Assembly (NCBI GenBank): GCA_017649705.1
Contig: JAGCGH010000137.1
Span: 1-40,656, forward strand
DNA length: 40,656 bases
Reading direction: 5' to 3'
Source of the DNA: a bacterium
GTDB taxonomy: Bacteria > Auribacterota > UBA3054
The translations under genes were made by a program, and so were the position numbers. Positions 1-40,656 of this stretch are shown here, piece after piece; the first letter of the stretch is position 1; every line of letters starts with the position of its first letter. Below the pieces are notes generated by a model, which saw only the letters and a program-made list of their open reading frames with translations, was not told the origin of the DNA and made no database searches.

Positions 1-125
1 AATCTGCGGACGAATTCGTCCGCAGATTGAAAGAGTACATTGAGTACTACAATAATGATAGAATCTCTCTAGCATTGAACGGAATGAGTCCCGTTCAATA
101 TAGATTTAATTCAAAACTAACTTAA
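1..125 (+). pseudogene. IS3-family transposase (OrfB), C-terminal end, cut by window edge
   Basis: The reading frame enters from the left edge (first full codon at base 3) and ends in TAA at 123-125. The visible 40 residues include RLKEYIEYYNNDRI and LNGMSPVQYR, the typical end of the integrase-core (rve) transposase of IS3-family elements, just after the third catalytic acidic residue. Only the C-terminus is visible, so whether the element is intact or active cannot be judged. The base composition is AT-rich, unlike the GC-rich genes that follow, which fits a mobile element. I label it as a fragment because the window cuts it, not because I see damage. Confidence 0.85.
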
Positions 126-153
126 TTAACTTTTGTCCAAGATTTGGGGTTCA
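1..153 (+). mobile_element. Right end of an IS3-family insertion sequence
   Basis: Nine bases after the transposase stop is TGTCCAAGATTTGGGGTTCA (134-153), which looks like the right terminal inverted repeat of IS3-family elements. Read on the minus strand it begins with TGAACCCC. The left end lies outside the window, so the inverted repeat cannot be verified by comparison. GC-rich host sequence begins shortly after 153. Confidence 0.7.
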
Positions 154-197
154 TATCAGCAAGACGGCCTTTTTGTTTTCGGCTGAAACCAGAACGC

Positions 198-1133
198 TTA
201 AGATTCGTAGCGCCGGCGGATCTCGGAAAGCTCGGGAAGGTTCCCGGTGAAGACATAGCGCAGACTGTCCCCTATCCCCGCCCAATAGGCTTTCCTGAAA
301 CTTTTGGGGGCGCCGTAGCGCCGCATGTTGAAGAGATAGTAAAGGTGAAACAGCGGCTGGAAGAAAAGCAGGAAAAAACATAGTTGGAAAAAGCTGCCGT
401 AGCGTTTTATGATGACGGATCTGTTCCTGGCGAAGATGTAAGTCTGCAGAGGATTGGTAAGCCCCAGCCTTCTGGCGTCCGATCTTTTCACTTCCTGCTT
501 ATGGTCCGTCACGGCGCTTAAAAGAAAAAGCGCCTTGTAGCCCTGCTTTTCCATGCGGCGGCAGTAGTCCTCGTCCGCCATGGTGGAGAAAAGCCTATCG
601 TCCATTAGCCCTGTCGCCTGGGCGGCTTCTTTTTTTATGAGGGTGGCGTTGGGGACCCTATGGGTGGGATAAGTTTCCCGCTCCTTGGAAAAATTCTTGT
701 CGTTCAAGATATTCCTGCCGGTCCACAGCGAGGTCTCCCCTCCGCAGAAACAGACGGTCTTGGGAACGTCGTAGGCGTTCATGAAAAGCGGAAGAACGAT
801 GCCGAGTTTCGGATCGGAGAAAAGCTTGTCCTGGAGTTTCTCCAGCATGTCCGGGGCGATCTCGTTGTCGTCGTCGAGAAGAAGCAGGGAGTCGGTGGCG
901 AAACTTGAGAGCGCCTGGTTGTGGCAGTAGGAAAGCCCGAAATTCTCCTCGTTGCGTATAACTTTTACGCCGGGGAATTTTTCCTTCAGCATATCAATAG
1001 TCCCGTCATCGGAAGCGTTGTCATAGACCCTTGTTTCCTCAGGGATCCTTGTCCCCGACAAAACGGACCGCAGGCATTCCTCCAGAAGCTTTTTCCTGTT
1101 GCGGGTTATTATGGCGACCGTGACGCTGGGCAT
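198..1133 (-). CDS. Family 2 glycosyltransferase (GT-A fold)
   Basis: A 311-residue protein that should transfer a sugar from a nucleotide-sugar donor to a cell-surface acceptor. The N-terminus (MPSVTVAIITRNR) is the first strand of the GT2 Rossmann-like fold. The metal and donor-binding acidic motif DDDN lies at residues 87-90, and a second acidic motif DED at 187-189 is in the place of the catalytic base region. A hydrophobic stretch at about 248-268 may associate with the membrane. This is typical of rhamnosyl-type and other O-antigen/exopolysaccharide transferases, but the sugar cannot be read from the sequence. It is the last gene of the minus-strand operon, five bases after the SurA-like gene. 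Confidence 0.85.
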   Translation of the reverse strand: MPSVTVAIITRNRKKLLEECLRSVLSGTRIPEETRVYDNASDDGTIDMLKEKFPGVKVIRNEENFGLSYCHNQALSSFATDSLLLLDDDNEIAPDMLEKLQDKLFSDPKLGIVLPLFMNAYDVPKTVCFCGGETSLWTGRNILNDKNFSKERETYPTHRVPNATLIKKEAAQATGLMDDRLFSTMADEDYCRRMEKQGYKALFLLSAVTDHKQEVKRSDARRLGLTNPLQTYIFARNRSVIIKRYGSFFQLCFFLLFFQPLFHLYYLFNMRRYGAPKSFRKAYWAGIGDSLRYVFTGNLPELSEIRRRYES

Positions 1134-1138
1134 AAGGA

Positions 1139-2152
1139 TCAGGGCATCTCGTTATAGTGGATGTCGGCCCGGTTGCGCAGGAAAAGCAGCCACTCGTCGC
1201 GGTTCTTTTCAAGGACATCCCTGGCCATATACTGCAGAAGCAGAAGCTTCGATTCCTCGTAGGTGTTGGTGTGGGCCTCTTCCCTTCTGGTGACGTAAAG
1301 AAGATGCGCTCCCAGGGGGGAGACCACCACGTCGCTGACGTTGGAGACCGCCAGCTTGAAGGCCGCGTCGTGGATCTCCTGGGGCACCGTCACGGTGTCG
1401 GTCTCCAGGATCATGCCCACGGCCCCGTCGTGCTGGGCCGAGCGGCAGGAGGAGTAATCCCTGGCGGCTTTGGCGAAACTTATGTATTTATGCTCGATCT
1501 GGTCTTTGATGTAGCGCAGATATTCGTCGGCGAAAACTTCCTTGGAGCCGTCCGGGAGCATTCTCGTGTCGAAGGAGACCTGGATGTGGGAAAGCCAGAT
1601 CCTGGCCGGGACCACCAGGGCTTCCTTGACTTCCTCGTAACACTTTTTCACTTCTTCTTCCGTGGGCTGCTTTATGCCCATGTCTTTGGAGAAGACTTTC
1701 AGGGCCAGGATGTCGTCGCGGACGTTCTTCTCGAGCTCCTCAAGGGTCACGTACCCCCTTTCCTGAAGGAAGTTGATGAAGTTGTCGCTGCCGCCCAGAT
1801 CGTCGATCATTTTCGAGATGTGCTCTTTTATCTCCTCTTCGCTGACGGTCATGCTGCATTCTTTCAGGCGCTGCTTGACCAGCTCTTCGTTGATCATCTG
1901 CTCAAGCTTCTGGGTCCGCATCCTTTTTAAGAGAGCGTAATCGACGGGTTCGTGGTTCTTCTCGTACTCTTCGCCCCAGGTGGCGATGTACATTTCCAAG
2001 GTGTCGGACATCAGGGGCACGCCGTTGACGGTCGCCATGACGCGGTTGGTCTGCGCGCCAGATTCGTCCTCAAGAAGAGCCGAGTCATCGCAGCCGGAAA
2101 GCAGGGCGGCAAGAAAGAGCGCCGCGAAGAGGAAGAGAAATTTTTTCACCAT
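1139..2152 (-). CDS. SurA/PpiC-like peptidyl-prolyl isomerase lipoprotein
   Basis: A 337-residue envelope chaperone candidate. It starts with a lipoprotein signal peptide (MVKKFLFLF...LLSGC), with the lipobox Cys at residue 21, so it should be lipid-anchored outside the inner membrane. Residues about 37-165 resemble the SurA N-terminal chaperone domain (VMATVNGVPLMSDTLE, then charged helices). Residues about 180-300 resemble a parvulin (PpiC) rotamase domain, including ARIWLSHIQV and the late SDVVVSPLGAHLLYVTRR segment. SurA-like proteins help fold secreted and outer-membrane proteins. Its ATG overlaps the stop of the small basic gene upstream (ATGGTGA), so the two are translationally coupled. 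Its place behind the secreted proteases suggests it helps fold the exported products of the operon. That is inference. Confidence 0.8.
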   Translation of the reverse strand: MVKKFLFLFAALFLAALLSGCDDSALLEDESGAQTNRVMATVNGVPLMSDTLEMYIATWGEEYEKNHEPVDYALLKRMRTQKLEQMINEELVKQRLKECSMTVSEEEIKEHISKMIDDLGGSDNFINFLQERGYVTLEELEKNVRDDILALKVFSKDMGIKQPTEEEVKKCYEEVKEALVVPARIWLSHIQVSFDTRMLPDGSKEVFADEYLRYIKDQIEHKYISFAKAARDYSSCRSAQHDGAVGMILETDTVTVPQEIHDAAFKLAVSNVSDVVVSPLGAHLLYVTRREEAHTNTYEESKLLLLQYMARDVLEKNRDEWLLFLRNRADIHYNEMP

Positions 2153-2331
2153 ATCTCCTCCTCGCCGAAGCGGTCTTTCCGGCGCGGCCGGGGATCTTTT
2201 TTCCTGCGTCCCGAGAGCGCGGCCTGCTTTTGCTTTTCCTTTTTTTCCGCCATCACGGCGTGATAGCGGCTGCGGCGGCGGGAGTGGCGGAAAACTTCCC
2301 CTTCGCCCGATAAAGTTTCTTCCTTCTCCAT
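2146..2331 (-). CDS. Small, highly basic hypothetical protein
   Basis: A 61-residue frame from ATG at 2331 to TGA at 2146. Both ends interlock with neighbours: its ATG overlaps the TGA of the upstream gene (TGATG), and its own TGA overlaps the ATG of the SurA-like gene (ATGGTGA). That placement is the main reason to believe it is real. A TTG one codon upstream is a less likely start. The product is very rich in Arg and Lys (RHSRRRSRYH, RRKKDPRPRRKDR), has no signal peptide or membrane segment, and ends in acidic EEEIW. I do not recognise a family. It could bind nucleic acid or simply carry translation through to the next gene. Confidence 0.5.
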   Translation of the reverse strand: MEKEETLSGEGEVFRHSRRRSRYHAVMAEKKEKQKQAALSGRRKKDPRPRRKDRFGEEEIW

Positions 2332-3452
2332 CAATCGTCCGTGAACTGGCGTTTCAGATTCTCCATGTCCCTCTTCTCCTTGTAGGGGTCGGAGACGAGA
2401 TTGAGGAAGGTCTTGACCTTTTTGGCTTTCGGCTTGACGGTGACCATGGAACGCTGGGATCTGAGGCGCTTGTCGCCGTGCAGAGCCTCCAGATAATAGA
2501 CGCCGGGCTGCACGTGCTTGAAGATGTAGAAGCCTTCCTTGGAGTAAGTGTCGGCCTCCATGTGGATGAGCATGCCGTTGCTTCTGGCGTCCCTCAGGAT
2601 CACCCTGGCGTCAAGGTGCCGGAGCGGGTTGCCGTCCATCAGGACGTAGCCGTAGAGATCGCGGCGGTCGCGGTCGACGCTTATTCTAACGCCCTCGTTG
2701 GTAAGCGTTATCGGGAAGTAATAGAATCTTCCCTCGTTGATCCTTTCGTCAATGAAGCGCTTGCGGCGCTCCAGGACCATGGTGTAGCGGCCGGGGGTGA
2801 TGTCGCTGATGCGGAAGAGCCCGTTGGTGACCACCAAGCCGCCGGCCTGGGCGCCCTCCGGGCTCATGAGGCGCAGGAAGACGCCCTTCTGGGCGTCCTC
2901 GCCGTCCACCGTCAGTTTTCCGTAAACGGTCATTGGCATCACGAAACGAATGTTCACGTCATAACGGTAGCCGGGCTGCAGAACCAGGTTCGTGAAGAAG
3001 AACTGGTTCTTGAAGTGGGCCGTCAGCGTGTAGTAGTTGGAGCTCGTCACGTAGTAGGCGTAGGTGCCGCGCCTAGTAGTCAGCATGGATTTGAGGTCCT
3101 CGCTGTCCTCGGCGCGGAAGAAGTGCGTCTGGACGTTGGCCATGGGCTCGCCCTTGTGGTTGACCACCTTGCCGGTCAGAAGGCCGGGGCCGGAGAAAGC
3201 CAATCCGGGGATCTTCTCCTGCTTTTCCTCGGTGGAGCCTATCATGCTGTCGATGAGGGCGTCTATCTCGGACTCGTTGGGATTGACGGTCTCCTTGTCA
3301 AAGGGGTCGTCCATGTCTTTCAGCACTTTTTCCAGAAGCATCAGGTCCATGGAATCCTTCTTGACGCTTTGCACCTTGAATTCCGGGTCCATCGCGTCAG
3401 CCAAGGCGAGGCTGCAAACCAATGCTAAGAAAAGGAAAAAATTAATTTTCAT
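2331..3452 (-). CDS. Secreted protein with three carboxypeptidase-regulatory-like beta-sandwich repeats
   Basis: A 373-residue protein with a Sec signal peptide (MKINFFLFLALVCSLALADA). A linker of charged helices follows (about 21-85), then three repeats that each begin with a Gly-rich strand pair: LTGKVVNHKGEPMANV near 92, VYGKLTVDGEDAQKGV near 177 and LYGYVLMDGNPLRHLDA near 266. This is the pattern of CarboxypepD_reg-like / Ig-like beta-sandwich domains, usually structural or ligand-binding rather than catalytic. There is no PEP-CTERM tail or lipobox, so it should be periplasmic or released. It has a visible Shine-Dalgarno (GGAAGA) and follows the third protease gene by 17 bases. Confidence 0.65.
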   Translation of the reverse strand: MKINFFLFLALVCSLALADAMDPEFKVQSVKKDSMDLMLLEKVLKDMDDPFDKETVNPNESEIDALIDSMIGSTEEKQEKIPGLAFSGPGLLTGKVVNHKGEPMANVQTHFFRAEDSEDLKSMLTTRRGTYAYYVTSSNYYTLTAHFKNQFFFTNLVLQPGYRYDVNIRFVMPMTVYGKLTVDGEDAQKGVFLRLMSPEGAQAGGLVVTNGLFRISDITPGRYTMVLERRKRFIDERINEGRFYYFPITLTNEGVRISVDRDRRDLYGYVLMDGNPLRHLDARVILRDARSNGMLIHMEADTYSKEGFYIFKHVQPGVYYLEALHGDKRLRSQRSMVTVKPKAKKVKTFLNLVSDPYKEKRDMENLKRQFTDD

Positions 3453-3469
3453 ATTCTTCCGTTATTGTT

Positions 3470-5611
3470 TTATTTATTCCTGCGGAAAGCGAGAAGGCCC
3501 AAGATTGACAAAGCCGCCAAAGCGAAGGCAGGCTCGGGGATGGGGCCCTCGTCCATGCCGCTGACGGCGAAAGCGAAGGTCTGGGGGAAGGTCATCATGC
3601 TGTAGCCGTGGACGCGGATCTCTAAGTTATCCCCGGCGTAGCAGACTGATGTCTCGTACCACTCGCTGTTGTTGGTGAATTCGTTGTGGACTCTCTGTCC
3701 GGCGTTGAAATATGTGAAGAGGCCGTCGAAGAACTGCAGGTCAAGGTCGTTTTGAAGCTGGGAGCCGGCGCCGGGAGTCCCGGGGGCGTCCGTCCAGACC
3801 AGGTTTATTTTGACCGGACCCGTTTCGTTTTTCTTGAAGACGTAGGTGGCGATGTCACCCTGGTTGCTGATGACGCCTTCCACGAAGATCACGCCGTTGC
3901 TGAGGCTTTTTTCCATGTCGATATGGCCGTAGCCGTTCACGCTGTTGGGGAAATCGTCGGGTATTTCCGTATAGCTGTCATATTGGCCGTTGCCCATCTT
4001 TCTGGCGCCGTGGATGAGAGCGCACTTAAGGAGGGCCGAGGAGGGCTTCTCAAAACCTTTCTCCTTAAGGGCCTGCAGCATGATGGCGGCGGCTCCGGTG
4101 GTCAGGGGCGTGGCCATGGAGGTGCCGTACATAACGGTGAAATAAGAACCTCTGCCGGGATAATACAGCTCGTTAGTTTCGTCGTCGCCGGATTCCGTGG
4201 AGACGATGTAGGTCCCGGGAGCCACCACTTCGGGTTTGAAGCGCTCGTCGCTTGCCGGGCCGCGGGATGAGAAATAAGCCATGCCCTGCTGGGTGCCGTT
4301 GTCAGGCGAGGCCACAAGGTCGTCCTTGAAAGGCTTGTCCTTTACTTGGAAAGCCGTGCCCCAGGTGGCGGTGACCTCCGGGCGGTAAGTTTCCGCCGCG
4401 CCCACGGTCAGGACGTTCTTGGCGGCGGCCTGGGGGCTTATGGTGCAGTTGCCGGCATAATCGATCTTGGTGTTGGCGTTGCCGGCCGCGAAAAGAACGA
4501 GCATGTCTGAAAGGTTGTTGCAGACGGTGTCAAGAAATTCCGAATAGGCGGTGTATTCGCCGTATTCTGTCGGATCCGCTCCGCCCCAGCTGTTGTTCAT
4601 GACGCGGGCTCCGGCTTCGTAGGCCGAATTAAAATCCTTTTCCGAGACCGTGACCACGTCGCCTCTTCTGCTCACGCCGATATTGACGATGTAGAGGTCG
4701 GCGTCCGGAGCCGATCCGGCGAAGGATCCTCCGATGTAGGGAGTCTTGCCGGTGCCGGTGGCGGAGCCGGCCACATGGGTGCCGTGGCCGTGAATGTCGT
4801 TCCAGGCGTTGCGGGACGTGTTGTTCTCGCCCACGATGCCGGCGATCTTCTTGCCCTGGAAATCAGGATGCAGAGCGTTGGCGTCGCCGGAGGTATTTCC
4901 TCTGTCGAGGCCGGTGTCCGCTATGGCGACCGTCACGCCTTTTCCCGTGTATCCCAGATCGTTCATGGGGGTCACGTTCATCAGTCCCGCGCTCTTCGCG
5001 ACGTTGTTGAAGACCTGGCATTTCGGCTTGGGACCAATTCTCAAGACGTCGCTTCTCAAGGAGAGCTGTTCAACGAGCGATGACCTGACCTTGGCTTCCA
5101 GGATGGGAGGATTCTGGGATATGGTCAGGATCTCGGATCCGCCTTTTTCCTCGAGATAATTTTTCACGGCTTCCGCGGCCTCTTTGGAAACGAGGCGCAG
5201 CGAGATCTCGGAAAAATCTTCCCCGAAGGATGAGACGCTTTTCCTGAAAAGTGAGGAAGTCTTGTATTCCGGAAGGTATTCCGCGGTGAAAAGAATGCTG
5301 AAGTTCAGTTTGAGTTTTTCCAGGGCTTCCTTGCTGCCCAGCATGATGTAGGCGTTGGGCGGCAAATGGCCGATGACTTTCAATCCCAGATCATTCACTG
5401 CCTCCAGTTCCTTGGCGTCAAAATTCTTTTCGGGCTGGACGATGAACTGGTACTCCCCGAGGGCCGTGGGAAGGCATTGCGTCGAGGAAGAGCTGGCAAC
5501 GGAGGGCGCGGAGGGGTCGATGGTGCACTCGCTGAGTTTAATGAGTCCCGGGTTGGCGAAAACCGCCGCGGCGGTCAGGATTGGAAGCAGAAGAAGAAGA
5601 AACTTTTTCAT
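3470..5611 (-). CDS. Subtilisin-like (S8) serine protease with PEP-CTERM anchor, copy 1
   Basis: A 713-residue secreted protease. It has a signal peptide (about 1-19), a prodomain-like region (about 50-200), and a complete S8 catalytic triad: Asp232 in ADTGLD, His276 in HGHGTHVAGS and Ser498 in GTSMATP. The oxyanion Asn is at 378 (FAAGN). After the catalytic domain comes a jelly-roll-like segment with WTDAPGTP and NDLDLQF, as in KP-43-type subtilases. The C-terminus is PEPAF, a hydrophobic helix and FRRNK, a PEP-CTERM sorting signal read by an exosortase and seen in exopolysaccharide-making Gram-negatives. No exosortase gene is in the window. It lies six bases after copy 2, with no clear ribosome binding site. 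The substrate is unknown. Confidence 0.92.
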   Translation of the reverse strand: MKKFLLLLLPILTAAAVFANPGLIKLSECTIDPSAPSVASSSSTQCLPTALGEYQFIVQPEKNFDAKELEAVNDLGLKVIGHLPPNAYIMLGSKEALEKLKLNFSILFTAEYLPEYKTSSLFRKSVSSFGEDFSEISLRLVSKEAAEAVKNYLEEKGGSEILTISQNPPILEAKVRSSLVEQLSLRSDVLRIGPKPKCQVFNNVAKSAGLMNVTPMNDLGYTGKGVTVAIADTGLDRGNTSGDANALHPDFQGKKIAGIVGENNTSRNAWNDIHGHGTHVAGSATGTGKTPYIGGSFAGSAPDADLYIVNIGVSRRGDVVTVSEKDFNSAYEAGARVMNNSWGGADPTEYGEYTAYSEFLDTVCNNLSDMLVLFAAGNANTKIDYAGNCTISPQAAAKNVLTVGAAETYRPEVTATWGTAFQVKDKPFKDDLVASPDNGTQQGMAYFSSRGPASDERFKPEVVAPGTYIVSTESGDDETNELYYPGRGSYFTVMYGTSMATPLTTGAAAIMLQALKEKGFEKPSSALLKCALIHGARKMGNGQYDSYTEIPDDFPNSVNGYGHIDMEKSLSNGVIFVEGVISNQGDIATYVFKKNETGPVKINLVWTDAPGTPGAGSQLQNDLDLQFFDGLFTYFNAGQRVHNEFTNNSEWYETSVCYAGDNLEIRVHGYSMMTFPQTFAFAVSGMDEGPIPEPAFALAALSILGLLAFRRNK

Positions 5612-5617
5612 ATTTTT

Positions 5618-7714
5618 TTATTTGGTTTTTCTGCCAAGAAGCAGAAGGGTTAAAAACGCGAAAAGGACTATGGAAGGCTCGGGCACGATCTCGTCCACGC
5701 CGGAAACGGCCAGGGCGAAGGCCTGGGGAGAGCGCATGAGATTGGCGGCTTTCACGATAACCTCGATGTTATCGCAGAGCGGGAATTCCTCCACGCGGAC
5801 TTTTTCAGAAACGTTCAGGGTGTCGGTGCCGGATCTCAATCCGTTGGGAAGATAGGTGGTCTCCCCGTCCGTAACTTCAAGGTCAAGGTCGTTGATGAGG
5901 GCTTTCTCCGCTCCCACGCTTCCCTGCCTGTCGGTCCAGCAGAGGGTGACGCAAAGGGGACCCGGAGTTGTCTTCTCAAAGGCGAAGGTGATTTCGTCGC
6001 CGGTGTTTTTGAAGGAATCCTCAATGGCGAAAAGCTTGCCGCAGCCGGGAGCGATGCTCTCTTTCAGATCGACGTGCCCGAAGCCGTTCACGCAGTTCGG
6101 GACCTTAAGGGGGATCTCTTCGTTGGTCCTGTACTGTCCCCTGCCCATGGAGCGCGCGCCGTTGATAAGCACCGCCCTCACCAGCGCCGAGGAGGGATTC
6201 TCAAAGCCGTGCTCCCTGAGATACTGCATAATGTCGGCGCAGGCTCCCGCCGTGAGAGGCGTGGACATGGAGGTGCCGGACATGAAGGTGTAATAGCTCA
6301 CCCTTGTACCGTTGTTAAGGTAGTCGTAAAGGGATTCCGTGGATTTGACCTGGGTGCCGGGGGCGCAGATGTCAGGCTTGGCGCGGCCGTCCTTGGCGGG
6401 CCCCCTGCTGGAGTTCATCATCATCCCCTGCTGGACGTCGTTGGCGGGATAAGCGATCCTGTCATCGTAAAAAATGCTCCCGGGAGAGGCGCCGTAAGTG
6501 GCGTAGGTCGTGTAAACGTCCGGACGATAGTTTTCGGAGGCGCCCACCGTGATGACGTTCTTGGAAACAGCCGCCGAACCCATGGTGCAGTTGCCCTCCG
6601 TTATGATGTCCTTGTTGTTGTTGCCGGCCGAGAAAAGCACCAGATAATCCGGATATCTGCTGCAAATCTGGTCCCAGGCGCGGGCGCTGCTGTTGTAGGT
6701 GCCGTCGCCGCCGGTACCGTAGGAATTGCTCATGATGCGGGCGCCGGCATTGTAGGCTAACTTGACGTCACTCTCGTCGGGAGCAGCGATCCCGGTGCCG
6801 GCTCCGCCGCAGCAGATGAAGTAAATGTCGGCGTCCGGGGCCATGCCGGCCGCGCCGGCATCCACCGTTCCGTTGCCCAGGACCGAACCGGCCACATGGG
6901 TGCCGTGTCCGTTCAGATCGCTCCAGTCAGTCCTGGAGGTATTGTAGCTGCAGACGACGCCGGTGATGTTTTTCCCTTTGAAATCCGGGTGAATGGTGTC
7001 GGGATCCCCGCTGTCGAACCCGGTGTCGGCGACGCAGACGGTAACGCCTTTTCCGGTGTAACCCATATCGTTGGCCGCCTCGACGTTCATCAGGGCCTCC
7101 GTCTTGGCGACGTCGTTGTTTATGGTAAACACAGGCTCTTCCTCAACGTTCACCACGGCGCTGAGACGGGTGAGCTTCGGGACCAGATCCCAATTTATCT
7201 CCGCCCTGATCATAGCCGCGCTCTCGCTGTAGAATTCGCATTTGGACGCGCCGTTATCTTTGAGGAACTTTTCCACTTCCTCGTATTTCGAACCGGAAGC
7301 GAGAATGATGAAAGCGGAGAAAGGCTCGCTTTGGGCCGACATGGCTTTGGCGGAGGCGCTGTCGGTCTTGTATTCCGGAAGATACTCCCCGGCGTAAAGG
7401 ATCTCGCAGTACGCCTTCAGTTCCTCCAGCTCGTCCATGGTCGCCAAAAGATGATAAGCGTTAGGCGGGAAGAAATCCGTAAAGACGATGCCCATCTTCT
7501 CTATGGCCTCGGCCTCCTCGAAGCTGAAGTTATGCCTCGGCTGAACGATGAACTGGTATTCGTTCTGCGCGGTGGGAGCGCACTTCATTTCGGAAACGCT
7601 ATTAATGGAAGCGCTCTCGGGATCGATGACGGTCTCCCTGAGCCTGATGGGGCCGGGGTCGGCGAAGGCTCCCAAAGATACGGCCAAAAGCGAAAGAAGG
7701 ATGATTTTTTTCAT
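5618..7714 (-). CDS. Subtilisin-like (S8) serine protease with PEP-CTERM anchor, copy 2
   Basis: A 698-residue paralogue of its two neighbours with the same order: signal peptide (1-18), N-terminal prodomain-like region with the shared YLPEYK motif near 111, triad Asp230 (ADTGFD), His270 (NGHGTHVAGS) and Ser482 (SGTSMSTP), oxyanion Asn365 (FSAGN), a jelly-roll-like region with LCWTDRQG and NDLDLEV, and a PEP-CTERM tail (VPEPS, hydrophobic stretch, GRKTK). It differs from the others in MMMNSSRGPA where they have MAYFSSRGPA, and in SNSYG for NNSWG. These changes suggest a shifted substrate preference but leave the catalytic residues intact. It sits six bases after copy 3 and six before copy 1. 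Confidence 0.92.
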   Translation of the reverse strand: MKKIILLSLLAVSLGAFADPGPIRLRETVIDPESASINSVSEMKCAPTAQNEYQFIVQPRHNFSFEEAEAIEKMGIVFTDFFPPNAYHLLATMDELEELKAYCEILYAGEYLPEYKTDSASAKAMSAQSEPFSAFIILASGSKYEEVEKFLKDNGASKCEFYSESAAMIRAEINWDLVPKLTRLSAVVNVEEEPVFTINNDVAKTEALMNVEAANDMGYTGKGVTVCVADTGFDSGDPDTIHPDFKGKNITGVVCSYNTSRTDWSDLNGHGTHVAGSVLGNGTVDAGAAGMAPDADIYFICCGGAGTGIAAPDESDVKLAYNAGARIMSNSYGTGGDGTYNSSARAWDQICSRYPDYLVLFSAGNNNKDIITEGNCTMGSAAVSKNVITVGASENYRPDVYTTYATYGASPGSIFYDDRIAYPANDVQQGMMMNSSRGPAKDGRAKPDICAPGTQVKSTESLYDYLNNGTRVSYYTFMSGTSMSTPLTAGACADIMQYLREHGFENPSSALVRAVLINGARSMGRGQYRTNEEIPLKVPNCVNGFGHVDLKESIAPGCGKLFAIEDSFKNTGDEITFAFEKTTPGPLCVTLCWTDRQGSVGAEKALINDLDLEVTDGETTYLPNGLRSGTDTLNVSEKVRVEEFPLCDNIEVIVKAANLMRSPQAFALAVSGVDEIVPEPSIVLFAFLTLLLLGRKTK

Positions 7715-7720
7715 AAGTTT

Positions 7721-9829
7721 TTATTTGGTTTTTCTGCCCAGGAAGAGAGCGATTAAAAGAGAGATTAAAGCGAAAGCCGGTTCGGGGACCACCTCGGAAT
7801 CCATGCCGGAAACAGCAAGCGAAAAGGTTTGCGGGCCCTGCATGACGTTGTAGCCTTTCACGGTTATCTCTATGTTTCCGCCGGCGGGAAAAGCGTTTGA
7901 CCTGAAACGTTCCACGTTGTTGATGGAGTCGCAGTGTTCGCTTGAGCCGTCGCAGTAGTATTCGTCTTTCCCGTTGGAAACGGTTATGTCGAGGTCGTTG
8001 ATCAGAGCCAGCTCGGCGCCGACGGTCCCGGGATAGTCGTTCCAGACAAGCGTGGCGGACACGGGGCCGGAAACTGATTTGGTGAAGACGTAGGTCTTTT
8101 CGCAATCGGTGTCGTCTATGACGCCGTCGTAAAGGAAGAGCCTGCCGTTTTCCGGCCTTAAGCTCTCGGCAAGGTCGATGTGACCGAAACCGTTGACGCC
8201 GTTGGGATCTTCCGCGGGGATCTCAGTGTAGTTGTCGTACTGACCAGTCCCCATGTTCCTGGCGCCGTTTATCAGAAGCGCCTTGACAAGCGAAGAGGAG
8301 GGATAAGTAAAGCCCTGTTCAATGAGGAACTGCATGGCGTCCGCCGCGGCTCCCGTCGTCAAGGGCGTCGCCATGGAGGTTCCTTCCATTACGGTATAAT
8401 AGCTGCTCCTGGTCCCGTTGTTTTTACTGTCCCAAAGAGATTCCGTCGAGATTATCTGGGTTCCGGGAGCGACAATGTCCGGTTTATATCTTCCGTCCCT
8501 GGCGGGGCCGCGGGATGAGAAATAGGCCATGCCCTGCTGGGTGCCGTTCTGCGGGGAAGCTGTGAGGTCCGTGTTGAAAGGCGCCGCCACGTTGGAGTAA
8601 AGGCTGCCGTAGGTGTAGGGTCTGTCGGGGCGGTACGATTCCGCGGCGCCCACCGTGAGGACGTTTTTGGCGGCGGCCTGGGTGCTTAAGGTGCAGTTGT
8701 TTTCCGTATCTATCTTTTTGTTGCTGTTGCCGGCCGCGAAAAGGATCAGGAAATCCGGGTTGTTATAAGTGGCAACGTCGTAGTAAAGAGACGAAGTAGT
8801 GTATTTTCCGGCGATGTCGGTGCTGTACGCTCCCCAGCTGTTGTTCATGACGCGGGCGCCGCTGTCGTAGGCGCCGCCCATATCCGCCATTTCGGGAGGA
8901 TAGACGCTGGAAGAGTTGCCTCCGATGCAGATGAAGTAAAGAGACGCCTCCGGAGCGGTCCCGGCGTAAGTGCCGTTTTCATGAGCGCCGGTCCCCACCG
9001 CGGAGCCGGAGACGTGGGTGCCGTGGCCGTTGAGATCGCGCCAGTCGGTCCTTTCGGTGTTTTTGGAAGCGACGACGCCTATCACGTCCTTGTTCTGGAA
9101 GTCCTGGTGAATGTCATTTGGGTCTCCGCTGTCAAGACCGGTGTCCGCGACGCAGACCATGATCCCTTCTCCGGTGTAACCCAAAGTGTTCATCGCGTCG
9201 ACGTTCATGAGAGATTCGCTTCTGGCGGCGTTGTTCATGATCCTGGACTCGACTTCCTCCTCCACGCTGAAAACGTCGGAACGGAGGATGAGCTTGTCGA
9301 CTAGGCCGACGCCGCAGACCGCCCTTACGATGGGAGGGCAGTCACAGATCAGAGAAACCTCCTTCGCGCCTTCTTCCTTGAGAAAGGCCAAAAAATCCGC
9401 CGCGTAGTCCGGGCTTGTCAGAATAATGTTCAGTTTGACTTCGCTTCCAGCGCTGAAAAATCTGCCCACGGGAAGGCCGTTCTTGTATTCCGGAAGATAT
9501 TCGCTTACGTAAAGCAAAGCGTGCTTCTTTTCCAGGCTTTGCAAATTTTCCGGCGCGGCGAGCACTATGTAGGCGTTGGGAGGAACGAAGCCGATGAAGG
9601 CAATACCCGCATCTTCCAGCGCGGCGCGCTCTTTATTGGTGAAATTCTTCTCGGGCTGTATGAGGTATTGAAAGCGGCCGTTCCGGTCGGGGGCGCAAAG
9701 CTTTTCTCCCTTCGCCGTAATGGAAGGGGCCGCGGGATCAAGGGTAAAGTCCCTTAATCTTATTGGTCCCGGGTCGGCCAAAAGCGCCCCGGACATGAAA
9801 AGCATCAGCAATGATAGTGTTTTGCGCAT
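7721..9829 (-). CDS. Subtilisin-like (S8) serine protease with PEP-CTERM anchor, copy 3 (first gene of operon)
   Basis: A 702-residue secreted S8 protease, the promoter-proximal copy of the tandem triplet. Signal peptide 1-18; triad Asp229 (ADTGLD), His269 (NGHGTHVSGS), Ser485 (EGTSMATP); oxyanion Asn368 (FAAGN). The jelly-roll-like C-domain has LVWNDYPG and NDLDITV, and the PEP-CTERM tail is VPEPAFAL, a hydrophobic stretch and GRKTK. It is closest in motifs to copy 1 (MAYFSSRGPA and MNNSWG are shared). The start ATG at 9829 has a GAGGG ribosome binding site eight bases upstream. Members may process surface proteins or degrade external protein; the natural substrate is not evident. Confidence 0.92.
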   Translation of the reverse strand: MRKTLSLLMLFMSGALLADPGPIRLRDFTLDPAAPSITAKGEKLCAPDRNGRFQYLIQPEKNFTNKERAALEDAGIAFIGFVPPNAYIVLAAPENLQSLEKKHALLYVSEYLPEYKNGLPVGRFFSAGSEVKLNIILTSPDYAADFLAFLKEEGAKEVSLICDCPPIVRAVCGVGLVDKLILRSDVFSVEEEVESRIMNNAARSESLMNVDAMNTLGYTGEGIMVCVADTGLDSGDPNDIHQDFQNKDVIGVVASKNTERTDWRDLNGHGTHVSGSAVGTGAHENGTYAGTAPEASLYFICIGGNSSSVYPPEMADMGGAYDSGARVMNNSWGAYSTDIAGKYTTSSLYYDVATYNNPDFLILFAAGNSNKKIDTENNCTLSTQAAAKNVLTVGAAESYRPDRPYTYGSLYSNVAAPFNTDLTASPQNGTQQGMAYFSSRGPARDGRYKPDIVAPGTQIISTESLWDSKNNGTRSSYYTVMEGTSMATPLTTGAAADAMQFLIEQGFTYPSSSLVKALLINGARNMGTGQYDNYTEIPAEDPNGVNGFGHIDLAESLRPENGRLFLYDGVIDDTDCEKTYVFTKSVSGPVSATLVWNDYPGTVGAELALINDLDITVSNGKDEYYCDGSSEHCDSINNVERFRSNAFPAGGNIEITVKGYNVMQGPQTFSLAVSGMDSEVVPEPAFALISLLIALFLGRKTK

Positions 9830-9871
9830 ATATTTACCCTCATTGTAATAGTTTATTTTAGCAAAAACCCT

Positions 9872-9901
9872 AAAAAAAGAAAAAGAGCGGAAAAACCGCT
9901 C
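9872..9901 (-). terminator. Rho-independent terminator after the heparinase-like gene
   Basis: On the minus strand GAGCGG, a five-base T loop and CCGCTC (plus-strand stems 9885-9890 and 9896-9901) are followed by a T-rich run down to about 9872. It lies 48 bases past the stop of the gene ending at 9950 and separates it from the protease operon that starts at 9829. Confidence 0.85.
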
Positions 9902-9949
9902 ATAATATTGGGGCTCCGCCCGGAAAACAAAACCAATAAGCCAGCCCGC

Positions 9950-11983
9950 TTAATCGTTTTCGACAACAAGCTCGGCGTTCATATTCTGCAGGAGTATCCC
10001 CTGCTTTTGATGCAGCCTCAAAAAAGCGCAGGGAGAAGCGTCCGTCTTGATGATCTTCTTTTCCGAAATGTTGAAGCTGAAGGGAACTTTTCCGAAATTT
10101 AAGACGACGTAGTCGAGATATTCGCCGCAGGAGATCTCGAAGACCAGGGCCTCCCCCGCCACCTCGAGGCGCATGAAGCTCCTGACCTTCGGAGAATCTT
10201 CGTAGATCTCGTGCAGGGCCGCGAACCTGGTCTCCTTGACGTTCTGGCGCCTGGCGATGAGAAAACTCTGGTCCGTTTTCCTGTAATGGGTTATCTCGCC
10301 CTTCCGCAGGATCGCTCCCCCGCCGGATCCCGTGAGGACCCTGGTGTCGCTCTGCCCCAGCATAATGGTCTTCAGTCCGTTGCCGTAGTCGCAGCTCCAC
10401 TGGGCGTTGGCAAGCTGCGAGGAGACGTCCTCCATAAGGCGGTACGCTTCCTCACGCCAGGCCGAACCCAAAAAACTTTTGGCGATGTCCTTGATCTCGT
10501 AACTCATTTCCGGCGCGGTTGTCCCCTTGAGAGTCAGGGCGCCGCCTTTTTCCATTTCCATGACCCATTCCGCGATGAAAGGCTCCTCTGAGGCGAGGGT
10601 GAAAACGTCCAGGAAATAAGCGTCCGTCATGAAAAGCGTGCGCCTGTAGCTTTTCATCTTTTCATAGGCGCCGCTTCCCTCCAGATCGATGAAGGTAAGC
10701 CCCTGCCGGCTCTCCGCGGCGAGGACAGAAGCGGCCGCGGGCTTCTGTTTCCCGTGGTCTATGACCACCGTGGAGGAGGAGACGGTGTGGGTGAAATAAT
10801 CCCGGCCCACCCTGGAGCTTCCGTCCTGCTGGCTTGCGCGCCCCATCAGGGGCTTTTCCCCTCCGTTAAGGGCCAGCGCCAGAAGATCGCCGAAGCGGCC
10901 GCCGCTGACGCTGATCAGCCTGGCGTAGCGCGCCTCCAGGCCCTTCTGCACCCGGGAGCGGGCCACCAGCCAGCCGGTCCCCAATGGATTGGTTATAAGA
11001 GGCCGATCCCCCGCCGGCGCGGCGCGGCGGGCCCTTGCGTAATAAAAGGCGGCGAAGCAGGGATCGTGGTTCGCGGCTTTTTCAAGGTCGATGAAAGCAA
11101 TCCCGTAGCGCACTGCCAGGATGAAGGCGGCCTTCGGTGAAAAGAGCGCGTCTTTTTCCCAGCCGCGTCCCGGCAGAATGTCCAGGGGCGTCATAAGTTC
11201 GGAGAGTTTCGCCGCCCACTCTTTTATTACCATGCCGGTGCCCTTGGAGAAATTCCCCCGCATCTGGAAAAGGTCGTCCCCGCTTCCGGCGAAGACTTCC
11301 GCCGCCTGGCAGACGTTCTCCAAAAGGGCGTGGCTGACGCCGATCTCCATGGCGGTCGCCATCGCGTCCCTGTTGAGGCTGGAGAGAAATTTCTTCAGGC
11401 CCATTTTGCCCTGGGTGGAAACGTCCATCCTTCCCGCGGCCACGCCGGCAAAGACCTTGTAAGCCGCGCTGAAATACTCCGCCGCCTTTTCGTCCGTGTC
11501 CGCTTCCCTGCGCCCGGCCATGCTGACGAGCCAGTTGTCCGCGGCGGCCCTCTCCACGGGATCCATGGAAGAACGCAGCGCGGCGTGTATTTTGGACAGT
11601 TCCGCGAAAGATCTTCTCTGGGGCATGTACTGGGGATAATTAAGGCGCAGGTTTCTGTATCCCGTCACGGCCTCCCTTATCCTGTAAACGTCCTTGTTCT
11701 TAAGCCCGATGAGGGTCTTTACCCAAAGGGCGGAGATCTTCTCCTCCGTCAGAAGGACCGGGTCCGCCGCCGCTTCGGGAGCGGGCTTTTTGTTTTCCAG
11801 GCCGCCTATTTTTTTCCAAAGATTGTCGCGCCCGTCGTTCCTCAGCGCCACGGTAAGGTCCCTTAAGCTGATCAGGGAATAGTTTCCGTAAACCGGCCAG
11901 AGGACCTCCTCCGCCAGCGCATCGCTTGTGAAAACGGAAGAGAGGAAAAAGAAAAGGATAGAAAATAAAAGCCGGCTTTTCAT
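9950..11983 (-). CDS. Secreted heparinase II/III-like protein
   Basis: A 677-residue exported protein with signal peptide (MKSRLLFSILFFFLSSVFTSDALA). The first about 350 residues are helix-rich, as expected for an alpha/alpha-barrel. From about 360 onward the order of motifs resembles the heparinase II/III C-terminal beta-sandwich: FGDLLALALNGGEKPL, then RDYFTHTVSSSTVVID near 393-409, then YRRTLFMTDAYFLDVF near 446-461, and a late ALHEIYED near 589. Such proteins are polysaccharide lyases acting on uronic-acid polymers. Where many members have an AHNTV motif, this one has SSSTVV, so activity is uncertain. It follows the AlkP-superfamily gene by seven bases and is closed by a terminator. Confidence 0.5.
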   Translation of the reverse strand: MKSRLLFSILFFFLSSVFTSDALAEEVLWPVYGNYSLISLRDLTVALRNDGRDNLWKKIGGLENKKPAPEAAADPVLLTEEKISALWVKTLIGLKNKDVYRIREAVTGYRNLRLNYPQYMPQRRSFAELSKIHAALRSSMDPVERAAADNWLVSMAGRREADTDEKAAEYFSAAYKVFAGVAAGRMDVSTQGKMGLKKFLSSLNRDAMATAMEIGVSHALLENVCQAAEVFAGSGDDLFQMRGNFSKGTGMVIKEWAAKLSELMTPLDILPGRGWEKDALFSPKAAFILAVRYGIAFIDLEKAANHDPCFAAFYYARARRAAPAGDRPLITNPLGTGWLVARSRVQKGLEARYARLISVSGGRFGDLLALALNGGEKPLMGRASQQDGSSRVGRDYFTHTVSSSTVVIDHGKQKPAAASVLAAESRQGLTFIDLEGSGAYEKMKSYRRTLFMTDAYFLDVFTLASEEPFIAEWVMEMEKGGALTLKGTTAPEMSYEIKDIAKSFLGSAWREEAYRLMEDVSSQLANAQWSCDYGNGLKTIMLGQSDTRVLTGSGGGAILRKGEITHYRKTDQSFLIARRQNVKETRFAALHEIYEDSPKVRSFMRLEVAGEALVFEISCGEYLDYVVLNFGKVPFSFNISEKKIIKTDASPCAFLRLHQKQGILLQNMNAELVVEND

Positions 11984-11990
11984 TTTGTTT

Positions 11991-13634
11991 TTAGAGATAC
12001 CCGAGATCCTTCAGCCTTTCCTGAAGCTTTTCCTCGTCCTCCTCCTCGCCCCTGGGGCATTCCCCGTAGGGAGCCTCCTGGTAGCGGCGGACGGGATTCG
12101 CCTTGATGAATTCCGGATCCATCGCGTCCGTGAGCGGCTGCCCGTCCAGGTCGGAGGAAAGCGGGATGCCCATCAGGGCGAGCATGGTGGGCGTGACGTC
12201 GGTGATCTCCGCGGTCATATTAAAGCCCTGCTTGATCTGCGGGCCCTGCAGCATGAAAATGCCAAATTGCCTGTGGTCCCCGGAGCGGGGCTGGCCGTGC
12301 TGGGTGCTCGGCATAATGACGCCGGCGGCGAAACCCTGGTTGAAGGAGTAGCCGGCGGCCGGCTCCAGATAAAGGTCGGAAGCGGAAAGGACGTGTTCGC
12401 CCACGTAGACGTCCTGGGGCTTGAAGACCCTCGTTATGACCTGCGTTCCGTCCTGGTCCCTCAATTCCAGAAGGTCCTTTGACAAAGCGTCCTGCAGCGC
12501 GGCGTACTCTTCTTTCTTCACGCAGCCCAAAAGCTCCCGGCCTTCCAAATTGATCCTCAGGCAGCGGGCGGACATGGAGGAGAAATACGCCCTCGCCCTG
12601 GACCAGTCCACGGCGGAAAGCGCCGTGGCGCTTCTGACGCTCTCGGCGCCCGCGCCGGCGGTAGCGCCCTTATCCAGCTGGGCCCTCCTGAATTTCAAAT
12701 AAAATTTCCAAAGTCCCAAACGGTCCAGGAAAGAGGAAACGGCGAGTTTCCACGCCGGGACTTTCCCGGCCTCGACGGCGTCCAGCCCTTCCCTTGTGAA
12801 AAGGTAGCCCTTGTCCCTGAGATAATTGTTGACGTAGATATCCTTTTTTACTTCGCCGAAACCGTGGTCGGAAATGACCATGACGGAAGTGTTCCCGTCC
12901 AGGCTGTCCAGGAATTCACCCAGCAGTTTGTCCAGGAAGACGAAGTGATCGCGGAACAGCGTGGAATAAGCCCCCTTTTTCTCGACCATGTTTTCCTTCC
13001 AGAAGAAGTGGAAAAGCCTGTCCATTTCCACGAAGGCGAACATGGCGAAATGGGGCTTCAGCTCGCGGTAGAGCTCCGCAAAAACTTTGAACTGCTCTTC
13101 GCAGTGAGCGTTCACCTGTTCGGCGAAGGCTTTGAAGTTCCCCTCGTGAAGAAGCCTGGAGGGCATGTCCACCTTGAAGGAGGGATGTTCTTTCAGGATC
13201 CTTTTCTTCAGTTCCGGAGGATAAGTGTAAGCGCAGTCCCATTCCGGCGTGCCGAAGCCGGAGATAAGGTATCCGTTGACTTTTTCCGGAGGATAAGTGT
13301 GGGGCACGTTCATGACCAGCACCCTTCCCCCCTCTTCGGAAACGTAATTCCAGATCGCCCGGCAGGCCCTGTCTTTCCTGTTTGTCAGGTGCAGGTCGTA
13401 ATCTTTTCCGCTGTAGGAGAAGAAATCGAAAATGTTGTGCTTTCCGGGATTGCGGCCGGTCACGGAGGAAGTCCAGCCTGGCGGCGTCAGCGGCGGGCAG
13501 GTGCTGTCCAAAGGCCCGCTTGTCCCGGCGTAGAGGCGGCCGAAATTGGGAAGCTCGCCGGCTTCCAGCAAGGGCTTCAGAACGGACCAGTCGGCGCCGT
13601 CCAGGCCCAGAATGAAAGTTTTATTGTTATTCAT
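11991..13634 (-). CDS. Alkaline phosphatase superfamily phosphohydrolase/phosphodiesterase
   Basis: A 547-residue protein from ATG at 13634. I chose this start because the fold begins at once with FILGLDGADW; upstream in-frame sequence from 13712 runs into repeat sites and lacks conservation cues. Family features: metal ligand Asp12, nucleophile candidate Thr55 in PPLTPPGWTS, Asp205 and His209 in EMDRLFHFFW, Asp256-His257 in ISDHGFG, and a late GDHRQFGIFM. This is the type I phosphodiesterase/nucleotide pyrophosphatase branch, often annotated as predicted AlkP-superfamily phosphohydrolase/phosphomutase. There is no signal peptide, so it is probably cytoplasmic. The substrate is unknown. It is co-directional with the heparinase-like gene and divergent from mraZ. 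Confidence 0.75.
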   Translation of the reverse strand: MNNNKTFILGLDGADWSVLKPLLEAGELPNFGRLYAGTSGPLDSTCPPLTPPGWTSSVTGRNPGKHNIFDFFSYSGKDYDLHLTNRKDRACRAIWNYVSEEGGRVLVMNVPHTYPPEKVNGYLISGFGTPEWDCAYTYPPELKKRILKEHPSFKVDMPSRLLHEGNFKAFAEQVNAHCEEQFKVFAELYRELKPHFAMFAFVEMDRLFHFFWKENMVEKKGAYSTLFRDHFVFLDKLLGEFLDSLDGNTSVMVISDHGFGEVKKDIYVNNYLRDKGYLFTREGLDAVEAGKVPAWKLAVSSFLDRLGLWKFYLKFRRAQLDKGATAGAGAESVRSATALSAVDWSRARAYFSSMSARCLRINLEGRELLGCVKKEEYAALQDALSKDLLELRDQDGTQVITRVFKPQDVYVGEHVLSASDLYLEPAAGYSFNQGFAAGVIMPSTQHGQPRSGDHRQFGIFMLQGPQIKQGFNMTAEITDVTPTMLALMGIPLSSDLDGQPLTDAMDPEFIKANPVRRYQEAPYGECPRGEEEDEEKLQERLKDLGYL

Positions 13635-13707
13635 ATGGATTATCTTAACAAAATCAAGGCGTTCAGGCAATACGCGCTCCGGGGGAACCCGCCTAAAAAA
13701 ACGTTCT

Positions 13708-13722
13708 CCCACTTAATCCCAC
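13708..13722 (-). promoter_or_regulatory. MraZ-box-like direct repeats facing the AlkP-superfamily gene
   Basis: On the minus strand GTGGGATTAAGTGGGAG holds two GTGGG units with a 10-base period (plus-strand CCCAC at 13708-13712 and 13718-13722), about 75 bases upstream of the leftward ATG. MraZ regulators are known to bind TGGG-type direct repeats with this period. Assigning this pair to MraZ is inference from similarity to the repeats at the mraZ promoter. Confidence 0.5.
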
Positions 13723-13741
13723 ATTTTTAGAAAAAACATGC

Positions 13742-13761
13742 TTACACACAACTTATCCACA
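13742..13761 (+). promoter_or_regulatory. Two DnaA-box-like 9-mers
   Basis: TTATCCACA at 13753-13761 matches the DnaA box consensus exactly. TTACACACA at 13742-13750 matches with one change. They are 11 bases apart, start to start. No dnaA, dnaN or rich box cluster is present, so this is not convincing as a replication origin. A role in transcription control is possible, or chance. Confidence 0.35.
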
Positions 13762-13887
13762 AGTTCAATCCGCCGTTTTTGCCTTTTCCGCCCCGGCAAG
13801 GCCAATTTTCTCCCACCAGCGTCTCTCCAAATAAGTTCTTAATATTAAGCAAGTTAATTTTTAATCAATCTTCCGGCGAAGGGTGAA

Positions 13888-13923
13888 GTGGGAGGGGGTA
13901 TTGACTTTGTGGGCTAAAGTGGG
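13888..13923 (+). promoter_or_regulatory. MraZ-box-like repeats overlapping the mra promoter
   Basis: Three GTGGG units lie at 13888-13892, 13909-13913 and 13919-13923. The last two are 10 bases apart and sit inside the promoter spacer; the first is 21 bases upstream of the second. MraZ is known to repress its own operon by binding such TGGG repeats on one face of the helix. The location here fits direct autoregulation by blocking RNA polymerase. Confidence 0.7.
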
Positions 13924-13930
13924 ATATAAT
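13901..13930 (+). promoter_or_regulatory. Sigma-70-type promoter of the dcw cluster
   Basis: TTGACT at 13901-13906 and a perfect TATAAT at 13925-13930 are separated by 18 bases. Transcription should begin near 13937, giving a leader of about 70 bases before mraZ. No comparable promoter is obvious further downstream in the cluster. Confidence 0.8.
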
Positions 13931-14006
13931 ATGTCCCGAACAAAAAATCGGAGTGTGTTTTTTTAACAGACGGTGTGTGTGTTGATCATTTCCAACTTTT
14001 AAACCA

Positions 14007-14456
14007 ATGGCGAAAGAGCGATACATAGGAACAGCCTCTTTGAAGGTCGACGCGAAAGGGCGCATAGCCGTTCCCGGGTTCTGCCGGGTGAACGGCGCGA
14101 CGCAGTTTTTCGTCACCTTCGGACGCAAGAGATTTCTGAAGCTCTATGACTGGGAGGAATTCTCCAAGAGCATGGAAGTTTTGGACGGCCTTGATCCCTT
14201 CGACGCCAGAACCGAGGAAATGAAGCGCGTAATGCTGGGCGGCAACAAGCTCGAAATAGATTCCCACGGTCGTTTGACGATCCCGAAGAATCTCCGCGAC
14301 TGGGCCGGCCTGTCAGGAGAGATCGTTGTCACCGGCGTCTCCTCCCATATGGAGATCTGGAACAGCGATGCCTTCGCGGCGGAATTCGCGGCCAACATCG
14401 CCGATCTCGGAAAGAACATGCAGGAAATCGCAGAAAACAGAAAAGAACCGAGGTAA
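14007..14456 (+). CDS. mraZ: Transcriptional regulator MraZ
   Basis: A 149-residue protein with two tandem SpoVT/AbrB-like (MraZ) domains, seen as DAKGRIAVP near residues 15-23 and DSHGRLTIPKNLRDWAGL near 85-102. MraZ is a DNA-binding, ring-forming regulator of the mra/dcw operon and usually its first gene, as here. The family is about 140-150 residues long. The start lacks a clear Shine-Dalgarno; TTTAAACC lies just before it. It is followed three bases later by rsmH. The GTGGG repeats at its promoter are the likely target. Confidence 0.95.
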   Translation: MAKERYIGTASLKVDAKGRIAVPGFCRVNGATQFFVTFGRKRFLKLYDWEEFSKSMEVLDGLDPFDARTEEMKRVMLGGNKLEIDSHGRLTIPKNLRDWAGLSGEIVVTGVSSHMEIWNSDAFAAEFAANIADLGKNMQEIAENRKEPR

Positions 14457-14459
14457 AAA

Positions 14460-15386
14460 ATGGAACACATCCCCGTCATGCTTTCGGAAGTTTGCTCTTA
14501 CATGCGGCTTGAAAGCGGCCAGCGCTGCCTGGACATGACGGTCGGATTGGCGGGTCACTCCGCAGCCATTTTGAAAGCTATCGCTCCCTTGGGTTTTCTT
14601 CTGGGCCTGGACCGCGACACTGAGACTCTGCCTCTGGCATACGAGCGTCTCAAAGCGACGGGCGGCGATTTTCTACTGAGGCATTCCGACTACGCCAAAG
14701 TAAGAGAAGTTTGCGCCGAGCTGGGTCTCAAAGACTTCAACGCCATACTCTGCGACTGCGGCGTCTCTTCCAAACAGCTGGACGATCCCGAAAGAGGCTT
14801 CGGCTTTGAAAGAGACTGCCCTCTGGATATGCGCCTCGACCGCAACGAACTCTTGAAGGCTTCTGATCTTTTGAACACCTGCCCGGAAAGCGAGCTGGCC
14901 GACATTTTCTTCAATTTCGGCGACGAACGTTTTTCCAGGCCCATCGCCCGCGCCATAGCATCGAGGCGGAAGGACAGGCCCTTCGCGACTTCGGAGGAGC
15001 TTGCCTCGCTGGTCTCCGGCGTTTACTACCGCTTCGGCTTCCGGCGCTCCAAGGTGCATCCCGCCACCAGGGTCTTCCAGGCTCTCCGCATAGCGGTGAA
15101 CCACGAGCTCAGATCGCTGGAGGAAGGGATCACGGGAGCGGTCGAGCTTCTGGCGCCGGGCGGCCGCCTGGTAGTCATCAGCTTCCATTCCGGGGAAGAC
15201 AGGATAGTCAAAAACCTTTTCCGAAACTTCAAGAAGGAAGGGAAAGGCCTGATCATAACCAAAAAACCCCTTACTCCCGGGGAAAAGGAGATCGCGGAGA
15301 ACCCCAGGTCCCGCAGCGCTCTTTTGAGAGTTTTCGAGAAAACTTCCGACCAAGGAGAAAACGATGCCCAGAGTGATCTACAGTAA
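14460..15386 (+). CDS. rsmH: 16S rRNA (cytosine1402-N4)-methyltransferase RsmH
   Basis: A 308-residue SAM-dependent methyltransferase (formerly MraW) that methylates the 16S rRNA decoding centre. It opens with the family signature MEHIPVMLSEV, has the SAM-binding segment DMTVGLAGHS near residues 25-34, the CDCGVSSKQLDDPERGF motif with LDMR, and the C-terminal VISFHSGEDRIVK motif. Length is normal. A Shine-Dalgarno-like CCGAGG lies upstream. Its 3' end overlaps the ftsL-like gene by 23 bases, so the two are likely translated together. Confidence 0.95.
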   Translation: MEHIPVMLSEVCSYMRLESGQRCLDMTVGLAGHSAAILKAIAPLGFLLGLDRDTETLPLAYERLKATGGDFLLRHSDYAKVREVCAELGLKDFNAILCDCGVSSKQLDDPERGFGFERDCPLDMRLDRNELLKASDLLNTCPESELADIFFNFGDERFSRPIARAIASRRKDRPFATSEELASLVSGVYYRFGFRRSKVHPATRVFQALRIAVNHELRSLEEGITGAVELLAPGGRLVVISFHSGEDRIVKNLFRNFKKEGKGLIITKKPLTPGEKEIAENPRSRSALLRVFEKTSDQGENDAQSDLQ

Positions 15387-15771
15387 ACAAAACGCGAAAA
15401 AGTCCGAAGGACTGAGCCTGACCTTCAAGCTCGGCGCATTCTTCTGCGCCCTGCTGATACTGGTGGTGGTCTTCTGCTTTGGCCTCATCAACATGAGCAA
15501 AAAGAAAGTGGACGTCCAGTTCAGGATCGCCAATTTGGAATACGAGATCGTAAGCCTCAAAAGGGACCGTGACTTCACAAAGTCGGAATTGGAAAAGGTC
15601 CGGGCCGTCGAGTACGTGGAGAAAGCCCTGCAGGAAGCGGGCATCCATCTGCGCAAAACGAAGCTTAGCCGCATCGTGAATCTGCAGAAGCCCAGCGGCA
15701 TCGACCAGGAAAAGAACGAGGAACAAACGCTGGCCAGCGGCGAAGCCGTCAGCGAGTCGGCCAAGCGTTGA
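15364..15771 (+). CDS. ftsL: FtsL-like bitopic cell division protein
   Basis: A 135-residue protein with a short basic cytoplasmic N-terminus, one membrane helix (about 24-46, LGAFFCALLILVVVFCFGL) and a predicted coiled coil (about 47-100, heptad-like with RIANLEYEIVSLKRD). Size, topology and position between rsmH and ftsI are those of FtsL, which joins FtsB and FtsQ to activate the septal synthase FtsWI. FtsL sequences diverge fast, so the name rests on architecture and synteny. The C-terminus after the coil is polar and Glu/Ser-rich. Confidence 0.75.
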   Translation: MPRVIYSKQNAKKSEGLSLTFKLGAFFCALLILVVVFCFGLINMSKKKVDVQFRIANLEYEIVSLKRDRDFTKSELEKVRAVEYVEKALQEAGIHLRKTKLSRIVNLQKPSGIDQEKNEEQTLASGEAVSESAKR

Positions 15772-15798
15772 CAAAACTTAAAGAAGAAAAACAGGAAA

Positions 15799-17559
15799 AT
15801 GAAAAAAATACATCTCATAATCGGACTGATGACCCTGGCGCTGGTAGGGCTTCTGGGAAGAATGTACTTCCTTCAGATGACCGACCAGACGAGCCACAAC
15901 GCCAGGAAACTCGACCAGCTCAGGACCACTGTCAAAGTGGAGGCCAAGAGAGGCCAGATCTGCGACCGCCACGGCGCCATCTTAGCCCTCTCCACCACCT
16001 CCCCCACCCTCTGGTGCGACCCCGGGGTGGTCAAGGACCCCGTGAAGGAAGCCAGGCTTCTGGGCGAAATAATCGAGATGAGCGAAAGCGAGATCGGCGA
16101 GCACCTCTCGGCCAGCAACCGCTACAACGTCATAGCCCGCGGACTCATGGACACGGAGAGCCACAAGATAAGAACGCTTAATTCCCAGAAAAAGCTCCCC
16201 GGCGTCTATATCAAATATGAAGAGAAGCGCGTCTACCCCAAGAAAGAACTCTTCGGAGTGCAGCTGGGGTTCTGCGACAGCGAAGGCAGGGGCGCCTTCG
16301 GCGTCGAGAAAGGCGCGGAACATTACCTGGCCGGCATCGACGGCTGGAACACTTTCCTCAGGGACAACCGCCAGCGCCGCTTCTTCGATCTGAAGAACGT
16401 CGATCTGATCCTCGATCCCATGGACGGGCAGAACATTTTCCTGACCATCGACGAGAAGCTTCAGCAGATCGCCCAGGAAGAGCTGGCCAAAGCCGCGGAG
16501 GAATACACTCCCGCCCGGGCCGGCATCATCATGCTCGACCCCGCCACCGGCGACATCCTGGCCATGGCCAGCTGGCCCTTCTTCGATCCCAATCAGCGCA
16601 GCGAATACCGGGAAGGCATCTTCAACAACATCCTCCTCAGCGACCCCTTCGAGCCCGGCTCCATCATGAAGCCCATCTCCGGCTCCCTGGCCCTCAACGA
16701 GGGCGTGGTGAACCTCTCCACCCCCGTGGACTGCAAGAACGGGCTTTGGATAACTGAGTACGGCCGGAAGATGCACGACGACCACAAAATGGGCACGGTG
16801 ACCTTCAAGGAAGTCATCAAGTACTCCTCCAACATCGGCATCGCCCAGGTCGCGGAGATGCTGGGGAAAGAAAAACTTTACAAGGGTCTCAGGTCTTTCG
16901 GCTTCGGCTCCAAGAACGATCTGAAGATACTGGAAGGCGAATCCAGCGGCATGCTGAGCCCCTATGACAAATGGTCCGGATACACCATCCAGTCCGTCCC
17001 CATGGGGCAGGAGATCGGCGTGACGGCCCTGCAGATGGCCTCCGCCATCGGCACCATCGCCAACCGCGGCGTCAGGATGAAGCCGAGGCTCGTCAAGATG
17101 ATCCACATGTCCGACGGCACCATTTCTCCGGAAGCCAAAAACTTCAACTATTTCGATCCCGTGGTGGCCCAGTCCGGCGTCATTTCTGAAAAAGCCGCCC
17201 TGGACATGACGGACGCCATGGTGGCCGTCACCGACGACGACGGCACCGGACGATTGGTGGCCATCCCCGGATACAAGATCGCCGGCAAGACCGGCACGGC
17301 CCAGAAGTACGACCCCGCCATCAAGGCTTATTCCCACAAGAATTACATGGCCTCCTTCGCGGGATTCGTTCCCGCCTACAATCCCAGGATAGTCTGCGTG
17401 GTGGTCATCGATTCCCCCAGGAAATCGATCTACGGCGGAAAAGTCGCCGCGCCTGTTTTCAGGGAAGTCTGCAGGGCCGCCCTTGAGCACCTTCAGGTGC
17501 CCGCCGATTTCGAAACTGAGGAAGAAACGAACAAAGAGGACAAATATGCAGCTCAGTGA
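15799..17559 (+). CDS. ftsI: Septal peptidoglycan transpeptidase FtsI (PBP3)
   Basis: A 586-residue class B penicillin-binding protein that crosslinks septal peptidoglycan in the periplasm. It has one N-terminal membrane anchor (about 5-26), a pedestal region with RGQICDRHG, and the three transpeptidase motifs: Ser288-x-x-Lys291 (EPGSIMK), Ser343-Ser-Asn345 (YSSNIG) and Lys497-Thr-Gly499 (AGKTGTAQK). No PASTA domain follows. An AGGAAA ribosome binding site precedes the ATG. Its end overlaps murE by 14 bases. It should work with FtsW encoded further along the cluster. Confidence 0.95.
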   Translation: MKKIHLIIGLMTLALVGLLGRMYFLQMTDQTSHNARKLDQLRTTVKVEAKRGQICDRHGAILALSTTSPTLWCDPGVVKDPVKEARLLGEIIEMSESEIGEHLSASNRYNVIARGLMDTESHKIRTLNSQKKLPGVYIKYEEKRVYPKKELFGVQLGFCDSEGRGAFGVEKGAEHYLAGIDGWNTFLRDNRQRRFFDLKNVDLILDPMDGQNIFLTIDEKLQQIAQEELAKAAEEYTPARAGIIMLDPATGDILAMASWPFFDPNQRSEYREGIFNNILLSDPFEPGSIMKPISGSLALNEGVVNLSTPVDCKNGLWITEYGRKMHDDHKMGTVTFKEVIKYSSNIGIAQVAEMLGKEKLYKGLRSFGFGSKNDLKILEGESSGMLSPYDKWSGYTIQSVPMGQEIGVTALQMASAIGTIANRGVRMKPRLVKMIHMSDGTISPEAKNFNYFDPVVAQSGVISEKAALDMTDAMVAVTDDDGTGRLVAIPGYKIAGKTGTAQKYDPAIKAYSHKNYMASFAGFVPAYNPRIVCVVVIDSPRKSIYGGKVAAPVFREVCRAALEHLQVPADFETEEETNKEDKYAAQ

Positions 17560-19015
17560 ACTATTGAAGGACATACCCCACGAGCTTGTTAAGGGGAGCG
17601 ACAAATTAGAGATCTCCGGCCTTTCCCTGAACAGCCGGCAGGTCAAGCCGGGCTTTGTCTTCGTGGCAAAGAAAGGCGCGCTGGCTGACGGAGCCTATTA
17701 CATATCCGACGCGGTGGAGAGAGGAGCCGCCGCCATTTTCGTCGCCGAAGCCCCGAAGCTGTTGCCCGAGAACGTCGCCGTGGTGAAAATATCCGAGGAC
17801 ATCGACACCTTATCCCTTCTGGCCCACCGTTTCTACGGCCAGCCCAAATGCAAGCTCGTTGGCATAACCGGCACCAACGGCAAGACCACCTCCGCCTACG
17901 TCATCAGAAATTTCCTAAGCGCCATGGGACTCACCGTGGGGCTAATAGGCACCATTTCCTACGAAATAAAAGATCTTAAAAAACCCGCCTCCCGGACCAC
18001 CCCCGACGTTTTCGAACTCTACGGCCTGCTCTCCGTCATGGACAAAGCCGGAGCGGACGCCGTGGTCATGGAAGTCTCCAGCCACGCGGCGGTCCAGAAA
18101 AGAATAGGCGATCTGAAGTTCGACGCCCTCGTCTTCACCAACCTCACCCAGGACCATCTGGACTACCATCACTCCATGGAGGAATACTACGGAGCCAAGA
18201 GACGCTTCTTCGACCATTGCAAAGACGACGCCTGCTGTTTCGTCATGGTTGACGACGAGTGGGGCGAAAGGCTGGCAAAGGAACTGAAGGAGGAAGGCAA
18301 ACGCACTATAACCATGACCACCTGCGGAAAAGAGGCTGAAATAAAAGCGGAAGACATATCCGTCATGCGGGACGGCTCGGAATTCACCCTGAAAGGCGCG
18401 TTCAAAGACGACCACCGCATAAAAATAAATTACCTCGGCCGCCACAACGTGGCCAACGTCATGGGAGCGCTGGCCGTGGCCGTTTCCTTCGGACTTTCGG
18501 AGGAGAAAGCCCTTTCCCTTTGCCCCTCCCTTCCCCCAGTTCCCGGAAGACTCGAATTCATGCCCAACAAGCTGGGCCTTGTCATCGTCATCGACTACGC
18601 CCACACAGACGACGCCATGCGCAACGTCATGCGCTGCCTGAGGGAGATCACGGAGAACAAGCTTTGGATCGTCTTCGGCTGCGGCGGCGACCGCGACCGC
18701 ACCAAACGCCCCAGGATGGGCAGGGCCGCGGAGGAGATGGCGGACATGGTGGTCATCACCACCGACAACCCCCGCACCGAAGATCCCGAAGCCATCGTGG
18801 CCGACATCAGATCCGGCATGCTGACGGAAAATTACAAAGTGATACTGGACCGCAAGGAAGCCATTGCCTACGCCGTCAGCGAAGCAAGATCCGGCGACGT
18901 GGTGCTGATAGCCGGCAAGGGACACGAGACCTACCAGGAGATCAACAGAGTTTTTTACGACTGCGACGAAAGAATGATAACCAAAGAGATCATCTCGAAA
19001 ATAGAAAATGCGTAA
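17546..19015 (+). CDS. murE: UDP-MurNAc-tripeptide ligase MurE, meso-DAP type
   Basis: A 489-residue Mur ligase that adds the third stem-peptide residue in the cytoplasm using ATP. I start it at ATG 17546, after AAAGAGGA, where MQLSELLKDI matches the family N-terminus; a longer frame from 17483 lies inside ftsI and is not plausible. Key features are the ATP loop GTNGKTT (109-115), TTPDVFELY, HNVANVMGAL in the central domain and DNPR at 407-410. DNPR marks meso-diaminopimelate specificity rather than lysine, which implies DAP-type peptidoglycan. It overlaps murF by eight bases. Confidence 0.95.
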   Translation: MQLSELLKDIPHELVKGSDKLEISGLSLNSRQVKPGFVFVAKKGALADGAYYISDAVERGAAAIFVAEAPKLLPENVAVVKISEDIDTLSLLAHRFYGQPKCKLVGITGTNGKTTSAYVIRNFLSAMGLTVGLIGTISYEIKDLKKPASRTTPDVFELYGLLSVMDKAGADAVVMEVSSHAAVQKRIGDLKFDALVFTNLTQDHLDYHHSMEEYYGAKRRFFDHCKDDACCFVMVDDEWGERLAKELKEEGKRTITMTTCGKEAEIKAEDISVMRDGSEFTLKGAFKDDHRIKINYLGRHNVANVMGALAVAVSFGLSEEKALSLCPSLPPVPGRLEFMPNKLGLVIVIDYAHTDDAMRNVMRCLREITENKLWIVFGCGGDRDRTKRPRMGRAAEEMADMVVITTDNPRTEDPEAIVADIRSGMLTENYKVILDRKEAIAYAVSEARSGDVVLIAGKGHETYQEINRVFYDCDERMITKEIISKIENA

Positions 19016-20366
19016 GTTCACTCACAGCGACATAGAGGAAGCGCTGGGACGCGGCTTCGAATTTCAGGGTATCCCGCCCGCGGAGGCCATGGAGGTCTGC
19101 GTGGACACGAGGATCCTGAAGGAAGGCGATCTTTTCGTGGGCTTGAAAGGCGGAGACTCTCCTGAAATAGCCGCCAAAGCCGCGGAGCAGGGCGCCCGGG
19201 CCTGCGTTCTCAGCTGTGAGTGCGGAGCCCTCCCCTGCTACAGGGTGGTGGACACCGTCAAGGCCCTGCAGGACCTGGCGGCTTACCAGAGGGCCAGAGT
19301 CCAGATACCCATGGTGGCCGTGACCGGCTCCTGCGGCAAGACCACCACCAAAAACATGCTGGGGTCCATATTGGGGACCGTGGGCGAGACATTGGTGACC
19401 AAAGGGAATCTGAACAACGAGATCGGTCTTCCCCTGACGCTGCTGCGGCTGGGCAGTGAATACGCCTGCGCCGTGGTGGAGATGGGCATGAACCACAAGG
19501 GCGAGATACTGGCCCTGAGCCGCCTGGCCAGGCCGGAGGCCGCCGTCATCACCAACATCGGCAGCGCCCACATCGAGTTTTTGGGCTCCCGGGAAAACAT
19601 CGCGGAAGCCAAGGGCGAGATCTTCCGGGGGCTTCCGCCCTGCGGACGGGTCGCCCTGCCCTATGAATGCGATTTCTTCGAAAAGCTCTCCAACATGGCG
19701 AAGCTTCTGGGACTTTCCGTCCTCAGCTTCGGAAAAGGCGGAGACGTGGAGTTCAGCATAAAAAAAGAATCCGGCGAAGGATTGAAAGGCGAATTGAGAA
19801 CGCCGAAAGGCAACGCGGAAATGACTGTTCCGGTCTTGGGCGGCTACAACGCCCTCAACATCGCCGCCGCGGCCGCCGGTTCCCTGGCGCTGCTGCCGGA
19901 CATCGCGCTGGAAAACATCAAAAAAGGCCTTGAAAACGTCCAGGGCGAAAGGCTGCGCAACGAGATACACAAAGCGCTCGGCGCAACTTTCATCCTCGAC
20001 TGCTACAACGCCAACCCCGATTCGCTCTCGGCCTCGCTGGGAATGCTGAAAAGCATGCCCTGCGAAGGAAGGAAGATCGCCTTTTTGGGAGACATGCTGG
20101 AGATCGGCGAAAAAGCCAGGGAGGCGCACTACGCCGCCGGCCTGGCGGCGGGAGAATTCCTTGACGCCCTCTTCATCATCGGGGAAAACGCGGAGCACTA
20201 CAAAACGGGCGCCCTGGCCGCAGGCCGGGGCTGCCGCGTGGAGATCTGCCGCCCCGAGAACGCGGCGGAAAAGCTGGCGGAAAGCATCAGTTCCGGCGAC
20301 CTGATCCTCTTCAAGGGATCCCGGGCCAACAAACTGGAAGACTATTTCTTCGCATTGGAAAAATAA
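19008..20366 (+). CDS. murF: UDP-MurNAc-pentapeptide synthetase MurF
   Basis: A 452-residue ligase that joins D-Ala-D-Ala to the tripeptide precursor. Features: N-terminal substrate domain with SRQV-like VDTRILKEGDLFV (about 32-44), ATP loop TGSCGKTT (106-113), EMGMNHKGEI in the central domain, the GGYNALNIAAAAA segment and DCYNANPDS in the C-terminal domain. Length is normal. The start lies inside murE (ATGCGTAA overlap). The ddl gene that would supply D-Ala-D-Ala is not in the window. It is followed by an unusual 198-base structured spacer before mraY. Confidence 0.95.
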   Translation: MRKFTHSDIEEALGRGFEFQGIPPAEAMEVCVDTRILKEGDLFVGLKGGDSPEIAAKAAEQGARACVLSCECGALPCYRVVDTVKALQDLAAYQRARVQIPMVAVTGSCGKTTTKNMLGSILGTVGETLVTKGNLNNEIGLPLTLLRLGSEYACAVVEMGMNHKGEILALSRLARPEAAVITNIGSAHIEFLGSRENIAEAKGEIFRGLPPCGRVALPYECDFFEKLSNMAKLLGLSVLSFGKGGDVEFSIKKESGEGLKGELRTPKGNAEMTVPVLGGYNALNIAAAAAGSLALLPDIALENIKKGLENVQGERLRNEIHKALGATFILDCYNANPDSLSASLGMLKSMPCEGRKIAFLGDMLEIGEKAREAHYAAGLAAGEFLDALFIIGENAEHYKTGALAAGRGCRVEICRPENAAEKLAESISSGDLILFKGSRANKLEDYFFALEK

Positions 20367-20478
20367 AAATGACTTACATAGAAATTAAAAGCAGGAACGG
20401 AATGTGTGCGGTGATTGGCGGATCGCTTTTCCCTTCCCCATACACGAACACACACACCAAAGAGAGCGCCGTCTCTAC

Positions 20479-20527
20479 ATCCGCATTCCGGTTGCGGATG
20501 GCGGCATCCATTGCCGCTGTCCGCAAC
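20479..20527 (+). promoter_or_regulatory. Two mutually exclusive hairpins in the murF-mraY spacer
   Basis: A long hairpin pairs GTTGCGGATGGCGGCA (20491-20506) with TGCCGCTGTCCGCAAC (20512-20527) around a five-base loop. All 16 pairs form if two central G-U wobbles are allowed. A smaller hairpin pairs ATCCGCA (20479-20485) with TGCGGAT (20493-20499), using the same bases as the long 5' arm, so only one can form. No T-run follows, so it is not a standard intrinsic terminator. mraY begins 38 bases later after an AGGGGG ribosome binding site. The arrangement could tune mraY expression or be a remnant of a mobile repeat. The rest of the 20367-20564 spacer shows nothing I recognise. Confidence 0.5.
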
Positions 20528-20564
20528 GTCCTGCCAACAATATTTAAAAATAACAGGGGGTAAA

Positions 20565-21656
20565 ATGTTTTACTACATCTTCTTCGGCTGGCTTTCGGAA
20601 AGCGTTTCCGTCTTCCACGTCTTCAAGTACATCTCTGTCCGCTCCGCCGGCGCAGCCATCACTTCGCTTCTCATCAGCCTCATTCTGGCGCCGGTGATGA
20701 TCCGCTGGCTCTACATGATGAAGATCGGCCAGGAGATCAGGCGCGACGAGTGCCCCCCCTTGCACCTTCTGCACAAAAACAAGGAAGGCGTCCCCACCAT
20801 GGGCGGACTCCTCATACTGCTGTCGGTGTGCATCTCCACCCTGCTCTGGGCTCAGTTCTCCCTTTACACCTTCCTGGCGCTGGGCGTTTTCGTCGCCCTG
20901 GGCCTCCTGGGCCTGGCGGACGACTACACCAAGGTCAAGCAGAAAAACGCCGCCGGCATCTCCGGAAAGACAAAGCTGGTGGTCCAGTCCCTTGTGGCGC
21001 TGGCGGCCGCGCTGATACTGCTCCTGTTCAGCAAGGAAAGCTTCCCCTTCTACGTCCCCTTCCTCAAGAATCCCGTCATCGAGAACCTCGGCTATTACTA
21101 CATCATCCTGGCGGTCCTGGTGATCGTCGGGACCTCCAACGCCGTCAACCTCACCGACGGCCTTGACGGGCTCGCCATAGGCACCGTGACCATCGCCGCC
21201 ATGAGCTACCTTATCCTGGCCTACTGCGCCGGCAACGTCACCATCGCCAACTACCTCAACATCTATTACGCCAGGGAGGCCGCGGAACTGACGGTCTTTT
21301 TGGCCGCCATCGGCGGCGCCGGATTGGGATTCCTCTGGTACAACGCCCACCCCGCCATGGTCTTCATGGGCGACACCGGCAGCCTTGCCCTGGGCGGCGC
21401 CATCGGCATCACGGCGCTCCTTGTCCGCAAGGAAGTGCTGCTTCTCATAATCGGTTTCATCTTCGTGATGGAAGCCTTCTCCGACATCCTTCAGGTGGCC
21501 TCTTTCAAAGTCCGCCACAAAAGGATCTTCCGCATGGCCCCCATCCACCATCATTTCGAGATCCAGGGCTGGCCTGAGACAAGGGTGACCGCGCGGTTTT
21601 TGATCCTGGCCCTCATATTCGCCATCATCGGCTTAGCAACCTTGAAACTACAGTGA
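20565..21656 (+). CDS. mraY: Phospho-MurNAc-pentapeptide translocase MraY
   Basis: A 363-residue polytopic inner-membrane enzyme that transfers phospho-MurNAc-pentapeptide to undecaprenyl phosphate, making lipid I. I use ATG 20565, which gives the family start MFYYIFFGWL and has AGGGGG upstream; the frame extends to 20415 through unrelated spacer. Motifs: TMGGLL, LADDYTKVKQK with the adjacent Asp pair, NAVNLTDGLDGLA with catalytic-site Asp residues, and HHHFEIQGWPE near the end. About ten membrane helices are apparent. murD follows four bases after the stop. Confidence 0.95.
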   Translation: MFYYIFFGWLSESVSVFHVFKYISVRSAGAAITSLLISLILAPVMIRWLYMMKIGQEIRRDECPPLHLLHKNKEGVPTMGGLLILLSVCISTLLWAQFSLYTFLALGVFVALGLLGLADDYTKVKQKNAAGISGKTKLVVQSLVALAAALILLLFSKESFPFYVPFLKNPVIENLGYYYIILAVLVIVGTSNAVNLTDGLDGLAIGTVTIAAMSYLILAYCAGNVTIANYLNIYYAREAAELTVFLAAIGGAGLGFLWYNAHPAMVFMGDTGSLALGGAIGITALLVRKEVLLLIIGFIFVMEAFSDILQVASFKVRHKRIFRMAPIHHHFEIQGWPETRVTARFLILALIFAIIGLATLKLQ

Positions 21657-21660
21657 TATT

Positions 21661-23052
21661 ATGCGCGTTGCGATAATGGGATTAGCGAAAAGCGGCCTGG
21701 CCGCGGCAAATCTGGCTTTGAAGCTGGGCTTTAAAGTCAGCGTCAGCGACAACTGCCTCAGCCACGGGCGGACGGTGGAGCCTTCCTCAGCCATGCTTGA
21801 AAAAGCCAAGCAGCTCCGCTCCAAGGGCGCCTATGTGGAAATAGGCCGCCATTCCAGGGCGTTCCTGGAAGGCGCGGACACACTGATCCTGAGCCCCGGC
21901 GTCTCCGAGGACAACGAGGCGGTCCGCTGGGCCCAGGAAATGGGCATCGAAGCCGTGGGCGAAGTTGAGTTCGCCATCAGATACTGCAAGGGCAAAGTGG
22001 TCGCCATAACCGGCACCAACGGCAAGACCACCACCACCTCCCTCATATCCCACATCCTGGACCAGGCCGGAATTCCCCACGTCACCGCCGGCAACATCGG
22101 CGTGCCGCTGAGCGAATACGCCCTGGAAACCACCCCGGAGCATGTTCTGGTCCTGGAGATGAGCTCCTTCCAGCTGGAGACCATAAAGGAGTTCTCCCCC
22201 GCCGTCTCAATTTGGCTCAATCTGACACCCGACCACCTGGACCGTTACCAGAACATCGAAGCCTACCGCTCCGCCAAGGAGAATATCTTCCGCCATCAGA
22301 AGGCCGGCTCTACCGCCATCGTCTGGCACCAGGAGAAGAAGAACGAACAGAATCTCATCTCCGCCTTCAAGCTCCGCCCCATCTGGGTGGACGAGACCGG
22401 ATCCGACAGCGAGATATTGAATTCCGACCGCGCCGTGCTGAAAGACGGCCGCTTCACCCTTTCCCTCGGCGGGAAAGAACTCTCCTGCGGCGTTCCCTCC
22501 GAAATGCTGCTGAAGGGGCGCCACAACCACATCAACCTTCTGTGCGCCATGGCGGCGGCCAAAGTTTTGGGCGTGGATGAAGAGACCATAAGGAAAGCCT
22601 GCATGACCTTCAAAGGCCTCAGCCACAGGATAGAGACCGTGGCCAGGATCAACGACACCGTCTTCGTGGACGACTCCAAGGGCACCAACCCGGAGGCGAC
22701 GGTGGAAGCCGTCATGGCCTTCGATTACCCGGAGGCGCTGATCCTGGGAGGCTACGACAAAGGCAGCGACTATGGCATGCTCATCCCCTACATGCAAGGC
22801 AAAGTTTCCCATGTCATCCTGATCGGAGCCACCACGGAAAAATTCCAGACGATCTTCGGCGGCGAATTCCCCACCGTGCTGGCCAAGACCATGAAGGACG
22901 CCGTTCAGAAAGGATACGAACTCATGAAGGACGGCGGAACGGTGCTTCTCTCGCCCGCCTGCGCTTCCTTCGACATGTACAAAAGCTACGAGGAGAGGGG
23001 CGACGACTTCGCGAACCTTTCCCGGAAACTAACCCAGAACCTAAACAAGTGA
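21661..23052 (+). CDS. murD: UDP-MurNAc-L-alanine:D-glutamate ligase MurD
   Basis: A 463-residue cytoplasmic Mur ligase that adds D-Glu to UDP-MurNAc-L-Ala. It begins with the Rossmann-like UDP-binding domain (VAIMGLAKSGLAAANLAL), then the ATP loop TGTNGKTTTT (117-126), EMSSFQLET, LTPDHLDRY, GRHNHINLLCA and DDSKGTNPEAT. The C-terminal domain has LILGGYDKGSDY and LLSPACASFDMYKSYEERG. All are standard for MurD and the length is normal. Confidence 0.95.
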   Translation: MRVAIMGLAKSGLAAANLALKLGFKVSVSDNCLSHGRTVEPSSAMLEKAKQLRSKGAYVEIGRHSRAFLEGADTLILSPGVSEDNEAVRWAQEMGIEAVGEVEFAIRYCKGKVVAITGTNGKTTTTSLISHILDQAGIPHVTAGNIGVPLSEYALETTPEHVLVLEMSSFQLETIKEFSPAVSIWLNLTPDHLDRYQNIEAYRSAKENIFRHQKAGSTAIVWHQEKKNEQNLISAFKLRPIWVDETGSDSEILNSDRAVLKDGRFTLSLGGKELSCGVPSEMLLKGRHNHINLLCAMAAAKVLGVDEETIRKACMTFKGLSHRIETVARINDTVFVDDSKGTNPEATVEAVMAFDYPEALILGGYDKGSDYGMLIPYMQGKVSHVILIGATTEKFQTIFGGEFPTVLAKTMKDAVQKGYELMKDGGTVLLSPACASFDMYKSYEERGDDFANLSRKLTQNLNK

Positions 23053-23083
23053 TTAACCAACCTCAAAAAGAGAGGAGAGCCAT

Positions 23084-24103
23084 ATGAACAAATCATTCCT
23101 TATCTTCCTGTTCACGGTCAGTCTCGTGGGCATAGCCTTCTTCGGGTGCGCCAAAAGCGAACCCCGCACCGACGTCACGCTTGAGCTGACTTCTCCGGAC
23201 ACCATCGAAGCCTTGGTCGAAAAAGACCTCAACACCATCGGCACGTCTTATCAGGACATCGACAATTATCCCGAGTCCACTCCCGCCCAGGTCACCTACG
23301 TTGACAGCGTGGAGATGCAGAAGCCGCTGAGAGTGCAGAACGACGATTCCCTCTATCAGGGCGAAACCGGCATCAACGACCAGTACACCGTGCCCTCGAG
23401 CAGCGTCTCGGTCTGGGGATCCGACAACGACAAGACTCTTGAGCCTCTGACGGACCGCGAGGCCATCTCCGTGCTGCCTCCTCCCACCGGCGACGTCACA
23501 GTCTCCTCCGGCGACGGCTTCTCCGGCCTGAACACCTCTTCCGTCAGCACGACCGAAACGAAGAGCACCCTGCAGCCCAAGCCCGCCACCGAGACCACCG
23601 TGGTGACGCCGCCCAACTCCGGCTACCTCTACCAGGGTAACAACGGAACTTCCTCTTCCCAGGGTTACGCCGGGTCCAGCGCCGTGACCGGCGGCAGCAC
23701 CTACACCGTGCAGGCCGGCGACAACCTTATCAAGATCGCCAAGAAGTTCAATCTCAAGGTCAGCGACATCTGCTCCGCCAACAATATCTCCCGCACTTCC
23801 ATTCTGAAGGTCGGACAAATCCTTACCATTCCCGGTGCCGGCGGTTCCGAAACTACCTCCGCCGTCACCCAGCCCGCCGCCCCCGTCTCCGCCAGCATCT
23901 CCTCCGTGGTGACCGCGCCTGAAAGCGCCCCCCAGACCCAGAGCGTTTCCGGCGGCACGCAGACCTACACCGTGCAGGCCGGCGACAGCTATTGGAAACT
24001 GGCCAGGCGTTTCAACTCCTCCGTGGAGGAGCTCATGTCCATGAACAACACCTCCAGCGACAAACTGCAGATAGGGCAGGTCATCAAAGTCCCCGCCAGA
24101 TAA
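23084..24103 (+). CDS. Lipoprotein with two LysM peptidoglycan-binding domains
   Basis: A 339-residue protein with a lipoprotein signal peptide (MNKSFLIFLF...AFFGC, lipid-anchored Cys22). A long Ser/Thr/Pro-rich low-complexity linker (about 30-204) follows, then LysM domains at about 206-249 (YTVQAGDNLIKIAKKF) and 294-337 (YTVQAGDSYWKLARRF). LysM binds GlcNAc-containing glycans such as peptidoglycan. There is no catalytic domain such as M23. A GGAG ribosome binding site lies upstream, and it sits 31 bases after murD and 19 before ftsW. Placement inside the dcw cluster suggests a role in division or septal wall attachment. That is inference, since this is not a standard dcw member. Confidence 0.85.
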   Translation: MNKSFLIFLFTVSLVGIAFFGCAKSEPRTDVTLELTSPDTIEALVEKDLNTIGTSYQDIDNYPESTPAQVTYVDSVEMQKPLRVQNDDSLYQGETGINDQYTVPSSSVSVWGSDNDKTLEPLTDREAISVLPPPTGDVTVSSGDGFSGLNTSSVSTTETKSTLQPKPATETTVVTPPNSGYLYQGNNGTSSSQGYAGSSAVTGGSTYTVQAGDNLIKIAKKFNLKVSDICSANNISRTSILKVGQILTIPGAGGSETTSAVTQPAAPVSASISSVVTAPESAPQTQSVSGGTQTYTVQAGDSYWKLARRFNSSVEELMSMNNTSSDKLQIGQVIKVPAR

Positions 24104-24122
24104 AACTCACATCGAAGACAGA

Positions 24123-25271
24123 ATGTTGAAAAAGCTTGACAACATACTTCCCTTTTTGTTTCTCTGCCTGGTCATCACCCTCTGCGGCTTCGGCGCCCTG
24201 ATGGTGTATTCCTCCAGCGTTTTCGTGGCGGAGCACAACTACTCGGGGAACCAGTACTTTTTCTTCAAGAAAGAGGTGATGTGGATCCTTCTGGGCTTCG
24301 TGGCGATGTACGTCATGTACCGCGCGCCCCTGGATTGGGTGCGGCGTCTCGCGCCGCTCTTCTATCTCATTGCCCTGCTTTCCCTCATTCTGGTCTTCTC
24401 TCCCCTTGGCGTCACCGTCAACGGCGCCAGGCGCTGGATAAACTTAGGCTTCATGCGCTTCCAGCCCACTGAGGCTCTGAAATTCTGCATGATCCTTGTC
24501 CTGGCCTGGTGGTACGACAGGGAGACCAGGGAGGCGGGAACTTTCATCAAAGGAGCACTGTGCCCCGCGATAATAATGGGCATAGGCCTTGTGCTGGCCC
24601 TGGCCGGCAAAGACCTGGGCACCCCCGCCCTCATAGCCTTGGTGGGCGGCGCCGTCTGTTTCATGGCCGGCATGAAGCTCCGCTATCTGATAATAGGCTT
24701 CCTCCTGTCCCTGGCTCCGGCGTATTACTACATCTCCCACGAAGCCTACCGCGTGAAAAGGCTCCTGGCCTTCTTGAATCCCGCGGCTGATCCTCTGGGC
24801 ACGGGATACCAGAACCTCCAGGCCCTGATGGCCATCTGTTCCGGCAAGCTGACCGGGCTCGGCATCGGCGGCTCCCTTATGAAAATGGAGTATCTGCCCG
24901 AGGCCCACACCGACTTCATCTTCGCCGTCATAGGAGAAGAACTGGGCTTCTGCGGCACCGTGGCCGTCATAAGCGTTTTCATTATGCTAGCCCTCATCAT
25001 GTGGCGGATGGTCACAAACATGAACGACACCTTCTGCAGGCTGACTGCCGCCGGCATAACGCTGGTCATCGGCTGCCAGGCTTTCGTCAACATCGGCGTC
25101 GTCACGGGCATCCTGCCCAACAAGGGCATGGGCCTTCCCTTCATAAGTTACGGCGGCTCCTCGCTTCTTTTCCTTCTGGGAGCCTGCGGCCTGTTCCTGA
25201 ATATGGCCAGGAACGGGCTCAAGCCTCAAACCCGCCATCGCAGCGTGGTCAGCCGCACTCTGGCAAGATGA
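24123..25271 (+). CDS. ftsW: Septal peptidoglycan glycosyltransferase FtsW (SEDS family)
   Basis: A 382-residue SEDS protein with about ten membrane helices, the lipid II polymerase of the divisome. Recognisable segments: GALMVYSSS near the start, KKEVMWILLGFVAMYVMYR, GVTVNGARRWINLGFMRFQPTE (the SEDS signature), GKDLGTPALIALVGG, LMKMEYLPEAHTDFIFAVIGEELGF and NKGMGLPFISYGGSSLL near the C-terminus. It lies in the FtsW position between murD and murG, and partners with FtsI. Its stop overlaps the murG start (ATGA). Confidence 0.95.
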   Translation: MLKKLDNILPFLFLCLVITLCGFGALMVYSSSVFVAEHNYSGNQYFFFKKEVMWILLGFVAMYVMYRAPLDWVRRLAPLFYLIALLSLILVFSPLGVTVNGARRWINLGFMRFQPTEALKFCMILVLAWWYDRETREAGTFIKGALCPAIIMGIGLVLALAGKDLGTPALIALVGGAVCFMAGMKLRYLIIGFLLSLAPAYYYISHEAYRVKRLLAFLNPAADPLGTGYQNLQALMAICSGKLTGLGIGGSLMKMEYLPEAHTDFIFAVIGEELGFCGTVAVISVFIMLALIMWRMVTNMNDTFCRLTAAGITLVIGCQAFVNIGVVTGILPNKGMGLPFISYGGSSLLFLLGACGLFLNMARNGLKPQTRHRSVVSRTLAR

Positions 25272-26383
25272 AAGAACTGAAAAGAATACTGGTTAGCGGC
25301 GGCGGCACCGGCGGGCACATCATGCCCGCGGTGGCGCTGTGCGAAGAGATAAGGGAGACCTATCCCGAGGCGAAGATATTTTTCGCCGGAAGGAGAGGTT
25401 CCATGGAGCAGGACATCGCAGGAAAATACGGCCTGGACTTTTATTCCGTGCCCTCGGCCCCCAAGGGCAAAGGCTTCAGGCTGATTCTGAACTTTTTCAT
25501 AAACGCCGCGGGCTTTTTCAAAAGTTTCATGCTGCTTTTGTTCCTGAGGCCCGAGGCCGTGGCGGTCTTCGGCGGCTACACCAGCGGAGCGCTTCTCTGC
25601 TCCTCCCTGATATTGAGAAAGAACGCCGTCATTCACGAATCGAACGCCATTCCCGGCCGCGTCACCAGGATGATGGCCAAGCTGGGAGTCAGGGTGGCCT
25701 GTGGGCTTCCCTCCGAGCACCATCTGATGCAGCTTCTCAGATCCTCCCTAAAAAAGGAGAATTCCTTCGCCCTCACGGGAAACCCCCTGAGGAAAGCCTT
25801 CCGCCTTCCCCCGGCCGACCTTACCCCGCTGCTGCCCGGTTATTCTGAAAGCGATCCCATGATACTGATCTTCGGCGGCTCCCAGGGAGCGCACAAGATC
25901 AACCTTATCTGTTCCGAAGCCCTGCCGAAATTGAAGAGCCGGTTCCCCAACCTGCAGGTGGCGCACATCTGCGGCGGGAACGACCAGGTGCTGCTGCAGA
26001 ACGTTTACGCCGTCTCCGGACTGCGCTTCTGGATCTTCCCCTTCTTCGAGGACATGGCTTCCCTGATGAAGAGGTCCACCATTTGCGTGGCCCGCTCCGG
26101 CGCTCTCTCCATCACCGAGATATGCGCCTCCGGGCTTCCCGCCGTGCTCGTTCCCCTGCCCAGCGCGGCTGACGGCCACCAGCTGGCCAACGCCAGGGTG
26201 CTGGAGGAAGTCGGCGCGGCCAGGATATGCCAGGAAGCGTCCCTGGACGCCAAAAGGCTGACGGAAGAGCTGGCGCATCTTTTGGAAAACAAGACTCTCC
26301 TGGCGGCCATGTCCGAGGCGGGACGCAGCCTTACCAAGGAAAACGCGGCGAAAGAACTTTTAGATTTCATCACAGCGCAATGA
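25268..26383 (+). CDS. murG: UDP-GlcNAc:lipid I GlcNAc transferase MurG
   Basis: A 371-residue GT-B glycosyltransferase that turns lipid I into lipid II on the inner face of the membrane. I start at ATG 25268, which overlaps the ftsW stop and gives MKELKRILVSGGGTGGHIMPA; a longer frame from 25001 lies within ftsW. Motifs: GGTGGH (12-17), GGYTSGALL, HESNAIPGRVT, FGGSQGAHKIN, and the C-terminal donor-binding RSGALSITEICASGLPAVLVPLP with HQLANARVL. It ends in an ATGA overlap with murC. Confidence 0.95.
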   Translation: MKELKRILVSGGGTGGHIMPAVALCEEIRETYPEAKIFFAGRRGSMEQDIAGKYGLDFYSVPSAPKGKGFRLILNFFINAAGFFKSFMLLLFLRPEAVAVFGGYTSGALLCSSLILRKNAVIHESNAIPGRVTRMMAKLGVRVACGLPSEHHLMQLLRSSLKKENSFALTGNPLRKAFRLPPADLTPLLPGYSESDPMILIFGGSQGAHKINLICSEALPKLKSRFPNLQVAHICGGNDQVLLQNVYAVSGLRFWIFPFFEDMASLMKRSTICVARSGALSITEICASGLPAVLVPLPSAADGHQLANARVLEEVGAARICQEASLDAKRLTEELAHLLENKTLLAAMSEAGRSLTKENAAKELLDFITAQ

Positions 26384-27783
26384 CAAAAACGGAAGACGTC
26401 AACAACCTGAAATTTTATTTCTGCGGCATCGGCGGCTGCGGCATGAACCCGCTGGCTCATTTCATGAAGAGGGCCGGATACCGGGTCTGCGGCAGCGACA
26501 TCAAGGAGAGCGAGGAGCTGGCGGATCTGAGGAAAGACGGCATTGAGTGTTTCGCCCGCCAGGACGGCTCCATGGTCGAGGGATGCGACGTCTTCGTTTA
26601 CAGCAGCGCCATCCACGAGGACAATCCCGATCTTGTCCAGGCGAAAAAACTAGGCCTTTCCTTCCTCCACCGCTCCGAGCTTTTGGCCCAGATCGCCAGG
26701 CGCTACAAGACAGTGACGGTGGCGGGAGCCCACGGGAAGACCACCGTCTCCTCCCTGATCGCCTGTTTGCTGAAAGACGGCGGCCTTGATCCCAACGCCA
26801 TCGTCGGCGGCTATGTCCCGGCCTTCCGGGGGAACTTCACGGTTGGGAAAGGCTGCTATCTGGTGCTGGAGGCGGACGAGAGCGACGGAACTTTCAAACG
26901 CTATGCCTCTGACATCGCGGTCCTCCTCAACGTGGACGCCGATCACCTTGACTACTACAAGGACATGAACGCCATCAAGGAAGCCTTCGCGGTCTACGTC
27001 GGAAACATCGTGGAAAACGGAACGCTCATATACAACGCTGAAGATCCCGTCTGCGCCGAACTGGCGGCGGGCGTCAGGCCCGACATAAAAAAGATCAAGT
27101 GCGGCATAGGCGTCCTGGCCCAGGAAAACGCCGACTACGCCGGGACCGACATCCTTCTCTCCCCTCTTTCCTCCGCCTTCTCCCTGCTCTGCAAAAAAGG
27201 CTCGGAGGAAAAGAGCCTGCCCTTCGTCTGCCCGCTTCCCGGACGCCACAACGTCTTCAACGCCGTCATCTCCCTGGCCGCGGCGGCCGCGGCCGGCGTG
27301 GACCCGGAGATCCTGAGGGATCCCCTTGCGGTCTTCAAAAACGCCCACAGGCGCTTCGAGCGCCTGGGCAAATGGCACGGCGCGGAAATAATCGACGACT
27401 ACGCCCACCACCCCAGGGAAATAGAAGCGCTCCTGAATTCCGCCTCCCGTCTGGAGGGGGATCTCACGGTGGTCTTCCAGCCCCACCGCTTCTCCCGCAC
27501 GGAAAAACTGCTCCCGGAATTCGCCCGCGTCCTCTCCAAGGCTCCCAACCTTATCCTGACGGACGTTTACAGCGCCGGGGAAAGCAAGAACCTGATAGGA
27601 GGCCGGGAGCTCTACGAGGCCGTTTTGAACATGGGCGGCCAGGCGGAGTACGTCAACACCCCCGCCGAGATACCCGCGCTTCTCCTTGAAAGAAGCAAAG
27701 GCTGGAAATTCCCCCACACCCTGCTCTTCACAGGCGCCGGAGCCCTCTCCGGCTTGGCTCATGAAATGTTAAAAAACCAATAG
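26380..27783 (+). CDS. murC: UDP-MurNAc:L-alanine ligase MurC
   Basis: A 467-residue Mur ligase adding L-Ala to UDP-MurNAc, the first stem-peptide step. I start at ATG 26380, overlapping the murG stop; the frame open from 26227 is within murG. Motifs: dinucleotide-type loop CGIGGCGMNPLA (15-26), ATP loop GAHGKTT (116-122), EADESDGTF, NVDADHLDYY, GRHNVFNAVIS and DDYAHHPREIEA. murB, which often follows or fuses to murC, is absent. FtsQ starts seven bases downstream. Confidence 0.95.
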   Translation: MTKTEDVNNLKFYFCGIGGCGMNPLAHFMKRAGYRVCGSDIKESEELADLRKDGIECFARQDGSMVEGCDVFVYSSAIHEDNPDLVQAKKLGLSFLHRSELLAQIARRYKTVTVAGAHGKTTVSSLIACLLKDGGLDPNAIVGGYVPAFRGNFTVGKGCYLVLEADESDGTFKRYASDIAVLLNVDADHLDYYKDMNAIKEAFAVYVGNIVENGTLIYNAEDPVCAELAAGVRPDIKKIKCGIGVLAQENADYAGTDILLSPLSSAFSLLCKKGSEEKSLPFVCPLPGRHNVFNAVISLAAAAAAGVDPEILRDPLAVFKNAHRRFERLGKWHGAEIIDDYAHHPREIEALLNSASRLEGDLTVVFQPHRFSRTEKLLPEFARVLSKAPNLILTDVYSAGESKNLIGGRELYEAVLNMGGQAEYVNTPAEIPALLLERSKGWKFPHTLLFTGAGALSGLAHEMLKNQ

Positions 27784-27790
27784 AGGAAAT

Positions 27791-28600
27791 ATGTACGTAC
27801 CGAAAAACCAAAAAGCGGCCCGCCGTCCGGAAGTGACAAAAGCCAGGATGCGCGACTTCTTCAGGAGCTTCCTGAAGACTCTGGCCCTTGTCGTGGCTTT
27901 CTGCGCCATTATCCTGGGCATAAGCCTTTTCATGCGCCGCATCATGTATTCCGAGGACTACAGGATCAAAAGCATCGAGATCAGGGGCAACAACAGCGTG
28001 GACGAGATGTCCATCACCAAAAGGGGCGGCCTGCACTCCAACATGTACTATTACACCGTGGACCTCAAGGAGATCAAGAGGAAAATAGAGACCCACCAGG
28101 ACATCAAGGAATGCCTGGTCGAGAAGCGCCTTAACGACAAGCTTATCATCACCGTAAAGGAAAGGGAACCCATCGCCGTCCTGAAGACCCAGGACCAGCA
28201 CAGCCTTCCCATCGACGACCAGGGCCACATCCTAAGCGAACAGAAACTGGAGAACCATTCCAACCTTCCCGCGGTCATAACGAAATACACCTTCAACGAC
28301 CTGCGCTCCAGGACCAAATGCACCGATGAGAAAATACTGACCGCGATGAAATATCTGAAGCTCATCAAGCACGGGCCGGAAAGGACTTTCCTGACCATCA
28401 AGAGCGTGGACACCACCAAGGAAGACGCCATAATCATCAAGACCGCCTCCATCGACGAGATCCTTTTGGAGCAGGAATATTCCCGGGACGCGGTGGCCAA
28501 AGTTTTCGAAGTTATAAAAGCCCTCAGAGACCAGGGCCGCAACGCTGTTAAAATCGACGCCCGCTACGAAGACGTGGCGGTAATCTGCAAATACATCTAA
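27791..28600 (+). CDS. ftsQ: FtsQ/DivIB-like cell division protein with POTRA domain
   Basis: A 269-residue bitopic protein. A basic cytoplasmic tail is followed by one membrane helix (about 33-53) and a POTRA domain (about 56-125) reading YRIKSIEIRGNNSVDE, then KIETHQDIKECLVEKRL and LIITVKEREPIAVL. The FtsQ beta-domain follows, with IDDQGHIL and AIIIKTASIDEILL. FtsQ scaffolds FtsL/FtsB in the periplasm. An AGAGGAA ribosome binding site precedes the start. Sequence conservation is low, as usual for FtsQ; position before ftsA supports the call. Confidence 0.88.
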   Translation: MYVPKNQKAARRPEVTKARMRDFFRSFLKTLALVVAFCAIILGISLFMRRIMYSEDYRIKSIEIRGNNSVDEMSITKRGGLHSNMYYYTVDLKEIKRKIETHQDIKECLVEKRLNDKLIITVKEREPIAVLKTQDQHSLPIDDQGHILSEQKLENHSNLPAVITKYTFNDLRSRTKCTDEKILTAMKYLKLIKHGPERTFLTIKSVDTTKEDAIIIKTASIDEILLEQEYSRDAVAKVFEVIKALRDQGRNAVKIDARYEDVAVICKYI

Positions 28601-28604
28601 AAAC

Positions 28605-29837
28605 ATGGCTAAAGAAAAAATAATCTCAGCTATCGACCTGGGGACGCAGACGGTTAGGGCCGCCATCGGCCGGCTCGGCGAAAGCGGCTCCCTGGAAGTC
28701 ATCGGCTACGGCACCGCCTCGTCGCAGGGAATAGTGAAAAGCCGCATCGAAGATCCGGCCAAAGCGGCCGAAGCGGTCAAGCAGGCCGTTTTGGCGGCGG
28801 AAAACGACGTGAAGAGCAGGGTGGATTACACCATCAAAGGCGTGATAGTAACCGTGGGAGGGTCCGGAATATCCAGCGACATCGAGACCATCACGGTGGA
28901 CAACAACGCCAAAGACAGCGTGATCACGGAAAAGCTCCTCGCCGAGATCGACGAAAGATTTGAAAAGCGCTTCACCCACAAGGACAAGAGCCCCGTCCAT
29001 GTTTACATCAAGGACTACTACATCGACAGCGTAAGGAAGCGCAGCACCGAGGACGTGCTGGGCAGCCAGGGCGAGAAAGTCAGCGCCCTGGGGCTGGGCA
29101 TCCTTGAGGAGAAAAAAGAGCTGGACAAGATAGCGGGCGTTCTGAACGCCAGCGGCCAGACCGTGGAATGCTACTGCTTCGACGCGGTGGCGGACGGCTG
29201 GGCGGTCCTGACCCAGGATCAGCGTCAGAAGGGCTCCCTCGTGATAAACGCGGGCGCCGGCAGCACCAGCTTCGCCTTCTGGAAGGACGGCATCGTCCAT
29301 GAGACGGGCAACTTCCCCGTGGGCGGCGACCACGTCACCAACGACCTGGCCCTGGGGCTGGGCATCCCCTTCAACCTCGCCGAGGACGTCAAGCAGAACT
29401 TCAGCAAGGACGCCTCGGAGATAAGGGTCTGCGGAAAGCTTTACAAGAACCGCTCCGTGGAGACCATCATCCAAAGCAGGACCGAGGAAACGGTTAAATT
29501 CATATCCGACATGATAAAAGAGAAGGGCCTCCTGACCCAGATACAGAGCGGAATATTCCTAACCGGAAACGCCGCCCGCTCCACCTTTAACAATTACGTT
29601 CGCCGGGAATTCACTTCGGTCGAAATAAAGACTCCCTGCCCCATCGTCCCCACGGAACCCGCCGAGGAAGGCGACGCCAAGGAGATCAAGCTCTTCTCCC
29701 CGCACTACGGCAACAAGTTCCAGACCGACCCCGGAACATCCACGGTTTTGGGAATGCTTGTTTACACCGCCCAGGAGGAGACTAATTCCCCCAAACGCAA
29801 ATCAAACGGATTTTTCAATCTTTTCAGCCTCCTATGA
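28605..29837 (+). CDS. ftsA: Divergent FtsA, actin-like Z-ring membrane anchor
   Basis: A 410-residue actin-like protein that ties FtsZ to the membrane. Supporting features: phosphate-1 motif AIDLGTQTVRAAIG (9-22), the FtsA-type segment GGDHVTNDLALGLGIPFNLAE (240-260), and a C-terminal amphipathic NGFFNLFSLL (401-410) after a basic linker, like the membrane-targeting helix. Oddly, the phosphate-2 motif, normally D-I-G-G-G-T, reads N215-A-G-A-G-S220, and the adenosine motif reads LTGNAARS in place of LTGGAA. ATP hydrolysis may therefore be weak or lost. It overlaps ftsZ by four bases (ATGA). Confidence 0.88.
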   Translation: MAKEKIISAIDLGTQTVRAAIGRLGESGSLEVIGYGTASSQGIVKSRIEDPAKAAEAVKQAVLAAENDVKSRVDYTIKGVIVTVGGSGISSDIETITVDNNAKDSVITEKLLAEIDERFEKRFTHKDKSPVHVYIKDYYIDSVRKRSTEDVLGSQGEKVSALGLGILEEKKELDKIAGVLNASGQTVECYCFDAVADGWAVLTQDQRQKGSLVINAGAGSTSFAFWKDGIVHETGNFPVGGDHVTNDLALGLGIPFNLAEDVKQNFSKDASEIRVCGKLYKNRSVETIIQSRTEETVKFISDMIKEKGLLTQIQSGIFLTGNAARSTFNNYVRREFTSVEIKTPCPIVPTEPAEEGDAKEIKLFSPHYGNKFQTDPGTSTVLGMLVYTAQEETNSPKRKSNGFFNLFSLL

Positions 29838-30937
29838 AAAACAGAACACCCCTTGTTAAAATAATCGGCGTCGGCGGCTGCGGCTGCAACACCATCTCCA
29901 GCATCGAGAAACAGTACGCCGAAAAGCTGAACGAGAACTTTGAGTTTTACGGCGTGGACACCGACTTCATCAGCCTGAAGAACCAAAGCCTCAAAAACAA
30001 AGTCGAAATAGGCTCCACCGGCATCGGCACCGCCAAGGACCGCATGCTGGGCGCGCAGGCCGCCCAGGAGAGCGCCGACAAATTACGGGAGATATTGCGC
30101 GACGCCGACATCGTCATCCTGAGCGCCGGCTTGAGCGGCGGCACCGGTTCCGGCGCCACCGGCGTCATAGCCCACATGGCGGCCTCAGACGGCGCGGTGG
30201 TCATCGCCTCCGTCACCCTCCCCTTCTACTACGACGACAACAGGAAGCAGGAATCCGCCCAGGAAGCATTGAAGAGCATCAAGGAAGAGGTCCCCGTGGT
30301 CATGCCCGTCGCCAACGGTGAGGGCGTGGAAAACGAGAACATATCTTTCCTGGAAGTTCTCCGGGCCACCGACAAGAACATCATCTGCCTCATAGAAATG
30401 ATCAACATCGTGGTCAATCAGGCGGGCTATGAGAACCTGGACTTCAGCGAATTCATGAAAGTCGCCTCCACTTCCGGGGACGCCATGATAGGCATAGGCG
30501 AAGCCACAGGAGAACAAAGTCTCTCCCTGGCCATAAACCTTGCCCGGGACTCCAAAAGCAGCAGCCTGAGCCTGAAGGACGCGGAAAAGGTCGCCCTTAT
30601 CACCATGACCGCCCCGGACGTTTCCTACAAGCAGATCAAAGACGCCCGCATGACGCTGCAAAACGAGATCAACCGGCAGACGGAGGTCTACAACGGGCTA
30701 TACGTTGACTCCGCCCAGGAAGGCGCGAAGGTCATTCTCTTCGCCACCGGCATAAACAGCCAGAAAAGCCTCCCCCACTCCACCATAGAAACGACGGAAG
30801 CCGGCCCCATGCGCCAGTTCGATATGGATTTCTTCCAGGACGAAGGCTATTTCAAAGGCACCGACCCCACCTATATCGCCGGGATCAACTACGACAAGCC
30901 CACCTTCATAAGAAGAGGCGTGCAGATAGAAAAATAA
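29834..30937 (+). CDS. ftsZ: Divergent FtsZ, tubulin-like division GTPase
   Basis: A 367-residue tubulin-like protein that forms the Z-ring. N-terminal VKIIGVGGCGCNTI (8-21) is the usual IKVVGVGGGGGN with two Cys. The tubulin signature normally reads GGGTGTG but is SGGTGSG here (101-107). In the T7 loop the canonical NLDFADV reads N201-LDFSEF, keeping Asp203 but replacing the second Asp with Glu206. The core ends near 307 (VILFATGI). After a short linker of about 45 residues, the tail has DKPTFIRRG (354-362), like the conserved FtsA/ZipA-binding peptide. It is the last gene of the cluster before a terminator. An FtsZ role follows from position and the tail; GTPase rates may be unusual. Confidence 0.88.
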   Translation: MKNRTPLVKIIGVGGCGCNTISSIEKQYAEKLNENFEFYGVDTDFISLKNQSLKNKVEIGSTGIGTAKDRMLGAQAAQESADKLREILRDADIVILSAGLSGGTGSGATGVIAHMAASDGAVVIASVTLPFYYDDNRKQESAQEALKSIKEEVPVVMPVANGEGVENENISFLEVLRATDKNIICLIEMINIVVNQAGYENLDFSEFMKVASTSGDAMIGIGEATGEQSLSLAINLARDSKSSSLSLKDAEKVALITMTAPDVSYKQIKDARMTLQNEINRQTEVYNGLYVDSAQEGAKVILFATGINSQKSLPHSTIETTEAGPMRQFDMDFFQDEGYFKGTDPTYIAGINYDKPTFIRRGVQIEK

Positions 30938-30952
30938 TAATAAAGGCAGAGC

Positions 30953-30987
30953 GAAAAAAAGGCGCGTCACATGACGCGCCTTTTTTG
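30953..30987. terminator. Bidirectional terminator between ftsZ and metY
   Basis: GGCGCGTCA (30961-30969) and TGACGCGCC (30972-30980) form a perfect stem, with an A-run before it and a T-run after it. It can stop transcription of ftsZ from the left and of the convergent metY-like gene from the right. Confidence 0.93.
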
Positions 30988-31005
30988 TTTGCCAAAGCTT
31001 CCGTC

Positions 31006-32364
31006 TTATTTGTTCTCGAAAGCCTGCTTGAGATCAGCGATGATGTCGTTGACGTCCTCGAGGCCCACGGAGAGCCTGATGAGGCCGACCGGGATGCCGG
31101 CCTTCTCCAGCTGCTCGTCCGTCAGCTGACGGTGGGTGTGGCTGGCGGGATGCAGAACGATCGTCCTGTTCTCGGCCACGTGCGTTTCCACGCCGATGAA
31201 CCTGAAGCGGTCGATGAATTCCGAGGCTTCCTTGCGGCCGCCCTTCACGCGGAAGGCTATTACGCCGCTGGAACCGTTGGGCAGGTACTTCTTGGCTAGT
31301 TCGTAGTCCGGGCTGCTCTTAAGACCGGGATAGTTGATCCATTCCACTTCCGGCCTGGATTCCAAGAACTCAGCGACCTTCTGGGCGTTCTCGCAGTGCC
31401 TGGGCACGCGGAGGTGCAGCGTCTCGAGACCGTGGTTCAGAAGGAAGGCGTTCATCGGGCCCTGCTGGGCGCCGATGTCCCTCATGAGCTGGGCCACCAG
31501 CTTGATAGTGTAGGCCAGTTTCCCGAAGGCCTTGGTGTAGGTGAGGCCGTGGTAGCTCTCGTCCGGGGTGGTGAGGCCGGGGAACTTGTCAGCGTGCTTG
31601 TCCCAGTCGAAATTGCCGGAGTCGATGACAATGCCGCCGGTCGCGCAGGCGTGGCCGTCAAGATACTTCGTGGTGGAGTGGATGACGATGTCGCAGCCGA
31701 ATTCTATTGGGCGGCAGTTGATGGGCGTCGGGAAGGTGTTGTCCACAATGAGGGGCACGCCGTGCTTGTGGGCTATGCGGGCGAACTTCTCGATGTCAAG
31801 GACTTTCACGTTGGGGTTCGTCAAAGTTTCGCCGAAGACGCACTTGGTGTTGGGACGGAAATATTTGTCATACTCTTCTTCAGGAAGATCCTGGTCGACG
31901 AACTCCACCTCGATGCCGAGCTTTTTCAAAGTGACGGCGAAGAGGTTAAGCGTTCCGCCGTAGATGGAGGCGGAACTTATGACATGGTCGCCCGCGGAGG
32001 CGATGTTGAAGATCGAGAAGAAGCTGGCCGCCTGGCCGGAAGCGGTCAGGACGCCCGCCACGCCGCCCTCAAGGTCGGCGATCTTGTTTGCGACCACGTC
32101 GTCGGTCGGGTTCTGCAGTCTGGTGTAGAAGTAACCGGAGGCTTCCAGATCGAAAAGCTTACCCATCTCTTCGCTGGTGGCGTAGCGCCAGGTCGTGCTT
32201 TGGAAGATAGGGAGCGCCCTGGGGCCGCCGTTGGCCGGCTGCCAGCCGCCCTGGGTGCAGATGGTGGCGAGGCTGTATTCCTTGTTGGAGAGTTTCTTGT
32301 ACCCGCCGCCGATGCAGGGGATGTCGAACTTGGGGTTCAGAAGGGGGTTTTCATTGTCGTTCAT
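31006..32364 (-). CDS. metY: O-acetylhomoserine sulfhydrylase (PLP-dependent)
   Basis: A 452-residue enzyme of the Cys/Met metabolism PLP family. It most likely joins sulfide to O-acetylhomoserine to give homocysteine, a direct route to methionine. Features: YFYTRLQNPT near 78-87, LTASGQAA, the PLP-binding aspartate region LIVDNTFPTP near 205, and the Schiff-base lysine Lys233 in IHSTTKYLDGH. The long form with the N-terminal extension and a GLETLHLRVPRH segment fits MetY rather than the shorter cystathionine gamma-synthase. An AGAGAGG ribosome binding site precedes the ATG. The upstream gap is only about 50 bases past the rpsT terminator, so there is no room for a SAM riboswitch. Confidence 0.88.
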   Translation of the reverse strand: MNDNENPLLNPKFDIPCIGGGYKKLSNKEYSLATICTQGGWQPANGGPRALPIFQSTTWRYATSEEMGKLFDLEASGYFYTRLQNPTDDVVANKIADLEGGVAGVLTASGQAASFFSIFNIASAGDHVISSASIYGGTLNLFAVTLKKLGIEVEFVDQDLPEEEYDKYFRPNTKCVFGETLTNPNVKVLDIEKFARIAHKHGVPLIVDNTFPTPINCRPIEFGCDIVIHSTTKYLDGHACATGGIVIDSGNFDWDKHADKFPGLTTPDESYHGLTYTKAFGKLAYTIKLVAQLMRDIGAQQGPMNAFLLNHGLETLHLRVPRHCENAQKVAEFLESRPEVEWINYPGLKSSPDYELAKKYLPNGSSGVIAFRVKGGRKEASEFIDRFRFIGVETHVAENRTIVLHPASHTHRQLTDEQLEKAGIPVGLIRLSVGLEDVNDIIADLKQAFENK

Positions 32365-32410
32365 GGTGACCTCTCTAAGTTGAAAGTTATTATTCTTTAA
32401 TTATTAGGCA

Positions 32411-32463
32411 AATAAAAAGCCGCACAAGAATGTCCTACTTGCGCGGGCAAAACTTGTGCGGCC
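32411..32463 (-). terminator. Terminator downstream of rpsT
   Basis: On the minus strand GCCGCACAAG (plus 32454-32463) pairs with CTTGTGCGGC (plus 32420-32429), followed by TTTTTATTTG. The 24-base loop is long and includes a partial second copy of the stem sequence. It lies just past the rpsT stop and before the metY-like gene. Confidence 0.8.
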
Positions 32464-32487
32464 AAAGGGCGTGCTCTATAAGAGAGA

Positions 32488-32748
32488 TCAGGCTTTTTCG
32501 GCCTGGATCTTGTTGGCGCGTTTGGTCAGACGGGAAATGCGGCGGCTGGCAGCTTTGCGATGAATGACGCCCAGCTGGGAAGCTTTGGCAACCGTTGAGA
32601 TGGCGTTGCGCAGATCTTTCTCGAGATCCTGGCTCTCGGGAGAGACTTTCTTGGACATGGTCTTCACGCGGGATTTGACCTGCGTGTTGCGTTCCTGACG
32701 TACGGCGGCCTGCTTGAGGCTTTTGACGCGATGCTTGTGTGAAGGCAT
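32488..32748 (-). CDS. rpsT: Small ribosomal subunit protein S20 (bS20)
   Basis: An 86-residue, Lys/Arg-rich helical protein that binds 16S rRNA and helps assemble the 30S subunit. The N-terminus MPSHKHRVKSLKQAAVRQERN, the central VKTMSKKV and the C-terminal GVIHRKAASRRISRLTKRAN are characteristic of S20, and the length is right. It is a single-gene unit between terminators of gdhA and its own. Confidence 0.93.
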   Translation of the reverse strand: MPSHKHRVKSLKQAAVRQERNTQVKSRVKTMSKKVSPESQDLEKDLRNAISTVAKASQLGVIHRKAASRRISRLTKRANKIQAEKA

Positions 32749-32806
32749 AGATGAACTTGGTTTTTACTTAGTTAAATGTTTCGAAAATTTTCAAATGGTG
32801 CTGATA

Positions 32807-32835
32807 ATGGTATCACAAGCTTTTTTAAAAATCAA
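32807..32835 (-). promoter_or_regulatory. Possible promoter for rpsT
   Basis: On the minus strand TTGATT (plus 32830-32835) and TACCAT (plus 32807-32812) are 17 bases apart, about 60 bases before the rpsT start. The hexamers are only partial matches. The leader also holds the palindrome GAAAATTTTC. Confidence 0.35.
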
Positions 32836-32840
32836 GAGTG

Positions 32841-32878
32841 CTCCCCTGCCCGCCCAACCGTCGGGCGGGCAGCGGGAG
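32841..32878 (-). terminator. Terminator downstream of gdhA
   Basis: CTGCCCGCCC and GGGCGGGCAG (plus 32846-32855 and 32863-32872) form a GC-rich 10-base stem, extended by CTCCC/GGGAG around one bulged base. It lies ten bases past the gdhA stop. The downstream T-run on the minus strand is interrupted, so termination may be less sharp than at the other sites. Confidence 0.7.
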
Positions 32879-32887
32879 TTCCTTTTT

Positions 32888-34237
32888 TTAGAAGAGGCCC
32901 TGCTCCAGCATGGCGGTGGCGACCTTCTTGAAGCCGGCGATGTTGGCGCCGGCCACCAGATCGTAGCCCAGGCCGTATTCCGCGGCCGCGGCGGCGGAAG
33001 CGTCGTGGATGTTCTTCATCATGACGGCCAGCTTCTCGTCCACTTCCTCGGCGGTCCAATTGAGGCGCTCGCTGTTCTGGGACATTTCCAGGGCGGAGAC
33101 GCCCACGCCGCCGGCGTTGGCAGCCTTGGAGGGAGCGACCACTATGCCCTTCTCCCCTCTCAGGTAGTTGAGGGCTTCGTTGGTCGTCGGCATGTTGGAG
33201 ACTTCGATGTAGTACTTCGTGCCGTTGGCGACGATCTGCTTCGCTTCCGGAACGTCGACTTCGTTCTGGGTGGCGGCGGGCATGACGATGTCGCCCTTTA
33301 TTCCCCAGGGTTTCTCCTTGGGGAAGAACTTGGCGCCGAACTTGTCGGCGTAAGCCTTGATGTTCTTGTCGTTGGCGGCGCGCATCTTCAGAAGGAAGTC
33401 GATCTTCTCTTCCGTGTTGACGCCCGCCTCGTCGAGGACGTAGCCCTGGGAGCCGGAGATGGTAATGACCTTGGCGCCCAGTTCCGCGGCCTTCTTGCAG
33501 ATGCCCCAGGTGACGTTGCCGTAGCCACTAGCCACGATAGTCTTGCCTTTGATGGAATCGTTCTCGTGCTTCAGAACTTCATTCAGATAATAGATCGCGC
33601 CGTAGCCGGTGGCTTCCGGACGGATGAGGGAGCCGCCGTAGGTGAGGCCTTTGCCCGTCAGGACGCCGTTCTCGAAGACGCCCTTCAGCCTGCGGTACTG
33701 GCCGTAAAGGAAGCCGATCTCGCGGCCGCCCACGCCGATGTCGCCGGCGGGAACGTCAATGTCCGGACCGATGTAGCGGTAAAGGGCCGTCATGAAGCTC
33801 TGGCAGAAACGCATGACTTCCGCGTCGCTCTTGCCCTTGGGATCGAAGTCCGAGCCGCCCTTGGCGCCGCCGATGGGCTGGCCGGTCAGGGCGTTCTTGA
33901 AAGTCTGTTCAAAGCCTAAGAAGCGGATGATGCCGGGATAGACGGAAGGATGGAAGCGCAGTCCGCCCTTGTAGGGGCCGATGGCGCCGTTGAACTGGCA
34001 GCGGTAACCGGTGTTGGTGTGCACGTTTCCGTTGTCGTCCGTCCAGACGACGCGGAAGGTGAACATTCTTTCCGGCTCCACCATCCTGCCCAGGATGTCG
34101 GCCTTCTCGTAAGCGGGATCGCTTGCGATAACGGGGTCTAGGGAGGTCAGGACCTCCTCCACGGTCTGGCAGAATTCCGGCTGATGCGGATATTTCGCCT
34201 TGACTTTTTCGATGACGCTTTGAACGTAGGCGTTCAT
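32888..34237 (-). CDS. gdhA: Glutamate dehydrogenase, hexameric GdhA type
   Basis: A 449-residue enzyme interconverting 2-oxoglutarate plus ammonia and glutamate. It matches the roughly 450-residue hexameric class: substrate-binding PYKGGLRFHP with Lys90, catalytic Lys126 in PIGGAKGGSDFDPKGKSD, and GDIGVGGREIGFLYGQY. The Rossmann domain has VASGYGNVTWG, and NAGGVGVSALEMSQNS is near the C-terminus. Members of this class are usually NADP-dependent and used for ammonia assimilation; cofactor choice was not tested. AAGGAGAT lies before the ATG. Confidence 0.93.
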   Translation of the reverse strand: MNAYVQSVIEKVKAKYPHQPEFCQTVEEVLTSLDPVIASDPAYEKADILGRMVEPERMFTFRVVWTDDNGNVHTNTGYRCQFNGAIGPYKGGLRFHPSVYPGIIRFLGFEQTFKNALTGQPIGGAKGGSDFDPKGKSDAEVMRFCQSFMTALYRYIGPDIDVPAGDIGVGGREIGFLYGQYRRLKGVFENGVLTGKGLTYGGSLIRPEATGYGAIYYLNEVLKHENDSIKGKTIVASGYGNVTWGICKKAAELGAKVITISGSQGYVLDEAGVNTEEKIDFLLKMRAANDKNIKAYADKFGAKFFPKEKPWGIKGDIVMPAATQNEVDVPEAKQIVANGTKYYIEVSNMPTTNEALNYLRGEKGIVVAPSKAANAGGVGVSALEMSQNSERLNWTAEEVDEKLAVMMKNIHDASAAAAAEYGLGYDLVAGANIAGFKKVATAMLEQGLF

Positions 34238-34352
34238 GCTTTTATCTCCTTTTAGTTATTAATCGTTTGCTGGAGATGTATTTTATCAAAGTGGTTTTTC
34301 CATTTCAACCGGTTAATACTATTCCCCTTCCCGCCCCGGAGCGGCCGGAATG

Positions 34353-34381
34353 TTGGCAAAAGTTTGGAATAATAGTATAAT
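34353..34381 (+). promoter_or_regulatory. Sigma-70-type promoter of the pseudokinase-ligA unit
   Basis: TTGGCA (34353-34358), a 17-base spacer and a perfect TATAAT (34376-34381). The predicted start of transcription is about 20 bases before the ATG at 34411, so the leader is very short. No Shine-Dalgarno is visible in it. Confidence 0.75.
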
Positions 34382-34410
34382 TCCACAGAATAATTAAACC
34401 TAGAATCACC

Positions 34411-38423
<4,013 letters not shown>

Positions 38424-38443
38424 CACATAAAATTATTTAAACC

Positions 38444-39841
38444 ATGCCTTACACTTGCGATGTTTTCGTCATGGGCGCCGGACCCGGCGGGTACCCGGCC
38501 GCCATCAGGGCCGCCCAGCGCGGACTTAATGTTGTCATAGCCGAAAGGACCGCCGTGGGCGGGACCTGCCTCAACTGGGGCTGCATCCCCACCAAAGCCT
38601 TGGTCGCTTCCGCGGAAGCTTTCCACACCGTCAAGAACGCCGCCGCTTTCGGCGTGAACGCTCCGGAAGGCGCGGTCATCGACTACGCCAAAGCCATCGA
38701 AAGGAAGGACGGCGTGGTCAAAAAACTCACCGGCGGCATCGCGCAGCTATTGAAGGCCCACGGCGTCACCACCCTAATGGGCAAGGCGCGCCTTGTGGAT
38801 CAGAACCACGCTGAAGTTGAGACCGCCGACGGCATCGAGACCGTGGAGTTCAAAAACTGCATCATCGCCACCGGCAGCGAATCCGCCCGTCCCCGCTTCA
38901 TTCCCTTCGACGACGAGAAAATAGTCGAGAGCAAAACTTTCCTCTCCCAGACTTCCCTCCCCTCCTCCGTCATAATAATCGGCGGCGGCGTGGTGGGCTG
39001 CGAGTTCGCCGGCATCCTGGCGGAATGCGGAACGAAAGTCACCATCGTGGAAATGCTGGACCGTCTCCTGCCCTTGGAAGACCCCGAGATCTCCAAGCAC
39101 ATCCTCAGAGCTTTCAAGAAACGCAAGATCGAAGTCATGCTGGGAATTGGCATCTCGGATATCGCGGTAACGGAAAACGGCGTGACTGGCAAGGTCGGCG
39201 ACAAGACCATCGAAGCGGAAAAGATGCTGGTGGCCATCGGCCGCAGCATGAACACCGCCGACATCGGCCTTGAAACAGTCGGCATCGAAACGGAGCGCGG
39301 CTTCATTGCCGTCAACGAAAAGCTGCAGACGAAAGTTCCCAACATTTACGCCATCGGCGACATCACCGGCAAGATCCTTTTGGCCCACGTGGCCACGGCC
39401 CAAGGGCTGGTGGCCGCGGAAAACTGCGCGGGCAAAGAGGAAACCATCGATTACCGCGTGGTGCCAAGCTGCATCTTCACCGTTCCCGAGATAGCTTCCG
39501 TGGGTCTCTCCGAACCGAAAGCCATCGAATTGGGGCATGAAGTGACCATCGCCCAGTTCCCCATCGGCGCGCTGGGCAAAGCCCTGGCCATGGGCGAAAT
39601 TGAGGGCTTCTTCCGCCTCATCGCCGACGCCAAGACCGACGAGCTTCTGGGCGCACAGGTGATGGGAGCCCACGCTTCCGACATCATCGCGGAATTGGCG
39701 CTGGCCGTTTCCCAAAAAATGACCGCCAAGCAGCTGGGCGACGTCATCCACGCCCACCCAAGCCTCGCGGAAGGCGTCATGGAAGCGGCCCACATGATCC
39801 ACCAGCTCTGCGTCCACCAGGCTCCGCCCAGGGAACGCTGA
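38444..39841 (+). CDS. lpdA: Dihydrolipoyl dehydrogenase (E3)
   Basis: A 465-residue FAD flavoprotein that reoxidises dihydrolipoyl groups of 2-oxoacid dehydrogenase or glycine-cleavage complexes with NAD+. Features: FAD-binding VMGAGPGGYPAAIRAA (9-24), redox disulfide Cys42/Cys47 in GGTCLNWGCIPTK, NAD-binding IIGGGVVGCEFAG, the second FAD motif IYAIGDITG, and the dimer-interface catalytic HAHPSLAEGVMEAA. No E1, E2 or lipoylation gene is near, so its complex is unknown. It starts 20 bases after ligA with no clear ribosome binding site (TTTAAACC directly before the ATG). Confidence 0.93.
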   Translation: MPYTCDVFVMGAGPGGYPAAIRAAQRGLNVVIAERTAVGGTCLNWGCIPTKALVASAEAFHTVKNAAAFGVNAPEGAVIDYAKAIERKDGVVKKLTGGIAQLLKAHGVTTLMGKARLVDQNHAEVETADGIETVEFKNCIIATGSESARPRFIPFDDEKIVESKTFLSQTSLPSSVIIIGGGVVGCEFAGILAECGTKVTIVEMLDRLLPLEDPEISKHILRAFKKRKIEVMLGIGISDIAVTENGVTGKVGDKTIEAEKMLVAIGRSMNTADIGLETVGIETERGFIAVNEKLQTKVPNIYAIGDITGKILLAHVATAQGLVAAENCAGKEETIDYRVVPSCIFTVPEIASVGLSEPKAIELGHEVTIAQFPIGALGKALAMGEIEGFFRLIADAKTDELLGAQVMGAHASDIIAELALAVSQKMTAKQLGDVIHAHPSLAEGVMEAAHMIHQLCVHQAPPRER

Positions 39842-39851
39842 TCAAACGCAA

Positions 39852-39886
39852 CAAAAAAAGCCCGCGGAACTCCGCGGGCTTTTTTG
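39852..39886. terminator. Bidirectional terminator between lpdA and the small lipoprotein gene
   Basis: AGCCCGCGGA (39859-39868) and TCCGCGGGCT (39871-39880) form a perfect 10-base stem, with an A-run on the left and a T-run on the right. It serves lpdA from the left and the convergent lipoprotein gene from the right. Confidence 0.93.
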
Positions 39887-39906
39887 TTTCGGCGTTCAAG
39901 TGAAAG

Positions 39907-40341
39907 TTATTTCCTTTCCACCTGCGCGCGCTTGTTCATCTGCAAGCCTCTTTCGGCCAGGGCTTCCTCGCCGCCGATGTCGAAGGTGTAGAAGTGGATC
40001 ATGTCGCGCTTGTTGATGTTGTCCGCGTCCACCACCGCTTCGGGGATGCCCCAGACAGCAGAGAAGGGCCAGAACAGCATGTTGACGAAGCCCAGCACAA
40101 AGTGCTCGCTGTCGCCGGCGTTGCCGCAGGCCAGATAAAAGTTGCCGCAGCCGGGAAGCAGGTTAAGAAAACCGGCGGCCACAGGGCTGGCGGGTTTTTC
40201 CCACAATCCGATCGGATGGTCGATGGTGATGCCCTGGGACTGCAAGCTTCTGTAGGACTGTTTTTCCTGGATCGAAAGGCCGGAGCAGCCCGTGAGGATG
40301 AATAAGCCAAAAAGCAGCGCAGCTAATGCAATTTTTTTCAT
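39907..40341 (-). CDS. Small lipoprotein of unknown function
   Basis: A 144-residue protein with a clear lipoprotein signal (MKKIALAALLFGLFILTGC, lipid-anchored Cys19). The mature part has a hydrophobic mid-section with PGCGNFYLACGN and a stretch rich in Phe/Trp (VLGFVNMLFWPFSAVWGIPEAVVDADNINKRD), then a polar, basic tail. The hydrophobic pair could be a membrane hairpin; I recognise no named family with confidence. AAGGAACG serves as ribosome binding site. It lies 28 bases after the partial gene at the right edge and probably shares its transcript. Confidence 0.75.
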   Translation of the reverse strand: MKKIALAALLFGLFILTGCSGLSIQEKQSYRSLQSQGITIDHPIGLWEKPASPVAAGFLNLLPGCGNFYLACGNAGDSEHFVLGFVNMLFWPFSAVWGIPEAVVDADNINKRDMIHFYTFDIGGEEALAERGLQMNKRAQVERK

Positions 40342-40369
40342 GATCGTTCCTTTATGTTGTGTTAATTGC

Positions 40370-40656
40370 TTATTTGTCTTCGTTTTTCGTAAACCGGAAA
40401 TTGCAGCCTATGCAGTCATAAGCCTTCATGGTCAGTTTAAGTTTGTGATTCTTCTTGCCAACGGAAGCCTTGAGCGCGACTTTCATTCCTTCCACAGTCG
40501 TGGTTTCATCGCAGGAATACTGGCTGCCCTTGTCGGTAAATTTGAAACTCATGCCTCCGAACATTGCCGGTTCCTTGACCCAGCCGTGGCGGAAGGTCAC
40601 CGTGCTGTTGTTGAAAGGATCTTTGTCCTGGTTGTGAACGTTGGTGTTTTTTCCGG
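40370..40656 (-). CDS. C-terminal part of an unidentified protein, 5' end outside window
   Basis: The frame is open from the right edge to a TAA at 40370-40372, giving 94 complete visible codons. I treat it as a fragment because sequence upstream of the internal GTG at 40600 stays in frame to the window edge (GKNTNVHNQDKDPFNNSTVTF). The end is rich in Lys and Phe/Thr with alternating polar pattern, and has a CIGC motif near the C-terminus (KAYDCIGCNFRFTKNEDK), which could form a disulfide or bind metal. The pattern suggests beta-strands of an exported protein. The family is not recognised. Confidence 0.55.
   Translation of the reverse strand, partial: GKNTNVHNQDKDPFNNSTVTFRHGWVKEPAMFGGMSFKFTDKGSQYSCDETTTVEGMKVALKASVGKKNHKLKLTMKAYDCIGCNFRFTKNEDK

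What the first reader, a model, noticed from the sequence alone, without database searches (positions are those of the whole stretch)
13701..13930. MraZ-box-like repeats on both sides of a divergent promoter region
GTGGG repeats with a 10-base period sit in the mraZ promoter spacer, and a second pair with the same period sits on the opposite strand upstream of the AlkP-superfamily gene. A fifth single site lies between. This suggests MraZ controls a gene pair outside the dcw operon, linking an AlkP hydrolase and a heparinase-like protein to division control.
Basis: partly seen in the sequence, partly recalled or inferred. Interest (0 to 1): 0.58.

Follow-up and report, generated by a model that had tools for sequence, protein, structure and literature searches.

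The report
Second MraZ operator facing mraZ promoter
[quoted passage not shown] relatives suggest the extra copy belongs to the division cluster's control rather than to the neighbouring enzyme gene.

Summary
GTGGG-N5-GTGGG occurs exactly twice in the whole 2.12-Mb genome, both times here: 13909-13923 (+), inside the mraZ -35/-10 spacer, and 13708-13722 (-). A slightly looser pattern hits exactly twice in each of 8 same-genus genomes, all 16 hits in this intergenic region. The left pair, a single middle site and a tandem DnaA-box-like motif (13742-13761) are conserved blocks in diverged sequence. In two other families of the order (G008, G014) and in an unrelated genome (G116), a pair on the strand opposite to mraZ also lies upstream of mraZ, beside a different gene or none; two AlkP orthologues away from mraZ have no such repeats. 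So the left pair follows mraZ, not AlkP. Best reading: a second, inverted MraZ operator that works with the promoter pair, perhaps bridged by ring-shaped MraZ into a ~190-bp loop. Control of AlkP in this genus remains possible. Outside the order, opposed pairs sit at background (5 of 100 upstream rows, 99 distinct). MraZ binding, looping and DnaA binding are untested. The heparinase-like call could not be confirmed.

The parts
13708..13722 (-). left pair, GTGGG-N5-GTGGG: proposed second MraZ operator, opposed to mraZ
   Evidence: 8 of 8 genus genomes as GTGGGNNNAAGTGG; 12 of 15 columns invariant against 0.14-0.35 in the flanks
13742..13761 (+). tandem DnaA-box-like motif, TTACACACA-AC-TTATCCACA (second copy a perfect 9-mer)
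   Evidence: 8 of 8 genus genomes; 16 of 20 columns invariant
13812..13816 (-). single middle site GTGGG, 93 bp from the left pair and 94 from the right pair
   Evidence: GTGG in 8 of 8; left-to-middle distance 93 in 7 of 8, 94 in one
13888..13892 (+). further single GTGGG, not conserved
13901..13930 (+). mraZ-dcw promoter: TTGACT, 18-bp spacer, TATAAT
   Evidence: 28 of 30 columns invariant in 8 species
13909..13923 (+). right pair, GTGGG-N5-GTGGG inside the promoter spacer: canonical MraZ box position
14007..14456 (+). mraZ (149 aa), first gene of the dcw cluster
   Evidence: PF02381, 5.2e-19
14460..15386 (+). rsmH/mraW; further downstream PBP transpeptidase, Mur ligases, FtsW, MurG-like, FtsQ-like, FtsA, FtsZ
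   Evidence: PF01795
11991..13634 (-). divergent AlkP-superfamily gene (547 aa, ATG at 13634)
   Evidence: PF01663, 4.4e-34 on the longer ORF; start by conservation
9950..11983 (-). 677-aa protein in tandem with AlkP throughout the genus; fold not established
   Evidence: no Pfam or NCBIfam hit; pair kept in the genus loci; model pLDDT 37

Best explanation
The mraZ upstream region is a two-operator MraZ switch. Shown: a canonical box pair sits in the mraZ promoter spacer; a second, inverted pair about 190 bp upstream and a single middle site are conserved in the genus, and opposed pairs recur upstream of mraZ in two other families of the order. Inferred: MraZ, reported as a ring-shaped octamer, occupies both pairs (and the middle half-site) and bridges them, so the DNA between them is looped and the mraZ-dcw promoter is repressed more tightly than by one pair alone. 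The tandem DnaA-box-like motif inside the putative loop could couple this switch to replication initiation. In this genus the left pair also lies 84-91 bp upstream of the AlkP start, so AlkP may be co-regulated as a by-product.
For: Uniqueness: 2 hits per genome in 8 of 8 genus genomes, 16 of 16 here, reversed control 0. Conservation blocks. Left-right distance 187-190 bp in 8 of 8 although the stretches between the blocks have only 14-35% invariant columns. The opposed pair follows mraZ without AlkP: G008 pair at L012:817-831, within 1.1 kb that holds no ORF with a significant Pfam hit among the three tested; G014 pair at C179:5381-5395, that genome's only exact match. Non-genus order members 2 of 2 against 5 of 100 rows outside, Fisher p = 0.004. 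Independent case G116: exactly two hits of its box pattern in the genome, one per strand, 223 bp between 5' ends, with RNase P RNA upstream in the mraZ direction. A paper passage describes MraZ as an octameric toroid on repeats (PMC7761207).
Against: Outside the order opposed pairs are at background (mean best match 10.26 of 17 against 10.21 for the control, n = 86 rows), so this is no general MraZ feature. Distances differ between families (187-190, 206, 105 and 223 bp; for the genus, hand arithmetic for the rest) and are not all whole helical turns. G014 has a divergent gene that its pairs could serve, and its own promoter pair is degenerate. G250, the only other genome held in the order of G116, has no match to that pattern. 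No binding or expression data. Genus members are not independent.
Confidence: 0.5

Rival explanations
1. One reading: the left pair is mainly an operator of the AlkP/677-aa operon, so MraZ controls an envelope or sugar-processing unit next to dcw.
For: Orientation towards AlkP and 84-91 bp from its ATG in 6 of 6 genomes with both on one contig; AlkP and the 677-aa gene kept together in the genus; precedent that MraZ acts outside dcw in Corynebacterium (recalled, not seen in any call).
Against: AlkP orthologues away from mraZ lack pairs; the opposed pair occurs without AlkP in G008, G014 and G116; no consistent promoter at the pair: candidate -10 near 13772 in 5 of 8 genomes, TAARAT near 13642 in 5 of 8, each absent from the best-scoring lists of the others.
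Confidence: 0.27
2. The left pair is not bound by MraZ: another factor uses it, or it is a chance or relic repeat.
For: Short motif; the second half-site is GTGGA in G001-G005; no binding data.
Against: Same core, period and AAGTGG spacer edge as the mraZ pair, unique with it in 8 of 8 genomes, 12 of 15 columns invariant.
Confidence: 0.1
3. The tandem TGTGGATAA-type motif between the pairs is a third MraZ site with an 11-bp period rather than DnaA boxes.
For: It also reads GTGG-N7-GTGG; a paper passage reports that Mycoplasma MraZ binds a GTG repeat whose spacing differs by 1 nt (PMC5282649).
Against: TGTG and TAA edges are kept and TTATCCACA is perfect in 8 of 8; similar boxes lie upstream of a BamA-like gene without any 10-bp GTGG pair; the genome has dnaA.
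Confidence: 0.2

Closest known systems
MraZ box / autoregulated mraZ promoter (Eraso 2014 in E. coli; Fisunov 2016 in Mollicutes; both seen only as cited in papers read here)
   Same: mraZ heads dcw; direct GTG-core repeats with 10-bp period at the promoter (PMC5282649 and PMC7761207 passages)
   Different: a second, inverted, equally specific pair about 190 bp upstream plus a single site between; the passages read describe one repeat array only
MraZ control of targets outside dcw (Corynebacterium ftsEX, recalled; not found in the papers searched)
   Same: possible extra target next to dcw
   Different: the extra site follows mraZ, not the neighbouring gene
Looped repression by paired operators (for example Rco on pLS20, PMC4207663, seen in a search listing only)
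   Same: two distant operators around divergent transcription
   Different: MraZ looping has not been shown here
DnaA as transcription factor at division genes (B. subtilis ftsL, C. crescentus ftsZ; review PMC8203912, passages)
   Same: DnaA boxes ahead of division genes
   Different: here conserved in one genus, between two MraZ pairs; TTATNCACA was found once in 80 other mraZ upstream regions

Membership tests
MraZ box (right pair) | mraZ as first gene of a dcw cluster downstream | tested here: met
MraZ box (right pair) | GTGG-core direct repeats, 10-bp period, at the mraZ promoter | tested here: met
MraZ box (right pair) | bound by MraZ | not testable with these tools
   needs EMSA or ChIP
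MraZ box (left pair) | same core and period, conserved, unique in the genome with the right pair | tested here: met
MraZ box (left pair) | bound by MraZ | not testable with these tools
   needs EMSA or ChIP
AlkP operon as MraZ regulon member | site goes with the gene also where the gene is not next to mraZ | tested here: not met
   G014 and G009 orthologues, no GTGG pair in 450 bp upstream
AlkP operon as MraZ regulon member | site overlaps or adjoins the AlkP promoter | tested here: inconclusive
   no consistent minus-strand promoter
Looped operator pair | two sites for one protein at conserved distance | tested here: inconclusive
   distance 187-190 bp in 8 of 8 in the genus; that one protein binds both is inferred
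Looped operator pair | whole-turn phasing across lineages | tested here: inconclusive
   hand arithmetic at 10.5 bp per turn: about 18, 19.6, 10 and 21 turns
DnaA box | TTWTNCACA 9-mer, dnaA in the genome | tested here: met
DnaA box | bound by DnaA | not testable with these tools
   needs footprint or ChIP

The most novel reading that the evidence does not exclude
MraZ rings bridge two inverted operators into a ~190-bp loop that encloses DnaA boxes, so that one switch reads both MraZ level and replication initiation before the whole dcw cluster is transcribed; the two-operator design arose at least twice (this order and G116).
Probability: 0.25. Interest if true: 0.65.

Novelty: new variant of a known kind. 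Interest (0 to 1): 0.45.

Why it matters
MraZ is among the most widespread bacterial regulators, yet what its ring shape is for is, as far as I know, open. A conserved second, inverted operator gives a concrete place to test whether the ring bridges DNA. The DnaA-box-like motif between the operators makes a link between replication initiation and the division cluster directly testable.

Tried and rejected
AlkP-driven conservation was tested through AlkP orthologues away from mraZ: no pairs. An origin of replication as the cause of the DnaA-like motif: the GC skew across the region shows no clear switch and only two boxes lie here; dnaA itself is on another contig, so I do not favour it, without excluding it. 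A general law that mraZ genes carry inverted upstream pairs was rejected: 5 of 100 rows, at background. Structure of the 677-aa protein: pLDDT 37, not used for a fold search. PDB sequence search with AlkP: no hit. Rfam on the window: no hit. Eraso 2014 is not held; 'DnaA yllB ftsL' gave no paper.

Counting notes. The 100 survey rows hold one gene twice (G016:C9 as L027 and L261), so 99 are distinct; L022 (20 bp), L023 (192 bp), L015 (433 bp) and L259 are short. The survey took mostly the first-listed rows, not all 200 genomes with a match. In one search, G004 has one further exact GTGGG-N5-GTGGG match whose place was not listed; it is not explained. G007 has no AlkP match in the assembly and G005 has the region split over two contigs. 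In one search the order set kept 7 of 10 members; by my reading of its rules G005 and G007 fell out as too short and G014 as lacking a promoter pair of that pattern.

Full report
Observation. The window holds two GTGGG-N5-GTGGG pairs, 13708-13722 on the minus and 13909-13923 on the plus strand. Shuffles of the window give 0.06 such pairs on average. In the whole 2,122,416-base assembly there are only these two. The plus pair fills the 18-bp spacer of a near-consensus promoter, TTGACT-TATAAT, ahead of mraZ and a dcw cluster with RsmH, a PBP transpeptidase, Mur ligases, FtsW, a glycosyltransferase-28 (MurG-like), an FtsQ-like protein, FtsA and FtsZ. The minus pair lies upstream of a divergent AlkP-superfamily gene (PF01663) whose start is ATG 13634, not the GTG of the mechanical ORF list.

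Conservation in the genus. The pattern GTGGGNNNAAGTGG hits exactly twice in each of the 8 genomes, once per strand; all 16 hits are in this intergenic region and the reversed control gives 0. With the stricter GTGGG-N5-GTGGG, the genus has 12 hits, one of them in G004 at a place that was not listed. Invariant columns in the 8-species alignment: left pair 12 of 15, DnaA-like motif 16 of 20, middle site 4 of 5, mraZ promoter 28 of 30; the stretches between them 0.14 to 0.35. Distances are tight: left to middle 93 bp in 7 of 8 and 94 in one; middle to right 94-97; left to right 187-190; right pair to mraZ ATG 98 in 7 of 8 and 99 in one; AlkP ATG to left pair 84-91 in the 6 with both on one contig. 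A further single GTGGG at 13888 is not conserved.

Does the left pair belong to AlkP or to mraZ? AlkP orthologues of 46-47% identity exist in G014 and G009. In G014 AlkP and mraZ are on different contigs; in G009 no mraZ was found. Neither has any GTGG pair in 450 bp upstream. Conversely, two further families of the order have an opposed pair upstream of mraZ without AlkP beside it. G008 has CCCAC-N5-CCCAC at L012:817-831, a single site at 941 and its promoter pair from 1037; the 1.1 kb upstream holds no ORF with a significant Pfam hit (three ORFs tested) and no AlkP match exists in that genome. G014 has its only exact genomic match at C179:5381-5395, a second looser pair near 5200-5213, and a divergent glycosyltransferase gene starting at 5047. 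The other five order genomes gave no mraZ match. So all 10 order members with an mraZ have an opposed pair.

Survey. In 100 mraZ upstream rows from outside the order (99 distinct; 80 fetched earlier), 80 have a plus pair within 200 bp and 5 have an opposed pair within 620 bp; the reversed control over both strands gives 14, so 5 is background. Fisher's test of 10 of 10 against 5 of 100 gives 6e-11, inflated by relatedness within the genus; with the two non-genus families alone it is 0.004. Searching each region for a copy of its own box gives a mean best opposed match of 10.26 of 17 against 10.21 for the control (n = 86 rows), while 7 of 7 usable order members reach 13 or more. One outsider stands out: G116, from outside the window's phylum (its kinship is 'same domain'), has exactly two hits of its box pattern in the genome, one per strand, with 5' ends 223 bp apart, and RNase P RNA upstream in the mraZ direction, so no divergent gene adjoins its opposed pair. 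Its sister G250 has no match.

Mechanism. Passages describe MraZ as an octameric toroid on repeats (PMC7761207), as a repressor in E. coli and M. genitalium (PMC8475190), and the Mollicute site as (AAAGTGKN3)3 (PMC5282649). Both DxxxR positions (D15, R19, D85, R89) are invariant in 16 aligned MraZ proteins. I infer that MraZ holds both pairs and bridges them. Not shown: binding, looping, effect on either promoter. Phasing is suggestive in the genus (187-190 bp, about 18 turns) but not uniform across lineages.

DnaA-like motif. TTANNCACA-NN-TTATCCACA occurs here in 8 of 8 genus genomes; three genomes (G004, G006, G007) have one further copy each, upstream of a gene that I read from its sequence as BamA-like, and G000 has similar boxes there; the BamA reading rests on recognition, not on a family search. 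dnaA is present. TTATNCACA occurs once in the 80 fetched upstream regions of other genomes. A review reports DnaA at the B. subtilis ftsL promoter and the C. crescentus ftsZ promoter (PMC8203912 passages). An 11-bp-period MraZ site is an alternative.

The neighbour. AlkP and the 677-aa gene stay together in the genus. The 677-aa protein has no family hit; predicted secondary structure is helical first and strand-rich later, which would fit a heparinase II/III layout (recalled), but the model is too poor to say.

Literature scope. Searches for MraZ listed no paper on a second, inverted MraZ operator; key papers (Eraso 2014, Fisunov 2016) are not held or were not read, and MraZ structures 9qlg, 9qlr and 9sx6 in the PDB have no paper that I found here. 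So I claim no absolute novelty.

Verdict. Real, conserved, and better explained as part of mraZ control than as a link from AlkP to division. Confidence 0.5 for the two-operator reading, 0.27 for AlkP control as the main role.

Noticed in passing
G000:C35 (L342:1544-1615), L331, L332, L333: Tandem or clustered TTATCCACA boxes upstream of a BamA-like gene in four genomes of the genus (a tRNA-deaminase-like gene lies near it in three of them); may be a DnaA-controlled envelope gene.
   Followed up: partly
L341 (G116:C33:22200-22214): Unrelated genome with an opposed MraZ-box pair between RNase P RNA and mraZ, unique in that genome with the promoter pair.
   Followed up: partly
window 3470-9829: Three subtilase-family genes (PF00082) in tandem on the minus strand behind AlkP and the 677-aa gene.
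   Followed up: no
G009-G013: Five order members with no mraZ match; incomplete assemblies or real loss not separated.
   Followed up: no
G016 and G023: Two full-length mraZ-like genes per genome in one family of the phylum.
   Followed up: no
window 34411-36246: Protein with weak matches to Ser/Thr kinase models at the N-terminus and to LysM/cell-wall hydrolase models at the C-terminus.
   Followed up: no
G004: One extra exact GTGGG-N5-GTGGG match elsewhere in the genome, place not listed.
   Followed up: no
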